Assembly (NCBI GenBank): GCA_951828515.1
Contig: OX639992.1
Span: 930,001 to 994,000 of the forward strand
Direction: 5' to 3'
Source: an uncultured Poribacteria bacterium
Lineage (GTDB): Bacteria > Poribacteria > WGA-4E > WGA-3G
Length of the DNA stretch: 64,000 nt
Positions within the stretch are counted from its first letter, which is position 1; each line of letters opens with the position of its first letter. The notes beneath the pieces were generated by a model. That model had not been told where the DNA came from. It did no database searches and saw nothing but the letters and a program-made list of their open reading frames with translations. This document shows positions 1 through 64,000 of the stretch, piece by piece. A program made the position numbers and the translations under genes.

Positions 1-2
1 TC

Positions 3-680
3 GAAGATGAAGGAACAAATCTCCCTTTTGAAACGCGATTCGTGCAAGTCGCTGGTGAACACGCCAGCCGCTTCGGTCGTTCTTGGCGTAACCAAGTCGC
101 GACCCCTGAAGTCTTCGAGTTACACCACGCACCTCCTCTGGTGGACGCAATCGGTCAACTCACGGGCACAGATGTCATCGGACATCCCGTCTTCAATGCC
201 CGTCCGAAACTGCCAGGTCAACAATTGACCGTTGTCCCGTGGCATCAGGACAGCGGTTATTTCGGCACAATCAGTGAAACTTCGCTCATCCCGACTGCAT
301 GGATACCGCTGGTGCCGGTGGATGAAAGCAACGGTTGTTTGCAAGTGGTTGCAGGATCGCATCGGTTAGGCGTGGTTAATCATCATACAGAAGAACGGGA
401 AGGGAAGTTTCTTGAGGTGATGGATGAGCTTATCGAGAATTCTCGTGTCGTGACATGCCCAATGGAATTAGGGGATGCCTTAGTGTTCCACAATCTGACG
501 TTCCACCGATCGTTGCCGCATACTACCAGCGAGATCGTCCGTTGGGCGATCGACATCCGTTATCTCCGCGATGGGGATCATCCGGGCACTATTTATTGGC
601 AGGACCCCGATTTCAAGTGGATCATCCGTAGCGAAACGCAACCTGTGACACCCGTTACACAATGGCTCCAAATGTGGTAG
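3..680 (+). CDS. Phytanoyl-CoA dioxygenase family protein, 5'-truncated by window edge
   Basis: The frame is open from base 3 and encodes the last 225 residues of a PhyH-type Fe(II)/2-oxoglutarate dioxygenase; the N-terminus lies outside the window. The iron ligands are visible as the HxD of PWHQDSGYF and a distal His in FHRSLPHTT, followed by an Arg (VRWAID) that would bind the 2-oxoglutarate carboxylate. These enzymes hydroxylate small organic substrates in the cytoplasm; the substrate cannot be told here. A second member lies at 30207-31058 with the same motifs. The next gene starts 64 bases downstream on the same strand, so the two may be co-transcribed. Confidence 0.88.
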   Translation, partial: EDEGTNLPFETRFVQVAGEHASRFGRSWRNQVATPEVFELHHAPPLVDAIGQLTGTDVIGHPVFNARPKLPGQQLTVVPWHQDSGYFGTISETSLIPTAWIPLVPVDESNGCLQVVAGSHRLGVVNHHTEEREGKFLEVMDELIENSRVVTCPMELGDALVFHNLTFHRSLPHTTSEIVRWAIDIRYLRDGDHPGTIYWQDPDFKWIIRSETQPVTPVTQWLQMW

Positions 681-744
681 TAGACAAACACAATAACTGC
701 AATAGCGATGCAGTTAATATTGGAAAAACAACTTACAATAGCGT

Positions 745-1755
745 ATGAAACGTGTACTTTTTCAAACTTTACGAGATGAATTTTATCGTCTGCTCGCAGC
801 AATTGGGTTTAGTGATGAACGAGGAATGCTGTGTGCACGACTGTTTGCCGAAAATCAGCGCGACGGCGTGTACTCACATGGACTTAATCGTTTCCCTGGG
901 TTCGTTGCTGGATTGGAAAGCAAACAGATCGATTTCCGTGCGCAGCCGGAGAAAATTGAGAGTTTCGGGGCGTTAGAACGGTGGGATGGCAATATGGGAG
1001 TCGGTCTTGTCAACGCGCATTTCTGTATGCAACGGGCAGCAGAACTCGCCGATGTCCACGGTATCGGGTGTGTTGGGCTTTCAAATACAAACCACTGGAT
1101 GCGTGGCGGGGCATACGCACTCCAAGCCGCGGAAGCCGGATATATCGGGATATGTTGGACGAATACAACACGACTCATGCCACCGTGGGGGTCTGCAGAA
1201 AAAAAGATCGGGAACAACCCGATGGCGATTGGCATTCCGAGAGCGGAGGGACATATTCTGTTGGATATGGCGATGAGCCAGTATTCAAACGGGAAATTGG
1301 AAGTACTGCAGTTGCAAGGGAAACAATTACCGTTACCGGGTGGTTACGACACCAAGGGTAAACTAACGGTTGAACCGGGAGAGATTCTTGATTCTGCAAG
1401 GGCACTTCCCATCGGTTACTGGAAAGGGTCGGGCTTGGCACTGGTGCTTGATACGATGGCCTCCGTTATCTCAGGCGGGCAAGCGACACACGAGATTGGG
1501 AAACAGGGATCCGAATACGCCGTTTCTCAGGTGTACATCGCTATTAACGCCACAGGAATGATGGGGCAAGCGGTGTTGGACGAATCAGTCGCAGCGATTA
1601 TCGACGACTTCCGGACGGCTGTCCCTTTAGATGAAAATGAAAGCGTGAGGTATCCTGGGGAAGGCATGCTGCGGACGCGGATGGAGAGTCTTGAAAAGGG
1701 GGTCCTCGTGGATGAAGAGCAATGGCAGGCATTATTAGAAATGAGCATCTCTTAA
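745..1755 (+). CDS. Malate/L-lactate dehydrogenase family (2,3-diketo-L-gulonate reductase-like)
   Basis: This 336-residue protein belongs to the NAD(P)-dependent Ldh_2 family. Diagnostic stretches are the N-terminal DGVYSHGLNRFPGF (active-site His), GLSNTNHWMRGGAYAL, KKIGNNPMAIGIPR and the C-terminal GSGLALVLDTMASVISGG. Length and sequence fit the E. coli DlgD/YiaK branch (about 332 residues), which reduces 2,3-diketo-L-gulonate in sugar-acid breakdown, better than malate dehydrogenase. The ribosome binding site before the ATG is weak. Downstream genes for a Gfo/Idh/MocA oxidoreductase and an FAA hydrolase fit a sugar-acid pathway, but the exact substrate is inference. Confidence 0.85.
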   Translation: MKRVLFQTLRDEFYRLLAAIGFSDERGMLCARLFAENQRDGVYSHGLNRFPGFVAGLESKQIDFRAQPEKIESFGALERWDGNMGVGLVNAHFCMQRAAELADVHGIGCVGLSNTNHWMRGGAYALQAAEAGYIGICWTNTTRLMPPWGSAEKKIGNNPMAIGIPRAEGHILLDMAMSQYSNGKLEVLQLQGKQLPLPGGYDTKGKLTVEPGEILDSARALPIGYWKGSGLALVLDTMASVISGGQATHEIGKQGSEYAVSQVYIAINATGMMGQAVLDESVAAIIDDFRTAVPLDENESVRYPGEGMLRTRMESLEKGVLVDEEQWQALLEMSIS

Positions 1756-1830
1756 AATTAGCCCCAAGCGTATAACTTGGAACGAAGTGGAAAGCGGATA
1801 TACGTAAAGGAACATTCAAACACAAATCCA

Positions 1831-1880
1831 CCTAACCGAACCGCAAGGAAAATTAAAAAGACCGCAAGGAAAATTAAAAA
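1831..1880 (+). repeat. Half hairpin arm plus two CCGCAAGGAAAATTAAAAA tails
   Basis: CCTAACCGAACC at 1831-1842 equals the right arm of the hairpin at 17850-17871. It runs into two near-tandem copies of CCGCAAGGAAAATTAAAAA at about 1841-1880. The same tail ends each unit of the repeat array at 44537-44845. This appears to be a decayed copy of a dispersed intergenic element. Confidence 0.6.
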
Positions 1881-1886
1881 TTTGGC

Positions 1887-1914
1887 TTGCACTCTTTTTC
1901 TATCAACGTATAAT
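1887..1914 (+). promoter_or_regulatory. Sigma-70-type promoter for the Gfo/Idh/MocA-FAA operon
   Basis: TTGCAC at 1887-1892 and TATAAT at 1909-1914 are 16 bases apart, about 70 bases upstream of the start codon at 1984. Confidence 0.6.
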
Positions 1915-1983
1915 ATACCTTAATACGAAATATGAAAACTATATCCTAAGTTACCATGCACAAACTGAATTGGGAGACAACTC

Positions 1984-3102
1984 ATGACATTACGGGCCGG
2001 AATTGTCGGTTGTGGCGGGATTAGTCGCAGTCACGCTGGCGCGCATGCGAACTTGGAGGGTGTCGATCTCGTCGCGGTGTGCGATATAAACAGCGATGCA
2101 CTCAACAACCGTGCCGATGAATACGGTGTCTCAAGTCGATACGCTGACTATGAGGAGATGTTCGCACGTGAGGACCTCGATATCGTGAGTGTGTGTACAC
2201 ACGCACCGTTACACGCTCCGGTTGCGATTGCTGCCGCAAAAGAAGGCATTCACGTTTTATGTGAGAAACCGTTGTCCGTTGATTTAGAAACCGCCGACCA
2301 GATGCACACGGCATGTCGTGAGGCGGGTGTGCATTTGGCGGTCAGTCATCAGTTCCGATTTACACCTCTCTTTCGGCACGCGAAATCCCTTATTGATGCA
2401 GGTAAAATCGGTGAACTCCGTTCAATTCGTGAAGTCGGCAAAGGACGCGAAGCCGGATTCGAGTTGATGGAAATGGGGGTACACTATTTTGACGAGATGG
2501 ATTTCTTCTTAGACGGTATTTCTTGGATTCAGGCACATATTACATATCAGGGGCACGATGTGACAGAAGCGGATATTATGCACAGCAGTGAGTTATGTAA
2601 GACTGACCGGCGCGACAATGGGATCGTCGCTGGAGATACGATGCTCGTGCATATCGGCGGTGGGAACAGTGCCTACGGCATTATGGAACTCTATTGCCGC
2701 GAACCAAGACACGGGTGGATGATGGGACCGCATCTGCTCGGTTCGGAGGGGCAATTGATGGTAAAACCGCACCCAGATACGGGTATAGATGAAATGTGGT
2801 ACTGTCCTTTTGATGTCTCTTTTGCGGCGCATACACCCACATGGGAACAGGTAGAACTTGACGCATCAGCGTTTCTTATCTCCGGAAAACCGTGGCAGTC
2901 GCGCCACACTATCTGGAGCGCGAAAAATATACGAGACGCAATTCTTAACGAAGACCAACCAGAGCTCGGTGGACGCAACGCGCTTACATCCCTTGAGTGT
3001 GTCAGCGCAACCTACGTCTCCCATTTCAGTGGACAGAAGGTGCAACTGCCGTTAGAGGAGCGGAGTCATCCGCTTGTGAAACGTCTTGAGGAGAAAAAAT
3101 GA
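1984..3102 (+). CDS. Gfo/Idh/MocA family oxidoreductase
   Basis: The 372-residue protein has an N-terminal NAD(P)-binding Rossmann fold (GIVGCGGISRSHAGAH, then VAVCDIN) and the family motif CEKPLS, whose Lys is catalytic. The C-terminal part is the substrate-binding alpha/beta domain. Such enzymes oxidise or reduce sugars, inositols and related cyclic polyols. A GGGAGA ribosome binding site lies 7 bases before the ATG. The stop codon overlaps the start of the next gene (ATGA), so the two proteins are translationally coupled and probably act in one pathway. Substrate unknown. Confidence 0.9.
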   Translation: MTLRAGIVGCGGISRSHAGAHANLEGVDLVAVCDINSDALNNRADEYGVSSRYADYEEMFAREDLDIVSVCTHAPLHAPVAIAAAKEGIHVLCEKPLSVDLETADQMHTACREAGVHLAVSHQFRFTPLFRHAKSLIDAGKIGELRSIREVGKGREAGFELMEMGVHYFDEMDFFLDGISWIQAHITYQGHDVTEADIMHSSELCKTDRRDNGIVAGDTMLVHIGGGNSAYGIMELYCREPRHGWMMGPHLLGSEGQLMVKPHPDTGIDEMWYCPFDVSFAAHTPTWEQVELDASAFLISGKPWQSRHTIWSAKNIRDAILNEDQPELGGRNALTSLECVSATYVSHFSGQKVQLPLEERSHPLVKRLEEKK

Positions 3103-3947
3103 AATTTGCCTTTTTTAATGATTATCAGCTCGGTGTAATAACGGAAAATGGGATCGTTGATATCAGCGGGGCACTCAGTAGTGTTTCGTATCGGACACCG
3201 CAAGAATTGATACGAACGGTGATTGAGGACTTTGATAATCTACGTCCGACAATAGAGGGCGCGGTTGAAAACGGCACTGCTATCGCTTTAGACAGTGTTA
3301 GCCTGAATGCACCCGTCCCGCGTCCAGGACAACTCGTCTGCCTTGCGGGCAATTACATTGAACCTGATAGTCCGTCGCGTGGGGATTTCAATGCATTTTT
3401 GAAGTCGCCTACCGGCATTATTGCCACGAAGGGGAGAGTCGAGCTTCCAGAAGCCGACGTGACCGTGTTTCACTTCGAGCCGGAATTAGCAATTGTGATT
3501 GGTAAAACTGCGAAGCATCTATCCGAAGATAACGCGTTAGATTGTGTCTTTGGTTACACGCAATTTATTGATGTCTCGGCGCGGGGTTTGCCCGGCGGTT
3601 TCTTCTTAGGCAAAAGTTGGCACACCTTTGCACCGATGGGGCCAGCGATCGTTACTGCTGACGAAGTCGGCGACGGGAATGCGCTCGGCGTGCAACTCTG
3701 GATTAACGACGGTCTACAACACGATTTCTCTACAAATTCCATGGCACGCTTTATCCCCGAATTGCTCGCTGAGGTGACCAATGTGGTAACGCTTGAACCC
3801 GGCGATGTTGTATCGACAGGGACGCACCATGAGGCACTCACCGCGGTTGGTGATGGAGACACACTAAGCTTATCCGTAGAAGGTTTCGGTCCAGAATTAT
3901 CCGTTAGTGTGAGCGATCCATTAAAGCGGACGACTTGGCGTGGTTAG
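3099..3947 (+). CDS. Fumarylacetoacetate hydrolase (FAA) family protein
   Basis: This 282-residue protein has a short N-terminal domain and the FAH catalytic fold. The metal ligands are recognisable in HFEPELAIVIG (E-x-E) and in FIDVSARG (Asp); KSWHTFAPMGP matches the family KSFDTFAPxGP motif. Members hydrolyse or decarboxylate 2-oxo-acids such as acylpyruvates or 2-keto-3-deoxy sugar acids. It overlaps the preceding oxidoreductase by 4 bases. With the DlgD-like enzyme upstream the set resembles sugar-acid catabolism; that role is inferred. Confidence 0.88.
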   Translation: MKFAFFNDYQLGVITENGIVDISGALSSVSYRTPQELIRTVIEDFDNLRPTIEGAVENGTAIALDSVSLNAPVPRPGQLVCLAGNYIEPDSPSRGDFNAFLKSPTGIIATKGRVELPEADVTVFHFEPELAIVIGKTAKHLSEDNALDCVFGYTQFIDVSARGLPGGFFLGKSWHTFAPMGPAIVTADEVGDGNALGVQLWINDGLQHDFSTNSMARFIPELLAEVTNVVTLEPGDVVSTGTHHEALTAVGDGDTLSLSVEGFGPELSVSVSDPLKRTTWRG

Positions 3948-3991
3948 GATATTATAGAACGCGTTTTGTTCGCGGCCTGTGCAAAAAAGTG

Positions 3992-4021
3992 TTGACAACT
4001 GTTTCAATTTACGTGTATAAT
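3992..4021 (+). promoter_or_regulatory. Consensus sigma-70 promoter
   Basis: TTGACA (3992-3997) and TATAAT (4016-4021) match both consensus boxes exactly with an 18-base spacer. It precedes the lipoprotein gene at 4174 with a leader of about 145 bases. Confidence 0.75.
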
Positions 4022-4173
4022 AGTTTAAAGTGTAATTTAGAGGTTTCCCTCTAACCACGAAATCCTTCTTCTAATAGCGATAGCATTTTTGGCTTGCCAG
4101 CTGCGCCGCTTTTTAGTCGTAAAATTTGGCGTGATCCGAAATGAGCCTTCCTGACCATAAGGAGACTGAATTA

Positions 4174-5100
4174 ATGAAAAAACCCAGAAATATAGCCGTG
4201 CTTGCTGTTCTCACAATTTTCTGCGCGTGGATGGCAGGATGTGCTGGCTGTAATCCAGAACCGATACCGAGCGGGATGAGTCCGACACAGGGACCCGAAA
4301 CCGGTGGGACAACTGTCCAGATTACCGGCGAAAAATTTGATATGAAAAACGGCGTAACCGTGACGTTCGGTGGAAAAAATGCGCAAAGCGTAACTGTTCC
4401 AAGTGAAACCCAAATCACGGCGGTGACTCCCGGTGGCATGGCGGGAGAATCTGTGTCTATCGTCGTTACAAATAAAGGAAAACCTGAAGTACCGGTCACG
4501 CTTTCACAGAAATTTACTTACACTGACGCGACCCCGCCAACAGTGACAATGAACGAACCCGCAGATGGCACGGTTTTCTCTGAATACGAGGATTCACTGA
4601 ATGTGATGAATAGTCTGACGGTTTCGTTTAGTGAACCGATTGACAGCAACACTGTTTCCGTGGATGTAGCAGTTACGAAAACAGAAAATTCAATGAGTGA
4701 ACCGATGAACGCAATGCTGTCAGGGACAGTGAGCGGGAGCGGTGATTCTGTGACCTTTACATCCGATATGCCGATGCGCGCAGGACGTATGTACACTGCT
4801 ACTGTCTCCGGGGCTACCGATATGGCAGGCAATGCCCTTGAAAGTTCACACAGTTTCAGTTTCAGCATCACCAGTCCTGAAGTGCTTTACAAATACCATG
4901 TGAAGGAAGAGGATATTCAGGTAGAAAACGGTGAAGCCGCACTCAAGCACATCGCCGCGCGCCCTGAGATTTTCGATGACGCGGAGATGTGGAAACGGTT
5001 AGTCACCGCAAACCAGGACGATTACATCTTCGATCGACGGAAGTTGAGCGTGGGGCAACAGTTATTGATTCCACGTGGACGCGCCTGGGGCGATAAGTAG
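4174..5100 (+). CDS. Secreted IPT/TIG, Ig-like and LysM-like lipoprotein
   Basis: The start at 4174 is preferred over an in-frame ATG at 4141 because AAGGAG lies 9 bases before it and because it begins a clean lipoprotein signal peptide ending in WMAGC (Cys23). The 308-residue product then has an IPT/TIG domain (about 30-115, SPTQGPETGGTTVQITG), a bacterial Ig-like domain of the Big_5 type (about 120-235, PPTVTMNEPADGT, SFSEPIDSNTV) and a C-terminal LysM-like segment ending SVGQQLLIPRG. It should be lipid-anchored and exported, with the LysM-like end possibly touching peptidoglycan. It has its own consensus promoter and a strong terminator, so it is probably monocistronic. Confidence 0.8.
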   Translation: MKKPRNIAVLAVLTIFCAWMAGCAGCNPEPIPSGMSPTQGPETGGTTVQITGEKFDMKNGVTVTFGGKNAQSVTVPSETQITAVTPGGMAGESVSIVVTNKGKPEVPVTLSQKFTYTDATPPTVTMNEPADGTVFSEYEDSLNVMNSLTVSFSEPIDSNTVSVDVAVTKTENSMSEPMNAMLSGTVSGSGDSVTFTSDMPMRAGRMYTATVSGATDMAGNALESSHSFSFSITSPEVLYKYHVKEEDIQVENGEAALKHIAARPEIFDDAEMWKRLVTANQDDYIFDRRKLSVGQQLLIPRGRAWGDK

Positions 5101-5121
5101 ACAAATTTGTAATCAAGATCG

Positions 5122-5154
5122 AAAAGCCGTGTACCTGCTACACGGCTTTTTTAT
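5122..5154 (+). terminator. Rho-independent terminator
   Basis: A perfect 12-base stem (AAAAGCCGTGTA / TACACGGCTTTT) with a 5-base loop is followed by more T residues, 22 bases after the lipoprotein stop codon. Confidence 0.88.
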
Positions 5155-5172
5155 TTATCCGAAAAGGAAATC

Positions 5173-6933
5173 ATGTTTGGTCCGCAAAGAGATTTTGAGA
5201 ACCGTATCGTCGAATACCAAAGCAATTTAGTGGGGATCAAGCATCTTCACCGATTAAATTCACCGCTTACGAACCTATCGCGACCGCAACCGAATCAACC
5301 GATTAACATTTACGTAACAACGTCTGGCGGTGTCGCCTACGATTCAGTTCGCTGTTCGATGGATGTAGATGGTGCGGAATCTACGTTTGAACTCGTGTCG
5401 AGTGGATCGGTATGGAATGCTCTCGAATGGCGATATGTACGCCACTGGCACGGACAGATACCACCGCAACCCAGCGGGGCGGTAATACGCTATAGGATTG
5501 GTGGACGCGTCGTGGGGTCAGATAGATGGATTTTTGCGGATAACCAAGCACGAGTGTTATCCGAAGCAACCGAATTCTCCATCTCTATTGACGATTATGA
5601 CGTGCCGGAGTGGGTCCGCGATGCCGTTATCTATCACATCTTCCTCGATCGATTCTATCCGGGGGACGGTGTACCATGGAAAAAACCGACAAACCTCTCT
5701 GGGTTTTTCGGTGGAACACTCCGTGGGGCAATTCAGAAACTCGACTACATTCAATCGCTTGGATGCAATACAATTTGGCTTTCACCGCTCTTTGCAAGCC
5801 CATCTCACCACGGCTACGATGCGACAGATTATTACACCGTTGAACCCCGATTTGGCACAAATGCGGAACTGATAGAACTCATCGAAAAAGCGCATCAGCA
5901 GGGCATGCGGATTATTCTCGATTTTGTTGCCAACCATTGGTCCAACCACCATCCGACATTTCAGGCAGCACAACGCGACCCAGACAGCGAATATCGAGCG
6001 TGGTACACATGGCAGCACTGGCCCGACGAATACACAAGTTTCTTCGGTGTGAAGGGAATGCCGCAGTTGAACTTAAAACACAAACCGGCAAGCGATTATT
6101 TGTTAGAGTGGGCACAGTATTGGCTTCATAAAGGTGTTGATGGCTACCGGCTTGACTATGCGCCAGGTCCGCCGCATACCTTTTGGGCAGATTTCCGACA
6201 AGCATGTAAAGCAGTGAACCCTGACGCTTTTCTGTTTGGGGAGGTCGTAAGTCATTCGGAAGTCATCGCGTCCTATATCCCACATTTTGATGGGTGCCTC
6301 GATTTCCTGCTTGCGGATGCACTCCGCCGAACCTTTGTTCTTGAAACTTCGACACTGCTGGAATTTGAAACTTTTTTAGCCGCGCATGAAATGTACTTCC
6401 CGAAGGATTTCTCGCTTCCAGCCTTTTTGGATAACCATGATATGACGCGCATTCTCTATTTAGCGAGAGAGGATAAGGCGAAAGTCAGGTTAGCGGCGTT
6501 GGTGCTGTTCACTCTTTCTGCACCGCCCGTAATTTACAACGGGACTGAAGTCGGCGTTTCACAAAGAAACCCGCTTGGACGTTTCGAGGAGGCGCGGTTA
6601 CCAATGCCGTGGGAAGATAAAGCAGATACCGATCTGTTGGACTATTTCCGACGCTTGGGCGCATTACGGAAGCAATTTTCGGTGCTTGCTTCTGGTAGAC
6701 GGAAAGTTGTTCATCTGAACGTTCAAAAGGGAACTTACGCGTATCTACGCACTTCAGAAACGGATTCTATCCTAATCGCATTGAATACGAGTCGACGTTC
6801 TCAAACAATCGATGTTCCGATTTCGTCGTTTCAAACTTCTGCGAAAGACATCCTCAATGGAAATCGGGTAACAGTATCAGCTAATTCCGTAAGCATTTCA
6901 CTTCCAGCACAAAGTGGGGCGTTTATTGCTTGA
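5173..6933 (+). CDS. GH13 alpha-amylase family glycosidase (cyclomaltodextrinase/neopullulanase-like)
   Basis: This 586-residue enzyme has an N-terminal Ig/CBM34-like domain (about 1-135), a catalytic barrel beginning VIYHIFLDRFYPGD and a C-terminal beta domain. The GH13 signature regions are present: FVANHW, GYRLDY with nucleophile D328, FGEV with acid/base E357, and LDNHD with D423. No signal peptide is seen, so it probably acts in the cytoplasm on imported maltodextrins or related alpha-glucans. AAAAGGAAATC precedes the ATG. It stands alone between two terminator-like hairpins. Confidence 0.9.
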   Translation: MFGPQRDFENRIVEYQSNLVGIKHLHRLNSPLTNLSRPQPNQPINIYVTTSGGVAYDSVRCSMDVDGAESTFELVSSGSVWNALEWRYVRHWHGQIPPQPSGAVIRYRIGGRVVGSDRWIFADNQARVLSEATEFSISIDDYDVPEWVRDAVIYHIFLDRFYPGDGVPWKKPTNLSGFFGGTLRGAIQKLDYIQSLGCNTIWLSPLFASPSHHGYDATDYYTVEPRFGTNAELIELIEKAHQQGMRIILDFVANHWSNHHPTFQAAQRDPDSEYRAWYTWQHWPDEYTSFFGVKGMPQLNLKHKPASDYLLEWAQYWLHKGVDGYRLDYAPGPPHTFWADFRQACKAVNPDAFLFGEVVSHSEVIASYIPHFDGCLDFLLADALRRTFVLETSTLLEFETFLAAHEMYFPKDFSLPAFLDNHDMTRILYLAREDKAKVRLAALVLFTLSAPPVIYNGTEVGVSQRNPLGRFEEARLPMPWEDKADTDLLDYFRRLGALRKQFSVLASGRRKVVHLNVQKGTYAYLRTSETDSILIALNTSRRSQTIDVPISSFQTSAKDILNGNRVTVSANSVSISLPAQSGAFIA

Positions 6934-6951
6934 GATATAGGGTAGAAAAGA

Positions 6952-6996
6952 GGAAGGGGACCGACAACCACAGAATGCTGTTCTCAGTCCCTTTCT
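6952..6996. terminator. Possible terminator after the amylase gene
   Basis: GAAGGGGAC and GTCCCTTTC form a 9-base stem with one G-U pair around a 25-base loop that holds a small inner hairpin (ACAG/CTGT). The T tract is weak, so function is uncertain. Confidence 0.4.
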
Positions 6997-7017
6997 TCGG
7001 AAGGTCATGAAATCTGA

Positions 7018-7143
7018 CTATTGGGCATCTACTAGGGGCGGTGGAGCATCATCAGCTGCCGGCTCCTCTATTGGGAGCGGTGGAGCATCATCATCCATAT
7101 TGCCCTGTATCATACCATCGTCTGTCATTCGGGGAATAAACCC
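7018..7143 (-). other. Out-of-frame Asp/Pro-rich tail of the P460 lipoprotein gene
   Basis: Read one frame away from the lipoprotein gene, the DNA past its stop encodes a 42-residue extension (GFIPRMTDDGMIQ, then two DDAPP blocks, ending LVDAQ) before a stop at 7018-7020. Two GGAGCATCATCA repeats lie in it. Its acidic, Met/Asp-rich composition matches the rest of the lipoprotein, so a frameshift near 7140 (mutation, sequencing error or slippage) may have cut off the original C-terminus. Confidence 0.45.
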
Positions 7144-8546
7144 AACACTATCACAATGTCTATATGATTGATGTCTCCATCACCATTCACGTCAAAATCC
7201 ATGTTGTCAGCAGTTACGGGTTGACCGAGTTGGCTGCCCACAACAGCGGCTAGGTCTGAATGACTGATGTCTCCATCATCATCCACGTCAGCATTCATGT
7301 TATCAGCAGTTACGGGTTGGCCTATCTGATCGCGCACAGCAGCGAGGTCCAGATTATTGACAACTCCATCACCGTTCACATCAGCCATGTTGGTACCGTC
7401 CATGCCTTCCATGTTATCCATGTCGTCTTCCATGTCTTCCATCGTAGTCTCGTCCATCATGTCATCCATGGAGAGCGAGACAAAGACGCTGTCGTTCGAG
7501 GCTTTGGCGTGGCATCCGTGGCATCCCATGCTCTTCTCTAAGCTACCTCCACCGACCATCATGTACTCGTCGGCTTCAGATGCGCGGGCGTACTTGACGT
7601 ACATCCACCCGTTGTGATCGGCATACATCGGATCATCGGTTTTCGTCATTACGGCTTTTTTGGCGACAAAGGTATTGGCATCATCCATAATCGTTTTGAC
7701 AATCATAGTCCCGGCAGGATAAGCTGTTCCTACTTTATTTGCCATGGCACCGATATCGTTGATATAAGCGGTGCGAGTGCCTTCGCCGTGTGCGGCACCG
7801 GTTCCGGCAGCATTCAGGGCAGCGGCGGCTTCTGCTACTGTCATCGTCGGTGCAGGAAGTTCAACGCTCGCCCACGACATGTACATTGTCGAGTCCATCA
7901 TATCCGCCATCATATCCGTCATGTCGTCAGCAGCCATCATGTCATCCATATCGTCCATTGGTAGTGAGATGAAGACGCTGTCGTTCGAGGCTTTGGCGTG
8001 ACATCCGTGGCATCCCATGCTCTTCTCTAAGCTACCTCCACCGACCATCATGTACTCGTCGACTTCAGATGCGCGGGCGTACTTGACGTACATCCACCCG
8101 TTGTGATCGGCGTACATCGGATCATCGGTTTTCGTCATTACGGCTTTTTTGGCGACAAATGTGTTAGCGTCGTCCATAATTGTCTTAACAATCACGGTCC
8201 CGGCAGGATAAGCAGTTCCTGCTTTATTTGCCATGGCACCGATATCGTTGATATAAGCGGTGCGAGTGCCTTCGCCGTGTGCGGCACCGGTTCCGGCAGC
8301 ATTCAGGGCTGCGGCGGCTTCTGCTACAGTCATCGTCGGTGCTGGAAGCGCAACATGCGCCCACGACATGTACATTGTCGAGTCCATCATATCCATTATC
8401 ATCTTCATCATATCATCAGTAGCCATCATATCAGCAGCCATCATATCGTCGGCGACGGGATCCAACATTTGCTGTGCCCTCTCACAGGATACGAAAGCGA
8501 CGGAAACAATTAGGATCGCAATCAAAGCGATCTGAACTTTTAACAT
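7125..8546 (-). CDS. Lipoprotein with two cytochrome P460-like heme domains and dockerin repeats
   Basis: The 473-residue protein starts with a lipoprotein signal (AFVSC, Cys21) and AAGGAG before the ATG. Two near-identical domains of about 140 residues follow, each with YPAGTVIVKTI, NGWMYVKYARAS and a c-type heme motif CHGCH (near residues 180 and 343), the layout of cytochrome P460. Met/Asp-rich linkers separate them. The C-terminus has three calcium-binding dockerin-type loops (DVNGDGVVNNLD, DVDDDGDISHSD, DVNGDGDINHID). It is probably an outer-surface redox lipoprotein; P460 members oxidise hydroxylamine or nitric oxide, but that activity is not shown here. The signal region is paralogous to the gene at 9085-9540. 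Confidence 0.82.
   Translation of the reverse strand: MLKVQIALIAILIVSVAFVSCERAQQMLDPVADDMMAADMMATDDMMKMIMDMMDSTMYMSWAHVALPAPTMTVAEAAAALNAAGTGAAHGEGTRTAYINDIGAMANKAGTAYPAGTVIVKTIMDDANTFVAKKAVMTKTDDPMYADHNGWMYVKYARASEVDEYMMVGGGSLEKSMGCHGCHAKASNDSVFISLPMDDMDDMMAADDMTDMMADMMDSTMYMSWASVELPAPTMTVAEAAAALNAAGTGAAHGEGTRTAYINDIGAMANKVGTAYPAGTMIVKTIMDDANTFVAKKAVMTKTDDPMYADHNGWMYVKYARASEADEYMMVGGGSLEKSMGCHGCHAKASNDSVFVSLSMDDMMDETTMEDMEDDMDNMEGMDGTNMADVNGDGVVNNLDLAAVRDQIGQPVTADNMNADVDDDGDISHSDLAAVVGSQLGQPVTADNMDFDVNGDGDINHIDIVIVLGLFPE
7480..7908 (-). repeat. 489-base direct duplication, copy next to the 3' end
   Basis: This block recurs at 7969-8397, offset by exactly 489 bases (163 codons), with only scattered substitutions. 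It encodes the second P460-like domain of the lipoprotein, so the domain pair arose by recent tandem duplication. Confidence 0.85.
7969..8397 (-). repeat. 489-base direct duplication, copy next to the 5' end
   Basis: Partner of 7480-7908; it encodes the first P460-like domain. Confidence 0.85.
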
Positions 8547-8630
8547 TCTTAAAACTCCTTATTTTCTTAAAATAACCCAAGTTGCTACTCACAAATTTTT
8601 GACCTTTCAACAAGGTTTTCAGGAATTTTC

Positions 8631-8645
8631 CACCCCGTAGGGGTG
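8631..8645. repeat. Short perfect hairpin CACCCC-GTA-GGGGTG
   Basis: A 6-base G/C stem with a 3-base loop lies in the 224-base gap between the P460 lipoprotein gene and the transposase remnant. It resembles a REP-type element; no T tract follows. Nothing else was recognised in this gap. Confidence 0.4.
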
Positions 8646-8764
8646 CTATGTCTATAGAATTATTCTTGTAAGTTGCCTTGGGCTATACATAATTCTAATT
8701 TCTTTCAAGTTTTCTATGTCCTGAAGTATTATATATTCTACCATACATCACCCAGCAAATCAAA

Positions 8765-9037
8765 TTAGTTTTGTGGATCATTGCAGAGATCCACCATAGC
8801 GATCAACGGGGGCAGTATCTTTCAAGTGCTTATATCTCCACCCTCACTCGTCATGGGATTGAGATTTCATTAGCACAGAGAGGCCGCCCTTGGGAAAATG
8901 GATATGCCGAACGACTCATCCGAACCCTCAAGGAGGAAGAAGTTCACCTCAATGACTATGAGGATATAATCGAGGTGAGAGCACGCATTGAGCATTTTAT
9001 CACACAGGAACTGAAAAAACGGGACCAGCAACTATAG
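8765..9037 (+). pseudogene. IS3/IS481-type transposase remnant (integrase core)
   Basis: About 88 residues match the C-terminal half of an rve/DDE integrase core: IHHSDQRGQYLSSAY holds the second catalytic Asp, and GRPWENGYAERLIRTLKEEE holds the Glu. The first Asp and the N-terminus are absent, and after HFITQ the reading frame runs into a terminator hairpin and stops. There is no proper start codon or ribosome binding site. A second piece of the same family, beginning at the homologous HFITQ, sits at 17450-17575. Confidence 0.75.
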
Positions 9038-9061
9038 AATATAGTTACCAGTCCCGTTTTT
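9015..9061. terminator. Bidirectional terminator
   Basis: A perfect outer stem AAAAACGGGAC (9015-9025) / GTCCCGTTTTT (9051-9061) encloses an inner stem AACTAT/ATAGTT. T runs lie on both sides, so it can end transcription of the minus-strand Asp-Met lipoprotein gene. The left arm also forms the last codons of the transposase remnant. Confidence 0.8.
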
Positions 9062-9084
9062 AGAGATGCTGTGAAATGGAACTA

Positions 9085-9540
9085 TTAGGCATCATCATTC
9101 ATGTCGTCGTCGTCATCGTCGTCATCGTCGTCCATGCCGTCGTCCATGCCATCACCCATGCCGTCGTCCATCATGCCGTCGTCCATCATGCCGTCGTCCA
9201 TCATGCCGTCGTCCATCATGCCGTCGTCCATCATGCCGTCGTCCATCATGCCGTCGTCCATCATGCCGTCGTCCATCATGCCGTCGTCCATCATGCCGTC
9301 GTCCATCATGGTGCCGTCGTCCATCATGGTGCCGTCATCCATCATGGTGCCGTCATCCATCATGGTGCCGTCATCCATCATGGTGCCGTCATCCATCATG
9401 GTGCCGTCCATCATTTCCGAGTCGCTTTCTGCCATCATGTCATCCGTAACCGGCGTCATGATCTGCTGAGCTCTTTCACAGGATACAAAGGCGAAACAAC
9501 AAACCAAAATGGCGATTAAAATCATCTGAAATTTGAACAT
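9085..9540 (-). CDS. Asp/Met minisatellite lipoprotein
   Basis: The 151-residue protein has a lipoprotein signal (AFVSC, Cys21) closely related to that of the P460 lipoprotein (both continue CERAQQ), with AAGGAG before the ATG. The mature part is almost entirely low complexity: about six GTMMDD units, about ten GMMDD units, then a run of ten Asp and DMNDDA. It has no globular domain. A highly acidic Met-rich surface chain could bind calcium or soft metals such as copper, but that is speculation. It ends at the terminator at 9015-9061. Confidence 0.75.
   Translation of the reverse strand: MFKFQMILIAILVCCFAFVSCERAQQIMTPVTDDMMAESDSEMMDGTMMDDGTMMDDGTMMDDGTMMDDGTMMDDGTMMDDGMMDDGMMDDGMMDDGMMDDGMMDDGMMDDGMMDDGMMDDGMMDDGMGDGMDDGMDDDDDDDDDDMNDDA
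9165..9411 (-). repeat. Minisatellite of 15-base and 18-base coding units
   Basis: On the plus strand, about ten copies of GCCGTCGTCCATCAT are followed by six copies of an 18-base unit built on GTGCCGTCATCCATCAT. Both periods keep the reading frame, so slippage would change protein length without breaking it. Confidence 0.9.
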
Positions 9541-9745
9541 TGTTAGTGCTCCTTAATTCTATATACCTAAAGTAAATAGTTATGGAAAAGTCACAAATCT
9601 CATAGTGAGGCTTCAAAACAATGAAGTTTATTCAGGTGAGATGTGATTTCCCAAATCCATGTACCAATACAATTTTAATAAATTATACTATTTTCCGCTT
9701 TAATTTTCAATAAAAAAACGGAAGAATCGTTATTTTGGCTTACTT

Positions 9746-11344
9746 CTACGGATCGGTCTTCAGAATTTCTGAGCGAATTCTCAGAATATAGGGGTGTTTC
9801 GGAGTTTGCGCAAAAGCAGTTTCGATTTCACGTCGTGCGTCGGGAATACGATTGAGACGATAATATACGAAAGCAAGCGTCGCACGGTGTGTAGGTTGAT
9901 CGTCGCTTTTAAAAGCTATCTTTGCCAAGGTAAGTGCCTCAGCGAGTTCCCTGTTTTCTCTCGCAAGTAGCGAGGCTAACGCTTCTTTCGGAAACGGGGC
10001 ATCTGGCGCGAGCTGAATGGCGCGCCGGAAATCTGTTTCTGCCATACCAGACTTTTTATGTTTCTCATAAATTTTGCCTCGCCACAAGTACCCTGGTGCC
10101 CATGTTGGTTCGTGTTGTATCCCCATCGTAAGGGCATGTTCGGCGGCTTGTAGGTCTCCGACACTTTCGTGTAAATTCGCGAGTTGCACGTAGGTGTCCA
10201 TAAAATCGGGTTCATGTTGGATAAGCGCGAGATAGTGTGAAACCGCTGTCGTTTGGTTTCCGAGTTTGGCTTCTATCATACCGAGATGCAAAAGTGCCTG
10301 GCGTGAATTAGGCTCTATCCTGAGTACACGTTGATACGACTGCTTCGCATCTGCGAATTTGCCGAGTTGCATCTGGACGTAGGCGTAATCTTTCAACGCG
10401 AAAGTAAAGGTTTCATCCGATGCGATGGCTTTTTGAAGAGGTGTTAAAGCACGCTGCGGCTGTCCCTTTTCAATGAACCAATGCGCTTGACGACGGTAGC
10501 GTTCCGCCAACTTGCGACGATAACGCGCTTCTGCGGCTTCGGCATCTTCATTGTTCCCGATATTGCGAAGCGTATCCGCGAGTGATTTGTGAAAGAGTGG
10601 TTCGTCTGGGGCATGTCGGATGGCGCGTTCATAAAAACGTTGCGCGACGGTGAATTGTCTGCGGCTTGCACCAACCTCACCACGTCCAAAGGCGGCACTC
10701 GCAAGCGTCTTGTCTTGGGTGAGTGCTTCCCGAAATGCGGCATCGGCTTCGTCGATTCGGTTGAGTTTGAGAAGAACGTGACCAAGGTTATTGTAGGCAG
10801 CGGTCGTCTCTGGATGTAGTTGCACGGCGACGATATAGTATCTGCGTGCCTGCTCTAAATTGCCACGCTCGGTTTCAATCTGTCCCAAAGCGACATACCA
10901 TGCCACAGGGGCATCTTCACCCGCATCTTTGACGGATTTTTGAAACCACATGTCGGCTTCATCAAGTTGTTTATGACGATGATACGCGGCAGCGAGTTTG
11001 GCTTGCACCGTGAGTTGTAGGCGAGATATTGTAATATTACCTTGGGGTTGTGTTGAGAGGAGCTGCAAGGCACGTTGAAAAGCAATAATAGCGGTGCGGT
11101 AGTCCTTCAGCTTTGCGGCGGCATCGCCCTCGCCGATATAGACAATCGGAAAATTTGGTGACTGTTTGGCGAGTACTTGATATAAACGGAGTGCCTCGTG
11201 CCACTCATCCACTTGAAACGCATGCTGGGCATCCTTCAACTGCTTCTGGAACGCTTTAGGATAGTCCGCTATATCGTCTCCAGTTGCCGACACGGTGAGG
11301 ATAAACGGAAGTGTGACGACGACGAAATATCCCCATTTTACCAT
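9746..11344 (-). CDS. Exported TPR repeat protein
   Basis: The frame is open further upstream, but the start at 11344 is chosen because AAAGAGA lies just before it and it gives a signal peptide (MVKWGYFVVVTLPFILTVSA). The 532-residue product is then tandem tetratricopeptide repeats throughout (for example AYNNLGHVLLKLNRIDEADAAFREAL, split over two helices), a scaffold for protein contacts. It is the last gene of an operon after the SurA-like foldase (49 bases away). This arrangement suggests a periplasmic scaffold, perhaps in envelope protein maturation. Confidence 0.75.
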   Translation of the reverse strand: MVKWGYFVVVTLPFILTVSATGDDIADYPKAFQKQLKDAQHAFQVDEWHEALRLYQVLAKQSPNFPIVYIGEGDAAAKLKDYRTAIIAFQRALQLLSTQPQGNITISRLQLTVQAKLAAAYHRHKQLDEADMWFQKSVKDAGEDAPVAWYVALGQIETERGNLEQARRYYIVAVQLHPETTAAYNNLGHVLLKLNRIDEADAAFREALTQDKTLASAAFGRGEVGASRRQFTVAQRFYERAIRHAPDEPLFHKSLADTLRNIGNNEDAEAAEARYRRKLAERYRRQAHWFIEKGQPQRALTPLQKAIASDETFTFALKDYAYVQMQLGKFADAKQSYQRVLRIEPNSRQALLHLGMIEAKLGNQTTAVSHYLALIQHEPDFMDTYVQLANLHESVGDLQAAEHALTMGIQHEPTWAPGYLWRGKIYEKHKKSGMAETDFRRAIQLAPDAPFPKEALASLLARENRELAEALTLAKIAFKSDDQPTHRATLAFVYYRLNRIPDARREIETAFAQTPKHPYILRIRSEILKTDP

Positions 11345-11393
11345 AGTCTCTTTGCCTGTAGTACGTCTTTGGGACTGATTATAGTTCATCCGT

Positions 11394-12365
11394 TTATTTC
11401 GCATCGCTTTTCTCTTGGGCAAGTTCATCATCCAAAATATGCCAAGTTTCCTCTTCTTTCCGTCTGGTTAACCATGCTTCAAACTGTTCGGTTGCCAGTT
11501 CCCGTCGAATCCGTTCTGTGACCTCCTCACTAACTTCCTCATACGTTTTTTGGTACGCCGAATTGTTCCGGATGCGTTCAACGATCCGGTATCCCTCTGT
11601 AACGGAAAATGGCATGCTCGGTTCAGAAACTCGCAGTTCAGTTACGATGCCCCCTAAAGGTGTGTCTACTTCAAGTGTTAGGACCTCAAACTTGATTTCC
11701 AACTGTGTCTCATAAGTTTCATAAACCGCCTGAAATGTATCACCCTGTTGTAAACGTGCATTGAGTTTTGGCACCAGTTCTTCGACAGTCTGTTTTTCTC
11801 TCTCGGATCCATCTTTCGGCATGACGATCAGTAATGATTTGAAGGTGACTGTCGGTGGTACAATAAACTCGGCACTATTGGTATCGTAATATGACTTGGC
11901 GAATCTCGCGACCTTTTCGCTATTGACGGCATTGAAAAATATACGGCGGAAGAATTCATCGTAAATCAACTGATCGTAGACCCGCGCTTCTACCGCCTCT
12001 TTTTCCAATTGAGCCTGCTGCAAAACGTTTTGGAATACCGTATCTGAAACATATTTAGCAGAAATTTCTGCTATCTTTGCGGCTACCTGCGTATTACGCT
12101 CGGTTACAATGATGCCAAGGCGCTCGGCTTCCTGTAGGACGAATTTACGATTGATAATAGTGTTGAGTACTGTACGTTTCTCGGCGGTGGTCGATGTTGT
12201 GTCTGTGCGTATCCTAAAGACTGTAGCGATACGGAGCTCATCTTCGAGTTCACTGCGTGTGATAGCATCCTCGTTGACGACCGCGATGATTGAATCAATA
12301 AGCGTTTGGGCGTATACGTTACCACCGATACAGAATAGGATCAGAAAGGTGATGTAGCGAATCAT
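11394..12365 (-). CDS. SurA-like periplasmic peptidyl-prolyl isomerase/chaperone
   Basis: The 323-residue protein has a signal peptide (to about VYAQ) and the SurA N-terminal helical domain (DSIIAVVNEDAITRSELEDEL, and TIINRKFVLQEAERLG), followed by a divergent parvulin-like region and a C-terminal helix. SurA proteins hold outer-membrane proteins unfolded in the periplasm. The parvulin active site is not clear, so chaperone activity without isomerase activity is possible. The start codon lies one base after the stop of the dehydratase gene, so the two are coupled. Confidence 0.75.
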   Translation of the reverse strand: MIRYITFLILFCIGGNVYAQTLIDSIIAVVNEDAITRSELEDELRIATVFRIRTDTTSTTAEKRTVLNTIINRKFVLQEAERLGIIVTERNTQVAAKIAEISAKYVSDTVFQNVLQQAQLEKEAVEARVYDQLIYDEFFRRIFFNAVNSEKVARFAKSYYDTNSAEFIVPPTVTFKSLLIVMPKDGSEREKQTVEELVPKLNARLQQGDTFQAVYETYETQLEIKFEVLTLEVDTPLGGIVTELRVSEPSMPFSVTEGYRIVERIRNNSAYQKTYEEVSEEVTERIRRELATEQFEAWLTRRKEEETWHILDDELAQEKSDAK

Positions 12366-12366
12366 G

Positions 12367-13539
12367 TTACCGCGGATTCCTCGGCGTTAGCCACTCCTCT
12401 TCAATGTGCAGACCGAGTCCCGGACCGTCATTGGGAGAGATGTAACTGTCTGTTGGGAGGGACTCACCTTCAAATCGTTTCATCTCCTCTAACGGTACAC
12501 CGGGTGGGGTACCGAGGTAGTATTCTACCCAGGGTGTGTTCGGCATAGCAGCGGAAAGATGGAGCCCGGATTGTCGGAGTCCGCCACCGTGGAAGATAAC
12601 GGTGAGTCCAGCGGCATCTGCGAGATGACAGATTTTGACGCATTCGGTTATCCCACCTACCCAGAAGGTATCCGGCTGCAGGATATCCAAGCACCGTTTT
12701 TCGATGATCTGCTGGAATGGGAAACGCGTATAGTGATGTTCTCCGCTCGCTAAGCTTACCCAGTCCACAGCCTCTCTGACTTTCACTAAGCCATCGATGT
12801 CTTCTGGGATAAGGAACTCCTCGATCCATTTGAGACGATACGGACGGAGGCGGTGTGCCAAGCGGATGGTGTAATCAACATCGAAAGCCATGTAGCAGTC
12901 GAGCATGATTTCAACGTCGTCACCGACCGTTTCTCTGGTCTTCGCCACCAGTTTTTCGTTCTCTTTTAAACCCCATTCACCGTCCACAGGTCCGTAGGGA
13001 CACGCCAATTTCACGGCTTTGAATCCGAGTTCCAACTGCCAATCGGTATCGTTGCCTGTGGCGTAGGCGAACATTTTTTCACGCAACGGTCCACCGAGTA
13101 GTTCATAGACAGGTTGGTTCTTAATTTTGCCGTTCAGATCCCACAAGGCGATATCGACACCACTCATCGCGCAACTTGTTAAGCCTTGTGAACCGTAAGG
13201 TTTGGACATACGGAACATCATATCCCAAATCTTCTCAACAGCGAAGCAGTTTTCGCCGATCAGCATCGGTGCGAAATGTTCATCAATAATTGCAGCGACC
13301 GGTGTGCCGAAAGAGGTCTCCCCTATGCCCCAAGTACCGTCTTCGGCAGTGACTTTGACGTAGACCTGATCCCACGTCTTCGGCATCCAACTGGAACGGT
13401 GGCGTTTATATTGCGGATAGCGCGACATCGGGTTCGCAACTTCGGCGTGGACATTCCACGGCTCACGACGAGGTTCCGTGCGTTTGATGTCGCGTTGTGG
13501 TACATTGATTCGGACTGTCTGTATATCTTTGATTTTCAT
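12367..13539 (-). CDS. Mandelate racemase/muconate lactonizing family (L-rhamnonate dehydratase-like)
   Basis: This 390-residue enolase-superfamily enzyme carries the expected magnesium ligands and catalytic residues: LDCYMAFD (Asp), WIEEFL (Glu), SGEHHYT (Glu) and FHGGGLRQS (His). The N-terminal NPMSRYPQYKRHR and the C-terminal PGLGLHIEEEW fit the rhamnonate dehydratase branch, which dehydrates L-rhamnonate or a similar aldonate to a 2-keto-3-deoxy acid. GGAG lies before the ATG. It leads an operon with the foldase and TPR genes, an odd partnership for a sugar-acid enzyme. The DlgD, FAA and Gfo/Idh genes at the left end could belong to the same metabolism. Confidence 0.85.
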   Translation of the reverse strand: MKIKDIQTVRINVPQRDIKRTEPRREPWNVHAEVANPMSRYPQYKRHRSSWMPKTWDQVYVKVTAEDGTWGIGETSFGTPVAAIIDEHFAPMLIGENCFAVEKIWDMMFRMSKPYGSQGLTSCAMSGVDIALWDLNGKIKNQPVYELLGGPLREKMFAYATGNDTDWQLELGFKAVKLACPYGPVDGEWGLKENEKLVAKTRETVGDDVEIMLDCYMAFDVDYTIRLAHRLRPYRLKWIEEFLIPEDIDGLVKVREAVDWVSLASGEHHYTRFPFQQIIEKRCLDILQPDTFWVGGITECVKICHLADAAGLTVIFHGGGLRQSGLHLSAAMPNTPWVEYYLGTPPGVPLEEMKRFEGESLPTDSYISPNDGPGLGLHIEEEWLTPRNPR

Positions 13540-13566
13540 CGTCTCGCTCCGTTCAAGGTTTGTGGT

Positions 13567-13595
13567 ATATTACCATAACTCATTACTTAATTCAA
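13567..13595 (-). promoter_or_regulatory. Putative promoter of the dehydratase operon
   Basis: On the minus strand TTGAAT and TAATAT are separated by 17 bases (plus-strand 13590-13595 and 13567-13572), just upstream of the start at 13539. Confidence 0.4.
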
Positions 13596-13639
13596 CGGAT
13601 TTTGCGAGTGATTTGGATTATTTCATTTTTGGTGTTTGC

Positions 13640-13669
13640 TTGACATCTGTTTGTCGGATGTGGTATCAT
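13640..13669 (+). promoter_or_regulatory. Putative promoter of the TPR-antitoxin/PIN operon
   Basis: TTGACA (13640-13645) and TATCAT (13664-13669) have an 18-base spacer and lie 37 bases before the ATG, divergent from the promoter at 13567-13595. Confidence 0.6.
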
Positions 13670-13706
13670 TACCCTCAAGTAACCCGCATTGTGGAGGTAA
13701 AAAGTG

Positions 13707-16616
13707 ATGCAACAACTGAATCAAGAATTTGCTGCTACCCATTACAACAGCGACTTTGCTTATGGTTACATAGGCACATCTGATAGTTACATAGAAGACC
13801 ATAGCAAAACGATAGCCATTACTCCTCATGATGCTGAAACCTACAATACCGTCGGCATCGCTCATAACGAAAAAGGCGAGTACGATCTTGCCATCGAAAA
13901 TTTTAGTAAAGCGATAGAACTGGATCCAGAGCATACTGGTGCTTATAACGATCGCGGTGTTGCTTACGATAGAAAAGGTGAGTATGATAAAGCTATTCAG
14001 GACTATGTCACAGCGATAACTTTAAATCCTAAGTTTGTTGCCCCTTATAACAACCGTGGCATTACTTATGCCAAAAAAGGTGAGTACGACCTTGCCATCG
14101 CAGATTTGAGTAAGGTAATAGGACTAGATCCACGTCTTACTGAAGCTTACCTGAACCGTGGAGTCGTTTACTTTAGAAAAGGTAATTTTAACCAAGGGAT
14201 TCGAGACTGTACCAGAGCAATTCAACTCGAACCTAATGATGCAGAGGTCTATTACAACCGAGGTGTTATCTACTACGAGTCAGGTAAGGTTGATTTGGCG
14301 ATTAATGACTATAACACAGCGATACAGTTAAAACCCGCCCTTGCTGAAGCCTATGTTAATAGGGGCAACTCTTACAGAGTTAAACGGAATTTTGATTTGG
14401 CGATTAATGACTATAACACAGCGATACAGTTAAAACCCGCCCTTGCTGAAGCCTATGATAATAGGGGTCTGACTTACCAAATTGCCGGATCTTTCGATCT
14501 TGCCCTCAAAGACTTTAACATGGCAATAAGACTCAAACCGGATTATGCTGGAGCCTATAACAACCGCGGCATTGTCTACCAAAGTGTTGGGGCTTTTGAT
14601 CGTGCCTTTGAAGAATTTAATACTGCAATAAGACTAGAACCTGATCACTCCAATGCCTATAACAACCGCGGTGCAATCTACGATCGTAAAGGTGATTTTA
14701 ACAGGGCTGTTGAAGACTTAAGCATAGCTATAGAATGCAGCCCCAATCCTGCCGGTGCCTATAACAACCGCGGTGTAATTTACTATCGTAAAGGTGATTT
14801 TAACAAAGCAATTGCAGACCACAGCAAGGCAATAGAACTGAATCCAGAGTTTGCCGAAGCGTATTTCAATCGTGGCAATGCTTATAGCGGTAAAAAGATT
14901 TTTGACAAGGCGATTGCAGATCATAGTAAAGCGATAGAACTAAATCCACGTTATTACGATGCCTATATTAACCGGGGTAACGCTTATGACATTAAAGGAG
15001 AACTCCACAAAGCTGTCACAGACTTTAGTAAAGCGATAGAACTGAATCCCGAGCGTGTTGAGGCGTATTATAATCGCGGTTTCGCTTGCCGAAAAAGCGA
15101 CAAACGCATAATAGAGCGAGTTATTGTGGACTATAACATGGTGATACAATTAAACCCAGAATTTACTATCGCCTATTACAATCGTGCGGAGGCGTGGTTA
15201 CGCCTGAAAAAATGGGAACGAGCGAGAGGGGACTTGACAACTGCCCAGGACAAAGAAGTTGATATTATCGCTGCGTTTTGTTACGACTACGAAAATGTTA
15301 CGGACTTTGAAGAAAAATACCGCATTCAAGTGCCCGAGGACATCACAATATTGTTGACACCCCACCCTTCAGAAGTCGCTGATGTTGATACTTACATTAC
15401 TTGTGGTATTGATTACGGCAAAAGAGGTAAGTACGATCACGCGATTGCAGAATTTCGCAGAGTGATTGAAGTGAACCCAGAGGCTATCGCGGCATATTAC
15501 TATCGAGGTCTCGCTTACCATGACAAAGGTAGGTTTTATCGGGCAATTGATGACTTTAGCACAGTGATAAGTCTTAAACCTGATGAAGTGGATGCCTACC
15601 ACCAACGTGGTGTAGCTTACCTCAACAGAGGAATTTTTGATAAAGCAATCCAGGATTTCAACATGGTAATTAATCTCAAACCTAATGAAGCGGCTGCCTA
15701 TTGCAATCGCGGCACAGCCTATTATAATAATGGGGAGATTGGTCAGGCTATTGAAGACTACAATCAGGCGATAAACTATGATACAGATTCTGCTGAAGCA
15801 TATATTAATCGTGGCAATGCTTATCACGATAAAGGCGATACAGAAAAAGCCATCGCAGACTTTAACACAGCAATAAAACTGAATCCGGATTTTGATCAAA
15901 CATATATTAATCGTGGCAATGCTTATCACGATAAGGGTGATACAGAAAAAGCCATCGCAGACTTTAACACAGCAATAAAACTAAATCCAGGGTCTTACGT
16001 GGCATATGCGAATCGTGGCAGTGCTTACCAGCATAAAAATGAATTGGAAAAGGCGATTTCGGATTATAGTGCCGCAATAGAACTGAAACCAGAGTTTGCT
16101 GAGATTTATACTAATCGCGGCACTGGGTATCGCGACAAAGGCGAAGTAGACAAGGCGATTGCTGACTATAGTCAAGCGATAGTCCTGAAGCCAAAGGTTG
16201 CCGAATCCTACTATACACGTGGTGAAGCGTGGTTACGCATCGGAGAATGGGGAGAAGCACAACGGGATTTGACTGCTGCCATACTGCAAGGTGTGGATAG
16301 TGCTGAGGTGTTTCACAACACACACGACAGTATTGCTGCCTTTGAGGAAGAAACGGGTGTCAAATTGCCAGAAGATATTCTGAATTTACTAACGCCACGG
16401 CAAGAGCCTCTTGAAATTGATAAAGAAACACGTATCGCGCTGGCGATGAAGTATTACGAAAACGAAGAACTCAGCAGCGGCCTCGCTGCCCGTCTTGCAG
16501 GTGTGTCGCGTGAAGAGTTCTGGTATCTGATGGCGGATTACGGGCTTTCTCTGTTTGGTACAGCTGAAGATCTCCAAGAGGAACTTGAGAATGCCCACAA
16601 AGCCAGTCATCAGTAA
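13707..16616 (+). CDS. Giant TPR protein with C-terminal UPF0175 antitoxin domain
   Basis: The ATG at 13707 is preferred over the GTG at 13704 because GGAGG lies 9 bases before it. The 969 residues are more than 20 TPR units of 34 residues in two blocks. Each block ends in the same module: EAWLRLKKWERARGDL, then VDIIAAF, FEEKYRIQVPEDI and LLTP in the first; EAWLRIGEWGEAQRDL through FEEETGVKLPEDI and LLTP in the second. Only after the second module comes a UPF0175 domain (about 903-965: RIALAMKYYENEELSSG, AARLAGVSREEFWYLM), an antitoxin fold. The gene overlaps a DUF3368 PIN gene by 26 bases, the usual UPF0175 partner. No signal peptide; cytoplasmic. Inferred role: antitoxin on a large protein-binding scaffold. 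Confidence 0.85.
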   Translation: MQQLNQEFAATHYNSDFAYGYIGTSDSYIEDHSKTIAITPHDAETYNTVGIAHNEKGEYDLAIENFSKAIELDPEHTGAYNDRGVAYDRKGEYDKAIQDYVTAITLNPKFVAPYNNRGITYAKKGEYDLAIADLSKVIGLDPRLTEAYLNRGVVYFRKGNFNQGIRDCTRAIQLEPNDAEVYYNRGVIYYESGKVDLAINDYNTAIQLKPALAEAYVNRGNSYRVKRNFDLAINDYNTAIQLKPALAEAYDNRGLTYQIAGSFDLALKDFNMAIRLKPDYAGAYNNRGIVYQSVGAFDRAFEEFNTAIRLEPDHSNAYNNRGAIYDRKGDFNRAVEDLSIAIECSPNPAGAYNNRGVIYYRKGDFNKAIADHSKAIELNPEFAEAYFNRGNAYSGKKIFDKAIADHSKAIELNPRYYDAYINRGNAYDIKGELHKAVTDFSKAIELNPERVEAYYNRGFACRKSDKRIIERVIVDYNMVIQLNPEFTIAYYNRAEAWLRLKKWERARGDLTTAQDKEVDIIAAFCYDYENVTDFEEKYRIQVPEDITILLTPHPSEVADVDTYITCGIDYGKRGKYDHAIAEFRRVIEVNPEAIAAYYYRGLAYHDKGRFYRAIDDFSTVISLKPDEVDAYHQRGVAYLNRGIFDKAIQDFNMVINLKPNEAAAYCNRGTAYYNNGEIGQAIEDYNQAINYDTDSAEAYINRGNAYHDKGDTEKAIADFNTAIKLNPDFDQTYINRGNAYHDKGDTEKAIADFNTAIKLNPGSYVAYANRGSAYQHKNELEKAISDYSAAIELKPEFAEIYTNRGTGYRDKGEVDKAIADYSQAIVLKPKVAESYYTRGEAWLRIGEWGEAQRDLTAAILQGVDSAEVFHNTHDSIAAFEEETGVKLPEDILNLLTPRQEPLEIDKETRIALAMKYYENEELSSGLAARLAGVSREEFWYLMADYGLSLFGTAEDLQEELENAHKASHQ
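14299..14456 (+). repeat. Exact TPR unit duplication (102-base period)
   Basis: A stretch of more than 50 bases starting GATTAATGACTATAACACAG near 14300 recurs essentially unchanged 102 bases later (34 codons, one TPR). This marks recent unit duplication. Confidence 0.8.
15801..15985 (+). repeat. Second TPR unit duplication (102-base period)
   Basis: A block of about 80 bases containing CGTGGCAATGCTTATCACGA is repeated 102 bases apart with two or three substitutions, encoding two near-identical TPR units. Confidence 0.8.
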
Positions 16617-17079
16617 TAATAGTCCGCTTGTCGCCCTTTGGAAACTGGACCTTCTCTCCCTATTGCGAGATCTTTACACAGAGGTATGGATTCCGCGGGA
16701 GGTTGAAAAAGAGTTCCTTGCAATCAAAAAGGAAGCACGTCAAGAGGCACTTAACAGGGCATTTTGGATAAAAATTGTCGATTTGAAGGATCAGGAAAGC
16801 GGACCGTCTTATGAGAGACTCGATCCTGGCGAAGCCGCCGTATTCGCGCTGGCCGAAGAGCAGGATACTCAATTTGTCATTATTGACGAAAAGAAAGCAC
16901 GGACGGAGGCTAAAGAAATAGGATTATCCTTTAAAGGTACAGTCGGCGTTCTACTAGAGGCAAAGGAAAAAGGCTTGATTGGTGAAATCAAGCCTCTTTT
17001 AATTACCTTGCAGAAAAAAGGGATATATCTGGATGAATCGCTTATTGCTTATGCGTTAAGAGAAGCAGGCGAGATGTAG
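16591..17079 (+). CDS. PIN domain toxin, DUF3368 family
   Basis: This 162-residue protein begins at 16591, inside the end of the TPR-UPF0175 gene, with AGAGGAACTTGAGA before the ATG. PIN/DUF3368 features are VISNNSPLVALWKLDLLSLL at the N-terminus, the conserved acidic VEKEF, the LDPGEAAVFALAEE segment and FVIIDEKKAR. The first acidic position is Asn (SNNSPL), a variation also known in this family. PIN toxins are Mg-dependent RNases; DUF3368 genes typically pair with UPF0175 antitoxins, which here is fused to the TPR protein. The overlap implies coupled translation. Confidence 0.85.
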   Translation: MPTKPVISNNSPLVALWKLDLLSLLRDLYTEVWIPREVEKEFLAIKKEARQEALNRAFWIKIVDLKDQESGPSYERLDPGEAAVFALAEEQDTQFVIIDEKKARTEAKEIGLSFKGTVGVLLEAKEKGLIGEIKPLLITLQKKGIYLDESLIAYALREAGEM

Positions 17080-17082
17080 AAC

Positions 17083-17125
17083 ATGTGCGATTGGAAACTG
17101 CTCCATAGGTGTCAATTTAAGAAAA
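17083..17125 (+). repeat. MITE-like element, right half
   Basis: The core GTGCGATTGGAAACTGCTCC is followed by the terminal repeat ATAGGTGTCAATTT. The matching left half, with the same core, lies at 18167-18201 in the same orientation. The gene-free stretch 17080-18248 consists mostly of such pieces. Confidence 0.6.
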
Positions 17126-17327
17126 AATAACCGTCGCTACCCCAGACCCGGTAGGCGCTGTTTTCAACTGCGCCGGAGTTTAGACACAAACCACGGATAC
17201 TTCAAAACGGCTCTTGAGTCCCGAAGGGTTTATTTGATTGGATATTTCTTTAGCATTTCTGTAGCATACGCGAACCTCAAAGACCCAGGTTTCCCCAACG
17301 GGGCGGCATTTGTAAAAACGCAGCAAC

Positions 17328-17349
17328 AAATTGACACTATGGTGCGGTT
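17328..17349 (+). repeat. MITE-like element, left terminus
   Basis: AAATTGACACTATGGTGCGG and the next two bases match the left terminus of the element at 18167, after which the sequence diverges. Confidence 0.5.
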
Positions 17350-17449
17350 GCGTGAAAGACCCTACCGGGTCTGGGGGAAACATAGCATTACCGACAACTG
17401 TACTGCCACCGGAAATTTGGGCCACTGTCCAAACCAAGATTGTGGTTCA

Positions 17450-17575
17450 ATGACACTATAACTTAAAGAAGTATCTATAGCGCACATCGGACATTTTATC
17501 ACACAAGTGTATCACCAGAAAAGTCCTTGCTCGACGTTAGGGTATTTGACACCTGTCGAATTTGCGCAACCACAC
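17450..17575 (+). pseudogene. IS3-type transposase C-terminal remnant
   Basis: The frame encodes LKEVSIAHIGHFITQVYHQK followed by SPCSTLGYLTPVEFAQPHL. This is the C-terminal end of an IS3/IS481 transposase (family pattern FI..VYN.KR.HS.LGYLTP..F). There is no start and the upstream core is missing. Its first residues (HFITQ) are homologous to the end of the remnant at 8765-9037. Confidence 0.7.
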
Positions 17576-17769
17576 TTGTCCTTAACTCTGCTAATTTCTG
17601 GTCTAAATTACCGTTGGCACTTCATCCTTTTTGGTCCGGTTACGCGGGAGTTGAACACACCAAAGGTGCCAAAAATCCGCGAAATCTGTAAAATCCGTGT
17701 CAATCCGCGATTCAGATAATTAACAGAACATCCGCCCAACTCCAGACCAAAGCGTATCAATCTAAAAAA

Positions 17770-17816
17770 AATTGTCCCTATGGTGCGGTTTCTAACCGCA
17801 CCATGGGTGTCAATTT
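17770..17816. repeat. Complete palindromic copy of the MITE-like element
   Basis: ATGGTGCGGTT (17780-17790), loop TCT and AACCGCACCAT (17794-17804) form an 11-base perfect stem, flanked by imperfect ATTG..CC / GGGTGTCAAT outer arms. Confidence 0.7.
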
Positions 17817-17849
17817 TAGAAAAAACAACTGTCGCAGACCAAGACCGGT

Positions 17850-17871
17850 AGGTTCGGTTTCCTAACCGAAC
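17850..17871. repeat. Hairpin GGTTCGGTT-TCCT-AACCGAACC
   Basis: A perfect 9-base stem with the same GGTT...AACC loop-closing core as the hairpins at 17780, 47265 and 62438 but different outer bases. Its right arm recurs alone at 1831-1842. Confidence 0.7.
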
Positions 17872-17902
17872 CGGGCTTAACCCAAGGACAGTGCGCCCGT
17901 AG

Positions 17903-18002
17903 GTTGGGTTGAACGGTCTTGAGAAGGCGAACATCGGTGTGCCAAACACACCTGAAATCTGATAGACGCTGATATACTCTCAAGACCATAGTGAAACCCA
18001 AC
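17903..18002. repeat. Long interrupted inverted repeat
   Basis: GTTGGGTT (17903-17910) and GGTCTTGAGA (17915-17924) reappear as the complements TCTCAAGACC (17978-17987) and AACCCAAC (17995-18002), enclosing about 50 bases. No coding content was recognised inside. Confidence 0.6.
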
Positions 18003-18166
18003 TTTATAGCGTTAGAATCCCGCGAACTTCACAACAAATGCGTTGGGTTTCACTCGGTATCTGATGGATATAGCGTGTCTGGCGAGACTTCATTTTTTTA
18101 TGACTTTTTCGGGATTTGATGGAATCCGTTCTACCCAACCTACGCTGCCACGGACATATTTTTCCT

Positions 18167-18201
18167 AAATTGACACCTATGGTGCGATTGGAAACTGCTC
18201 C
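18167..18201 (+). repeat. MITE-like element, left half
   Basis: AAATTGACACCTATG is followed by GTGCGATTGGAAACTGCTCC, the same core as at 17083. Together the two halves would rebuild one element with 14-base inverted termini. Confidence 0.6.
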
Positions 18202-18248
18202 TACCATTTAGAGAAATCGCGACCAAGAGGTCGCTCTTACGGCGGAGT

Positions 18249-18938
18249 TTATTCCATGAGTTCTATCAAGCCACAGCCGATTTTGGCACCGCCTCCCGGC
18301 TGGATTGCCGGTACATTCATCTGTGTATTCGGATGCGAATGTGGTAGCGTTCCCGGCGGATGGAAATGCGGTGGTGTCATCTCCATATCCATCTGCATAT
18401 TCTTATGAGAGGCGTGCGGATTGGTTAGGAAGGTATCCCCAGTTTCGTGGACCATAATCAGTTTACCGAGGATGTCCGTATTTGGGCCTCCTCCAACGGA
18501 CCAGAAGGGGGTCTTAAATTCCAAAATACCCGTGCCATCCTCGCCGACTGAGATGTTACCGACTTCGCCTACACCGATAGGGGGCGTATCGCGCGTCGCT
18601 TGGACGACAGGTATGCCGGGAATCCCTGCTGGAATTCCCATCGGATGCCAATGCGGTCCTATATCAATGCAACTGTTACCTGTATGGAGATGCATAGCGT
18701 GTAGCCCCGGAGTGGCGTTCTGAACTTCGATTACAACGTGAACCGCTTCGTTTACTTCCGTGAAAGTGGCAGTACCGGTCAAACCGCTTCCCTCTATTTC
18801 TGATATAGTAGCGACGGCAATTTTGTCAACAGGTTCCGCGGTGATCGTCTGTGTCGGAATTTTTTCGCAACCGGTTCCAAGACACGCGACGGAAATAAGG
18901 GTTATTAACGCTGTAGAGACGTAGGACCTGGGATTCAT
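18249..18938 (-). CDS. Cu/Zn superoxide dismutase-like lipoprotein with altered metal site
   Basis: The 229-residue protein has a lipoprotein signal (CLGTGC, Cys24) and AAGGAC before the ATG. The SodC fold is recognised from GLHAMHLH (copper His pair), GPHWHP (bridging His), the copper His in IMVHETGD and GGGAKIGCGLIEL at the end. However, the two further zinc His are not found, the zinc Asp aligns with Glu (VGEVGN for the usual HVGDLGN), and the catalytic Arg aligns with Lys (GAKIGCG for GSRLACG). A His/Met-rich insert (HASHKNMQMDMEM, HFHPPGTLPHSHP) precedes the end. It may bind copper without dismutase activity, for example as a copper store. Confidence 0.75.
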   Translation of the reverse strand: MNPRSYVSTALITLISVACLGTGCEKIPTQTITAEPVDKIAVATISEIEGSGLTGTATFTEVNEAVHVVIEVQNATPGLHAMHLHTGNSCIDIGPHWHPMGIPAGIPGIPVVQATRDTPPIGVGEVGNISVGEDGTGILEFKTPFWSVGGGPNTDILGKLIMVHETGDTFLTNPHASHKNMQMDMEMTPPHFHPPGTLPHSHPNTQMNVPAIQPGGGAKIGCGLIELME

Positions 18939-18974
18939 GGATGTCCTTTTTGAGAACTGTTTAATTCGGCGTTT

Positions 18975-19003
18975 GGTATAAGAAACACTATATCACATCT
19001 CAA
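18975..19003 (-). promoter_or_regulatory. Putative promoter of the SOD-like gene
   Basis: Minus-strand TTGAGA and TATACC are 17 bases apart (plus-strand 18998-19003 and 18975-18980), upstream of the start at 18938. Confidence 0.4.
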
Positions 19004-19034
19004 TGTTGAGGACAATTAAAACCCATTTTAGTGC

Positions 19035-19062
19035 TTGACATTCCGTCCTGTATTGATACAAT
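19035..19062 (+). promoter_or_regulatory. Putative promoter of the acetoacetate decarboxylase-like gene
   Basis: TTGACA (19035-19040) and TACAAT (19057-19062) have a 16-base spacer, divergent from the promoter at 18975-19003. Confidence 0.6.
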
Positions 19063-19096
19063 AGAGATATACTATCCGAAACACGGAGGGAATGAG

Positions 19097-19942
19097 ATGG
19101 GATATAAATTAGATCCGAACGCGATGTATCGGATGCCAACACATTTTGGACCGAGGACGGGACCGAGGTACGGACCCGATGGCAGAAAATTTGAGTGTAA
19201 AGGTAACCCGAAATCAACGTCAGTTTCAGTGAGTTTCTTGACAAACAGTGAACAACTTGAGGCTTTTCTGCCGCCGGGCTTCTCGCTTAATGGCGAGCCG
19301 GTTGTGTCTGTGTCTGGGGGCTATATGAAGGAAATTGAGTGGCTTGCAGGACGCGGCTACAATACGCTTGGCGTGAGTTTCCCAGTGGTTTACGAAGGTG
19401 AAGTGGACAGGGCGACGGGTTCTCTATTGACAGTGCTGTGGGAAAATCTGACGGATCCGATTTTGACAGGACGTGAGGAATTAGGCTTCTCCAAAATCTA
19501 TTGCGCACTTCCAGATCCGATAACTTTTAACGGTGAGACCCACTGCACCGCCAGTTGGCTCGGTTTTAAGTTCATGGATATGCGTGTGAGAGCGACGGAA
19601 CAGGTCCCGATACCACCCGCATCCCCTCCGCCGCAACCGTCTGATGAACAACCCCTCACGGGGACACTCCATTATAAATACATGCCGAGAACGGGGGTAT
19701 GGGGCACCGAGGATATTGCCTACGCCGTGCTAACACCATCGCATACACCGAATCGGGTTGTACAGGAGCAGTGGCGCGGCGAGGGAACCGTCGAATTCCA
19801 CAAGGCGCGCTGGGAAGATCTACCGACACAATACAACATTGTCAACGCCTTCCACGAATTGGAAGTCAAAGAATGGCGTGGTGCATCTATCGTTAAGAGC
19901 GTCGGTGGAAAGGACCTCAGCGACCAACGCATCTTGCGTTAA
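19097..19942 (+). CDS. Acetoacetate decarboxylase family protein
   Basis: The start at 19097 follows GGAGGG by 7 bases; upstream in-frame codons overlap the promoter. The 281-residue protein matches the ADC fold: LPPGFSLNGEPVVSVSGGY, the LGVSFPVVYEGE strand and GREELGFSKIYC, where the Lys would form the Schiff base. Members decarboxylate beta-keto acids or, in divergent branches, act as aldolase-dehydratases. The converging SDR gene ends 3 bases after this stop codon, with no terminator between. The physiological substrate is unknown. Confidence 0.75.
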   Translation: MGYKLDPNAMYRMPTHFGPRTGPRYGPDGRKFECKGNPKSTSVSVSFLTNSEQLEAFLPPGFSLNGEPVVSVSGGYMKEIEWLAGRGYNTLGVSFPVVYEGEVDRATGSLLTVLWENLTDPILTGREELGFSKIYCALPDPITFNGETHCTASWLGFKFMDMRVRATEQVPIPPASPPPQPSDEQPLTGTLHYKYMPRTGVWGTEDIAYAVLTPSHTPNRVVQEQWRGEGTVEFHKARWEDLPTQYNIVNAFHELEVKEWRGASIVKSVGGKDLSDQRILR

Positions 19943-19945
19943 TGC

Positions 19946-20782
19946 TTAATCCATCACTGTGCCACCTGAGACGGTGATAGAAACCCCTGACAGGTAGGCG
20001 GCTTCGTCAGAGGCGAGGAAAGCCGCCATCTTGGCGACATCTGCTCCCTCGGCGAGTCGCCCGATGGGTACGGCTGCCTCGGAGCGACGCGCGTATTCCG
20101 AGAGTTGTTCATCAGGAGAAAGATTCTCAGGCATTAGCACGGAAGCAAGATGCCCAAATCGTTCTGTGTCCACAAGTCCAGGGCAAATAGCGTTTACGTT
20201 GACCTGATAGGGGGCGAGTTCACATGCGAGCGATTGTGTGAAGCCGATCACAGCGAATTTCGAGGCACTGTATGCAGCGAAGCGCGCCGACCCTCGTTTA
20301 CCGGTAACAGAAGACATATTGATAATTTTGCCTCCTGTTCCCTGGGCGATGAGATGACGCGCCACCGCTTGTGAACAGAGGAATATGCCTTTCACATTGA
20401 CACGCTGGACTCTGTCCCAATCCTCTTCAGCCAGATCGACGACAGGCACACGATCCTTACCAGCGATCGTTCCGGCATTGTTGACGAGAATATCGATTTT
20501 GCCGAAGTGTGCGACGGTCTGGTCTACCATCTCTTTCACCTGTTCGGCGTCCGCAACGTCCGCGACGACGCTGACAGCGCGTTGTCCCATCGCCTCAATT
20601 TCACGGACAACATCGGGTAAACCTTGCCAATCCGTTTGATCGGTGGCGTAGGGATGCTCCGTAATATCGTTGACAGCGACATCCGCACCTTCTTTTGCCA
20701 AGCGGGTCGCAATGGCACGACCGATACCGTTTTTACCGCCGGCACCAGTCACTAAGGCAACTTTTCCATTTAAGTTGTACAT
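19946..20782 (-). CDS. Short-chain dehydrogenase/reductase (SDR)
   Basis: This 278-residue classical SDR has the cofactor motif TGAGGKNGIGRA, the NNAG motif, the catalytic Ser (MSSVTG), YSASK with catalytic Tyr and Lys, and the CPGLVDT loop. An Asp-like DI after the second strand (VAVNDI) suggests NAD(H). It is cytoplasmic and of unknown substrate. A second SDR (26757-27545) in this window lacks the Tyr/Lys pair. Confidence 0.9.
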   Translation of the reverse strand: MYNLNGKVALVTGAGGKNGIGRAIATRLAKEGADVAVNDITEHPYATDQTDWQGLPDVVREIEAMGQRAVSVVADVADAEQVKEMVDQTVAHFGKIDILVNNAGTIAGKDRVPVVDLAEEDWDRVQRVNVKGIFLCSQAVARHLIAQGTGGKIINMSSVTGKRGSARFAAYSASKFAVIGFTQSLACELAPYQVNVNAICPGLVDTERFGHLASVLMPENLSPDEQLSEYARRSEAAVPIGRLAEGADVAKMAAFLASDEAAYLSGVSITVSGGTVMD

Positions 20783-20943
20783 TCAAATATAACTCCTGTG
20801 AATTGAATGGTGCAGAGTATATCAGATTCTCAGACAGATGTCAAATTGGCGAGTCAGAAACCTTTGATCTTTCGCTGGATCTATGATATGCTTTATAGCA
20901 TGCTTTGTGCCTTGTATATTAACAACACGAATCGGAGAAAATG

Positions 20944-21255
20944 ATGAAGAAAGAAGTTTCAGCAGCGGAATTGCATCAGAGGCTTGGTGAATTACTCGAC
21001 GGAGTCTACCACAACGGAGATCGCCTGATAGTTAAACGTGCCGACACGCCACTTGCCGCCATTGTTCCAATTGAGGCTTATGAAGAGATGCTTCAACAGC
21101 GAGAGCAAGCCTTCGCAATATTGGATAGAATCTGGGAAAAAGTACCAGCAGTGAGGGAAAAAGAAGCATATACCGATATTGAACAAGCAATTGTTGAGGC
21201 ACGCGCCGAGAAAACATCGAAAAGGAATAACAAAGGATATATTCTCTTATCCTGA
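20944..21255 (+). CDS. Phd/YefM-type antitoxin without an adjacent toxin
   Basis: The 103-residue protein opens MKKEVSAAELHQRLGELLDG and continues DRLIVKRADTPLAAIVPIEAYE, the DNA-binding fold of Phd/YefM antitoxins. The second of two ATG codons is chosen because it leaves 6 bases to GGAG. The C-terminus (EKTSKRNNKGYILLS) looks unlike the family and may be truncated. No toxin gene follows: 21256-21303 is a short remnant and the next gene is on the other strand. It is an orphan or a decayed module. Confidence 0.75.
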   Translation: MKKEVSAAELHQRLGELLDGVYHNGDRLIVKRADTPLAAIVPIEAYEEMLQQREQAFAILDRIWEKVPAVREKEAYTDIEQAIVEARAEKTSKRNNKGYILLS

Positions 21256-21303
21256 ACATCCGAAAATCCTGTAAATCCTGATTCAGACATTATATTCGCG
21301 CTG

Positions 21304-23232
21304 CTAAGGCGACCAGAGCACGTACGTCGGGATGTTAAACAGCGTACCGAGCAGTGCCCACAGCCCCACGAACACATAATCGCCCATCACCAAACCTAAG
21401 AAGAACGGGATTGCGCGTTGATGTACCCGTAGACCGAAAACGGTGAGAATGACGAATTTCACCAACCAACCGAGAAAAACCGAGAACCAGAAATCCGCAA
21501 GTCCGCCCCATGTCGCGGCTGTCATCACGTACCCAATCGGATGGAAGGGCCACCAGATAAATTTGTGCCGCAGAAAATAGAGTATCCACGTCATTACTGC
21601 CCCGATTCCCATAGATTGTGTCCCACCCCAATCCGGACCGGTAGGATTGTTAATCCACCGTTGCAACCGTCTTCCAAACACTTCGTTGCCGATACCAACG
21701 ACATACCCGTGCACCGCCAGTGCCCCTGTGTCATAGAGCAGATAGAGAAACGCCCAAAACGATGCGAGCGTCCCGATAATGATCGCGAACATCATTACCC
21801 AGACGAGTCTTCGGCTGTTGATACCAGCGCGTTCGGCGAGTTTGAATCCCTCCAATTGATTCGGCATCGGATGGGAAACGTTAAGCCGATTTAGCCAATA
21901 ATAGAACGAGATAATTGTGAGGTTACTGGTACCGACAAACCGCGGTCCGAAGGTGACCGCCATGAGCCGTGCTGGATCCAGTGCGAGAATTTCATGCGAT
22001 GGAGGACCGAATTCGGCACGCACCCGCGTCACACCAAGTGCCATCAAGGTAAAAATAACGATGAACCCGAGTACGCCGCCTAAGTTCATCCCCGCCTGTA
22101 CCGAAAACAGGGTGAGTCCGATGCATCCGAAGATTAATCCGAGAACAGCAACCCGGTACGGCATCGGTTCGTTTGAATCGTCAAATGCTTGCTTGTTTGT
22201 GAAGCAATTCACCACGACATCTCGGAGGTGGCGCCGAGTGCCCCACAACGCAAGAACGCCGACAGCAAGCCATGCACCACCCGCTCGTTCCGCAAAATAG
22301 AGCTCACCTTCACCTAACATCCCAACGCGGACAATCCGTTCCGCTTTGCCAAACAGATAGAAAAACCACGCCGACATCGAAATATCCAACGGCACGAAGA
22401 ACGTCAAGCCTATGATAAAGGGGTAGGCAGATAGGGACACCCATCCGACGGCGTTCCACGGTTTGTCCGTGAATAAATGCGTGATTGAGTAGTAGTTGAG
22501 TTGGATGGAAGGGACTTGCGGAAATAGATGGCTTAATCCTGCGAGAAGTTCAATAAACCCAGCAACTGAAAAGCCTATCCACATCGTACCGTTTTTGTAG
22601 AAACTTTTTCGTCCTTGCGCCATCCGAAGGGGTAATTGAATTATCGGATAGGCTAACTTCTCACGCTCTGTCCACTGGACGCGGATAATGGTGTTGAGAC
22701 ATATTAGCGTGAACCAGAGCAGTGTGACGAACCCTGTCCACACCAAAATCGGCACTATCCAGCCGCGCAGATGCTTTGCGAGGTGAAAGGTCGAATCACC
22801 CTCAAAGTAGCCATCTAAGGCACTGTTCTCAGGCACGAACCAAGTCGGGATGTAACGCCAGAACAGATCCGCCCACTCGTTTTCTGGTGTTGCAAATCGG
22901 AACGGATGGGCAAGTGTGCCGATCAGGAACGTCATCATGGAATGACCACCAATCGTCGATACCATGACAACCATAATATAGATAACAAGGAGTTCCTGCG
23001 CCGTCAGCGCGTTGCGGGGCGAGAGTTTTTTCCAGACGAGGTTGAAACCGATGACAGCGAAAAGCGTGAAAATCGCATTGAAGAAGAGTGAAACGAAGTT
23101 GAGGAGAAACTGCGGCTGGATCATCTCCGCCGCGTAGGCGAGCCAATAGGCGTTCCCGATAACGAGGAGTGTCCCAATCAGGAGGGCACGGAGCGTAATT
23201 CCAGATGTAAAAGAGGCGTGAGGTTTTGGCAT
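21304..23232 (-). CDS. Large multi-pass membrane protein (DUF6785/DUF6784-like)
   Basis: The 642-residue protein has roughly a dozen hydrophobic segments (for example LLIGTLLVIGNAYWLAY, LLVIYIMVVMVSTIGG, MALGVTRVRAEFGPPSHE). The layout and length resemble the DUF6785/DUF6784 membrane proteins of Planctomycetes and Poribacteria, distantly like OPT-family transporters. No transport substrate can be named. No clear ribosome binding site was found at the start. The gene follows the methyltransferase gene on the same strand after a 135-base gap. Confidence 0.65.
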   Translation of the reverse strand: MPKPHASFTSGITLRALLIGTLLVIGNAYWLAYAAEMIQPQFLLNFVSLFFNAIFTLFAVIGFNLVWKKLSPRNALTAQELLVIYIMVVMVSTIGGHSMMTFLIGTLAHPFRFATPENEWADLFWRYIPTWFVPENSALDGYFEGDSTFHLAKHLRGWIVPILVWTGFVTLLWFTLICLNTIIRVQWTEREKLAYPIIQLPLRMAQGRKSFYKNGTMWIGFSVAGFIELLAGLSHLFPQVPSIQLNYYSITHLFTDKPWNAVGWVSLSAYPFIIGLTFFVPLDISMSAWFFYLFGKAERIVRVGMLGEGELYFAERAGGAWLAVGVLALWGTRRHLRDVVVNCFTNKQAFDDSNEPMPYRVAVLGLIFGCIGLTLFSVQAGMNLGGVLGFIVIFTLMALGVTRVRAEFGPPSHEILALDPARLMAVTFGPRFVGTSNLTIISFYYWLNRLNVSHPMPNQLEGFKLAERAGINSRRLVWVMMFAIIIGTLASFWAFLYLLYDTGALAVHGYVVGIGNEVFGRRLQRWINNPTGPDWGGTQSMGIGAVMTWILYFLRHKFIWWPFHPIGYVMTAATWGGLADFWFSVFLGWLVKFVILTVFGLRVHQRAIPFFLGLVMGDYVFVGLWALLGTLFNIPTYVLWSP

Positions 23233-23264
23233 TTTTAAAGGGCAGTGTTTTGCTTGGGTGTTCC

Positions 23265-23297
23265 CCCAGCTGTCAGCGTTCAGTCGTCAGCAAAAGG
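23265..23297. repeat. GCTGTCAGCGTTCAGTCGTCAGC-type short repeat
   Basis: Multiple GTCAG/CTGAC units occur here in the intergenic gap. A related CTGACCGCTGAC...TTGCTGACGG arrangement lies at 62545-62582. Confidence 0.35.
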
Positions 23298-23367
23298 ATT
23301 GTTGGCTGTGGGAGTCCATCATACAACAAACACCAATAGCATGTTCTGTAGCAAATCATTAGCTTTT

Positions 23368-24741
23368 TCATAGGAGAATTCCTTCGTTTTTCAACGTCTG
23401 AATCAGTTGGTCCTGTGTGCCGTGTCCCTTCATCAATTTGCACGCGCCACACAACAACTGAAGGTTATCAGGAGTATCGGCACCGTCGTGGGATTGCGCT
23501 ACAATAGGGTCGACTATCATATTACGGAATAGGGATATTGTTTGACAGCCATTACATCTGCCTTCCTGAAGTCCGAATAGCGTATGCTTACAGGTTCGAT
23601 CCTGCTGGTAAAATTTAGGATTACCCTTTCGGTGGATAACCTTCTTGAGAATACCGTGCTGTTCGAGACGCAGTTTCGCCAGTTTGAAAGATTCAGGGCT
23701 TAAATCAATACCGATCCAGTGCCGTTGTAGACGTTCTGCAGCAATACATGTAGTAGCACACCCGCAAAAAGGGTCGAGCACCATGTCACCTGGATTGCTG
23801 CTGGCACAAATGATCCGCTCTAACAAAGCGATCGGTTTCTGTGTAGGATACCCAATACGCTCTTTGTTTCGTGCCGTTAAGTTGGGAATATCTACCCAAA
23901 TATTGTTTAGCGTTTTGCCTTTCTGTTCGTCAAGATACCGTTTGTATCGGGGAACGTTTCCGGGTCGCGTTTGCACAACGCGTCCGGCTTTGATCTCCTT
24001 CAACATCCGCGATTCCGCCCACCGCCATGTTCTGGTGACTCCCATCACTTCGTATGTAAGATGAGAATCGGGGTCCTGGGTCTGAGCGGTAATAGAGGTA
24101 TGCGATACGAGTCGTCGAGTGCCGGGTTCAACGTAATAATATTGACGTTTGGTTTTTTCGTCGAGATCCTCCATATCGTAGGGGATCGTGACAGCATCAG
24201 GATTCCATAGGAAATCGTTGCTTTTGGCATAGCGGAGAATGAGATCAGAGTCTCGTGCCAACCCTTTTTTGAGATTCCCTTTGCTGGTCACAGCCCTTTG
24301 CCAAACGATCTCATTCCTAAAATTTTCTCTCCCAAAAATGCCATCCATCATCATTTTCAGATAGTGACTTGCGTTGTCATCGCAGTGGAGATAGATGGTT
24401 CCTGTCGGTTTCAGGATTCGATACATCTCCAGCATCCGGATACCCATCATAATCAGATAGGCTTTCATGGACTTTCCGTGAGTGAATTCAGCGGTACTAA
24501 TGGCGTGATAAAGATTGGGGGCATTCTCCGCCAGTTCCCCGTGCCACGCGCTATCTAAATCATTTGGTGTCCAGGAATCTTTGAATGCCGCACCTGCCGC
24601 CTTGCTCTCTATTGATGCTTCAAAGATTCGGTTGGAGTTGAAAGGTGGGTCCAGATAGATGAGGTCGATGGTATCAGCGTCAAGACCACGAAGCACATAC
24701 AGATTGTCACCTTCAAAGATGGTTCGGTTCTTGACATTCAT
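23368..24741 (-). CDS. DNA methyltransferase with C-terminal degenerate HNH-like domain
   Basis: The 457-residue protein is a beta-class N6-adenine/N4-cytosine DNA methylase: catalytic LIYLDPPFNSN near the N-terminus, IGYPTQKPIALLERI and the AdoMet motif DPFCGCATTCIAAERL towards the end. After about residue 390 comes an HNH-like zinc segment: CNGC, then IVDPIVAQSHDG, NLQLLCGACKLMKG. In the usual family sequence the first catalytic His follows Asp (VDHI); here it is Pro, so the nuclease site looks dead. No separate restriction gene is adjacent. It may be an orphan epigenetic methylase or a decayed bifunctional enzyme. Confidence 0.88.
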   Translation of the reverse strand: MNVKNRTIFEGDNLYVLRGLDADTIDLIYLDPPFNSNRIFEASIESKAAGAAFKDSWTPNDLDSAWHGELAENAPNLYHAISTAEFTHGKSMKAYLIMMGIRMLEMYRILKPTGTIYLHCDDNASHYLKMMMDGIFGRENFRNEIVWQRAVTSKGNLKKGLARDSDLILRYAKSNDFLWNPDAVTIPYDMEDLDEKTKRQYYYVEPGTRRLVSHTSITAQTQDPDSHLTYEVMGVTRTWRWAESRMLKEIKAGRVVQTRPGNVPRYKRYLDEQKGKTLNNIWVDIPNLTARNKERIGYPTQKPIALLERIICASSNPGDMVLDPFCGCATTCIAAERLQRHWIGIDLSPESFKLAKLRLEQHGILKKVIHRKGNPKFYQQDRTCKHTLFGLQEGRCNGCQTISLFRNMIVDPIVAQSHDGADTPDNLQLLCGACKLMKGHGTQDQLIQTLKNEGILL

Positions 24742-24773
24742 GCTATCACCTCTGACGTTGTGCAGGTATGTTT

Positions 24774-24802
24774 AGAGGCGCGTTTGTAGAAAGCGCGCCT
24801 CT
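24774..24802 (-). terminator. Hairpin after the LamG gene
   Basis: AGAGGCGCG (24774-24782) and CGCGCCTCT (24794-24802) form a perfect 9-base stem, 15 bases past the LamG stop on the minus strand. No strong T run follows, so it is a weak terminator or a REP element. Confidence 0.45.
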
Positions 24803-24816
24803 GGAAGGTATAACGT

Positions 24817-25611
24817 TTATCGGTGTGCTTTGAGTGTCCCCCATGTCATGGCAAGCTTGCCCTTCGGATCAACTGCGAGTCCTGTGTCAGACTTGAAGTT
24901 CTGATCGACTTCGCCTTCGTCAAGCACTCTGTCGTAGATGCTAAATTCATCTATGATACCGGTAAACACACCAAATTCACCATCGGCTCTACCGTCTAAG
25001 CCGATAAACATGTGGATACTTGCCCATTCATCTTCAGGGAATTGGGCGAGGTTAAGGACACCTTCGGTCGTTGCTTCGCCATCAACGAAGAATTGGACCT
25101 TACTATCTTCGGGTGTCCCTGCGATGGCGATGTGATGCCATTTGTTATCGTCAATGGTATTTCCTAAGTCTTCGACATTGCCGACCCAACCGGTGTCGAG
25201 GTTAAGGACGCTATTGCGAAGCCATAAGGTTTTGGGACCCTTATCGTCGGTGCCGGGACCGCCTGTTTTGGCGAAGATTACACCGGGACCGGAATTATCG
25301 GTTTTTATCCATGCCGACCAAGTGAAATCGGCGTTGAAATCAAACGCTTCTGGACTGTCGATTTCGACAAAATTTGTCTCGTTTCCGTCGAACTCCAATG
25401 CATCGCCGATTTTACCAGCGACTTTTTTCAGATTCCCATTGATAGAACCGTTATAATTGCCGGTTCCATCTTTGACGGTTTTTCCGTCAACATTGTTGGC
25501 ATCGAAGCTCCAATAACTGACCAGTCCATCTTCGACGATCTGGGCAGGGAGGGTGGTTGCGATTAAACTGATAGCGAGAATTAGTAGCAAAAGATTAGCC
25601 TTTTGCAACAT
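24817..25611 (-). CDS. Secreted LamG protein with C-terminal WGTLK motif
   Basis: The 264-residue protein has a signal peptide (LLILAISLIATTLPAQ) and a strong AAGGAGAT site. The rest is one LamG/concanavalin-like jelly roll (GLVSYWSFDANNVDG, WSAWIKTDN, KWHHIAIAGTPED, FSIYDRVLDEGEV). It ends AVDPKGKLAMTWGTLKAHR, a tail shared by five other genes between here and 31792. LamG domains bind glycans or matrix proteins; the tail may be a sorting or anchoring signal (inferred). Confidence 0.85.
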   Translation of the reverse strand: MLQKANLLLLILAISLIATTLPAQIVEDGLVSYWSFDANNVDGKTVKDGTGNYNGSINGNLKKVAGKIGDALEFDGNETNFVEIDSPEAFDFNADFTWSAWIKTDNSGPGVIFAKTGGPGTDDKGPKTLWLRNSVLNLDTGWVGNVEDLGNTIDDNKWHHIAIAGTPEDSKVQFFVDGEATTEGVLNLAQFPEDEWASIHMFIGLDGRADGEFGVFTGIIDEFSIYDRVLDEGEVDQNFKSDTGLAVDPKGKLAMTWGTLKAHR

Positions 25612-25680
25612 AATTAAATCTCCTTTGATTTATTTGTGTATGGGAAACATGCAAGCGGGGCACTAAATAGGGAATGCCTT

Positions 25681-25848
25681 TTATCCCTGAAAAATCTTCC
25701 TAAGAATTAAGAATGCTCCGCCAACCACAATGATGAACAAAGCAATAGAAAATAGGAAGACGAAAATTGCTTGCAAAATTTGGAAGAGAATCAGGATACA
25801 CACAACAAAGATGAGTATCCCGAAAATGACGAGTAAAATCTTTCCCAT
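25681..25848 (-). CDS. Small hydrophobic membrane protein (55 residues)
   Basis: An ATG at 25848 opens a frame encoding MGKILLVIFGILIFVVCILI and a second hydrophobic stretch (FVFLFSIALFIIVVGG), ending LRKIFQG with a TAA at 25681-25683. The two hydrophobic stretches and basic ends fit a small two-pass or long single-pass inner membrane protein. There is no convincing ribosome binding site and no known family was recognised. It lies between two LamG-type genes on the same strand, in an otherwise empty 287-base gap. Confidence 0.45.
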   Translation of the reverse strand: MGKILLVIFGILIFVVCILILFQILQAIFVFLFSIALFIIVVGGAFLILRKIFQG

Positions 25849-25898
25849 ACGTTAATGTGTATGTGGATATGGATCCACGTTGTAGATGGTTATCTGTA

Positions 25899-26672
25899 TT
25901 AGTAACTTGCTTTGAGTGCTCCCCAAACAGTTGGAAGTTTACCAGTTGCCTGAACAGCAAGTATTTCATCCGGCGTGCACTCGTCAGCTGTCTCGCAAAT
26001 AGCCCAATTGTCAAATGAGACAATTGTCAATGCGGGCGCGCCTCTACTTGAACCACCGTTGAGTCCGACTTGTCCGCTCTCAGGTCTGACGTTTCCAAAG
26101 TCAAGTTTGCTTTCAAGAAGCCAGTCTTTCGGTTCGTCTTTGCCATCTTCCCAGATTTTACCGGTAAAGTTCTTGTCGGATATCTCTGCCTTCATCCAGT
26201 ACCAAGTGCCGAGGTCTATTTCTCCGAAGGGCGGTTCGGTGTCATTCTGTTTCCAGGCGAGATGGTCATTGAGGAACTCCATGTTATTGAGGAAGTGATG
26301 GATCAGAAAGGCGTAGCCGGATGCATCGCCCGGATCCAGACGAAATCCCATACCGCACCGGGCAAGGTCCCCGTCTCCCCAGTCATCGACGCGAATCATC
26401 ACTAAACCGGTATGCGGTTCTGGAAAACCACCATCAAGAACGAGATACGTGTGATCCCCAGGTGCTTCATGGGTTTGACTGATAACGCCACCTTTTTCTA
26501 CCCAATCGCCATCATGGTTTTTAAATTCATAATCTCCATCAATTTTTCCATCTTCAAAATCGTCAAGGTATAAAACTTCGCCGAAACTGGTGGAAGTCAA
26601 TGCGAAAATAGCAATACACGCCAGTGTGGAGAGGAGATATCTGTGGGTTGATAAACTCTTAACAATGTTCAT
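25899..26672 (-). CDS. Secreted concanavalin-fold protein with WGALK C-terminus
   Basis: The start at 26672 is chosen over an upstream ATG because AAAGGAGAT lies 8 bases before it. The 257-residue product has a signal peptide ending near STSFGEV, then a beta-sandwich of the DUF1080/LamG superfamily (LYLDDFEDGKIDGDYEF, GTWYWMKAEISDKNFTGKIW). It ends LAVQATGKLPTVWGALKASY. Role: probably exported glycan binding or a catalytically unassigned jelly roll. Confidence 0.78.
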   Translation of the reverse strand: MNIVKSLSTHRYLLSTLACIAIFALTSTSFGEVLYLDDFEDGKIDGDYEFKNHDGDWVEKGGVISQTHEAPGDHTYLVLDGGFPEPHTGLVMIRVDDWGDGDLARCGMGFRLDPGDASGYAFLIHHFLNNMEFLNDHLAWKQNDTEPPFGEIDLGTWYWMKAEISDKNFTGKIWEDGKDEPKDWLLESKLDFGNVRPESGQVGLNGGSSRGAPALTIVSFDNWAICETADECTPDEILAVQATGKLPTVWGALKASY

Positions 26673-26756
26673 TGGAACAAATCTCCTTTGAAGTCGCTCT
26701 TTGTTCATAATTTAATGTCTCGTAAAGGAATATCGTCTGTGCAGACTTTGATGCCC

Positions 26757-27545
26757 TTATGGAGTTGCGCGGCGTTTGCCACCATCCATATAAAGCGCGC
26801 TCCCAAACATATAGGAACAAGCTTCAGAGGCTAAGAACGTTACGACGTTCGCAACCTCTTCCGGTTCCGCAATACGACCCGCCGGAAGTTCCTGTCCGAG
26901 TTCCATCAACAACGCTTCGACATCGTGTCCTTCACGCTCGGCTCTCGCACCTTGTTGCGTGCGGGCTCGACCAGTATTCGTCAATCCCGGGCAGACAGTA
27001 TTTACCAAAATGCCATCACCGGCAACAGCATCGGAGAGCGCACGCGTAATGTTAAGAATCGTGATGTTGGCAGCCCCTGTTGGTATGTTGCTACGCGTGG
27101 GACTTGTACCCGCTGAACCTGCAATATTGACAATGCGTCCCCACCGGTTTTCCTTCATGTAGGGGATAACCAATTGGGACATCCGAAGGTAACTATAGGT
27201 TTTCAGTGAAAGTGCTTCGTCAATTAGGTTCGGCGACAGTTCCAAAATATCGGCATTCCGAGCGGCACCGACGTTGTTGACAAGAATATCAACACCACCG
27301 AAGCGATCGACTGTCTCCTGCACCACCTTCTCACAATTTGCTGGTATATTTAGATCGACCGCAACAGCATGTGGTTTGGGTCCAGTCTGCCCAAGTTCCG
27401 CGACGGCTTGATTGAGTGCGTCTTGTGTTCGGGCAGCAATACAGACGTGAACACCTTCTCGTGCGAGGGCAAGCGCGCACTGCTTACCAATCCCTCGACT
27501 ACCGCCGGTAACGATTGCGCGTTTTTCACTCAGTCCTAAATCCAC
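26757..27545 (-). CDS. SDR-family protein lacking the catalytic Tyr and Lys
   Basis: The 262-residue protein has an intact NAD(P) motif (TGGSRGIGKQ), NNVGAA and the CPGLTNTG loop. Where classical SDRs have Y-x3-K, it reads TGAANITILNITRAL: aligning the conserved NITRAL places Thr at the Tyr and Asn at the Lys position. An SDR subgroup with GAAN at this point exists. Reduced or altered chemistry is likely. It sits inside the cluster of exported LamG genes on the same strand. Confidence 0.85.
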   Translation of the reverse strand: MDLGLSEKRAIVTGGSRGIGKQCALALAREGVHVCIAARTQDALNQAVAELGQTGPKPHAVAVDLNIPANCEKVVQETVDRFGGVDILVNNVGAARNADILELSPNLIDEALSLKTYSYLRMSQLVIPYMKENRWGRIVNIAGSAGTSPTRSNIPTGAANITILNITRALSDAVAGDGILVNTVCPGLTNTGRARTQQGARAEREGHDVEALLMELGQELPAGRIAEPEEVANVVTFLASEACSYMFGSALYMDGGKRRATP

Positions 27546-27596
27546 GTATCGTGTGTCCTTTATACTATTTCTGGTTTCTTAATGGGTTACGGGACT

Positions 27597-28304
27597 CTAC
27601 TGTGCTGCTTTCAATCTTCCCCATGTGATGGTAAGTTTGTCACGTGGTTCAACAGCGAGGCTTGAACCACCTTTATCAAAGACCTCAACATCGTCAATGA
27701 GGGTTTCAGATCTCCATTCTCGGATGCCGAAACCACCTTTTGGATAAGGAACTTTACCGTATTCAGTAACCTGTTTGCCATCGAGCGAGACTGTTAGTTT
27801 TTTGTCTACGACAGTGACCGACAATTCATGCCATTCGTCGATTTCAATATCAATGTCCGCCTTGGCGACGATGGGCCAACCATCACCGCGTTCAAAGACA
27901 TTGAGAATGTTTTCTCGCGGATCTCCACAACACAACCGCTTTCTCGCCGGTTCGACGAGCATATATTCTTTCGCTGACTGCGCCCGCACAATCAAACCGA
28001 TTGCGGCGAATTCTGCTGTTTCACCAACGATATTGAATTTTGCTCGCATTGTGTAGTCCGTCAAATCCTCGAACCCTTCGAGGAAGAGGACATCAGCGTT
28101 CTTTTGATCGTTCCTTGTGTCAAAAATGAGAACGGTGTTGTCCGGATTGCCAGGATCTGTTTCGATTGTTATCTCTGGCACATCGGGCCATTCGATCTCA
28201 GCGTTTCCCTCAAAATCATCGAAAAAGAGTGTCTCTGCCATTGCGTTTCTAAACAGCAGAAGAATGACCCAAAAACTAATGACCCACAGTTCTCGGACTC
28301 TCAT
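27597..28304 (-). CDS. Secreted concanavalin-fold protein with WGRLK C-terminus
   Basis: The start at 28304 has AAGGAGA just before it and begins a signal peptide (MRVRELWVISFWVILLL to about NAMAE); the longer upstream frame has no such site. The 235-residue product is a DUF1080-like jelly roll (LFFDDFEGNAEIEWPD, IDEWHELSVTVVDKKLTVSL, GGFGIREW). It ends LAVEPRDKLTITWGRLKAAQ. One CCG segment (RKRLCCGD) is unusual. Function unknown; probably glycan binding. Confidence 0.78.
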   Translation of the reverse strand: MRVRELWVISFWVILLLFRNAMAETLFFDDFEGNAEIEWPDVPEITIETDPGNPDNTVLIFDTRNDQKNADVLFLEGFEDLTDYTMRAKFNIVGETAEFAAIGLIVRAQSAKEYMLVEPARKRLCCGDPRENILNVFERGDGWPIVAKADIDIEIDEWHELSVTVVDKKLTVSLDGKQVTEYGKVPYPKGGFGIREWRSETLIDDVEVFDKGGSSLAVEPRDKLTITWGRLKAAQ

Positions 28305-28408
28305 TTTGAGATTCTCCTTCGGGATATAACTAACGAGGAGATGCCCACCTCGATTCGACGGACATCTCATTTTCAACACATTCTGTAAGCGCACGTTTCG
28401 ATGCGTAT

Positions 28409-29251
28409 CTATTGGGAGGATTTGAGCGAACCCCAAGTTGTCGCTATTTTCCCAGCGGCATCAACGGCTAACGCACCTTCAATGCCCTCACCGAGTTTTG
28501 TCACATCATCGTCAGTAAGCGTCATGTCGAACATAACAACTTCGTCAATGATGCCGTTCCACTGACAGCGTTTGCCACAGCCCGGATCAGCACCGATATA
28601 GACCTCTTCAGGAGATGCCCACGGGGGTCCTTTTGCATCTTCGGAGTTCTGTAGTTTACCGTTAACGTAGACGTGAAGTTGGGATCCGTCCCATGTACCG
28701 ACGAGATGTATCCACTCTTTAGACGGGAGTTCATCGCCGAGGACTTCAAGTTTCGCGCCACCGTTGGCAACACGGATGTGGAACGCTGCCTGCGTGCTGT
28801 TTTGACCGTTTTCGTGTGCCCCCGTTCCGAGTAAGAACTGGGACCAGGTTGAACATCCAAGCCCTTTCCATATCACACATTTGCCGGTCGGGTCCTCTGC
28901 CGCGTAGACCCAAGAATGGATTGAAAAACCTTTAGAATCCTTGAAATCCAAGGCGGCTAACGTTTTATCTTCGCCTTTAGTCCCGAGTTTGACCCAAGTG
29001 TCTGCACCATTAAATTCTAACCCACCCCCAAATTTGCCTTTCGCCCATTTCAGGTCACCGACAAATTCACCGTGGGTGTCGTTACCGGAAAGATCTTTTA
29101 CCTCTTTACCTTTACCTTCTTCAAATGTCCACATCCCCGCAATGTCGCCTTCATCAAACGCCGCATAGCTTGCGGTTGTCATCGCGAAACTGAGCGTTAT
29201 GGCAATAATTGCGGTGAGTGTGTAATTCAGATACCGTTTTACCAAAAGCAT
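28409..29251 (-). CDS. Secreted LamG protein with WGSLK C-terminus
   Basis: The 280-residue protein has a signal peptide (to about TTASYA) preceded by AAAGGAA. One LamG domain follows (GMWTFEEGKGKEVKD, LSGNDTHGEFVGDLKW, LEFNGADTWVKLG, EWIHLVGTWDGSQLHVYVNG, NGIIDEVVMFD). It ends LAVDAAGKIATTWGSLKSSQ. It has the same layout as its neighbours at 24817, 29296 and 31064. Confidence 0.85.
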   Translation of the reverse strand: MLLVKRYLNYTLTAIIAITLSFAMTTASYAAFDEGDIAGMWTFEEGKGKEVKDLSGNDTHGEFVGDLKWAKGKFGGGLEFNGADTWVKLGTKGEDKTLAALDFKDSKGFSIHSWVYAAEDPTGKCVIWKGLGCSTWSQFLLGTGAHENGQNSTQAAFHIRVANGGAKLEVLGDELPSKEWIHLVGTWDGSQLHVYVNGKLQNSEDAKGPPWASPEEVYIGADPGCGKRCQWNGIIDEVVMFDMTLTDDDVTKLGEGIEGALAVDAAGKIATTWGSLKSSQ

Positions 29252-29295
29252 ATTTATTTCCTTTTAGGAGGCGCGATTCAGTGATCGCTTCTCCC

Positions 29296-30054
29296 TTACT
29301 TTTTGAGACTACCCCATGTGACAGCCAACTTCTGTTTTGCGTCCACAGCGAGCGTCGTTTCAAATCCGTCATTCATAACTGCTTGAACGTCATCTTCGTC
29401 GAGGAAAGTATTGAAGATGATGAACTCGTCGAGCAGCCCTTCCCATTGTCGGGATTGATTCCAGTCGCCAATTCGAGCAGGATCGAGTACACCAGGGTTT
29501 CCACCCCAGTCGTTTTCAATATCGAGTTCGCCGTTAACGAAAAAGCGGATTTTCTTTTCTTTTGCACTGTAGGCGGTTGCGATATGGACCCATTTGTCCA
29601 TCTCATCGCCTGCTAACATATAGTTTGCAAAGGTATCGTTCCCACCCGGGTTACTGTGAATCGAGAACTCGACTTTATTATTCGGGTGCATCTGGTAGTG
29701 GATGTCCCCGGCTTTCCAACCGTTGACGTTGAAGAAAACACGCCATGCTCCCTCTCGTCCAGTGGATTTGACCCAATGTGCGAAGGTAATTTCTTCAAAT
29801 TCGCCGATCCGTTTCGGGATTTCGACCCAATCGCTTGCGCCGTCGAGTTCGATTGCGTCACCGAACTTCCCGCCGACAAAGTTTCCACCTTCAACCTCAC
29901 CATCAAACCCGTTTCCGGACATATCTTCGGCATCGCCCTCAAACAGCCATGCTGCCGCGATCATATCTTCGGTGATTTCTGCGAAGCTGAGCATACTGCT
30001 ACCCAATATGAGTAGGGCACTGAGAGTGACTGTAATAATTTTTGGATTTAACAA
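29296..30054 (-). CDS. Secreted LamG protein with WGSLKK C-terminus (TTG start)
   Basis: No ATG fits the N-terminus; a TTG at 30054 with GGAGG 5-6 bases upstream is the likely start. The 252-residue protein has a signal peptide (to about LSFAE), then a LamG domain (AAWLFEGDAEDMSGNGFDG, WVEIPKRIGEF, KWVHIATAYSAKEKKIRFFV, GLLDEFIIFN). It ends LAVDAKQKLAVTWGSLKK. The shorter tail after WGSLK shows that the last three residues are variable. Confidence 0.82.
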   Translation of the reverse strand: MLNPKIITVTLSALLILGSSMLSFAEITEDMIAAAWLFEGDAEDMSGNGFDGEVEGGNFVGGKFGDAIELDGASDWVEIPKRIGEFEEITFAHWVKSTGREGAWRVFFNVNGWKAGDIHYQMHPNNKVEFSIHSNPGGNDTFANYMLAGDEMDKWVHIATAYSAKEKKIRFFVNGELDIENDWGGNPGVLDPARIGDWNQSRQWEGLLDEFIIFNTFLDEDDVQAVMNDGFETTLAVDAKQKLAVTWGSLKK

Positions 30055-30206
30055 AAGAACCTCCTATGAGTTGCCAGAAGAACCGATAAAACTTAGACAT
30101 TTTCGATGCTTCCGAGACAATTCTTACTCTGTGTATACTTTCAATTATAGCATAAAAAATGTGCGAATACCACCTCTTTTTAAGACTCGAAATCTTAGTG
30201 GAAGGA

Positions 30207-31058
30207 TTAAAGAAATCTATCTTTGTGGGGGCTGGCTTCCCATTGGGCGCGCCACATCTGCCAAGACGTTGGGCACTGTCTGCTTTCGCGCTCGCGAGCT
30301 GGACAGGCAATCGCTTCGTGCCAGAGTCCGTTTAGCGAAGTACCGGTGCGGCTGAACCGAAAATCTGTCGACCAGCGGATGCTGTCACTATGATTGACTA
30401 ACGATCGGTGGAAAACCAGATTGTTAAAGACAAGTAAGTCGCCTTTTTTCATCTCTAAGGTATCGATGTCGGTATCAGATGAAGTGGGGGAGAGAACAGG
30501 GACGGCAAACGCCTCACCGGGCACGCGATGATAGGTTTGTAAGCCTGACTTGTGGCTTCCCGGTAGGAATTGTAGGGGACCATTCTCCAATTTGACATCG
30601 ACGAGTGGGAGCCAAACGGTTAGGTGCGTATCGTTTTCGGTGCCCGGCATATACGCGCTGTCTTGATGCCAAGGGAGCGTCGTCAGTTTTTCGTTCGGAA
30701 GTTTCGGACGCACCCAAAAATCGCCGTTGAATCGAATATCACTTCCGATAAGGGATTCCAAAATGTCTAACACTTTCGGGTGGGTTATCAGATTAAAGAG
30801 TGCCTCGCTGAAGACAAGCGTATGCCAGCCAAAGACCTCGTTTTCTCTGCCACACGCCTTTAGAACAGCGTGCCAACGACATTCAAAAGACATCTCTTCA
30901 TAGGTATCTGAGATGACCCCTTCTTTAGAGAGTGCGGTGGCACGTGTATTGACGACTTCGGAGACAACAGCGATTAACGGGGCAAGATCCGATTCAGACA
31001 GTGCCGATTGGACAACAAGGTAACCATGTTCCGCAAATTTTTCAGGATTCGTTTCCAT
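30207..31058 (-). CDS. Phytanoyl-CoA dioxygenase family protein
   Basis: The 283-residue protein starts at 31058, 5 bases after the stop of the LamG gene upstream, so the two are an operon. Fe(II) ligands are in LPWHQDSAYM and FHRSLVNHSDS, with the 2-oxoglutarate Arg in IRWSTDFRF. It has no signal peptide and is cytoplasmic. It is a paralog of the gene at 3-680. Such genes are strikingly numerous in Poribacteria; their substrates are unknown. Confidence 0.88.
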   Translation of the reverse strand: METNPEKFAEHGYLVVQSALSESDLAPLIAVVSEVVNTRATALSKEGVISDTYEEMSFECRWHAVLKACGRENEVFGWHTLVFSEALFNLITHPKVLDILESLIGSDIRFNGDFWVRPKLPNEKLTTLPWHQDSAYMPGTENDTHLTVWLPLVDVKLENGPLQFLPGSHKSGLQTYHRVPGEAFAVPVLSPTSSDTDIDTLEMKKGDLLVFNNLVFHRSLVNHSDSIRWSTDFRFSRTGTSLNGLWHEAIACPARERESRQCPTSWQMWRAQWEASPHKDRFL

Positions 31059-31063
31059 CGTTC

Positions 31064-31792
31064 TCAATAAAGTGTTTTTATCGCTCCCCAAGTAGTTGTT
31101 AGTTTTCGTCCGGGTTTTACAGGAAGTGGGTCCATAGCGTCCTCAACGGAGATCGCTGCGTCCCAGAATGCCACTTCGTCAACAGCACCACCAAAATGGT
31201 TCTGACCGTTACGACTGCCAATAGTGAAAGGTAATCCTTCAGTAATATGAACGGCATCAGCACCGGGCATCTCGCCTTCCAATTTTCCGTCAACGTACGC
31301 CTTCACGGACTTGCCGTCGTATGAACCGAAGATATGGTACCACTTTCCAATTTCAAGGGCGACATTGCCGACACAACAGACGAGATTGTTGCCGGGACCG
31401 GTAGAAACTTCAAAAGAGAGTGTCCCGTCAGGTTCAATGAAGAAACCGTAACTCCAGTTAAGGTGAATACCTTTCTCAGCGACAGCGACCCATGCACCGA
31501 GTTTTAACGGCTGAATCCATGCGGACATAGATAGTGCTTCGAGTTCAGAAATTGCTGGCGCGTCGGGGATCTCGACGTAATCAGTGCTACCGTTGAACGC
31601 TAACGCTTCACCGAACTTTCCGGCTACCACCTTTGGGTTCCCGTGGATGTTGCCGTCGTGACCGTTTCCAGTTAAGTCATCCACGCCGTCTGCCTTGTCA
31701 AATGACCAGTAACCAACCAATTCTGCATTTGCTGTGAGATGGAGGATGCTAAACAGGAGAAAGGTTAGACACACAATTTTTGCGAGCGACAC
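31064..31792 (-). CDS. Secreted LamG protein with WGAIK C-terminus (GTG start)
   Basis: A GTG at 31792 with GGAGG 7 bases upstream starts the 242-residue protein. A signal peptide (to about LTANAE) precedes a LamG domain (LVGYWSFDKADGVDDLTGNG, STDYVEIPDA, KWYHIFGSYDGKSVKAYVDG, GGAVDEVAFWD). It ends PVKPGRKLTTTWGAIKTLY, the most divergent of the six tails. Coupled to the downstream PhyH gene. Confidence 0.83.
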   Translation of the reverse strand: MSLAKIVCLTFLLFSILHLTANAELVGYWSFDKADGVDDLTGNGHDGNIHGNPKVVAGKFGEALAFNGSTDYVEIPDAPAISELEALSMSAWIQPLKLGAWVAVAEKGIHLNWSYGFFIEPDGTLSFEVSTGPGNNLVCCVGNVALEIGKWYHIFGSYDGKSVKAYVDGKLEGEMPGADAVHITEGLPFTIGSRNGQNHFGGAVDEVAFWDAAISVEDAMDPLPVKPGRKLTTTWGAIKTLY

Positions 31793-31887
31793 GGTTATGC
31801 CTCCGTTTTAGCGAACGTATGGCAAGGCACGAAGCCTCGCCTGTGCGTGAAAACGAACATGAAGTGCTAAGAAAGACAAAATCTGAC

Positions 31888-32925
31888 CTATAGTTTGGCT
31901 CTCAGTTTATCCATTAACCCATCCGGTGGGTCGAAGGGGAGTTCGATTACTTCGTTCGTGATACCGCTATAGTAAATTCCCAAAAGTAGATTGAACTCGG
32001 CGAGCGACTGTTCAAGATGGGTGGGATGTACTTTGCTCTCATCGTCAAGCCAATTAAAGACTGCCTCTGTAAGATTGCCCTGTGCGATGACATCCTGTTC
32101 TCCGTAGCTAAGGGGTCCGCCCTCATAACCGTTTTCTTGGGTTGAACGCTCCCAACTGCTGAACCGCCAATGCACGAACCCCTTCGTTCCGACCACAAAG
32201 ACGCGTTTATGGAAAAAGACGACAGGATCGTCGGAGGCAGTCGGCGCAATGGCTGTCCCGAATGCAACAGAGACATGAAGTCCGTTCTCGTACTGAACGC
32301 GTGCACTCGCATATTGTGGAGAGGGTTGCGCTGAGTCCAGGTGTTCGGCACCGGAGATTTGACCAAGCACCCGTACTGGACGCGAGTTATCGATGTAGGA
32401 TGACACCAGCTGCAGCACGTGTGGACCCTGATCGACGGGTGTGCTCCTTGCACTCGCATCAATGAACTTGATATCCCCGATGCGACCTTCTGAGACATCC
32501 TGCTTCAATTCTAAGTTTTGTGGATGGAAGTTGAGTTGTGTGTTAACAACGAACTTCGTTTTCGTTTCTCTGGAAAGTCCCGAAATTTGCTTCCAGTCCT
32601 CACTTTCAACAGCGATTGGTTTTTCGACAATCGCCGCTGGCACACCCGCATCCGAGGCTTGTTTCATCAGTGGATAGCGTATGCGTTCGTTGCTACCCCG
32701 CAGCACCGGTGCGGTGACGATGTGAAGGACATCGGGTTTCTCTTTTTCAAGCATCTCGTCCAAATCGGTGTAACGGGAAGATATGCCGAAGTCGTCTCCG
32801 AATTTGTTGAGTAACTCTGTGTTCATATCACAGACTGCAGCGAGTTTGCCGTTTTTGACAAAGCGATAGGCATCTGCATGCGCACGGGCGCGCCCCCCGC
32901 ATCCTAACATCGCTGTTTTATACAT
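31888..32925 (-). CDS. Gfo/Idh/MocA oxidoreductase, tandem copy 4 (last)
   Basis: Start at 32925 follows AAAGGAGAC. The 345-residue protein has the Rossmann motif LGCGGRARAHADAYRF, the EKPIAVESEDW motif with catalytic Lys, and ends FDPPDGLMDKLRAKL. It is closely related to three genes at 33024, 34112 and 35256; all are minus strand with short gaps and their own ribosome binding sites. Its substrate loop (GTAIAPTASDDPVV) differs from the others. Confidence 0.88.
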   Translation of the reverse strand: MYKTAMLGCGGRARAHADAYRFVKNGKLAAVCDMNTELLNKFGDDFGISSRYTDLDEMLEKEKPDVLHIVTAPVLRGSNERIRYPLMKQASDAGVPAAIVEKPIAVESEDWKQISGLSRETKTKFVVNTQLNFHPQNLELKQDVSEGRIGDIKFIDASARSTPVDQGPHVLQLVSSYIDNSRPVRVLGQISGAEHLDSAQPSPQYASARVQYENGLHVSVAFGTAIAPTASDDPVVFFHKRVFVVGTKGFVHWRFSSWERSTQENGYEGGPLSYGEQDVIAQGNLTEAVFNWLDDESKVHPTHLEQSLAEFNLLLGIYYSGITNEVIELPFDPPDGLMDKLRAKL

Positions 32926-32987
32926 AGAAAAGTCTCCTTTGATATTCTGATTTGACAAAATAGATGAATGTTGGGTATTCAGTTCTC

Positions 32988-33014
32988 CTGTAGGAGGGAA
33001 CTCCGATTCCCGAC
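32988..33014. repeat. 27-base dispersed hairpin repeat, copy 1
   Basis: Identical over 27 bases to 62464-62490. It contains GGGAA-CTCCGA-TTCCC, a 5-base hairpin. It lies between two oxidoreductase genes. Confidence 0.7.
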
Positions 33015-33023
33015 TTCCACTTT

Positions 33024-34067
33024 TTACAGTTTCTCTCGGAGTACATCGATCAATCCATCGGGCGGTTCAAACGGAAGGTCAATAATCTGGTTCGTTACTC
33101 CGCTATAATAAATGCCGAGGAGAAGATTGAACTCCGCGAGGGATTGTTTGAGATGCGTCGGATGTTCTTTGCTCTCATCGTCAAGCCAATCGAAAACGGC
33201 ATTTGTGAGGTTGCCCTGTGCGACGACATCCTGCTCTCCGTAGTCGAGTGGACCGCTTTCGTAGCCGCCCTCTTGTGTGGCACGTTCCCAACTGCTGAAT
33301 CGCCAATGTACGAACCCTTTCGTCCCGACCACAAAGACGCGTTTGTGGGTATGATTCCCCGCATCCGGCTCTTTCGGCACGCGCTGTCCTACACCTGTCC
33401 CGAATGCCAGAGAGACGTGAAGTCCGTTTGCATAGAGTGCCTGAGCGGCAGCGTGCATAGGGGAGGGTTGAGTGGAGTCCAAATCCTGAGCCCCAGAAAC
33501 CTGTCCGAGTACCCGCACTGGACGGGAGTTGTCGATGTAGGAAGAGACGAGTTGCAACACATGGGGTGCCTGGTCAACGGGTGTGCTGCGCGCACTGGCA
33601 TCAATGAACTTGATGTCGCCGATTCTACCTTCTGCGACATCCCGCTTCAATTCCAAGTTTTGTGGGTGGAAGTTAAGTTGTGTATTGACAACAAACTTCG
33701 TTTTCGTCTCCTCTGCTAAGCCTGCGAGTTGCTTCCAGTCCTCGCTCTCAACGGCAATCGGTTTTTCGACAATCGCCGCTGGCACACCGGCATCCGAGGC
33801 TTGTTTCATCAGCGAGTACCGAATCCGTTCATTGGTGCCCCGTAACACCGGTGCGGTGACGATGTGAAGGACATCGGGTTTCTCTTTTTCGAGCATCTCG
33901 TCGAGATCGGTGTAACGGGAAGATATGCCGAAATCCTCACCGAAACTGGTAAGAAGTTCTGTGTTCATATCACAGATTGCGGCGAGTTTCCCGCCTTTCA
34001 CGAAGCGATAAGCATCTGCATGCGCACGGGCACGTCCGCCACATCCTAACATCGCTGTTTTATACAT
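33024..34067 (-). CDS. Gfo/Idh/MocA oxidoreductase, tandem copy 3
   Basis: 347 residues, start after AGAGGAGAA. Same motifs as the neighbours (LGCGGRARAHADAYRF, EKPIAVESEDWKQ, KGFVHWRFSSWER). It differs mainly in the segment GTGVGQRVPKEPDAGNHTH, which probably lies near the substrate. Cytoplasmic NAD(P)-dependent sugar or polyol oxidoreductase of unknown substrate. Confidence 0.88.
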   Translation of the reverse strand: MYKTAMLGCGGRARAHADAYRFVKGGKLAAICDMNTELLTSFGEDFGISSRYTDLDEMLEKEKPDVLHIVTAPVLRGTNERIRYSLMKQASDAGVPAAIVEKPIAVESEDWKQLAGLAEETKTKFVVNTQLNFHPQNLELKRDVAEGRIGDIKFIDASARSTPVDQAPHVLQLVSSYIDNSRPVRVLGQVSGAQDLDSTQPSPMHAAAQALYANGLHVSLAFGTGVGQRVPKEPDAGNHTHKRVFVVGTKGFVHWRFSSWERATQEGGYESGPLDYGEQDVVAQGNLTNAVFDWLDDESKEHPTHLKQSLAEFNLLLGIYYSGVTNQIIDLPFEPPDGLIDVLREKL

Positions 34068-34111
34068 GGAAAAATTCTCCTCTAAACATTCCGTGTGAAT
34101 TTGGAGTCGGT

Positions 34112-35149
34112 TTATAGTTGTTCCCTGAGTGTGTCCATTAATCCGTCAGGGGGTTCAAAAGGTAGATCGATAATTTCGTTAGTGATCCCGCTGTAGTAAA
34201 TGCCAAGGAGCAGATTGAACTCAGCAAGGGACTGCTTGAGATGCGTTGGATGCTCATTTTTCTCGTCATCAAGCCAGTCAAAAACGGCTTCGGTGAGGTT
34301 GCCTTGCGCGACAGTGTCCTGTTCCCCGTAGTTGAGCGGACCGCCTTCGTAGCCGCCCTCTTGTGTGGCGCGTTCCCAACTGCTGAACCGCCAATGCACG
34401 AACCCCTTCGTTCCAACAACAAAGACGCGTTTATGCGCAACAGTACTCTCGCTGTCTGATGCCAACGTCCCCATACCAGTACCAAACGCAACAGAAACAT
34501 GTAGACCATTTTCATACATGACGTGTCCGGCAGCATGCATCGGAGAGGGTTGTGCTGAATCCAACTGTTCTTTCCCCGCGATCTGTCCAAGTACCCGCAC
34601 AGGACGGGAGTTGTCGATATATGAGGATACCAATTGTAGCACGTGTGGTGCTTGGTCAACGGGTGTACTACGTGCGCTGGCATCAATAAACTTAAGCTCA
34701 CCAATGCGGCCTGCTGCGACATCTGCTTTTAATTCGAGGTTTTGTGGATGGAAGTTGAGTTGTGTATTGACGACAAATTTCGTTTCCGTCTCTTCTGCCA
34801 AACCTGCGATCTGTTTCCAGTCCTCGCTTTCAACGGCAATCGGTTTCTCGACAATCGCCGCTGGTACACCCGCATCCGAGGCTTGTTTCATCAGTGAATA
34901 TCGGATCCGTTGATTCGTGCCGCGCAGCACGGGTGCGGTGACGATGTGAAGGACATCGGGTTTCTCTTTTTCGAGCATCTCGTCGAGGTCGGTGTAGCGT
35001 GAAGAGATACCGAAGTCGTCTCCAAAACTGTTGAGTAGTTCTTCATTCATATCGCAAATTGCGGCGATTTTTCCGCGTTTGACGAAGCGGTACGCATTCG
35101 CGTGTGCCCGGGCGCGACCCCCGCACCCTAAGAACGCTGTTTTATACAT
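34112..35149 (-). CDS. Gfo/Idh/MocA oxidoreductase, tandem copy 2
   Basis: 345 residues, start after AGAGGAGAC. The motifs are as in the other copies; the variable segment is GTGMGTLASDSESTVAHK. The 44-base gap to the next gene and good ribosome binding site indicate one transcript for all four. Confidence 0.88.
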   Translation of the reverse strand: MYKTAFLGCGGRARAHANAYRFVKRGKIAAICDMNEELLNSFGDDFGISSRYTDLDEMLEKEKPDVLHIVTAPVLRGTNQRIRYSLMKQASDAGVPAAIVEKPIAVESEDWKQIAGLAEETETKFVVNTQLNFHPQNLELKADVAAGRIGELKFIDASARSTPVDQAPHVLQLVSSYIDNSRPVRVLGQIAGKEQLDSAQPSPMHAAGHVMYENGLHVSVAFGTGMGTLASDSESTVAHKRVFVVGTKGFVHWRFSSWERATQEGGYEGGPLNYGEQDTVAQGNLTEAVFDWLDDEKNEHPTHLKQSLAEFNLLLGIYYSGITNEIIDLPFEPPDGLMDTLREQL

Positions 35150-35255
35150 GAAACTGTCTCCTCTAATATTAACAATAGCACGCCAACAGCGTACCAGAAC
35201 GTAGGGCGTGACGAAAGTACGAAGATCTCACCCCACAACGCAGATTCATTTCAAA

Positions 35256-36302
35256 TTACAACTTCTCTCGGAGCATATCCATGAGTCCATCGGGCGGTTC
35301 AAATGGGAGCTCAATAATTTCGTTTGTTATCCCGCTATAGTACATCCCTAAAATGATATTGGATTCTGCGAGGGATTGTTTGAGATGCGTCGGATGCACG
35401 TTGTTCTCATCGTCTAACCAATCAAAAAGGGCTTCGGTGAAGTTACCCTGCGCGACGACATCTTGTTCTCCATAATTGAGCGGACCGCTCTCATAGCCAC
35501 GCGCTAACGTTGCGCGCTCCCAACTGTTGAACCGCCAGTGCACAAAGCCTTTCGTCCCAGCAACAAAAACACGTTTGTGACCATAGATACCCGGATCATC
35601 GGATACCTTTTGCGCCATCTCTGTTCCAAATGCGAGAGAGACGTGAATACCGTTCTCATACAAAACATGTCCCACAGTATGCTGCGGAGAGGGATGCCCC
35701 CCAGGCGCAAAATTTAAATCCTCGCTTCCAGATATCTGTCCAAGAATCCGGACTGGACGCGAGTTGCCAATGTAGGAGGATACCAACTGTAGTACATGTC
35801 CGCCCTGTTCGGCGGATCTACTACGCGCACTCGCATCAATAAACCTAACTTCACCGATACGTCCTTCTGCGACATCTTTTTTTAACTCCAGATTTTTCGG
35901 ATGGAAGTCGAGTTGCGTATTGACGACAAATTTCGTTTTCGTCTCTTCTGCTAACTCCGCAATCTGCTTCCAATCCTTGCCTTCAACAGCAATTGGTTTC
36001 TCAACAATCGCCGCGGGAACACCGTGATCGGATGCTTGTTTCATCAACGGATAACGGATACATTCATTGCTACTCGGAATCACGGGGCTTGTGACGATGT
36101 GAAGGACATCGGGCTTCTCTTTTTCGAGCATCTCGTCCAAGTCAGTGTAACGGGAAGTTATTCCGAAGTCATCCCCAAATGTATTGAGTCGTTCTTCGCT
36201 CATATCGCAGACTGCGGCGAGTTTCCCGCCTTTCACGAAGCGATACGCATCTGCATGCCCACGGGCGCGCCCCCCGCATCCTAACATCGCTGTTTTATAC
36301 AT
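35256..36302 (-). CDS. Gfo/Idh/MocA oxidoreductase, tandem copy 1 (first)
   Basis: Start at 36302 follows GGGAGAT; an ATG five codons earlier overlaps that site. The 348-residue protein is the most divergent of the four (EKPIAVEGKDWKQ, DLNFAPGGHPSPQH insertion, GTEMAQKVSDDPGIYGHK). It lies next to the divergent promoter region and so leads the operon. Confidence 0.88.
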   Translation of the reverse strand: MYKTAMLGCGGRARGHADAYRFVKGGKLAAVCDMSEERLNTFGDDFGITSRYTDLDEMLEKEKPDVLHIVTSPVIPSSNECIRYPLMKQASDHGVPAAIVEKPIAVEGKDWKQIAELAEETKTKFVVNTQLDFHPKNLELKKDVAEGRIGEVRFIDASARSRSAEQGGHVLQLVSSYIGNSRPVRILGQISGSEDLNFAPGGHPSPQHTVGHVLYENGIHVSLAFGTEMAQKVSDDPGIYGHKRVFVAGTKGFVHWRFNSWERATLARGYESGPLNYGEQDVVAQGNFTEALFDWLDDENNVHPTHLKQSLAESNIILGMYYSGITNEIIELPFEPPDGLMDMLREKL

Positions 36303-36346
36303 GGGAATATCTCCCAATATTGGTATCTCTCATCAGGTTTGCCATT

Positions 36347-36375
36347 AGATTATCAGAGGGATATGTTTTTGTCAA
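36347..36375 (-). promoter_or_regulatory. Putative promoter of the Gfo/Idh/MocA array
   Basis: Minus-strand TTGACA (plus 36370-36375) is followed by TAATCT at 17 bases (36347-36352) or GATAAT at 15 bases (36349-36354). It is divergent from the promoter at 36416-36444. Confidence 0.5.
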
Positions 36376-36415
36376 ATGTTATTAAATTCCTTAACTTTTA
36401 TTACTAAAAAACGAT

Positions 36416-36444
36416 TTGACCTTCATCTCGAAATGTGTTAACAT
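36416..36444 (+). promoter_or_regulatory. Putative promoter of the nuclease-STAND/HEPN pair
   Basis: TTGACC (36416-36421) and TAACAT (36439-36444) are 17 bases apart, about 95 bases before the start codon. Confidence 0.45.
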
Positions 36445-36538
36445 ATTGCTATCAAGCATTGTTGGTGGACTAAATGATTTTGAGAAAATATACTTATTCC
36501 ACTGTTCAACCTTCTGCCAGCACCAAGGGGAAATCCCA

Positions 36539-39500
36539 ATGAAAAAAGTATTATCAGACTACATAAAAACAAAGGCAGACTTCGATCGATTCTGCAATCT
36601 GTTCCTGAAAAAGGAAGTGTCCTCCTTCGTAAAAGTCTACGACGCGCCGGGACGCGATGGTGGCATTGACGCGGATTATACTGGGCATTATAAGGAAAAA
36701 GACGGTACCTGGATCTTCCAGTATAAATTCTTTGACCCAACAATGGATAAGGGGCGTGCCCGTAGCCAACTCATTTCCCAAATGAAAGGTGGCAAATATA
36801 AAAAAGGCGAACTCGACAAAGCCGATGCGTTGCAGTGTGATCACTATGTTCTCATGACCAATACTTTGCTTACTGCTGGTAACAAGCGTAAAATTGAGGA
36901 CATTAAAAATGAGAAAGAATACGCCTTTTCGCTAACTTGTTGGGATGCCGAAGACCTCATCGCGATGACTGATGAGTTTCCTTACCTCTTAAATTCATTC
37001 CGAGATCCCCATCTACCTGTATTCCTTTCTTGGCAGGACATGTTCCGAAGTCAAATTGCGGGTAAACATCAATTGTTAAGATACGACTATGAAACTTTCG
37101 GACGTGAGGATGAAATTAGTCAATTTCAAACTTTTGTTCAAGATCCAGAGAAAAGACTATTCATGGTATACGGTAGCGGCGGCATTGGAAAAACCAAGCT
37201 CGCTATTGAATTTGCAAAGACAGTTGAACGTGACCACACAGATTATGAGCCTCTCTTTGTTCAGATAGCTGAAGACAGTTTTGAAAGTGCCTTAGCAGAC
37301 ATCCCACCCAACAGGAAGTACCTCTTTTTTGTCGATGATGCACATGACTTTATTGACCACCTTGGTGGCATCAGTATAATTCTGAACAGTTCTGGCTACA
37401 GCGAGTCCAAAGCAGTCCTCATAACGCGGAAGCCGTTTAAAGCATCTTTGGAGGGTTGCTTCCTAACTGCTTTACCAGATGAGGCAATGGATGAACTTGA
37501 AATCCAGAAACTATCTCTGGAGGAAACGAAGGAATTCATCCGCACGTACACGCGTATACCCGACGGTTCGCTTTTGACAGGATTAGCACAGATTGGACGA
37601 GATACACCGCTGATTGCTGCTATGGTGATAGATTCTCTCAATAAAGGACTTGATTTAAGGGATTTAACAACAAAGGATAAATTGGTTGAACTTACGTTTG
37701 AATCCTATCTAAATGATATCTTCAGCAAACATCTGCCAAGATCCGACAAGCAGCACCGAAGATTGCTGGACTTGCTTAGCGGAATTGCGTCCATTGACAC
37801 AGAAGACAACCGAATACGCGATAAATTGGCTGAAATCTTAAAGGTAGAGCCTTATGAGATAGAGCAATACCGCAATGATCTGAAAGCATACGGTTTGCTT
37901 CTTCAGTTTGGGCGAAAACAGCGTGTCTTTCCCGATGTGCTCAGTGATTATATCTTACAGAAAGCGTGTTTTCTCTCCGATAGGAGACCGTCTTCTTTCC
38001 ACAAAAGTCTGTTGGATGATTTTTTGCCTCTTCTTCCCATCAAAGTAGTGATCAATCTTGCTCGCGTGGAAAATATAACTGGTGAAAAAAGTCTCCTTGA
38101 TGAGCATGTCGCTTCTCTTAAAATTCAAGCACAGGCAGGTGATAATGCTGTTCGAGAGGATATCCTTGACCAGATGGAAGGTATTAGTTACTTTCGTCCG
38201 GATGATGCGACTCAAATTTTCAATATTATCTTGGATAGTCCTAAGGAAGACTATGTAAAGCATTATACCGGGTGGACCTCCACACGGACCCATCAAGACG
38301 TGGTAAGGAAAATTGCCAAAGAAGCGCAGAAAACAGTCAATACACTGTCTGGGTTTATGAAAACGCTGGAGGTAGTTCAAAAGCTCCTTCTGATGGATGA
38401 TTTGGAGGTTCCCAATTATGACTCACCCCAAGAGTTGTTAAAAAGGATGGCGGGTTTCCAAACGAGCAAACCCAGTGTATTCCAAACGAAAGCACTTGGA
38501 GTGTTTGAGGGGTGGGAAACAGAAAATAACCCGAAACTAAGTTTGGCTCTACTCAATGCTCTTGATTCACTTCTCGTGTTGGACTTCAGTGAAACTTTCA
38601 GTGAAGGTGGTTCTTTAAATTTTCGCTGGCACCATTTAGAATACACATCTGAATTAACCGACCTTAGATCAAAGGCGATTGACCTAATTGAGCATTGCCT
38701 AAGAACCTCTCAATACAGTGTCGTCAGAGTGGAAGCGATAGGCTCTATCAATAAAGCGATAAATCCTTTAGAAATCACATCTCGGCGAAAAATGTCAAAA
38801 CACGACCAGGATCTATTACAAGAAGAACAAGCGCGACTCTTCAACATATTAGCCGATCAAATTTCAAAAGAAACCAATTTTACTGTTCTCAATGCGGTAG
38901 ATCAGGGTCTGAACGGATATGCAGAAAACAGATATGTGGACAGGTTTCCAAGAGAACGGGCGACGGAATTACGCACGCAATTCCGCGAACATGAAAATTA
39001 CGGAAGGTACTACTTCTATCGCCAATTTACTGGAAAATTTCGTGATTGGGATCTGAGTGAAAACCCTGAACAAACTCAGGCGTTTTTGAAAAAATATATT
39101 AAGAAATACAGACCTCCAGAACTCTCAAAATTAATGCAAGAATGTATAAGGGTTGCGGAAGAAGGGAAGGAGCATCGCGGGACTAGAGACAGCATCTGGG
39201 CAGAAAAAGGGTGGACTCCCGGAACTGCGACATCGCTTCTTCACTCTATCGGCGAACTTGATCCCTCCTACGCTTCTGATTTATTGGACCACGTTGTTGC
39301 TTGGCAGACAGAGGAATCGCATTGTGCCTCTGGATTGCTCAGTGGTATTCGCTACGTCGACAAAAATAAAGCGAGTGAGGTAACTCACCGTCTCTTGGAT
39401 CGGAACACTACCTTTGGGAAACACATCGTTGCAAAGAGCTATTTATCGAGAAGTAAGACAGACGGATGCATTGCAAAAGAAGATCTGTCCATTTTAGAGC

Positions 39501-40462
39501 AATTGTCTAAAACCCGAGACGCGCAATTGCGGGTGTATATAGCCGAAAGTCTGCCGAATTTCTATGCTGTGGATGCGAACACTGTCCTTGAGATTTTGGT
39601 AAAACTATCAAGTAATGAATCACCTATTGTTACGAGGCAGGTCCTCCACACGCTCACCCGCCAAGAACTTAAATTCTCACCACAAAACCATTTGGAAAGA
39701 TACAAGCAGGTAATGCTTAATTGTGTGCATTTAGAACGCATTGATTATGACGCTGAACAAGCCCTTCACGCTATCTTCAGGCACGATCCAATATGGGTAA
39801 TTGCGTTTTTTGAGAAGCGACTTGCTTATAAAGAGGCGGCATCTAATCGTTCTGAAAAGTTCGAGTATAATACTGAATCGTTTAAGTATGATGCTGTTCC
39901 GCATCGCCCGCATTATCTGTTTGAGGATATAGATTGGAACGATCAAAACGCATTCGCAGCTTTGAGGCGTGTGAGAGATTGGGTGCTTACGTCTTCAAAC
40001 CTCCTGAGATTTGAGGCGCCCAACTTGCTTACATCTATGGTGGCTGGGAACGATCCACGCAGTGACGAAATTAAAATCAATGACGCAATGCAGAAACTCT
40101 TTGAGGAGTGGATAGATTCAGAAGATTTGGAATTAATGCGGGAGGCTGCTTATCTGATCAGGGGATTCGACGCAAACACCGCTTTTTATTCCGTTGTGGA
40201 GTCGCTTGTCATAAAAAGCGAGGGCGATAAGCAAGTAGAAGGTGAAATAACCGCTGCGCTTTCTTCGGGGGTTTACTCAAGAAGCATTGGTGATCCTGCA
40301 CCACATCTCGAGAAGCGTATTAAAGACCTCAAAGCACTCCGAGACGGAACACAGTCACCGATTGTTGTGAAATTTGCCGCAGATATTATAGAAATGACAG
40401 AGCAAGATATTGAACGGCAATTACAAGAAGATGAAGAGTTTCTTGAAGGAGAAGAATGGTAA
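36539..40462 (+). CDS. Mrr-like nuclease / STAND NTPase / helical-repeat protein, candidate antiphage effector
   Basis: The ATG at 36539 has AAGGGG 8 bases upstream; the frame extends further up but only across the promoter. The 1307-residue protein has three parts. Residues 1-160 form a PD-(D/E)xK domain of the Mrr type (GRDGGIDADY with D40/D44, then WIFQYKF with Q61-x-K63). Residues 190-420 form a P-loop ATPase: Walker A YGSGGIGKTK (212-219), Walker B KYLFFVDDAHDF (D266, D267), and VLITRKPF, like nSTAND modules. About 430-1307 is all helical, HEAT/TPR-like, with no named family recognised. Nuclease-STAND-sensor order is that of Avs antiviral proteins. The stop overlaps the next start by 7 bases. 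Confidence 0.82.
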   Translation: MKKVLSDYIKTKADFDRFCNLFLKKEVSSFVKVYDAPGRDGGIDADYTGHYKEKDGTWIFQYKFFDPTMDKGRARSQLISQMKGGKYKKGELDKADALQCDHYVLMTNTLLTAGNKRKIEDIKNEKEYAFSLTCWDAEDLIAMTDEFPYLLNSFRDPHLPVFLSWQDMFRSQIAGKHQLLRYDYETFGREDEISQFQTFVQDPEKRLFMVYGSGGIGKTKLAIEFAKTVERDHTDYEPLFVQIAEDSFESALADIPPNRKYLFFVDDAHDFIDHLGGISIILNSSGYSESKAVLITRKPFKASLEGCFLTALPDEAMDELEIQKLSLEETKEFIRTYTRIPDGSLLTGLAQIGRDTPLIAAMVIDSLNKGLDLRDLTTKDKLVELTFESYLNDIFSKHLPRSDKQHRRLLDLLSGIASIDTEDNRIRDKLAEILKVEPYEIEQYRNDLKAYGLLLQFGRKQRVFPDVLSDYILQKACFLSDRRPSSFHKSLLDDFLPLLPIKVVINLARVENITGEKSLLDEHVASLKIQAQAGDNAVREDILDQMEGISYFRPDDATQIFNIILDSPKEDYVKHYTGWTSTRTHQDVVRKIAKEAQKTVNTLSGFMKTLEVVQKLLLMDDLEVPNYDSPQELLKRMAGFQTSKPSVFQTKALGVFEGWETENNPKLSLALLNALDSLLVLDFSETFSEGGSLNFRWHHLEYTSELTDLRSKAIDLIEHCLRTSQYSVVRVEAIGSINKAINPLEITSRRKMSKHDQDLLQEEQARLFNILADQISKETNFTVLNAVDQGLNGYAENRYVDRFPRERATELRTQFREHENYGRYYFYRQFTGKFRDWDLSENPEQTQAFLKKYIKKYRPPELSKLMQECIRVAEEGKEHRGTRDSIWAEKGWTPGTATSLLHSIGELDPSYASDLLDHVVAWQTEESHCASGLLSGIRYVDKNKASEVTHRLLDRNTTFGKHIVAKSYLSRSKTDGCIAKEDLSILEQLSKTRDAQLRVYIAESLPNFYAVDANTVLEILVKLSSNESPIVTRQVLHTLTRQELKFSPQNHLERYKQVMLNCVHLERIDYDAEQALHAIFRHDPIWVIAFFEKRLAYKEAASNRSEKFEYNTESFKYDAVPHRPHYLFEDIDWNDQNAFAALRRVRDWVLTSSNLLRFEAPNLLTSMVAGNDPRSDEIKINDAMQKLFEEWIDSEDLELMREAAYLIRGFDANTAFYSVVESLVIKSEGDKQVEGEITAALSSGVYSRSIGDPAPHLEKRIKDLKALRDGTQSPIVVKFAADIIEMTEQDIERQLQEDEEFLEGEEW

Positions 40463-41283
40463 ATCTAACGAATGAAGCCGGTCTCCTTCAGAAAATTAAG
40501 GAACTTGCTGCAAACGGGAAAATTCACAGTTCTGTAGGGTTAACAGAACAAGCTGCTGAAACTAAAATTCAGAAGTTGCTTCCAACAACCCATCAACGAA
40601 TCAATGCTGTAAGGTTTTACCTCGATCTGATGGAAAACATGAACTATGCTCCCTATCTAGGAGGTCAGCCCTCTTTGTTTGAAGATCAAAGACTGCTGAT
40701 TGACTTCTCGGATAGCGACTTTCAAGTTCAAATCAATCTATTAAACTCCGGTCCTTTCCCGTTAGTTGTTTTCATTGTTCTGAACGGTTTCTTTTCAAAC
40801 CTGGTGAGTTTGGAGGACTGTATAGCGAAAATCATCAACATTGTTTACAACTTAACCCCGTACAATAAACGCTATTCTGGCTTTCATATACGTCAAAGGC
40901 TTAAAGGTAAAATATTGAGGGGAGACTTAACCCGCCATTTACGTGTTTTCCACGCGGTATACCGAAAAGATAAAAGTGACGTTGAGGACAAAAAGGGGTC
41001 CACTTTCAATATTGCGAAGGAAATCAGGAACCAATTAACACATGATGATATAACAGATATAGTTGACTTTCCATCTGCAATTAACCTATCAGGTTCGGCA
41101 GTGAGCTCGGATCTCAAATTGCGTTTCCGCCATTCATTTTTTCCTGATGGTACCGCTTCCGCTGACATCGAAATAATTGCCTTCTGCAACAGCGTATTTA
41201 AAGAAACAATAGGTTTCGTAGATGAGTGCTATAGACTAATTCACGGCAAACTCCAGCATAGTGGTGTTCTCCCGGTTTTATGA
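40456..41283 (+). CDS. HEPN-motif protein paired with the nuclease-STAND gene
   Basis: The 275-residue protein starts inside the end of the preceding gene; its ribosome binding site (AAGGAGAAGA) lies in that gene. No full-length family was recognised. Residues 191-196 read RNQLTH, the RNxxxH active-site pattern of HEPN ribonucleases, inside a helix after FNIAKEI. A preceding helix (LVSLEDCIAKIINIVYN) and a final helix (FCNSVFKETIGFVDECYRLI) fit the HEPN four-helix bundle, close to Cthe_2314-type HEPNs. The N-terminal 100 residues are unassigned. Coupling to a STAND protein suggests a toxin or an accessory effector. Confidence 0.72.
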   Translation: MVNLTNEAGLLQKIKELAANGKIHSSVGLTEQAAETKIQKLLPTTHQRINAVRFYLDLMENMNYAPYLGGQPSLFEDQRLLIDFSDSDFQVQINLLNSGPFPLVVFIVLNGFFSNLVSLEDCIAKIINIVYNLTPYNKRYSGFHIRQRLKGKILRGDLTRHLRVFHAVYRKDKSDVEDKKGSTFNIAKEIRNQLTHDDITDIVDFPSAINLSGSAVSSDLKLRFRHSFFPDGTASADIEIIAFCNSVFKETIGFVDECYRLIHGKLQHSGVLPVL

Positions 41284-41306
41284 TCCCCCAATTTCCGTAA
41301 TCGCTG

Positions 41307-42347
41307 TTACGAGGAGATATAAACTTTTTCACCACTTTTCGCACTGTCGTAAAACGCATCCAAGATTTGCATAAAGGTGTACGCATCCGGTGCTGAGACA
41401 TCTGGTGCGACTTCCCCTACTATTGCCATGGCGAAGTGATTGAGTTCATAGTAAAAGACGTGGACCTCTTCAGGAAGTTCACCGTGGTCGATTTCGAGGG
41501 GTTCATCAACGGTTTCTCGGACGAATTCGCCATCTTTAAATCGCGCGATGCCGCCGTTCGTGATTGCGCCAGTAGTGCCGTAAAGTTCAACTGCGCTCGC
41601 GGAGTCGGAGTGGCTCATCCGAGAACAATCGATCTGGATAGTTTTTCCGCCCTCACATCCGAGAATACCGGTGAAATAGTCCTCTGCCGCTCCCTCCGGT
41701 CCGTCGTATTGAGGATAAAGCACGTGTTTAGCAGCGAATGCCCACATCGGTTTCGGGCATCCCATCCACCACCAAGTGAGGTTGAGTTCGTGCGAGTAGT
41801 GTTGCCCTAACGAACCACCCTTCTGCCCGTAAACGTGTAGCCATCGACTGTTGACATCGAAGTCCGGGATGGAGTTGTATTTCCCGAAGATGCGAGCGTG
41901 ATACAGGTCCCCGATTGCTCCGTTCAGGACAGCGCGCCGAATCTTTCGGTTGTTCGGGAAGTGACGCATGAAGTAGCAGAATTGTAGTGTTTTCCCTGCT
42001 TGTTGTGCGGCTGCCTCCATCTCTAAAATTTCGGGTGCCCGGATTGCGTGCGGTTTTTGCACTAAGACGTGCTTACCAGCACTGAGCGTATCCAGAACTT
42101 GTTGGAGTCTGCCATCTGGGGAAGTCGCGAGATAGACGGCTTCAACGTCGGGGTTGTCAAGGAGTTCGCGATAATTGGCATAGCGGTGTGATACCGCATT
42201 GTCATCACCTGCTTGTTCGCGACGGGTTGGATCACGTTCTGCTATAGCGATAACGTTTAGCCGAGAGGTTGCATTGGCAGCTTCGATGGCTCGGCAGCCT
42301 GCCCATCCGCACCCAACGACTCCGGTTGGAATGAATTGGTCCGTCAT
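41307..42347 (-). CDS. Gfo/Idh/MocA family oxidoreductase (QKPHA variant)
   Basis: Start at 42347 follows AGGA. The 346-residue protein has a Rossmann motif VVGCGWAGCRAIEAA. Its active-site motif is LVQKPHAI in place of the usual EKP, keeping the Lys. It is unrelated in detail to the four tandem copies. Last gene of a three-gene operon after a HAD phosphatase and an ABC substrate-binding lipoprotein. Convergent with the HEPN gene (23 bases between stops). Confidence 0.85.
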   Translation of the reverse strand: MTDQFIPTGVVGCGWAGCRAIEAANATSRLNVIAIAERDPTRREQAGDDNAVSHRYANYRELLDNPDVEAVYLATSPDGRLQQVLDTLSAGKHVLVQKPHAIRAPEILEMEAAAQQAGKTLQFCYFMRHFPNNRKIRRAVLNGAIGDLYHARIFGKYNSIPDFDVNSRWLHVYGQKGGSLGQHYSHELNLTWWWMGCPKPMWAFAAKHVLYPQYDGPEGAAEDYFTGILGCEGGKTIQIDCSRMSHSDSASAVELYGTTGAITNGGIARFKDGEFVRETVDEPLEIDHGELPEEVHVFYYELNHFAMAIVGEVAPDVSAPDAYTFMQILDAFYDSAKSGEKVYISS

Positions 42348-42393
42348 ACGTCCTACCTCCAATACACTTTTGGAAAAGCGAAGGAACATCACA

Positions 42394-43173
42394 CTAAAAG
42401 AGTTGTGCTAACTCTGAAATGCTATCAAGCACCCATGTCGGTTTCGCAACGAGGTTTTCCAATTGATCAGGTTTAAACTTTCCAGTCTTCACAAGGATAC
42501 TCCGCATCTTCATTCTTTCCGCCCCAACGATGTCGGTGGTTAGGTCATCGCCCACCACAATTACATCCTTTGCGGTGAGTTGAAGATTACCAAGCACGGT
42601 TTTGAAGAACGTCTCACTCGGCTTGCCCATGATTGTCGCCGTTTTGCCCGCAGCCGCCTCCAGAAGCGTCACGAACGCACCGCAATCCAAGCGTATCCCT
42701 TCAGAAGAGAACCAGTAGAGCCCCTTCTGTAACGCTATGAGTTCCGCGCCATCCATCAACAAACGAAAAGCGTGATTTAAAGCCCGAAAGTCAAAGCCTT
42801 CACCATAGTCCCCAACAACGACAAAATCCGGGGCATCGTCGTCTATAGGTATCTCCTTGAAAAATGCTTTGACGGCATCATCGACCATAAAGTGGCACTT
42901 TGCTTCAGGCTGTGAGCGTAGGTGGAGGAGACACGCGTATGTCGCATTGAAAATCTCATCTTCGTAGATGTTAAACCCCAATTCTTGCATCTGCGCGTGT
43001 AACATTTTTGGAGTTTTAGCAGTCGTGTTCGTCAGAAATCGGAGTTGATACTTCTCCTGACGCAAGTAGTTAACAGTTTCGATGGCTCCGGGACAGGGTT
43101 TACCCTTAAAATAGAGCGTCCCATCTAAATCAATCAAAAAAGCCTTCGGAGGCGTTGCTTTCGGTTGCTGCAT
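42394..43173 (-). CDS. HAD-superfamily IIA phosphatase (LHPP/HDHD2-like)
   Basis: The 259-residue protein has the HAD motifs DLDGTLYFKG (nucleophile Asp), FLTNTTAKTP, the conserved Lys in MGKPSETFF and VVGDDLTTDIVGA. The cap insertion after motif II and the length fit subfamily IIA enzymes such as phospholysine phosphohistidine inorganic pyrophosphatase. No clear ribosome binding site; the start is 15 bases after the upstream gene's stop. Confidence 0.85.
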   Translation of the reverse strand: MQQPKATPPKAFLIDLDGTLYFKGKPCPGAIETVNYLRQEKYQLRFLTNTTAKTPKMLHAQMQELGFNIYEDEIFNATYACLLHLRSQPEAKCHFMVDDAVKAFFKEIPIDDDAPDFVVVGDYGEGFDFRALNHAFRLLMDGAELIALQKGLYWFSSEGIRLDCGAFVTLLEAAAGKTATIMGKPSETFFKTVLGNLQLTAKDVIVVGDDLTTDIVGAERMKMRSILVKTGKFKPDQLENLVAKPTWVLDSISELAQLF

Positions 43174-43188
43174 TGTATCCGTTGTGCG

Positions 43189-44382
43189 TTAGGGTTCTAT
43201 GACTTTGTAATGTTCTACCTGTCCACCACTGATTGTTTGGATCGTGAGGCTTTTGACGGGGTGACGGTTTTCATCGTAATGCGAAATGGTTGTAGCACCT
43301 TTGTAATCGCTGACTGCCGCGAATGCATCACGAACCGCAACACGGTCAAGTGAACCCGCTTTTTCTATTGCGCGTGCCAAAAGTCGCATCGCATCGTAGC
43401 CCGATGCTGAGATGCCATCCGGTGGACTTCCGAACAGTGCCGTGTAACTGCCTACAAATTCTTGAACATCTGCGTCTTGTGTCGCTACAGAGAAATTCGT
43501 CGGATAATAACTGCCGTCCAATATAGTGTTATCCTCTAAGATGCTAAGGAAGCGTTCCCGATCGTCCCAAGCACTGCCACCGAGAAACGTCGCTGTAATG
43601 CCAATCTCTCGTGCTTCCTTTATCAATAGTGGAACTTCTGGCTGAAAACCCGGACAGAAGATAACGTCAGGCGAGATCTCTTGAATCTCTGTGAGTAGTT
43701 CATTGTATGTGGTAGCACCAACGGAATAGGCACCGCTGTGGACGATTTCTCCGCCGATTTCCTGGAAAGCCGCCTCAAACGCCTGTACGAGATCGGTAGA
43801 ATAAACATCGCCTTCCTCATAAATTGTCGCTGCTGTTGTGGCACCGAGTTCGTCAGGATTCATCGCAAAACTCGCCATCACTTTCCCTTGGAATGGGTTA
43901 GGGACGGTGATTAAAAAGATGTGATCTCCTGCGGCTGGCACATTCGCACCACTGGAGCCGGGAAGCATAAGCCGCTGTGCCTGCTGTGCGATTGGACCGA
44001 CTTCAACGGAATTCGTGGAGTAAATGGGACCGAGGAGTGCGAAGACATCCTCCATCTCAATCAGTTCCTTCGCCGCATGAACACTTGCTTCCGGTGCGGG
44101 CGGTTCGGTTGCAACAGGTTGGTTGTTTCGACTGATAAACTCTACCGGCATACCGAGCACGCCGCCTTTTTCATTAATCTGAACGCGGGCAGTTTCAGCA
44201 CCTTGACTGAAAGTAGTGAAAGTGTTTGACGGTTGAATTACGCCAATTTTTAGGGTCGTTTCGGTTGAAGTAGGGGTCGCGTCGGGTTGAACGACTTGGC
44301 TGATACGCTCGCAACCTAATAGATAAATACTTAGAAGAACAGATAGAATAACCGAGGTTAAAGCAGAAATTCTCGCATGCAT
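43189..44382 (-). CDS. ABC-type branched-chain amino acid/amide substrate-binding lipoprotein
   Basis: The start at 44382 follows AAAGGAG and gives a lipoprotein signal (IYLLGC, Cys24). The 397-residue product is a periplasmic type I binding protein of the LivJ/urea/amide family (LKIGVIQPSNTFTTFSQGAE, QINEKGGVLGMPVEFI, LLGPIYSTNSVEVGPI). It delivers a small ligand to an ABC transporter, but no permease or ATPase gene is adjacent. The mature N-terminus CERISQVVQP resembles that of other lipoproteins here. Linked to the HAD and oxidoreductase genes downstream. Confidence 0.85.
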   Translation of the reverse strand: MHARISALTSVILSVLLSIYLLGCERISQVVQPDATPTSTETTLKIGVIQPSNTFTTFSQGAETARVQINEKGGVLGMPVEFISRNNQPVATEPPAPEASVHAAKELIEMEDVFALLGPIYSTNSVEVGPIAQQAQRLMLPGSSGANVPAAGDHIFLITVPNPFQGKVMASFAMNPDELGATTAATIYEEGDVYSTDLVQAFEAAFQEIGGEIVHSGAYSVGATTYNELLTEIQEISPDVIFCPGFQPEVPLLIKEAREIGITATFLGGSAWDDRERFLSILEDNTILDGSYYPTNFSVATQDADVQEFVGSYTALFGSPPDGISASGYDAMRLLARAIEKAGSLDRVAVRDAFAAVSDYKGATTISHYDENRHPVKSLTIQTISGGQVEHYKVIEP

Positions 44383-44505
44383 ACTGGGGTTTTCTCCTTT
44401 TGACAAAAAATAGAAAATATTTGAAAAATATTTGGGTTTATGGTAATCTCTTACGCAACAAAAACAATAACAGACACTATGGATTTTGTCAAGTTTAGAA
44501 ACATA

Positions 44506-44845
44506 TCCTTTTGAGAGCGTAAGCAAAAGCGCGTAGCCTGCAACAACGGCGCAGGGTTTTTGCTTGGGTGTTTCTTCAACGCTAACGCGAAACCCGTCAA
44601 AGTCCAAACGCACGCTGTTCCTCCGCAAGGAAAAATTAAAAAACCTGCAACAACGGCGCAGGCGGCTCTAACGCGAAACCCGTCAAAGTCCAAACGCACG
44701 CTGTTCCTCCGCAAGGAAAAATTAAAAATTTCTTTTGAGAATGTAAACATGAGCGCGTAGCCTGCAACAACGGCGCAGGCGACTCTAACGCGAAACCCGT
44801 CAAAGTCCAAGTTGCCGTTACTGCTCCGCAAGGAAAAATTAAAAA
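44506..44845 (+). repeat. Three-unit intergenic repeat array ending at a start codon
   Basis: The units begin with CCTGCAACAACGGCGCAGG (44537, 44644, 44761), continue through AACGCGAAACCCGTCAAAGT and end TCCGCAAGGAAAAATTAAAA. Units 2 and 3 are 85 bases; unit 1 has an extra 20 or so. A related leader (TTTTGAGA..GTAA..GAGCGCGTAG) precedes units 1 and 3. The last unit's AAGGA is the only Shine-Dalgarno candidate for the ATG at 44846. The rest of the gap 44383-44505 shows no other feature. Confidence 0.85.
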
Positions 44846-45904
44846 ATGGAACTCGGTTTTTTCACAATGCCTTTACATCCACCCGGCAGTGATACAACCA
44901 AGACGCTTGATCATGATATTGAGCAGATGGTCGTACTGGACGAGTTGGGGTATAAAGAAGCGTATGTTGGTGAGCATTTTACGTTCACGTGGGAGAATAT
45001 TCCGTCTCCAGACCTTTTTATCGCAAAAGCGGCTGCGATGACAGAGAACATCGTCTTCGGCACCGGGATTACCTGTATGCCGATACACAATCCTGCCGTT
45101 GTCGCGCATCGCATCGCGCAACTTGACCATCAAACGCACGGACGCTTTCATTGGGGCGTTGGGTCAAGTTCCACGCCGAGCGATGCGGAGATGTTCTTGG
45201 CGGACGGGGACAGGCGGCAGTCGACCCGGGAGGGAATTGAAGCCGTACTCAAGATTTGGACAGACCCAGAACCCGGACATTACAAGAGCGATTTCTGGGA
45301 ATTTAAAATTCCCCAAGACCGTCCGAATATTGTCAGTGTCCACATGAAGCCTTACCAAAAACCGCACCCCCCGATCGCAATGGCGGGGTCGTCTGCTAAA
45401 TCCGATACGCTCGTGCTTGCTGGCGAACGCGGTTGGATTCCGATGAGTATTAATCTCGCACATGTTCCTATTATCAAGACGCATTGGGATGCGGTTGAAG
45501 AGGGGGCGGAAAAGGCTGGCTTATCGCCATCTCGTTCGACATGGCGTATTGCTCGCGAGGTCTACGTTGCGGATACCACTGAACAGGCGCGCAAAGAGGC
45601 ACTTGAAGGCACGCTCGGACGTGATTTTAGGGACTATTGGTTCAACTTATTCAGTCCAGGAAACTTCAAACCGGATCCCGATATGGATGACGCCGACATG
45701 AGCCTTGAACATCTGTTAGATACCTTGTGGATTGTTGGAAGTCCAGATCACGTTGCCAACCGTTTACGTGAACTCTATGACGAAGTCGGTGGTTTTGGAG
45801 TATTACTCGCCATGGGACACGAGTGGGAACCCAAGGAACAGTGGTTGAACTCAATGACGCTCCTCAAGAACGAAGTGATGCCGCAACTGGCGGATCTGAC
45901 ATAG
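44846..45904 (+). CDS. LLM-class flavin-dependent oxidoreductase
   Basis: The 352-residue protein is a luciferase-like monooxygenase: MELGFFTMPLHPPG, the EAYVGEHF strand, GTGITCMPIHNP and HRIAQLDHQTHGR. It would use FMNH2 from a reductase to oxygenate or degrade a small organic molecule. The start follows an AAGGA supplied by the repeat array (spacing 11). Two hairpins lie after the stop. Confidence 0.85.
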   Translation: MELGFFTMPLHPPGSDTTKTLDHDIEQMVVLDELGYKEAYVGEHFTFTWENIPSPDLFIAKAAAMTENIVFGTGITCMPIHNPAVVAHRIAQLDHQTHGRFHWGVGSSSTPSDAEMFLADGDRRQSTREGIEAVLKIWTDPEPGHYKSDFWEFKIPQDRPNIVSVHMKPYQKPHPPIAMAGSSAKSDTLVLAGERGWIPMSINLAHVPIIKTHWDAVEEGAEKAGLSPSRSTWRIAREVYVADTTEQARKEALEGTLGRDFRDYWFNLFSPGNFKPDPDMDDADMSLEHLLDTLWIVGSPDHVANRLRELYDEVGGFGVLLAMGHEWEPKEQWLNSMTLLKNEVMPQLADLT

Positions 45905-45909
45905 TAGTA

Positions 45910-45962
45910 GGCACACTCTGTGTGCCGTGAAACTTAAAGGTAGTAGGCACACTCCGTGTGCC
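45910..45962. repeat. Tandem GGCACAC-TCY-GTGTGCC hairpins
   Basis: Two copies of a 7-base stem with a 3-base loop (45910-45926, 45946-45962) share the flanks GTAGTA and CGT and are 36 bases apart. They may slow or end transcription after the flavin oxidoreductase gene. Confidence 0.7.
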
Positions 45963-46006
45963 GTTTCCCTTTACGACTCGTCGCAGCCAGAACCAGGAGA
46001 CTTCTG

Positions 46007-47239
46007 ATGACTACCCTCATGGCAGGTGCTGCAGAGACTGTCATTACCTCCATTAAGGACAGACCTGAGGTTTACGCAGAGTTGTATGCGCGCGCATTGG
46101 TGCTCGCCGATGGTGAAAAACAACTCGCTATCGTAACGGCGGACTACGGGCAGTTCACACTCCAGTACAACAAAGTGCTACTTGAAGCAATCCAAGGGGC
46201 AACGAGCATACCACCAGAGCATGTCGTCATTAACTGTAGCCATACGCATAACGCGCCAGGGGTTGACGGACGGGAGATGAGTGAAGCATCTGAAGCGTGG
46301 TTGGCGACCTGTCTCGCTGAATTGGTGAAAGATGCAGTGGGTAAGCTTGAACCTGCGACCTTACGCGTTGGACGTGCGCCTGTCCAAGTCGGCTATAACC
46401 GTCGCATAATGAATGACGAGGGTTATATTACCATGGCACCCAACCCCGAAGGTTCCGTTGTGCCGTGGGTTGACGTGTTAGGGGCTTACGACGCAAATGG
46501 AGACATCATCTCAGTGCTGTTCTCTCATGCCGCGCACCCGGTGATTGTCCACTGGTCGAGCGAGGAGATAGGTGCGGATTTCCCCGGCTATGCCGTTGAG
46601 CATCTGCGCAATTTCTTGGCGTTGAAGCCGAAAAGTATTTTACTCTTCGCGCAAGGCTGCGCCGCAGACATCAACGGGTATCCGTTACGAGGGGGTTTCA
46701 GTGCTTGTGATGTCGCCGGATTCACACTCGCGTTCGCAACACACCAAGCGTTAAAGACAGCAACTGAAGTTCCTGCTGCCCCTCTTAAAGCGTGTTCAAA
46801 GTTAGTCAGTTTACCGTTCCGTGATCCGCCATCAATTGCGGAATGCGAGCAATTAATCAAAGAATTCCCTGACGATGAACGCTATGTCGCTTTATTAGAA
46901 GTCGCGAAAAGCGGTGAGAAGCGTACCTTACCCTTCCCAATAAGCGCATTTGCTGTCGGCGATGCGCTCTGTTTCCTGTCTGTATCGCATGAGCTTTTTT
47001 CGGAGTATCAACGCTTTGCGGACGAAACCTCACCGTTCTCACACACCTTCGTTTTTGGATATACAAACGGCAGTGAGGTTTATATTGCGACCAGAGCCGC
47101 TTACGAGTTGGGGCTGAAGGCAGGTTATGAAGCAGGACCCCGGAACCATGCGCTCAGTGGTCCGTATCGGTTAGCGTTGGTGCCAGCAGTCGAAGAACAG
47201 ATTCGTGAGGAAATAACCGACCTATTAGGAAAATTATAG
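46007..47239 (+). CDS. Neutral/alkaline ceramidase N-terminal domain-like protein
   Basis: The start at 46007 follows AGGAGA; the upstream frame lies in the hairpin region. The 410-residue protein matches the neutral ceramidase catalytic domain (INCSHTHNAPGV, SHAAHPVIVH, FAQGCAADINGYP), whose His residues bind zinc. It is shorter than full ceramidases (about 650-700) and lacks a signal peptide. Related proteins are annotated as ceramidase-like amidases of unknown substrate. Sphingolipid hydrolysis would fit a sponge host but is not shown. Confidence 0.78.
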   Translation: MTTLMAGAAETVITSIKDRPEVYAELYARALVLADGEKQLAIVTADYGQFTLQYNKVLLEAIQGATSIPPEHVVINCSHTHNAPGVDGREMSEASEAWLATCLAELVKDAVGKLEPATLRVGRAPVQVGYNRRIMNDEGYITMAPNPEGSVVPWVDVLGAYDANGDIISVLFSHAAHPVIVHWSSEEIGADFPGYAVEHLRNFLALKPKSILLFAQGCAADINGYPLRGGFSACDVAGFTLAFATHQALKTATEVPAAPLKACSKLVSLPFRDPPSIAECEQLIKEFPDDERYVALLEVAKSGEKRTLPFPISAFAVGDALCFLSVSHELFSEYQRFADETSPFSHTFVFGYTNGSEVYIATRAAYELGLKAGYEAGPRNHALSGPYRLALVPAVEEQIREEITDLLGKL

Positions 47240-47250
47240 TAAAACCCAAA

Positions 47251-47297
47251 ACACCATCCTCGCTGGCGGGGTTTCCCAACCCCGCCAATCTTGGTGT
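47251..47297. repeat. Palindromic hairpin element (GGCGGGGTT stem)
   Basis: Inner stem GGCGGGGTT (47265-47273) / AACCCCGCC (47278-47286) with loop TCCC; outer ACACCA/TGGTGT pairs. Member of the GGTT-loop-AACC hairpin family. Confidence 0.75.
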
Positions 47298-47461
47298 ATA
47301 ATTAATTGTGGGCTTCACAATCACTGTAAATTTTACTATAAAAGATTCGTGAAGGGCACAACTTGCAATCTGTAAGTATCGGGCACCGCAGGGTAACACC
47401 GATGTTCAGAGGTTTCTTGTGTGTAGTGTGATACTGATACCAGTATGAATGACTGTATCCT

Positions 47462-49402
47462 TTACTGGTCAAAAGCGTTTGCAACAACGACCAGATCCAA
47501 AATGTTGATGACACCATCGCCATTGACATCGACCCTCGGATTATCGGGGCTCTCTCTGCCAATATGTTGTGCGACCATTACCAGATCCAGCACATTCACA
47601 ACGCCATCGACGTTGATATCGGTTAGGACCTCTATACCTACTATATCTATGTTCCACGTCTGTTCCCAACTCTGTCCCGTTCGGACACTTTTCAAGAATC
47701 CCTGTGTTTTAACCATGACTGGGTTCCTCAGCAGCCAAGGTGCGCGGATCCGGATGGTTGGTAAAATTCCCCATACGATATAAGCCTCCTGAAAGGGTCT
47801 ATAGAGTTCAGGTTCTGCATCTGCGTTTGGCACATGAAAGCCGTAGGGTATCGTCCAAGGCGAAAACAGAAAAGAACTAATCGGATGTGGCTGTTTATTA
47901 TAATGACTCCAGCGTTGTGCTACGTTCGTATTGAAGAAGGTACCTTCATGAACATTTTCACCACCGAGCACAATTCCCGGCATCGCTTTCAGCAATTCCT
48001 TATGCAGCAGGATGTTCCCCTCTGGACAGGTTAATCCTTCTATAAGCCCATTTGGGTCATTTCTAAAAAGTGTATTGATATCCAAGTGAAACCCATCTAT
48101 CGGATAGGTTTCATACACATTTTTTAGTTGCCCAACGACATATTTTCTCCAAGTGCTTGACGCTGGATTAATATAAGCCGTTGAGTGGGGGTATGACGGA
48201 TCATTCCATCTGTAACCGAGTTTGTGTCCTTTGAATGGATGGCGAAGTTGAAACTTCTCAACTTCTGGATAGAGCGGATGAGTCGGTGAACAACTTACAA
48301 CATTGGCATAGGGCATGACTCGAAATCCATAACTATGCGCGACTTTGAGAAAAGCACCGAATTCGGGTCCGGGTGTGTGATCCGGGAGAGTCTCACTTCC
48401 GTCAGAACTTGGATTTCGCCAACCCAGTAGATATATCAAGGTCGTTGACGGATTTACATGTTTGGCTAATTCCGGTAAAACATCTACTCTCAAATTCAGG
48501 TAAACAACCAATTCAATGTCTCTGACCCATGCGGGCGGTTGCTTGGGTTGGAAAGCGGTTTTCATCCAGTCTCGATAAATGCGTGCAGGAATCTGCCAGT
48601 CGCCTCGGTATGCGTTCAATCGCCACTCAACGGATGTAATCTCATTCTTATCTCGGAAGGGGGCGAAATTGTGCGTCTTAAAACTGATGCCAAAATGCTC
48701 GCCACTCGGCGCATGATATACTCCTTTGAACCGAAAAGTTGTATCCGTGCTGCGCACGAAGAACCCACCACCTCCACCTTGCAGGATGGCGAGTTGCGCT
48801 TCCCACCTCTCTGGATACTCAAAATCTCTAAAACCTCTCTTAGGAATCTCAGAGGCGGCATCAATAATTTCACCACAATGCGCAGGTAATATAACGTCAA
48901 CCTGCTGGCTATTGAGGTTCCCGCATCCCCACATAACACTTATGATATGTTTTGAAATGCCGTGCTGTTGAATAACGAGGTCCCCTGTATCAGCATCTAT
49001 ACTAATGCGAATCCGAACCGTTTTATCGAATCTAAAACCCCATCTATAATTCGAATAATCAGAATGATACGCGATTTCTACGCTCAAAGGGGATAACCTT
49101 TTGGATTCTACCTCCCAAGTATCATCTATGAGTTCAGAGTGATCATCTTGTCCCTCCTCGTGTTGTATGGATAGACCACTCCATCCATTTGATTGACCTT
49201 GGGGTGGTAACGTGTAAGTTTCCTTGGTGAGTTTGTTGTGGAAGTGAACCAGCACGCCATGTTCAAAGCGCACCTGATAGCGATCTGTCTCCGCAAGCAC
49301 TTCACCTTGTTCTCCAAGCGTTAAAGTGTTTGCCAACCCAGCAGCCACTAAGACGAACTCTAATATCAAAATATAAATACATTGCGCACAAAACTTTCTC
49401 AT
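47462..49402 (-). CDS. Secreted glycosidase-like protein with dockerin
   Basis: The 646-residue protein has a signal peptide (to about AAGLAN) and AAAGGAGAT. Residues about 30-290 are a beta-rich domain; about 290-560 look like a TIM barrel (RVMPYANVVSC, the strand-end IDGFHLDINTLF, VLGGENVHEG) comparable to DUF6259-like glycoside hydrolases. The C-terminus is a dockerin (DINVDGVVNVLDLVMVAQHI, DVNGDGVINILDL). Exported; dockerin suggests docking on a cohesin, such as those at 49510 and 55865. The substrate cannot be told. Confidence 0.72.
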   Translation of the reverse strand: MRKFCAQCIYILILEFVLVAAGLANTLTLGEQGEVLAETDRYQVRFEHGVLVHFHNKLTKETYTLPPQGQSNGWSGLSIQHEEGQDDHSELIDDTWEVESKRLSPLSVEIAYHSDYSNYRWGFRFDKTVRIRISIDADTGDLVIQQHGISKHIISVMWGCGNLNSQQVDVILPAHCGEIIDAASEIPKRGFRDFEYPERWEAQLAILQGGGGGFFVRSTDTTFRFKGVYHAPSGEHFGISFKTHNFAPFRDKNEITSVEWRLNAYRGDWQIPARIYRDWMKTAFQPKQPPAWVRDIELVVYLNLRVDVLPELAKHVNPSTTLIYLLGWRNPSSDGSETLPDHTPGPEFGAFLKVAHSYGFRVMPYANVVSCSPTHPLYPEVEKFQLRHPFKGHKLGYRWNDPSYPHSTAYINPASSTWRKYVVGQLKNVYETYPIDGFHLDINTLFRNDPNGLIEGLTCPEGNILLHKELLKAMPGIVLGGENVHEGTFFNTNVAQRWSHYNKQPHPISSFLFSPWTIPYGFHVPNADAEPELYRPFQEAYIVWGILPTIRIRAPWLLRNPVMVKTQGFLKSVRTGQSWEQTWNIDIVGIEVLTDINVDGVVNVLDLVMVAQHIGRESPDNPRVDVNGDGVINILDLVVVANAFDQ

Positions 49403-49509
49403 AACTTTATCTCCTTTGACTGCTGACTCAGCTCAACCCACCCATCAACGATGGATAACCGGAAAGTTAATAAACATCAGTATCTCAGCGATCATAAGGT
49501 CATATGGTA

Positions 49510-52500
49510 CTATTTTACGATAACCATCCGCCGCGAATACGATAAACCATCCGCCTGCAGTTGGTAGAAATAGATACCACTGGCGACGCGTTCACCGACA
49601 GCGTTTCTGCCATCCCAATAGGCGGCGCGACTCCGACTCGTATAATAGCCTTCATGCTGGTGTCCGAGATTCAGTTGGCGGACGATAGTCCCCCGCATAT
49701 CATAGAGAGTGATTGTCACCTCACTCGGGTTTGCCAAGTGATACGGTATCCATGTCTCTGGATTGAACGGATTCGGATAGTTCGGAAGTAGTGCCGTCTC
49801 TTCTGGAATCAACACTGCTAAGAGACTTTGAAGGAAAGCGATACCCTCTTGGAAGGCAGTGGAACCGTCATCGGCAACGTGTGCCTGTTCGATCCATGCC
49901 TGTATCATCGCGAGATTTAATTCCCCGTTATTCATCACAGCAATAGCAGAGGGCGCGGCAGCAGCCGACTTACCCATGTGTTGTGCCACGAGAATCAAAT
50001 CTAAGATGCTGACGACACCATCACCGTTTACGTCTACTGCCGAGTTGGCGGGTGCCGTTTCTCCTAAGTGTTTTGCGATGAGTATGATGTCCAGGATACT
50101 CACCTGTCCATCCCGGTTTATATCTCCGGTAGTGAACCGCTCCTCCACAACAATAACAACCTTACGAGGCTCGGCGGGGATAGTCTCACCCGTGCTGGAA
50201 CCAAACTGAAAGTTATGCAATACCAATTGCGTCTGTCCGTCCGCTTTTGCTGAGAAGGTCACCGACAGTAACGCACCCGTACCGGTGACACCGTCTCCGC
50301 TGAGACTCGCTGAACTGAGACCTCTGATTCTCCCAGCGGTGTTATCAATTGTTCCTCTTTGAAAGAAGGTCGTTGCGCCCTCTGTTTTCAGAAATTCTCC
50401 TTCGTTTACCTCAATTGCTTTGAGTGCTGCAGCATCGAATGCGATATCAAACTGCCATCCCGCTAAATTGGGCACGTTTTCTCCGCTAATATCAAGGGTA
50501 AATGTATCGCCGACATGGATTGCGGGATTGGAAAACGTGTATCTAACACCGGAGTTTGACACTGTATATTCTGTCTCTGGTTCAAACCCAAAAGAGCCCT
50601 GACCATCGCTGAGAAGTGCAACTAACAAGACATTTTTTCCCTGCTGAAGTGTCACACGGTAATCATCCGTATACTCAGTGTCTCCCCTTCCCGAGTGACG
50701 CGTATGCTGGTGAATCAAAGTTCCATTGAGCCAGACTTGGAGCTCAGAGGGACTGCCGACATATAAGGTTGTTGCCTGTTCCCGTGGCGAAAATAGGAGC
50801 ACAGATCCATAAATGGCACCGCCTGGAACAGGAGGTTTCAACATATCCGCCATCCGCCCTGTAGACGGGAGTTTGTGAGAAGTCCACACGCTATTACCGA
50901 CAGATTGCCCTTCTACTGCCCCACGTGCAGCAATCTCTGCCTCTGTTACTTTTCCACCAGTTACCTCCGATAGTAAATCTCTCTGTAGTAAAGACCAGCG
51001 GTGGTTAGTAACGTCCACGTCCGGTAGGACAGCCCACAGCCAGGGTCCCTCTATTTTCGGGCCTCCTCCTGAGAACCCGGGATTGCCGTACCAAATGAGT
51101 TTTATACGCTCACGGACCCCATCCAAAGGTGAAAAATCCGATATCTGGTTATTACTCAGATCTAACCACTTCAGATTGGGTAATGCTGATAGTGCTGATA
51201 TGTCTGAGATGTTGTTACGTCCAAGGTGTGCCCGTTCCAAGGTGGTGAGTTTCTCTAAAAATGAAAGATTAGAGATTCCACACTGGTGCAGCCATAGTTC
51301 TTTTATAACTGTCAATTCTGATAGAGGAGATACGTCCACTTTACTACCTCTTCCAAGATCTATCTTTGCGAGTTTTGGTAACTTTGTTAGAGGTGATAAG
51401 TCAGGAACAGGTTCGCCTGACCCCCAATAGGAAAAAGTTTCCAAGCTGATTAATTTCGCGATGGGTGATAGATTACCGGGCGGTTCAACACGCAACCTTA
51501 TCCCAGTGAGGCTTTTTAAATTCACAAGAGGTGAGAGGTCTGGGATTGGGTTCTTATACATAGATAACCACCGTAAGTTTGTTAATCCTGATAGTGGTGA
51601 GATGTCAGATATTTCATTATTATATATTCCGAGTGATCCTAAACTTTTTAGGTCTGCCAGTGGTGAAATATCCGAAATCTTATTTCCTTGTATCCCCAGT
51701 CGACCGAGTTGGGTTAACCCTGCAACTGGAGAGAGGTCGGATACCAGATTGCCACGAATTTCTAAAGCCTCCAGATTTGTTGCGAACTCAAGTCCCCTCA
51801 AATCCTTAATGTCCTTCCCGTTGGCATCAAGGCGTTCTAATGTTGCCATCTCCGCCACTGTAATAGTGGACTTCGGTGCTTTGCCAAGTGCGTCTTCAAT
51901 TGCGGCGCGTAGGTTCGGGTCGGGGAAATGAACAGATTCCCCAGGGATGCGTTCCTCCCGAGGGACAACTGGCTTAACCACACTACTATCAGGTGAACTC
52001 AGTGTGGCAACGATTTCACTGAAATTCGATGTCCATGTATCCCTTTTCACGCTGCCACTCGCACTTGTTAGCACACCCAATCCCAAGTTTTTTAGACTCG
52101 CGTTCTCACGAATCTTTCGGAGGAACGTCTCGATTTCCAAATCGACTGCCGCGGCAGCATGCGTCGCACCAAGCGGTCTTTGAAACGCCTCGTAGAATCG
52201 TTGAACCGGTTCAATGCCCCCGAATACATCGCCTGACGCTTCAAGTGCTTGACGGTAACGCGCCGTATCTTTCTCTACATGCGCAGCCATCACAGATTGC
52301 TCCGTATAGAGTCGCAAGGCACGCGCTTTGTCAAACGGCGGATTTGGGTTCTGCTTGACGACTGCCCGCACCTGATCTTCAAAATCTTTCATTCCCTCGG
52401 TGTGACACCCGATACAGGAGAGTCCATTGCGGACAGTCGGATCACTCGCTGCCGGATTCGACACGATGCTTATCGGTGCCGCATCAAGTCGCCTGCCGCC

Positions 52501-53637
52501 AGCATCTACCAGATAGTATGCCTGTAAGCCATTCGGAAGGTTGAAGATAATCTCACCACCGTCGTGCGTGAATGAGAGCGGATGCGTAAAGATATTCTGT
52601 GTCCCGACACTCCCAGCAAAGTCGTAGCTTTTCCAATACGCGCCATACCGTGAGGTGTGGCGTTCCACAACGCGGTTGTTGCTCGAGACACCCGAATCGC
52701 TGAACCCCGCACGCCAGACGCGTCTGCCTGCTGCGTTCCGAGTATTTTCAACCACATTTACTTCCAATCGAGTTTCCAGTTCACGATCCGTCTCGGGGAG
52801 TCCCAAAATGTCATGGTAGAGGGGTGGTAAAGAGGCAGTCGCCAGAAACCAATCCACATGAACGAACGGCACCTCGCACGCTAACTCCTCCCGCAAATTC
52901 GTCAGTTTTTCACGCAGACTTGTCTGTGTTGGTGCCTCAAACTCAATTTTGTAGGGATATACCTGTTCAATCTGTGTCCACCTGTTGGTTCCGATTTCCC
53001 ATTCATAATCGCGGAGATCAATATAGAAAATCGTCTCTTCCCGATCAATCGGCTGTGGTCTGATGACTTCGCGTCCCCAAGAGAGACTATTCACGAGTTT
53101 AGAGAGTGCCCGTTGATAGGCGTGGAGTCCTTCCGCACTCTCACCCGCATTGTAGAGATGCGTCATCGTAAAATAGCGTGTGAAGGCGCGGTCAAATGGT
53201 GAAAGCGAGTTGATATGCTCCTCAATCGTTTCAAGCATTTCTTTAGGGGTAATAAAGGTCCCATCCGCTTCAGAAGTGCTTTCCCAACTCGGCGCACCCG
53301 CTTGAATCCAATTACTGATCGTCAGAATCGCGGCAGGAGGCAGTTGGGGTTGTCCGAGTGGCATCCGTTTTGCCGGATCGTTTACAAGCAACCGCTTATA
53401 GAGTTCAGATTCAATCGGTCTTCCCGGGACAACTACCCCGGTCTCAATGAGTGCTGTATGCTCGATAATGATTTCCTCAGTAAATGCCCCATGTTCGCCA
53501 TGACAGTTGAGGCAACTTTGTTCAAAAATCGCATACGCCTGTTGTGCAAGATTCTCTTGCGCGTTAACACTGTAAAAATTGCCCAGAATGACGGTCAACA
53601 GCAAAACGAATATAATAAAAATTTTCCAGTTTTTCAT
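49510..53637 (-). CDS. Giant surface protein: c-type heme motifs, LRRs, cohesin, dockerin, sorting domain
   Basis: The start at 53637 follows GAGGAGG. The 1375-residue protein has a signal peptide (to VNAQ), a cytochrome c-like motif CLNCH (42-46) and a second CIGCH near 410 in a cytochrome-like domain. SDS22-type LRRs (NKISDISPLADLKSL) lie at about 570-850. A cohesin-like domain is at about 1022-1165 (VGDTFTLDISGENV, LAGWQFDIAFDAA), a dockerin at about 1169-1220 (INRDGQVSILD, VNGDGVVSILD), and a FlgD/T9SS-like C-terminal domain (NYPNPFNPETWIPYHL, VASGIYFYQLQA) ends it. Probably surface anchored. Close paralog at 55865. Confidence 0.8.
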   Translation of the reverse strand: MKNWKIFIIFVLLLTVILGNFYSVNAQENLAQQAYAIFEQSCLNCHGEHGAFTEEIIIEHTALIETGVVVPGRPIESELYKRLLVNDPAKRMPLGQPQLPPAAILTISNWIQAGAPSWESTSEADGTFITPKEMLETIEEHINSLSPFDRAFTRYFTMTHLYNAGESAEGLHAYQRALSKLVNSLSWGREVIRPQPIDREETIFYIDLRDYEWEIGTNRWTQIEQVYPYKIEFEAPTQTSLREKLTNLREELACEVPFVHVDWFLATASLPPLYHDILGLPETDRELETRLEVNVVENTRNAAGRRVWRAGFSDSGVSSNNRVVERHTSRYGAYWKSYDFAGSVGTQNIFTHPLSFTHDGGEIIFNLPNGLQAYYLVDAGGRRLDAAPISIVSNPAASDPTVRNGLSCIGCHTEGMKDFEDQVRAVVKQNPNPPFDKARALRLYTEQSVMAAHVEKDTARYRQALEASGDVFGGIEPVQRFYEAFQRPLGATHAAAAVDLEIETFLRKIRENASLKNLGLGVLTSASGSVKRDTWTSNFSEIVATLSSPDSSVVKPVVPREERIPGESVHFPDPNLRAAIEDALGKAPKSTITVAEMATLERLDANGKDIKDLRGLEFATNLEALEIRGNLVSDLSPVAGLTQLGRLGIQGNKISDISPLADLKSLGSLGIYNNEISDISPLSGLTNLRWLSMYKNPIPDLSPLVNLKSLTGIRLRVEPPGNLSPIAKLISLETFSYWGSGEPVPDLSPLTKLPKLAKIDLGRGSKVDVSPLSELTVIKELWLHQCGISNLSFLEKLTTLERAHLGRNNISDISALSALPNLKWLDLSNNQISDFSPLDGVRERIKLIWYGNPGFSGGGPKIEGPWLWAVLPDVDVTNHRWSLLQRDLLSEVTGGKVTEAEIAARGAVEGQSVGNSVWTSHKLPSTGRMADMLKPPVPGGAIYGSVLLFSPREQATTLYVGSPSELQVWLNGTLIHQHTRHSGRGDTEYTDDYRVTLQQGKNVLLVALLSDGQGSFGFEPETEYTVSNSGVRYTFSNPAIHVGDTFTLDISGENVPNLAGWQFDIAFDAAALKAIEVNEGEFLKTEGATTFFQRGTIDNTAGRIRGLSSASLSGDGVTGTGALLSVTFSAKADGQTQLVLHNFQFGSSTGETIPAEPRKVVIVVEERFTTGDINRDGQVSILDIILIAKHLGETAPANSAVDVNGDGVVSILDLILVAQHMGKSAAAAPSAIAVMNNGELNLAMIQAWIEQAHVADDGSTAFQEGIAFLQSLLAVLIPEETALLPNYPNPFNPETWIPYHLANPSEVTITLYDMRGTIVRQLNLGHQHEGYYTSRSRAAYWDGRNAVGERVASGIYFYQLQADGLSYSRRMVIVK

Positions 53638-53766
53638 GTGTTTTCCTCCTCGTCCTAAGCCTTTGATTCGCAATCTATAAGGGTAGTCACAAGCGTTGCG
53701 AATTGAAATCTTCTGGTAGAGAGTGACAGGATAATATAGATTCGATAAGATCCTCACGTTATTAGT

Positions 53767-55758
53767 TTACTCAAAAGCATTTGCGACGGCGACGAGATCC
53801 AGGATGTTGACTGTTCCATCGCCGTTGACATCTGGTGCCTCCTTACCGAAGGCGTTTGCGACGGCGACGAGATCCAGGATATTGACGATGCCATCACCAT
53901 TGACATCAGTGGGCGATGAGACCTTCTTCAAGTAGATCTCACCATCTAAATCAGGGAGGGTGTGTGATACGCCGGTGATACTGCTTGTGACACCGGTCAC
54001 AGATTCTATTAATTGGATCTGCTGTGCTTTGCCACTGCGATTATACACCGCCCATCCGTTAGTGAACTCTCGGATAAACAACCCATCGCGACCTTCGTAA
54101 GTCTTTCCTTTTTCTCCGATCGGACGACCCAAGTCGGCATCCCAGAAATCGTAGTAGTAGGTTCTAAGCGGATGAGGTTCCGAACTCACCGAAACATACC
54201 CATCTGAATGCGTGAGACTGAGTGCTGTAAATAGGCGCATTACGCGTTGGCTTCTTGGAGGTCTATGATCAACTTGACCCCATAAAAGTGTAAAAGAGGG
54301 CTCCCTTAAGTTCGACTCATACCACTTCATAATGTTCTCAAAATGATACAAATCTTTATGTGTGTAGTTTGGATTTGGCTCATGAGCTTCTATAAAAATA
54401 CCATTGATATACGGCGCAAAATGCGGAATTTCGTCCCTTGAATTAACCATAATCAAAAAATCTTCTCGGACATTTGCACGGATCCCTTGAAGTATTTGGA
54501 GCCTGGCACTCAGTTCATCTTCTGGTGTGACGAGACTGCTAAGTTCACCATGGAAATCTGGGTGCCAACGATCCAGCCAGATACCATCATACAGTCCACA
54601 CTTTGCAATCGCAATAGTTTGTTGAATAATCATTTCGATAACATCTGGATGTGTAAAATTGACAAGGCGTTCCGCTTGTGGGTCTAAACTATCTCCACGA
54701 ATTGCTATCGAATCGTCCTTATTTCGGAACCAATAAGGTGAATCGTCAGGAAGATTGAGGAAACGCCCATCAAAATATGCAATCTCAACAATAAATATCA
54801 TATTCGGATTTTCACGGATTGCATCCCTATGGACTTGCAAGAGATGTTGGCCATCGGTCGTCCGTACCTTTCCACCGAATGGAGAATGAAAGGTACGTGA
54901 AAAAACAAATGGATGAAATGGCTCGAACATGAAAGAGAAATCGTAGCGGACGAACTGATCGAATGTATCCGGATATTGTTCAGAGTCGCCGCCTCTCTTA
55001 TGTGTCAGAAAAGCAGACGGATACTCACGACTCTCAATTCTCTCTTTTACGGGACGGACATACGTTGGACTTTCAAAGTCACAAATTGTAACCAGAAATG
55101 CCTCTATTATAGCAGGATCCGCGGATACAAACTGACCTGCCACCGAGTTTGGGTTATTCAGTATACCAAGCGATTCTAAATTCGTTAGATTCAATAAAGG
55201 TGTAAAGTCCACTATTTGATTCGTACCTACTTGAAGATACGTTAATGCAGTTAGACTTGATAAAGACGAGATATCTACGATCTGATTTCCTCCGAGGTTC
55301 AACACTTTGAGGTTCACCAACCCCTTAAGCGGTGAAATATCCACAATTTGGTTGTCTTGCAATTCCAAGACTTCCAGATTAATCAATCCTGCGAGCGGTG
55401 TTATATCCGAAATACGATTACCATACAACTTTAAGACCCGTAAGTTCTCAAGTCCCGCAAGCGGTGTTAAATCCGACACTTCACTTCTAACAATAGACAA
55501 GAATTTAAGGTTGATGGCATGTTCAAGTCCCCTTAAACTCTCAATATCACCTTCTATTACCAGGTCGTATAATCCTGTCATATCTGCGGGAAGCATCGAT
55601 ATCTCGTCAGGGATTCCGAGTCTTTCACGGATAGCCAGGCGGAGGTTCGGATCCGGCATCCAGTCTTCTTCGTTCTCTGCGTGTGTGATACCTCCGAGTG
55701 TGGCGATCAGTAGCAGTCCGATCAACATAACTGTAGATATGAATCCATTAATTTTCAT
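53767..55758 (-). CDS. Secreted LRR and glycosidase-like protein with dockerin
   Basis: The 663-residue protein has a signal peptide (to about THAE) and GGAGGAGA before the ATG. LRRs (residues about 30-220: SEVSDLTPLAGLENL, NRISDITPLAGLINL) lead into a TIM-barrel-like region (IAKCGLYDGIWLDRWHPD, FLIMVNSRDE, LTHSDGYVSV), like putative glycoside hydrolases. Two dockerin loops (DVNGDGIVNILDLVAVANAF, DVNGDGTVNILDL) end it. Paralogs follow at 60197 and 62592. Confidence 0.75.
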   Translation of the reverse strand: MKINGFISTVMLIGLLLIATLGGITHAENEEDWMPDPNLRLAIRERLGIPDEISMLPADMTGLYDLVIEGDIESLRGLEHAINLKFLSIVRSEVSDLTPLAGLENLRVLKLYGNRISDITPLAGLINLEVLELQDNQIVDISPLKGLVNLKVLNLGGNQIVDISSLSSLTALTYLQVGTNQIVDFTPLLNLTNLESLGILNNPNSVAGQFVSADPAIIEAFLVTICDFESPTYVRPVKERIESREYPSAFLTHKRGGDSEQYPDTFDQFVRYDFSFMFEPFHPFVFSRTFHSPFGGKVRTTDGQHLLQVHRDAIRENPNMIFIVEIAYFDGRFLNLPDDSPYWFRNKDDSIAIRGDSLDPQAERLVNFTHPDVIEMIIQQTIAIAKCGLYDGIWLDRWHPDFHGELSSLVTPEDELSARLQILQGIRANVREDFLIMVNSRDEIPHFAPYINGIFIEAHEPNPNYTHKDLYHFENIMKWYESNLREPSFTLLWGQVDHRPPRSQRVMRLFTALSLTHSDGYVSVSSEPHPLRTYYYDFWDADLGRPIGEKGKTYEGRDGLFIREFTNGWAVYNRSGKAQQIQLIESVTGVTSSITGVSHTLPDLDGEIYLKKVSSPTDVNGDGIVNILDLVAVANAFGKEAPDVNGDGTVNILDLVAVANAFE

Positions 55759-55864
55759 AGGGCGTATTCTCCTCCTATATTAGGTAGTACGAATTGGTTT
55801 GTCTTTCTGGTGTTAGGACTATTTGCGAGGGCAACGCGGTCAAAGATGTTATGGTCATTTGATA

Positions 55865-58800
55865 CTATTTTACGATAACCATCCGCCGCGAATACGATAG
55901 ACCGTCCGCCTGCAGTTGGTAGAAATAGATGCCACTGGCGACGCGTTCGCCGACAGCGTTTCTGCCATCCCAGTAGGCGGCGCGGCTCCGAGTCGTATAA
56001 TAGCCTTCATGCTGGTGTCCGAGATTCAGTTGGCGGACGAGGGTCCCCCGCATATCATAGAGAGTGATTGTCACCTCACTCGGATTTGCCAAGTGATAGG
56101 GTATCCATGTCTCTGGATTGAACGGATTCGGATAGTTCGGAAGCAGTGCCGTTTCTTCTGGAATCAGCAAGGCTAAAAGACTCTGAAGGTAAGCGATACC
56201 CTCTCGAAAGGCGACAGACCCATCATCTTCAACGTGCGCACGCGCTATCCACGCCTGTATCATCGCAGCATCCAACCCGTCTATGCTATCCATAGCAAGA
56301 ATCGAAGGCGACGCTGAACCCGTTGATTCACCCATGTGCTGCGCCACGAGAATTAAGTCTAAGATGCTGACGACCCCGTCTCGGTTTACGTCAACTTTAG
56401 AATTGGCAGATGCGGCGGATCCCATGTGCTGTGCCACAAGAATCAGATCCAAAATACTGACCTGTCCATCCGCATTCACATCCCAAAGTGGTTGAGATGC
56501 CACTGTGATGATAAGATCACGCATCTCAGCAGGAATCACTTCACCCGCGATCGATCCGAGTTGGAAGTTGTGCAGTGCCACTTGGCTGTTCCCCTCTGTC
56601 TTCGCAGAGAATACCACAGACAAGAGGGTGCCGGTACCGGTGCCCCCACTTTTGGAGATCAGTGCCGAACTGACATCCGTAATTTTACCCGCGGCGTTAT
56701 CAACTGTTCCTTTCTGAAAGAAGGTCGTTCCACCTCCTTTTTTCAGAAACCCACCCTCCTTTACTTCAACTGCTTCAAGTATAGTCGGGTCAAACGTAAG
56801 ATTAAACTGCCATCCCGCTAAATCCGTAACTTTTTCAGCGTTGACGTGGACGGTAAAAGCATCCCCGACGCGCACGCTTGTGGTATCTGTTGAAACTGCG
56901 AAGCCGGTACCAGGGGATATGACCATATACTCTGTATCAGGGTCAAACCCGAAATAGGCACCCCATTTATTACCAACGAATTCAACTGCGACTAATAACA
57001 CATTTGTCCCCTGCTTCAGCGTGACAGGAAAGTAATCTTGATAATCTTTAGCCCACGTAGTAAAGTTTTTGTGAATAAACTCCCCATTGAGCCAGACCAT
57101 GTGCCTATGATTGCTTCCAGCAAACATTCTCGTTTTCTGTTCCCGCGGTGAATTCAAGAGGAGGGAACCATAAATGACGTTCCTACCTACATCAGGATAG
57201 TTCGATATACCAATATCACTGAGTGTTGCGTTGCTAGATCTGACCGTAAGGATGGGGGAGATTTTGTGTGATGTCCACACGTTTTCTCCGACGCGATTTC
57301 CCTCCGTTGCTCCATGGGTAGCAATCTCCAATTCGGTCACAGCCCCGTCACTTGCTCGCGAAAGCAAATCCTTTTCATCCCGAAAAAGGGCTTCCGGTAC
57401 CAACACCCACAACCAGGGTCCCTCTATTTTGGGACCTCCCTGAAGGAAACCCGGGTTGCTGTCCCAAATGATTTGTGTATTTTCGCGTAACCCATCCAAA
57501 GGCGAAATGTCTGATATGTTGTTTCGCTGAAGATATAACACTTTCAAATTTCGCAAAGCTGCAAGCGGTGATACGTTCGATATATTGTTGGTAGATAGGT
57601 CTAGCTCTTCAAGACTTTTCAAAGAGGCAAGCGACGAGATATCTGATATATGACCGTTGCCGAACAGTGCGAGGTACTCCAAATTAATCAGTCCTGCCAA
57701 GGGTGAAACGTTTGATATTTTGCTGCCCCCAATTACCAGTTTTTGCAGACCGGTTAATCCTTTTAAAGGTGAGAGGTCAGAGGTCTTGGCATTATATATT
57801 TCCAATCTCTTCAAACTTGTGAGTCCCGCCAGAGGCGAGAAATCTAATATTGGGGATCCTTGTAACTCTAACCACCTGAGTTTTGTTAATCCTACCAGTG
57901 GCGAAACATCTGATATAGAGGTGTCCCAAGCACCTATACCCTCCAAGTTAATTAAACCTGCAAGGGGCGACAGATCGACTATCAACTCGCCCGAAAACCG
58001 CACCTCTTTCAGCATTATCAGTTCCGAGAGCGGAGATAAATCGGAAAGTGAACTCTTCCTCAGATTTATTTCCTTGAGTTTAACTAAGCCCGCAAGCGGT
58101 GATATGTCGGATATTGGGTTGTTCTGAAGATACAACTCTTCCAGATCTGTCGCAGTTTCCAATCCTGTCAAATCACGAATTCCTCGGCCAACTCCCCTAA
58201 GGTCCAGCAATGCCTTCATGTCTTCTGCTGTTATCACATCGCCAGGTGCTTTATCAAGTGCAACTTCAATTACCTCGCGAAGGTTTGCGTCGGGAATATA
58301 AACAGATGCCCCAGGGATACGCTCTGTCCGCGGCACAATAGGCTTAACTACAACACTATCAGATGAACTCAATGTTGCAACGATTTCACTGAAATTCGAG
58401 GTCCAGGTATCCCGTTTCACACTGCCCCCCGCACCCGTCAGCACTAACAAGCCTAAAGAGTTTAGGCTTGTATTCCGACGAATCTTTTCAAGGAACGTCT
58501 CTGTTTCTAATCCGACCACGGCGGCAGCGTGCGCCGCATCAAGTGGTCTTTGAAATGCCTCGTGGAATCGCTGGATGGATTCAATACCGCCGAATACATC
58601 GCCTGTCGCTTCAAGTGCTTGACGGTAATGATTGGTATCTCCATCTATAAAGGCATCCATCTTCGCTTTCTCCACGTACAACCTCAATGCCCGCGCTTTG
58701 TCATAGGGCGGATTTGGGTTCTGTTCAACGATACCCCGCACCTCATCTTGAAAATCTTTCATCCCCTCGACGTGGCACCCAATACAGGAGAGTCCGTTGC

Positions 58801-60007
58801 GGACGGTCGGATCGCTCGCTGCGGGGTTGCGAACGATATTTATCGGTGCCGCATCGAGACGATTGCCGCCCGCATCCACCAGAAGGTATGCCTGTAACCC
58901 GTTCGGAAGATTGAAGATAATCTCGCCACCGTCGTGGGTGAACGAGAGCGGATGGGTACGGATATTCTGCGTCCCGACGTTCCCGGCAAAGTCGTAACTC
59001 TTCCAATACGCCCAATACCGAGATTTATGACGTTCCACAACGCGGTTGTGATTCGATACGCCCGATTCGCTGAAACCCGCACGCCAGACGCGCTTCCCCG
59101 CTGCGTTTTGAAGATTTTCAACGACATTGACTTCCAGTCGAGTCTCTAACTCGCGATCGGTTTGCGGGAGGTCTAAGATATCATGGTAGAGTGGCGGCAA
59201 GGAAGCTGTTGCGATGAACCAATCCACATGAACGAACGGCACCTCACACTCCATGGCTTCGCGTAGATTCGTCAGTTTATCACGCAGACTTGTCTGTGTC
59301 GGGGCATCGAACTCAATGCTGTAGGGATACATCTGTTCAATCTGTGTCCACCGGTTGGTTCCGATTTCCCATTCATAATCTCGGAGATCAATATAGAAAA
59401 TCGTCTCTTCGGGATCAATAGGCTGTGGTCTGATGACCTCACGTCCCCAAGAGAGACTATTCACGAGTTTCGAGAGTGCCCGTTGATAGGCGTGGCGTGC
59501 TTCCGCACTCTCACCGGCATTATAGAGATGGGTGAGTGTAAAATAGCGTGCGAAGGCACGGTCAAATGGTGACAGCGAGTTGACGTGCTTCTCAATGGTG
59601 TTGAGCATTTCCGTGGGAGTAATGAAGTCACCACCCACTTCAGAGGTGCTTTCCCAATCCGGAGCACCCGCTTGAATCCAATTTCCGAGGGTTACAATCG
59701 CTGCACCGGACAGTCGAGGTTGCCCGAGTGGCATTCGTTTCGTCTCATCCGTTGCAATGAGTCTCCTATAGAGTTCAGATTCAATCGGTCTTCCCGGGAC
59801 AACTGCCCCTGTTTCAATGAGTGTCGCGTGCTCAATAATGATTTCTTCAGTGAACGCCCCATGTTCTCCATGGCAATTGAGGCAACTTTGCTCAAAAATC
59901 GCATACGCCTGTTGGGCGAGATTCTGCTGGGCATCAACACTGTGAGAGTTGCCCAGAATCATGGTCAACAGCGAAACGAATGTGATAAGAATTTTCCAGT
60001 TTTTCAT
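55865..60007 (-). CDS. Giant surface protein, second paralog of the heme/LRR/cohesin/dockerin type
   Basis: The start at 60007 follows AAAGGG. The 1380-residue protein repeats the architecture of the gene at 49510: signal peptide, CLNCH and CIGCH, LRRs (NPISDISPLAGLVKL), cohesin-like domain (VGDAFTVHVNAEKV, LAGWQFNLTFDPT), two dockerin loops (VNADGQVSILD, VNRDGVVSILD) and the same C-terminal sorting domain. The heme region and last 100 residues are nearly identical in both, while the LRR and middle domain (after about 880) are divergent, suggesting gene conversion of the ends or selection for diversity in the middle. Confidence 0.8.
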   Translation of the reverse strand: MKNWKILITFVSLLTMILGNSHSVDAQQNLAQQAYAIFEQSCLNCHGEHGAFTEEIIIEHATLIETGAVVPGRPIESELYRRLIATDETKRMPLGQPRLSGAAIVTLGNWIQAGAPDWESTSEVGGDFITPTEMLNTIEKHVNSLSPFDRAFARYFTLTHLYNAGESAEARHAYQRALSKLVNSLSWGREVIRPQPIDPEETIFYIDLRDYEWEIGTNRWTQIEQMYPYSIEFDAPTQTSLRDKLTNLREAMECEVPFVHVDWFIATASLPPLYHDILDLPQTDRELETRLEVNVVENLQNAAGKRVWRAGFSESGVSNHNRVVERHKSRYWAYWKSYDFAGNVGTQNIRTHPLSFTHDGGEIIFNLPNGLQAYLLVDAGGNRLDAAPINIVRNPAASDPTVRNGLSCIGCHVEGMKDFQDEVRGIVEQNPNPPYDKARALRLYVEKAKMDAFIDGDTNHYRQALEATGDVFGGIESIQRFHEAFQRPLDAAHAAAVVGLETETFLEKIRRNTSLNSLGLLVLTGAGGSVKRDTWTSNFSEIVATLSSSDSVVVKPIVPRTERIPGASVYIPDANLREVIEVALDKAPGDVITAEDMKALLDLRGVGRGIRDLTGLETATDLEELYLQNNPISDISPLAGLVKLKEINLRKSSLSDLSPLSELIMLKEVRFSGELIVDLSPLAGLINLEGIGAWDTSISDVSPLVGLTKLRWLELQGSPILDFSPLAGLTSLKRLEIYNAKTSDLSPLKGLTGLQKLVIGGSKISNVSPLAGLINLEYLALFGNGHISDISSLASLKSLEELDLSTNNISNVSPLAALRNLKVLYLQRNNISDISPLDGLRENTQIIWDSNPGFLQGGPKIEGPWLWVLVPEALFRDEKDLLSRASDGAVTELEIATHGATEGNRVGENVWTSHKISPILTVRSSNATLSDIGISNYPDVGRNVIYGSLLLNSPREQKTRMFAGSNHRHMVWLNGEFIHKNFTTWAKDYQDYFPVTLKQGTNVLLVAVEFVGNKWGAYFGFDPDTEYMVISPGTGFAVSTDTTSVRVGDAFTVHVNAEKVTDLAGWQFNLTFDPTILEAVEVKEGGFLKKGGGTTFFQKGTVDNAAGKITDVSSALISKSGGTGTGTLLSVVFSAKTEGNSQVALHNFQLGSIAGEVIPAEMRDLIITVASQPLWDVNADGQVSILDLILVAQHMGSAASANSKVDVNRDGVVSILDLILVAQHMGESTGSASPSILAMDSIDGLDAAMIQAWIARAHVEDDGSVAFREGIAYLQSLLALLIPEETALLPNYPNPFNPETWIPYHLANPSEVTITLYDMRGTLVRQLNLGHQHEGYYTTRSRAAYWDGRNAVGERVASGIYFYQLQADGLSYSRRMVIVK

Positions 60008-60196
60008 GTAATTTTTCCCTTTCACTAAGGCTTTGATTCGCAATCTTTAAAGATATCTCCAAGCGTTGCGATACGCTTGCGCATGACAGACGAGCATACT
60101 CATAACAGATACGAGTAAACGAATCCAGAAAACTTTAGGAGATGTTTGTATTTTCATCCATGGACTCCTTATGAATCTGTTTTATTTCAGAGTATG

Positions 60197-62290
60197 CTAC
60201 TCAAAAGCATTTGCGACGGCAACAAGGTCAAGGATATTGACTGTACCATCGCCGTTGACATCTGGCGCATCCTTGCCGAAGGCGTTTGCAATAGCGACGA
60301 GATCGAGGATATTGACGCTGCCATCACCATTGACATCGGTAGGTGATGAGACCTTCTTCAAGTAGATCTCACCATCTAAATCAGGGAGGGTGTGTGATAC
60401 GCCGGTGATACCGCTTGTGACACCGGTCGCAGATTCTATTAATTGGATCTGCTGTGCTTTGCCACTGCGATTATACACCGTCCAGCCGTTAGTGAACTCC
60501 CGGATAAACAACCCATCGCGACCTTCGTAAGTCTTTCCTTTTTCTCCGATCGGACGACCCAAGTCGGCATCCCAGAAATCGTACCAGATGCCATCAGTGC
60601 CGTGCTGTGCCATTGAGACGTAGCCATCTGAGTGCGTGAGACTCAATGTGGTGAACGTCCGCATCGTTTGTTGGCTTTTGGGAGATTCTATATTGCTATA
60701 ACTCGGGAAAATATTAGTCAAGATCGTAAAATTCGGTTCTCTCAGGTTCGCCTCGTTCCAGATCAATGCTTCCTCAAAATTACGAAAGTCCTGCTGGGTA
60801 TAAGATTCGCCTCTAAATTCAGATGATCCAGGATCGGGTGCCCCGGCAAACTCAAAGAACGCACCATTAATCAACGCTGCCCAACGATTCTGAGTAAATG
60901 GCGCATGAGTAAGTATCAAAAAATCCTCTGGCACGTTCGCACGAATGTCTTGTAAAATCTTGTCCCGTGCCGCAAGTTCTATTTCTAAGGGCACATAGCC
61001 AGACAAGTCGCCATCTTCGATCCCTTGGTTCCAACGATCCAGCCAGATACCGTCATAGAGACCACATCTCGCAACCGCAACCACTTGCGCTACAATTATT
61101 TCTTGGACTTCAGGGTTCACAAAATCAACTAACGGCTCTCTATACTCATTACCTTGAGCATCAACATACCATATACGTTCTGCGATCGTGCCGTCGGGGT
61201 TACGCAACCAATACGGCGAATCTTCAGAAAAACCAAAACCGTGACCATCAATATAGGAGATCGCTACCAAAAACAGCATATTGGGATTCTGAATTAGAGC
61301 ATCTCTATGGGCTTGTTTTATCCCAATAACATTTCCTGATCGAGCAATACCCCCCAAGGGTGATCTCTCGAAAATTAAGCCTCCAAGTTCATGAAAAGGA
61401 TGAGCACTGAAAGATAAATCCGTAAGTGTTAAGCGTTCGAGATGTGTCAAATCTGGCCTGTTTCTAATAGGTACATTAATCGTACAGACTGATGGATAAT
61501 CACGATTCTCAATCCGCTCCTGCACGGAACGCACATATTGTGGACTTTCAAAGTCACATATAGCGGCTGGCAAAGAGGATCGCAATGCGTCTATGACAGC
61601 AGGGTCCGCGGATAGAAACTGACCTGCTCCTGAATGCAAGTTAGGTAGAATACCAAGATATTCGAGATTTGTTAGATTCAATAAAGGCGTAAAATCGGTA
61701 ATCTGATTTCCCGAGAGGTCCAATGTTTTCAGGTTCACCAATGCCTGTAGTGGTGATATATCAGTTAGAAGATTGTCTTTCAGATTAAGTTCTTGTAGTC
61801 CTACAAGTCCAACGAGCGGTGAAATATCTTCTATTTGATTGACTTGCAATTCCAGGACTTTGAGGTTTATCAATCCTGTGAGGGGTGTTATATCCGAAAT
61901 ACGATTACTAAACAACTTTAAGACCCGTAAGTTCTCAAGTCCCGCAAGCGGTGTCAAATCCGACACTTCACTTCTAACAATAGACAAGGATTCTAAGTTC
62001 TCAAGTCCCGCAAGCGGTGTCAAATCCGACACTTCACTCCTACCGATATGCAAGAATTCAAGGTTAATGGCATGTTCGAGTCCTCTTAAACTCTCAACAC
62101 CATATTCCATGACTAAATCATATAATCCTGTCATATCTGCCGGAAGCATCGGTATCTCATCAGGAATTCCGAGTTTTTCACGGATAGCCTGCTCTAAGTG
62201 TGCATCCGGCATCCAATCCACTGCGTGGGACCACGAGCAGACGATGAAGAAAAATATCAGCCCCAAAAATACAAATCTATGAAGTTTCAT
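60197..62290 (-). CDS. Secreted LRR and glycosidase-like protein with dockerin, second paralog
   Basis: The start at 62290 begins a clear signal peptide (MKLHRFVFLGLIFFFIVCSW). A TTG two codons upstream (62296) has better spacing to GAGGAG and may be used instead. The 697-residue protein has LRRs (about 30-235), the TIM-barrel-like segment (VARCGLYDGIWLDRWNQG, FLILTHAPFTQNRW) and two dockerin loops identical in layout to the gene at 53767. It carries one more LRR unit than that paralog, from a 66-base duplication. Confidence 0.75.
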   Translation of the reverse strand: MKLHRFVFLGLIFFFIVCSWSHAVDWMPDAHLEQAIREKLGIPDEIPMLPADMTGLYDLVMEYGVESLRGLEHAINLEFLHIGRSEVSDLTPLAGLENLESLSIVRSEVSDLTPLAGLENLRVLKLFSNRISDITPLTGLINLKVLELQVNQIEDISPLVGLVGLQELNLKDNLLTDISPLQALVNLKTLDLSGNQITDFTPLLNLTNLEYLGILPNLHSGAGQFLSADPAVIDALRSSLPAAICDFESPQYVRSVQERIENRDYPSVCTINVPIRNRPDLTHLERLTLTDLSFSAHPFHELGGLIFERSPLGGIARSGNVIGIKQAHRDALIQNPNMLFLVAISYIDGHGFGFSEDSPYWLRNPDGTIAERIWYVDAQGNEYREPLVDFVNPEVQEIIVAQVVAVARCGLYDGIWLDRWNQGIEDGDLSGYVPLEIELAARDKILQDIRANVPEDFLILTHAPFTQNRWAALINGAFFEFAGAPDPGSSEFRGESYTQQDFRNFEEALIWNEANLREPNFTILTNIFPSYSNIESPKSQQTMRTFTTLSLTHSDGYVSMAQHGTDGIWYDFWDADLGRPIGEKGKTYEGRDGLFIREFTNGWTVYNRSGKAQQIQLIESATGVTSGITGVSHTLPDLDGEIYLKKVSSPTDVNGDGSVNILDLVAIANAFGKDAPDVNGDGTVNILDLVAVANAFE
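61935..62045 (-). repeat. Tandem 66-base LRR duplication
   Basis: TTCTCAAGTCCCGCAAGCGG and the following bases occur twice, 66 bases (22 codons) apart, encoding two identical SEVSDLTPLAGLENL units. The paralog at 53767 has one. Confidence 0.8.
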
Positions 62291-62437
62291 TTTCAACTTT
62301 AACTCCTCAATATAGAAGCATTTGGATTTTGAATAAAAAAAGAAGAAGTCCCCTGATAAGGGCAGGAAATACCATACGGGGAATGCCATACGGCATTCAT
62401 ACCGTTGATTCTTTAGTAAACGAACTCCACCACCGCT

Positions 62438-62458
62438 GGCGAGGTTTCTAACCTCGCC
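62438..62458. repeat. Hairpin GGCGAGGTT-TCT-AACCTCGCC
   Basis: A perfect 9-base stem, differing from the element at 47265 by a compensated base pair (A-T for G-C). It lies in the 301-base gap before the RR-type gene at 60197; the 27-base repeat (62464) and a CTGAC-rich patch (62545-62582) fill the rest of that gap. Confidence 0.75.
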
Positions 62459-62463
62459 TCTTT

Positions 62464-62490
62464 CTGTAGGAGGGAACTCCGATTCCCGAC
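62464..62490. repeat. 27-base dispersed hairpin repeat, copy 2
   Basis: Identical over 27 bases to 32988-33014, with the inner hairpin GGGAA-CTCCGA-TTCCC. It lies a few bases after the hairpin at 62438. Confidence 0.7.
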
Positions 62491-62591
62491 CTCTTACGCC
62501 TGATAAGGGAGCAGTGCTGTTGAGGTGCCTCCGTTCCAAAGGGTCTTCTTTACTGACCGCTGACGGAAACCGATTGCTGACGGCTCCATTA

Positions 62592-64000
62592 TTAGAACGC
62601 ATTCGCCACCAGTACCAAATCAAGAACATTCACCGTGCCATCACCGTTGACATCCGGTGCCGTATCCCCAAACGCATTTGCCACCAGTACCAAATCCAAG
62701 ACATTCACCGTGCCATCAGCATTGACATCCGCTGTGGGGGCGGCTTTCGCCTTCAAATAGATTTCGCCATCCAGATCTGCCAACGCATGCCGGCGTTGAC
62801 GCTCCACACCGCTGTTCCAGCCGGAAACCTCCTGTGGAAGTTCTATCTCTTGTGCCTTACCGGAGCGATTATACACCGCCCAGCCGTTGGTGAACTCCCG
62901 GATAAATACGCTGTCGCGATCCTCATGAAGCTGCGCTTTGGTTTCATCACCCCCAACCGGTTGACCCAAAGGTGCCTCCCAGAACCGGTACCAGTACTTC
63001 GTGTTTTGGTGAGTGTGACGTTTACCCTGTGCATGAGCATCCGCATGACCCGGCCAAAATTCAAAGGCGTGGGGGGGATGGTCAAGGGCACCTCCCATAG
63101 TAAACATGACATAGCCATCTGAATGCGTCAAACTCATCGTCGTCCACAGACGCATCCATTGTAGATTTCTCGGAGAATCCAGCAGTTCGCTCCTAACGCC
63201 CCTGCCTGCCAAACAGTTGATTTGCGGTTCTCGGAGGTTTGCTTCACCCCACAACAGCGTGTTCTCGATGTCAGAGAGTCCTGCGTACGTATAACCGCCC
63301 TCATAATCTTCAGTCGTTTCCATGAAAAGCCCATTGATATATTCCGCATGCCTCGGAGGAATCGTGCGGTTGCTAGTCGTTACCAGTATCAGGAAATCAT
63401 CACCGACAGCATCACGAATGCCTTGTATGATACGATCCTTTGCCTCCCATGCCTCTTCATCGGTTATAGGTCCTATGCCCCCTTTACCCCAATGATCGAG
63501 TCCTGTGCCGTCAAAAATCCCGCATCTTGCAATTTCAGCAGCCTGTTGGATAATCATCTTTTGAACAGCAGGATGTGTGAAGTCTATTACATATTGATCC
63601 CACGCTTGAAATTTAAATCTCTTTCCCTCGGCATCTCTGACAAAATACGGCCAATCGTCTGGAAACTCGTCAAGACCGGCAACATAATACTCTATACTTG
63701 AAAGGAGAATGATATTTGGATTCCGAGTGCGTATCCGATCTGTTACTATCGGGGACTCCTCAGGGTCGCCTATTAATCTCCGTCCATCTGGTGTTGGTGT
63801 CCAAGCCCACCCGAATGTTTCACGGCAGAAAAACAGATCGTGATACGCTATCCCCTCCGCCCGCGAAAGTTCTGGCAGATTGATTATATCCCCACACGCT
63901 TGAAAAACTGATGGGTACGTTATGTTTTCAAGGCGAGAGTGTATAGGTGCTCTTGCTATTTCACAAACAACTGGCCCGTCTACCGGATTCAGTCTCTGCA
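62592..64000 (-). CDS. Glycosidase-like protein with dockerin, third paralog, N-terminus outside window
   Basis: The frame stays open to the right edge of the window, so about 469 codons of the C-terminal part are seen. The upstream portion reads PVVCEIARAPIHSRLENITYP, matching the CDFESP...RIENRDYP segment of the paralog at 60197, so LRRs may lie beyond the edge. The barrel signature is IARCGIFDGTGLDHWG (for YDGIWLDRW), followed by FLILVTTSNR and LTHSDGYVMF. Two dockerin loops (DVNADGTVNVLDLVLVANAF, DVNGDGTVNVLDL) end it. Confidence 0.78.
   Translation of the reverse strand, partial: QRLNPVDGPVVCEIARAPIHSRLENITYPSVFQACGDIINLPELSRAEGIAYHDLFFCRETFGWAWTPTPDGRRLIGDPEESPIVTDRIRTRNPNIILLSSIEYYVAGLDEFPDDWPYFVRDAEGKRFKFQAWDQYVIDFTHPAVQKMIIQQAAEIARCGIFDGTGLDHWGKGGIGPITDEEAWEAKDRIIQGIRDAVGDDFLILVTTSNRTIPPRHAEYINGLFMETTEDYEGGYTYAGLSDIENTLLWGEANLREPQINCLAGRGVRSELLDSPRNLQWMRLWTTMSLTHSDGYVMFTMGGALDHPPHAFEFWPGHADAHAQGKRHTHQNTKYWYRFWEAPLGQPVGGDETKAQLHEDRDSVFIREFTNGWAVYNRSGKAQEIELPQEVSGWNSGVERQRRHALADLDGEIYLKAKAAPTADVNADGTVNVLDLVLVANAFGDTAPDVNGDGTVNVLDLVLVANAF

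Follow-up and report, generated by a model that had tools for sequence, protein, structure and literature searches.

The P460 lipoprotein locus

The DNA analyzed here (the window, 64,000 bases) spans bases 930001-994000 of a 5.85 Mb single-contig Candidatus Poribacteria genome. One of its genes encodes a lipoprotein with two P460-type heme domains, set between linkers and followed by a dockerin-type tail (Table 1). Its predicted lipobox, assigned by eye, is AFVSC (residues 17-21), and S20 and C21 are conserved in at least 90% of 38 relatives. An initial sequence-only reading had described Met/Asp linkers and three dockerin-type loops, and both descriptions held. The linkers contain 27-38% Met and 20-31% Asp. 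The tail scored 45.6 bits against the Dockerin_1 profile (PF00404), for which the cut-off is 22.9, and its three loops are of the DxNxDG type with a repeat spacing of 96/93 bases.

Table 1. Features of the P460 lipoprotein gene and of its upstream partner, in window coordinates
Feature	Coordinates	Strand	Basis
Whole gene, P460 lipoprotein with two P460 domains and dockerin-type tail	7125..8546	-	ORF, 473 aa
Signal peptide and lipobox, residues 1-21, MLKVQIALIAILIVSVAFVSC	8484..8546	-	sequence; leader common to gene 9085-9540
Linker 1, Met/Asp-rich	8388..8483	-	composition
P460 domain 1: His90, Arg95, Lys121, Ala135, CHGCH 179-183	7962..8387	-	profile, alignment, fold
Linker 2, Met/Asp-rich	7899..7961	-	composition
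P460 domain 2, 489-base tandem copy of domain 1: His253, Arg258, Lys284, Ala298, CHGCH 342-346	7473..7898	-	profile, repeat, alignment
Linker 3, Met/Asp/Glu-rich	7389..7472	-	composition
Dockerin-type C-terminal region	7128..7388	-	PF00404 E 8.4e-12; genome search 37.8 and 31.8 bits
F-hand-type Ca loop 1, DVNGDGVVNNLD	7347..7382	-	sequence and repeat
F-hand-type Ca loop 2, DVDDDGDISHSD	7254..7289	-	sequence and repeat
F-hand-type Ca loop 3, DVNGDGDINHID	7158..7193	-	sequence and repeat
Upstream partner, (MMDDG)n lipoprotein, 151 aa, Met 27%, Asp 32%	9085..9540	-	same leader

The leaders of the P460 lipoprotein and of the upstream partner are 56% identical over 55 residues. The partner gene consists purely of (MMDDG)/(MMDDGT) repeats in units of 15 and 18 bases, a possible hypervariable locus. 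Between the two genes lies an IS-type integrase fragment on the plus strand (8771-9037; rve_3, E 5.2e-9), adjoining a 34-base imperfect inverted repeat at 9003-9073. Elsewhere in the window, a Cu/Zn superoxide dismutase-like lipoprotein is encoded on the minus strand (18249-18938; Sod_Cu, E 5.1e-15).

Both domains belong to the P460/c'-beta superfamily

A search with the Cytochrome_P460 profile (PF16694) had been set beforehand as the refuting test for the proposal of two P460-like domains with CHGCH motifs. The whole 473-aa protein matched in two stretches (E 4.2e-18), with both domains above the Pfam cut-off of 27 bits (38.4 and 36.9 bits) and each CHGCH motif inside a match. Together with the predicted fold and the cross-link Lys described below, these matches bear out the P460 identity. 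Such strength on both domains, with profile and fold in agreement, is not chance, and a fortuitous CxxCH was rejected. Weak matches to other Pfam and NCBIfam families, including zf-Vps39_C, NmrA, RiPP_SkfA, and CrcB, were rejected as well, all being below their own cut-offs.

An AF2 model of domain 1 was built from 34 aligned domains and reached a pLDDT of 89.1 and a pTM of 0.84, the other four models scoring 75.3-82.8. When this model was used in Foldseek, the best 19 PDB rows were all P460 or c'-beta proteins (E 2.6e-6 to 3.9e-3). VIA Z was 14.9 for TtCP-beta, 13.6 for McCP-beta, and 13.0 for McP460, followed by 10.3-10.8 for the Nitrosomonas proteins and 4.8 for the first unrelated structure. 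The full-length model of the lipoprotein was poor (pLDDT 54). By profile and by model, the predicted fold of both domains is that of the cytochrome P460/c'-beta superfamily.

Within this superfamily, the protein resembles the cytochromes P460 (McP460, 6HIU; NeP460, 2JE3; NsP460, 6AMG) in its fold, CxxCH motif, cross-link Lys, and Arg at the Arg50 position. Unlike McP460 and NeP460 it has no distal carboxylate, a feature also missing from NsP460. It further differs from the solved P460s in the His aligned at the cap, in having a tandem within a single chain, and in being a lipoprotein that bears Met/Asp tethers and ends in a dockerin. The cytochromes c'-beta (TtCP-beta, 7EAD; McCP-beta, 6HIH) gave the best fold matches and share the small residue at the carboxylate site and the W, G, Y, M, and W positions. 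In contrast to them, the poribacterial domain retains the Lys and has His/Arg in place of their Phe cap.

Residues of the heme pocket

Pocket residues were assigned with HMMER by aligning a profile of poribacterial domains with the solved chains, and residue numbers were counted from printed chain positions. This counting reproduced the published numbers for McP460 (Arg50, Lys78, Asp102) and TtCP-beta (Phe29, Phe61, Gly82), as given in Table 2 of PMC11928373 and in PMC6427953. The NeP460 and NsP460 positions are the equivalences stated in PMC11928373 rather than a residue-level alignment of our own. Within domain 1, Arg95 fell on McP460 Arg50, Lys121 on McP460 Lys78 (TtCP-beta Phe61), Ala135 on McP460 Asp102 (TtCP-beta Gly82), and His90 on the cap residue, TtCP-beta Phe29.

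The same positions were read across 73 poribacterial domains chosen by a pattern, CxxCH then [DN]xV[FW], which left out differently spelled relatives (e.g. L070 and L067); L127-L139 and L164-L166 are likewise outside this set. All 73 carried the His and the cross-link Lys, and the Arg50 position was occupied by Arg in 47 and by Lys in 26. Alignment had been proposed as the check for the cross-link Lys, and it placed this residue in every domain. By the criterion for c'-beta, where Phe, Met, or another residue stands in place of the Lys, these domains fall outside that group. The distal carboxylate (Glu96/Asp102) was found in none of the 73: its position held Ala in 66 and Val in 7, the window protein having Ala135 and Ala298 there. 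Outside the 73-domain set, the His, Lys, and Ala were also recognized by eye in L070, L127-L130, and L164-L166. A class-level relative from outside the order (L004/L131) keeps the Lys but aligns a Tyr with the cap and has Thr in place of the acid.

Of these assignments, that of the His to the cap is the least secure, because the His-to-Arg loop varies in length from 3 to 22 residues. For single-type relatives, a His-to-Arg/Lys spacing of 3 residues yields the c'-beta register with no gap needed, and the window subfamily has 4 or more, up to 22. The invariant His would thus lie at or beside the cap position and could be one residue off in the window subfamily. None of nine alignable plasmid proteobacterial P460s had a His there, and PMC11928373 gives the cap as Phe or Arg in all structurally characterized members. 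As aligned, the union of Lys, an acid site occupied by Ala or Val, and an invariant cap His is a combination absent from the six solved members in Table 2 of PMC11928373.

Tandem duplication

The two domain copies are offset by exactly 489 bases. They differ at 30 of 435 nucleotides and 7 of 145 amino acids, corresponding to a dN of 0.024, a dS of 0.27 (0.274), and a dN/dS of about 0.09. The duplication had been called nearly identical and hence recent. It is lineage-specific, but the combination of dS and dN indicates that it is not extremely recent and that the protein has been kept the same. Purifying selection would hold the protein as silent sites diverge, or else gene conversion would be at work.

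A separate near-identical tandem occurs in the relative L035 (offset 480, dN 0.020, dS 0.361). Since the window pair and the L035 pair each formed their own sisters in the domain tree (supports 0.80 and 0.91), tandem doubling occurred more than once. The copies in other tandem relatives (L034, L045-L047, L079) are about 55% identical.

Distribution and genomic context

PF16694 was present in 50 of 60 related genomes, and the P460 domain profile matched 74 of the 84 phylum genomes searched. Most genomes of the same genus carry both the Met/Asp kind and a short P460 with a single domain. One genome (G024; L127-L130) has 14 P460-profile matches, many of them in short lipoprotein genes of their own whose tails are rich in Pro and Glu; here the family has expanded locally. 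A plasmid search with window and single-type P460 domains gave no match, and the collection of papers searched contained none joining Poribacteria with P460 or with dockerin.

The P460 locus is conserved across the genus. Around the Met/Asp gene, an IPT/TIG lipoprotein gene was found in 26 of 36 loci, a downstream GH13 amylase gene in 24, an upstream SurA-like gene in 24, and an upstream TPR gene in 24, counts that include some loci ending at contig ends. A short Met/Asp-repeat lipoprotein lay directly upstream on the same strand in 14 of the 36, where five loci have less than 350 bases upstream and are unable to show a partner, and where that of L068 is partly masked.

Exchangeable C-terminal modules

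We scanned 38 Met/Asp proteins; L056, truncated where its contig stops, L075, which contains a run of N, and L067 are outside this set. The P460 domain was found in all 38, Dockerin_1 in three, Spond_N in three, and Peripla_BP_6 in two. One of the three dockerin matches, that of L053, was below the Pfam cut-off at 21.0 bits. With P460 present throughout and the tails differing, the heme domain is the constant part and the tail the exchangeable one. In L071 and L080 the P460 domain is fused behind the Peripla_BP_6 (periplasmic-binding-protein) domain. L165, a class-level relative with a single-type P460, has one dockerin-like loop ahead of the heme domain, so the dockerin/P460 pairing may have arisen more than once. 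The tail of the window protein shares its F-hand Ca loops with type I dockerin (PF00404) and differs from it in having three loops instead of two and in sitting on a heme lipoprotein.

Proposed function and alternatives

We put at about even chances a 'half-way house' P460, that is, a tethered heme protein for small ligands (NO, possibly peroxide) and not a canonical hydroxylamine oxidase. Such a protein would be a periplasm- or surface-facing lipoprotein carrying two c-type hemes on Met/Asp-rich tethers, with one heme, probably Lys-cross-linked, bound by each P460 domain. Three cytochrome c assembly matches were found in the source genome. The domains would bind or process small ligands, NO first and peroxide second, and would pass electrons or serve as a sink. 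Their likeliest job would be the binding or slow redox processing of such ligands at the cell envelope. The tandem would double the sites and may mimic within one chain the homodimer of solved relatives. The Met/Asp tethers may serve as metal ligands or absorb oxidants, and the tail, taking no part in the chemistry, would be an exchangeable module for calcium binding or adhesive display.

A NirK profile gave one match over the genome, below its cut-off. Sponge-dwelling ammonia oxidizers could supply both NO and NH2OH, and this supply is one reason to regard NO as the first candidate ligand. The others are analogy with c'-beta relatives, which bind NO (PMC11928373), and a report of sponge-symbiont Poribacteria without denitrification genes (PMC8546597).

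Hydroxylamine oxidation, which the sequence-only reading had put forward for testing, fared less well. A working hydroxylamine oxidase that detoxifies NH2OH from ammonia-oxidizing sponge neighbors agrees with the Lys in 73 of 73 domains and with Arg at the Arg50 position in 47. Its invariant His could serve as base, or another residue could supply the one that is missing. Against this, active P460s need a proton-accepting carboxylate, McP460 Asp102 or NeP460 Glu96, according to PMC11928373, and all 73 domains have Ala or Val at its position. Both window domains are in the same state as NsP460, which is listed in Table 2 of that source as Lys-cross-linked, with Ala at the acid site and without NH2OH oxidation; in NeP460, Glu-to-Asp alone inactivates the enzyme (PMC11928373). 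Lacking the acid, the domains would presumably not turn over hydroxylamine in the canonical way. The AMO and octaheme families also had no match in the genome, in searches run without a positive control. Because the acid is missing, canonical oxidation is unlikely, and it was rejected as the main reading.

Heme peroxidases have a distal His plus Arg. An invariant His, with Arg in 47 of 73 domains, would suit a peroxide-reactive heme protein, for which the (MMDDG)n partner and the tethers, both rich in Met, would serve as sinks for oxidation or bind Cu(I); this Met-rich partner adjoins the gene in 14 of 36 loci. Peroxidase-like activity is described for the Arg-capped NeCP-beta (PMC11928373). 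However, the His-Arg spacing is variable, and in NeP460 peroxidase activity is described only in Lys70Ala, the activity being suppressed by the cross-link to Lys or by Lys as such (PMC11928373). For this reason peroxide is only the second candidate ligand, and we judge a mainly peroxide-reactive protein improbable.

The sequence-only reading had also suggested that the protein could dock or bind calcium at the surface, and the dockerin motif behind this suggestion is genuine. It raises another alternative, in which the dockerin connects the P460 protein to cohesin proteins that bear heme, forming an extracellular multi-heme assembly. The source genome has 84 dockerin matches and 14 cohesin matches in 12 ORFs, and cohesins were found in 21 of 21 genomes searched. 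Two similarly placed CxxCH motifs occur in nine of the 12 cohesin ORFs, and these nine account for 9 of the 15 PSCyt1 matches in the genome. Two of the nine lie in the window on the minus strand (49510-53757 and 55865-60043) and encode proteins of about 1400 aa with a PSCyt1-type heme motif and a second motif, CIGCH, along with LRRs, a cohesin, a dockerin, and a FlgD-like C-terminus. However, the nine di-heme ORFs look like one paralogous family of single origin and were counted as one event. Dockerin also occurs in only 3 of 38 P460 relatives, one of them below the Pfam cut-off, and the recognition residues of the P460 loops (NL, HS, HI) are unlike the IL/VL type of other window dockerins. 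A calcium-dependent cohesin-dockerin heme complex outside the cell, with a di-heme PSCyt1-type scaffold onto which the tandem P460 lipoprotein is docked by its dockerin, therefore seems very unlikely. If true, it would amount to a cell-surface redox or NO-handling network organized like a cellulosome.

A mainly structural or adhesive surface lipoprotein, whose heme domain is cargo of little catalytic weight while tails and repeats drift, would account for the varying tails and the repeat-driven linkers, yet is hardly probable given a domain core invariant across 73 domains while the tails drift, a dN/dS of about 0.09 between the copies, and a conserved genome position.

Significance

The poribacterial protein is a well-kept, lineage-specific variant of a known superfamily, and its fusion and tandem forms are unusual. 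For the P460 field, the question is what divides hydroxylamine oxidation from mere gas binding. The poribacterial P460s are a natural test set for it: they have kept the Lys, their acid position is fixed as Ala or Val, and an invariant His aligns with the cap. This residue combination is of specialist interest. In this uncultured phylum of sponge symbionts they also present P460 domains as modular lipoprotein parts, joined to domains of the dockerin, spondin-like, and solute-binding types.
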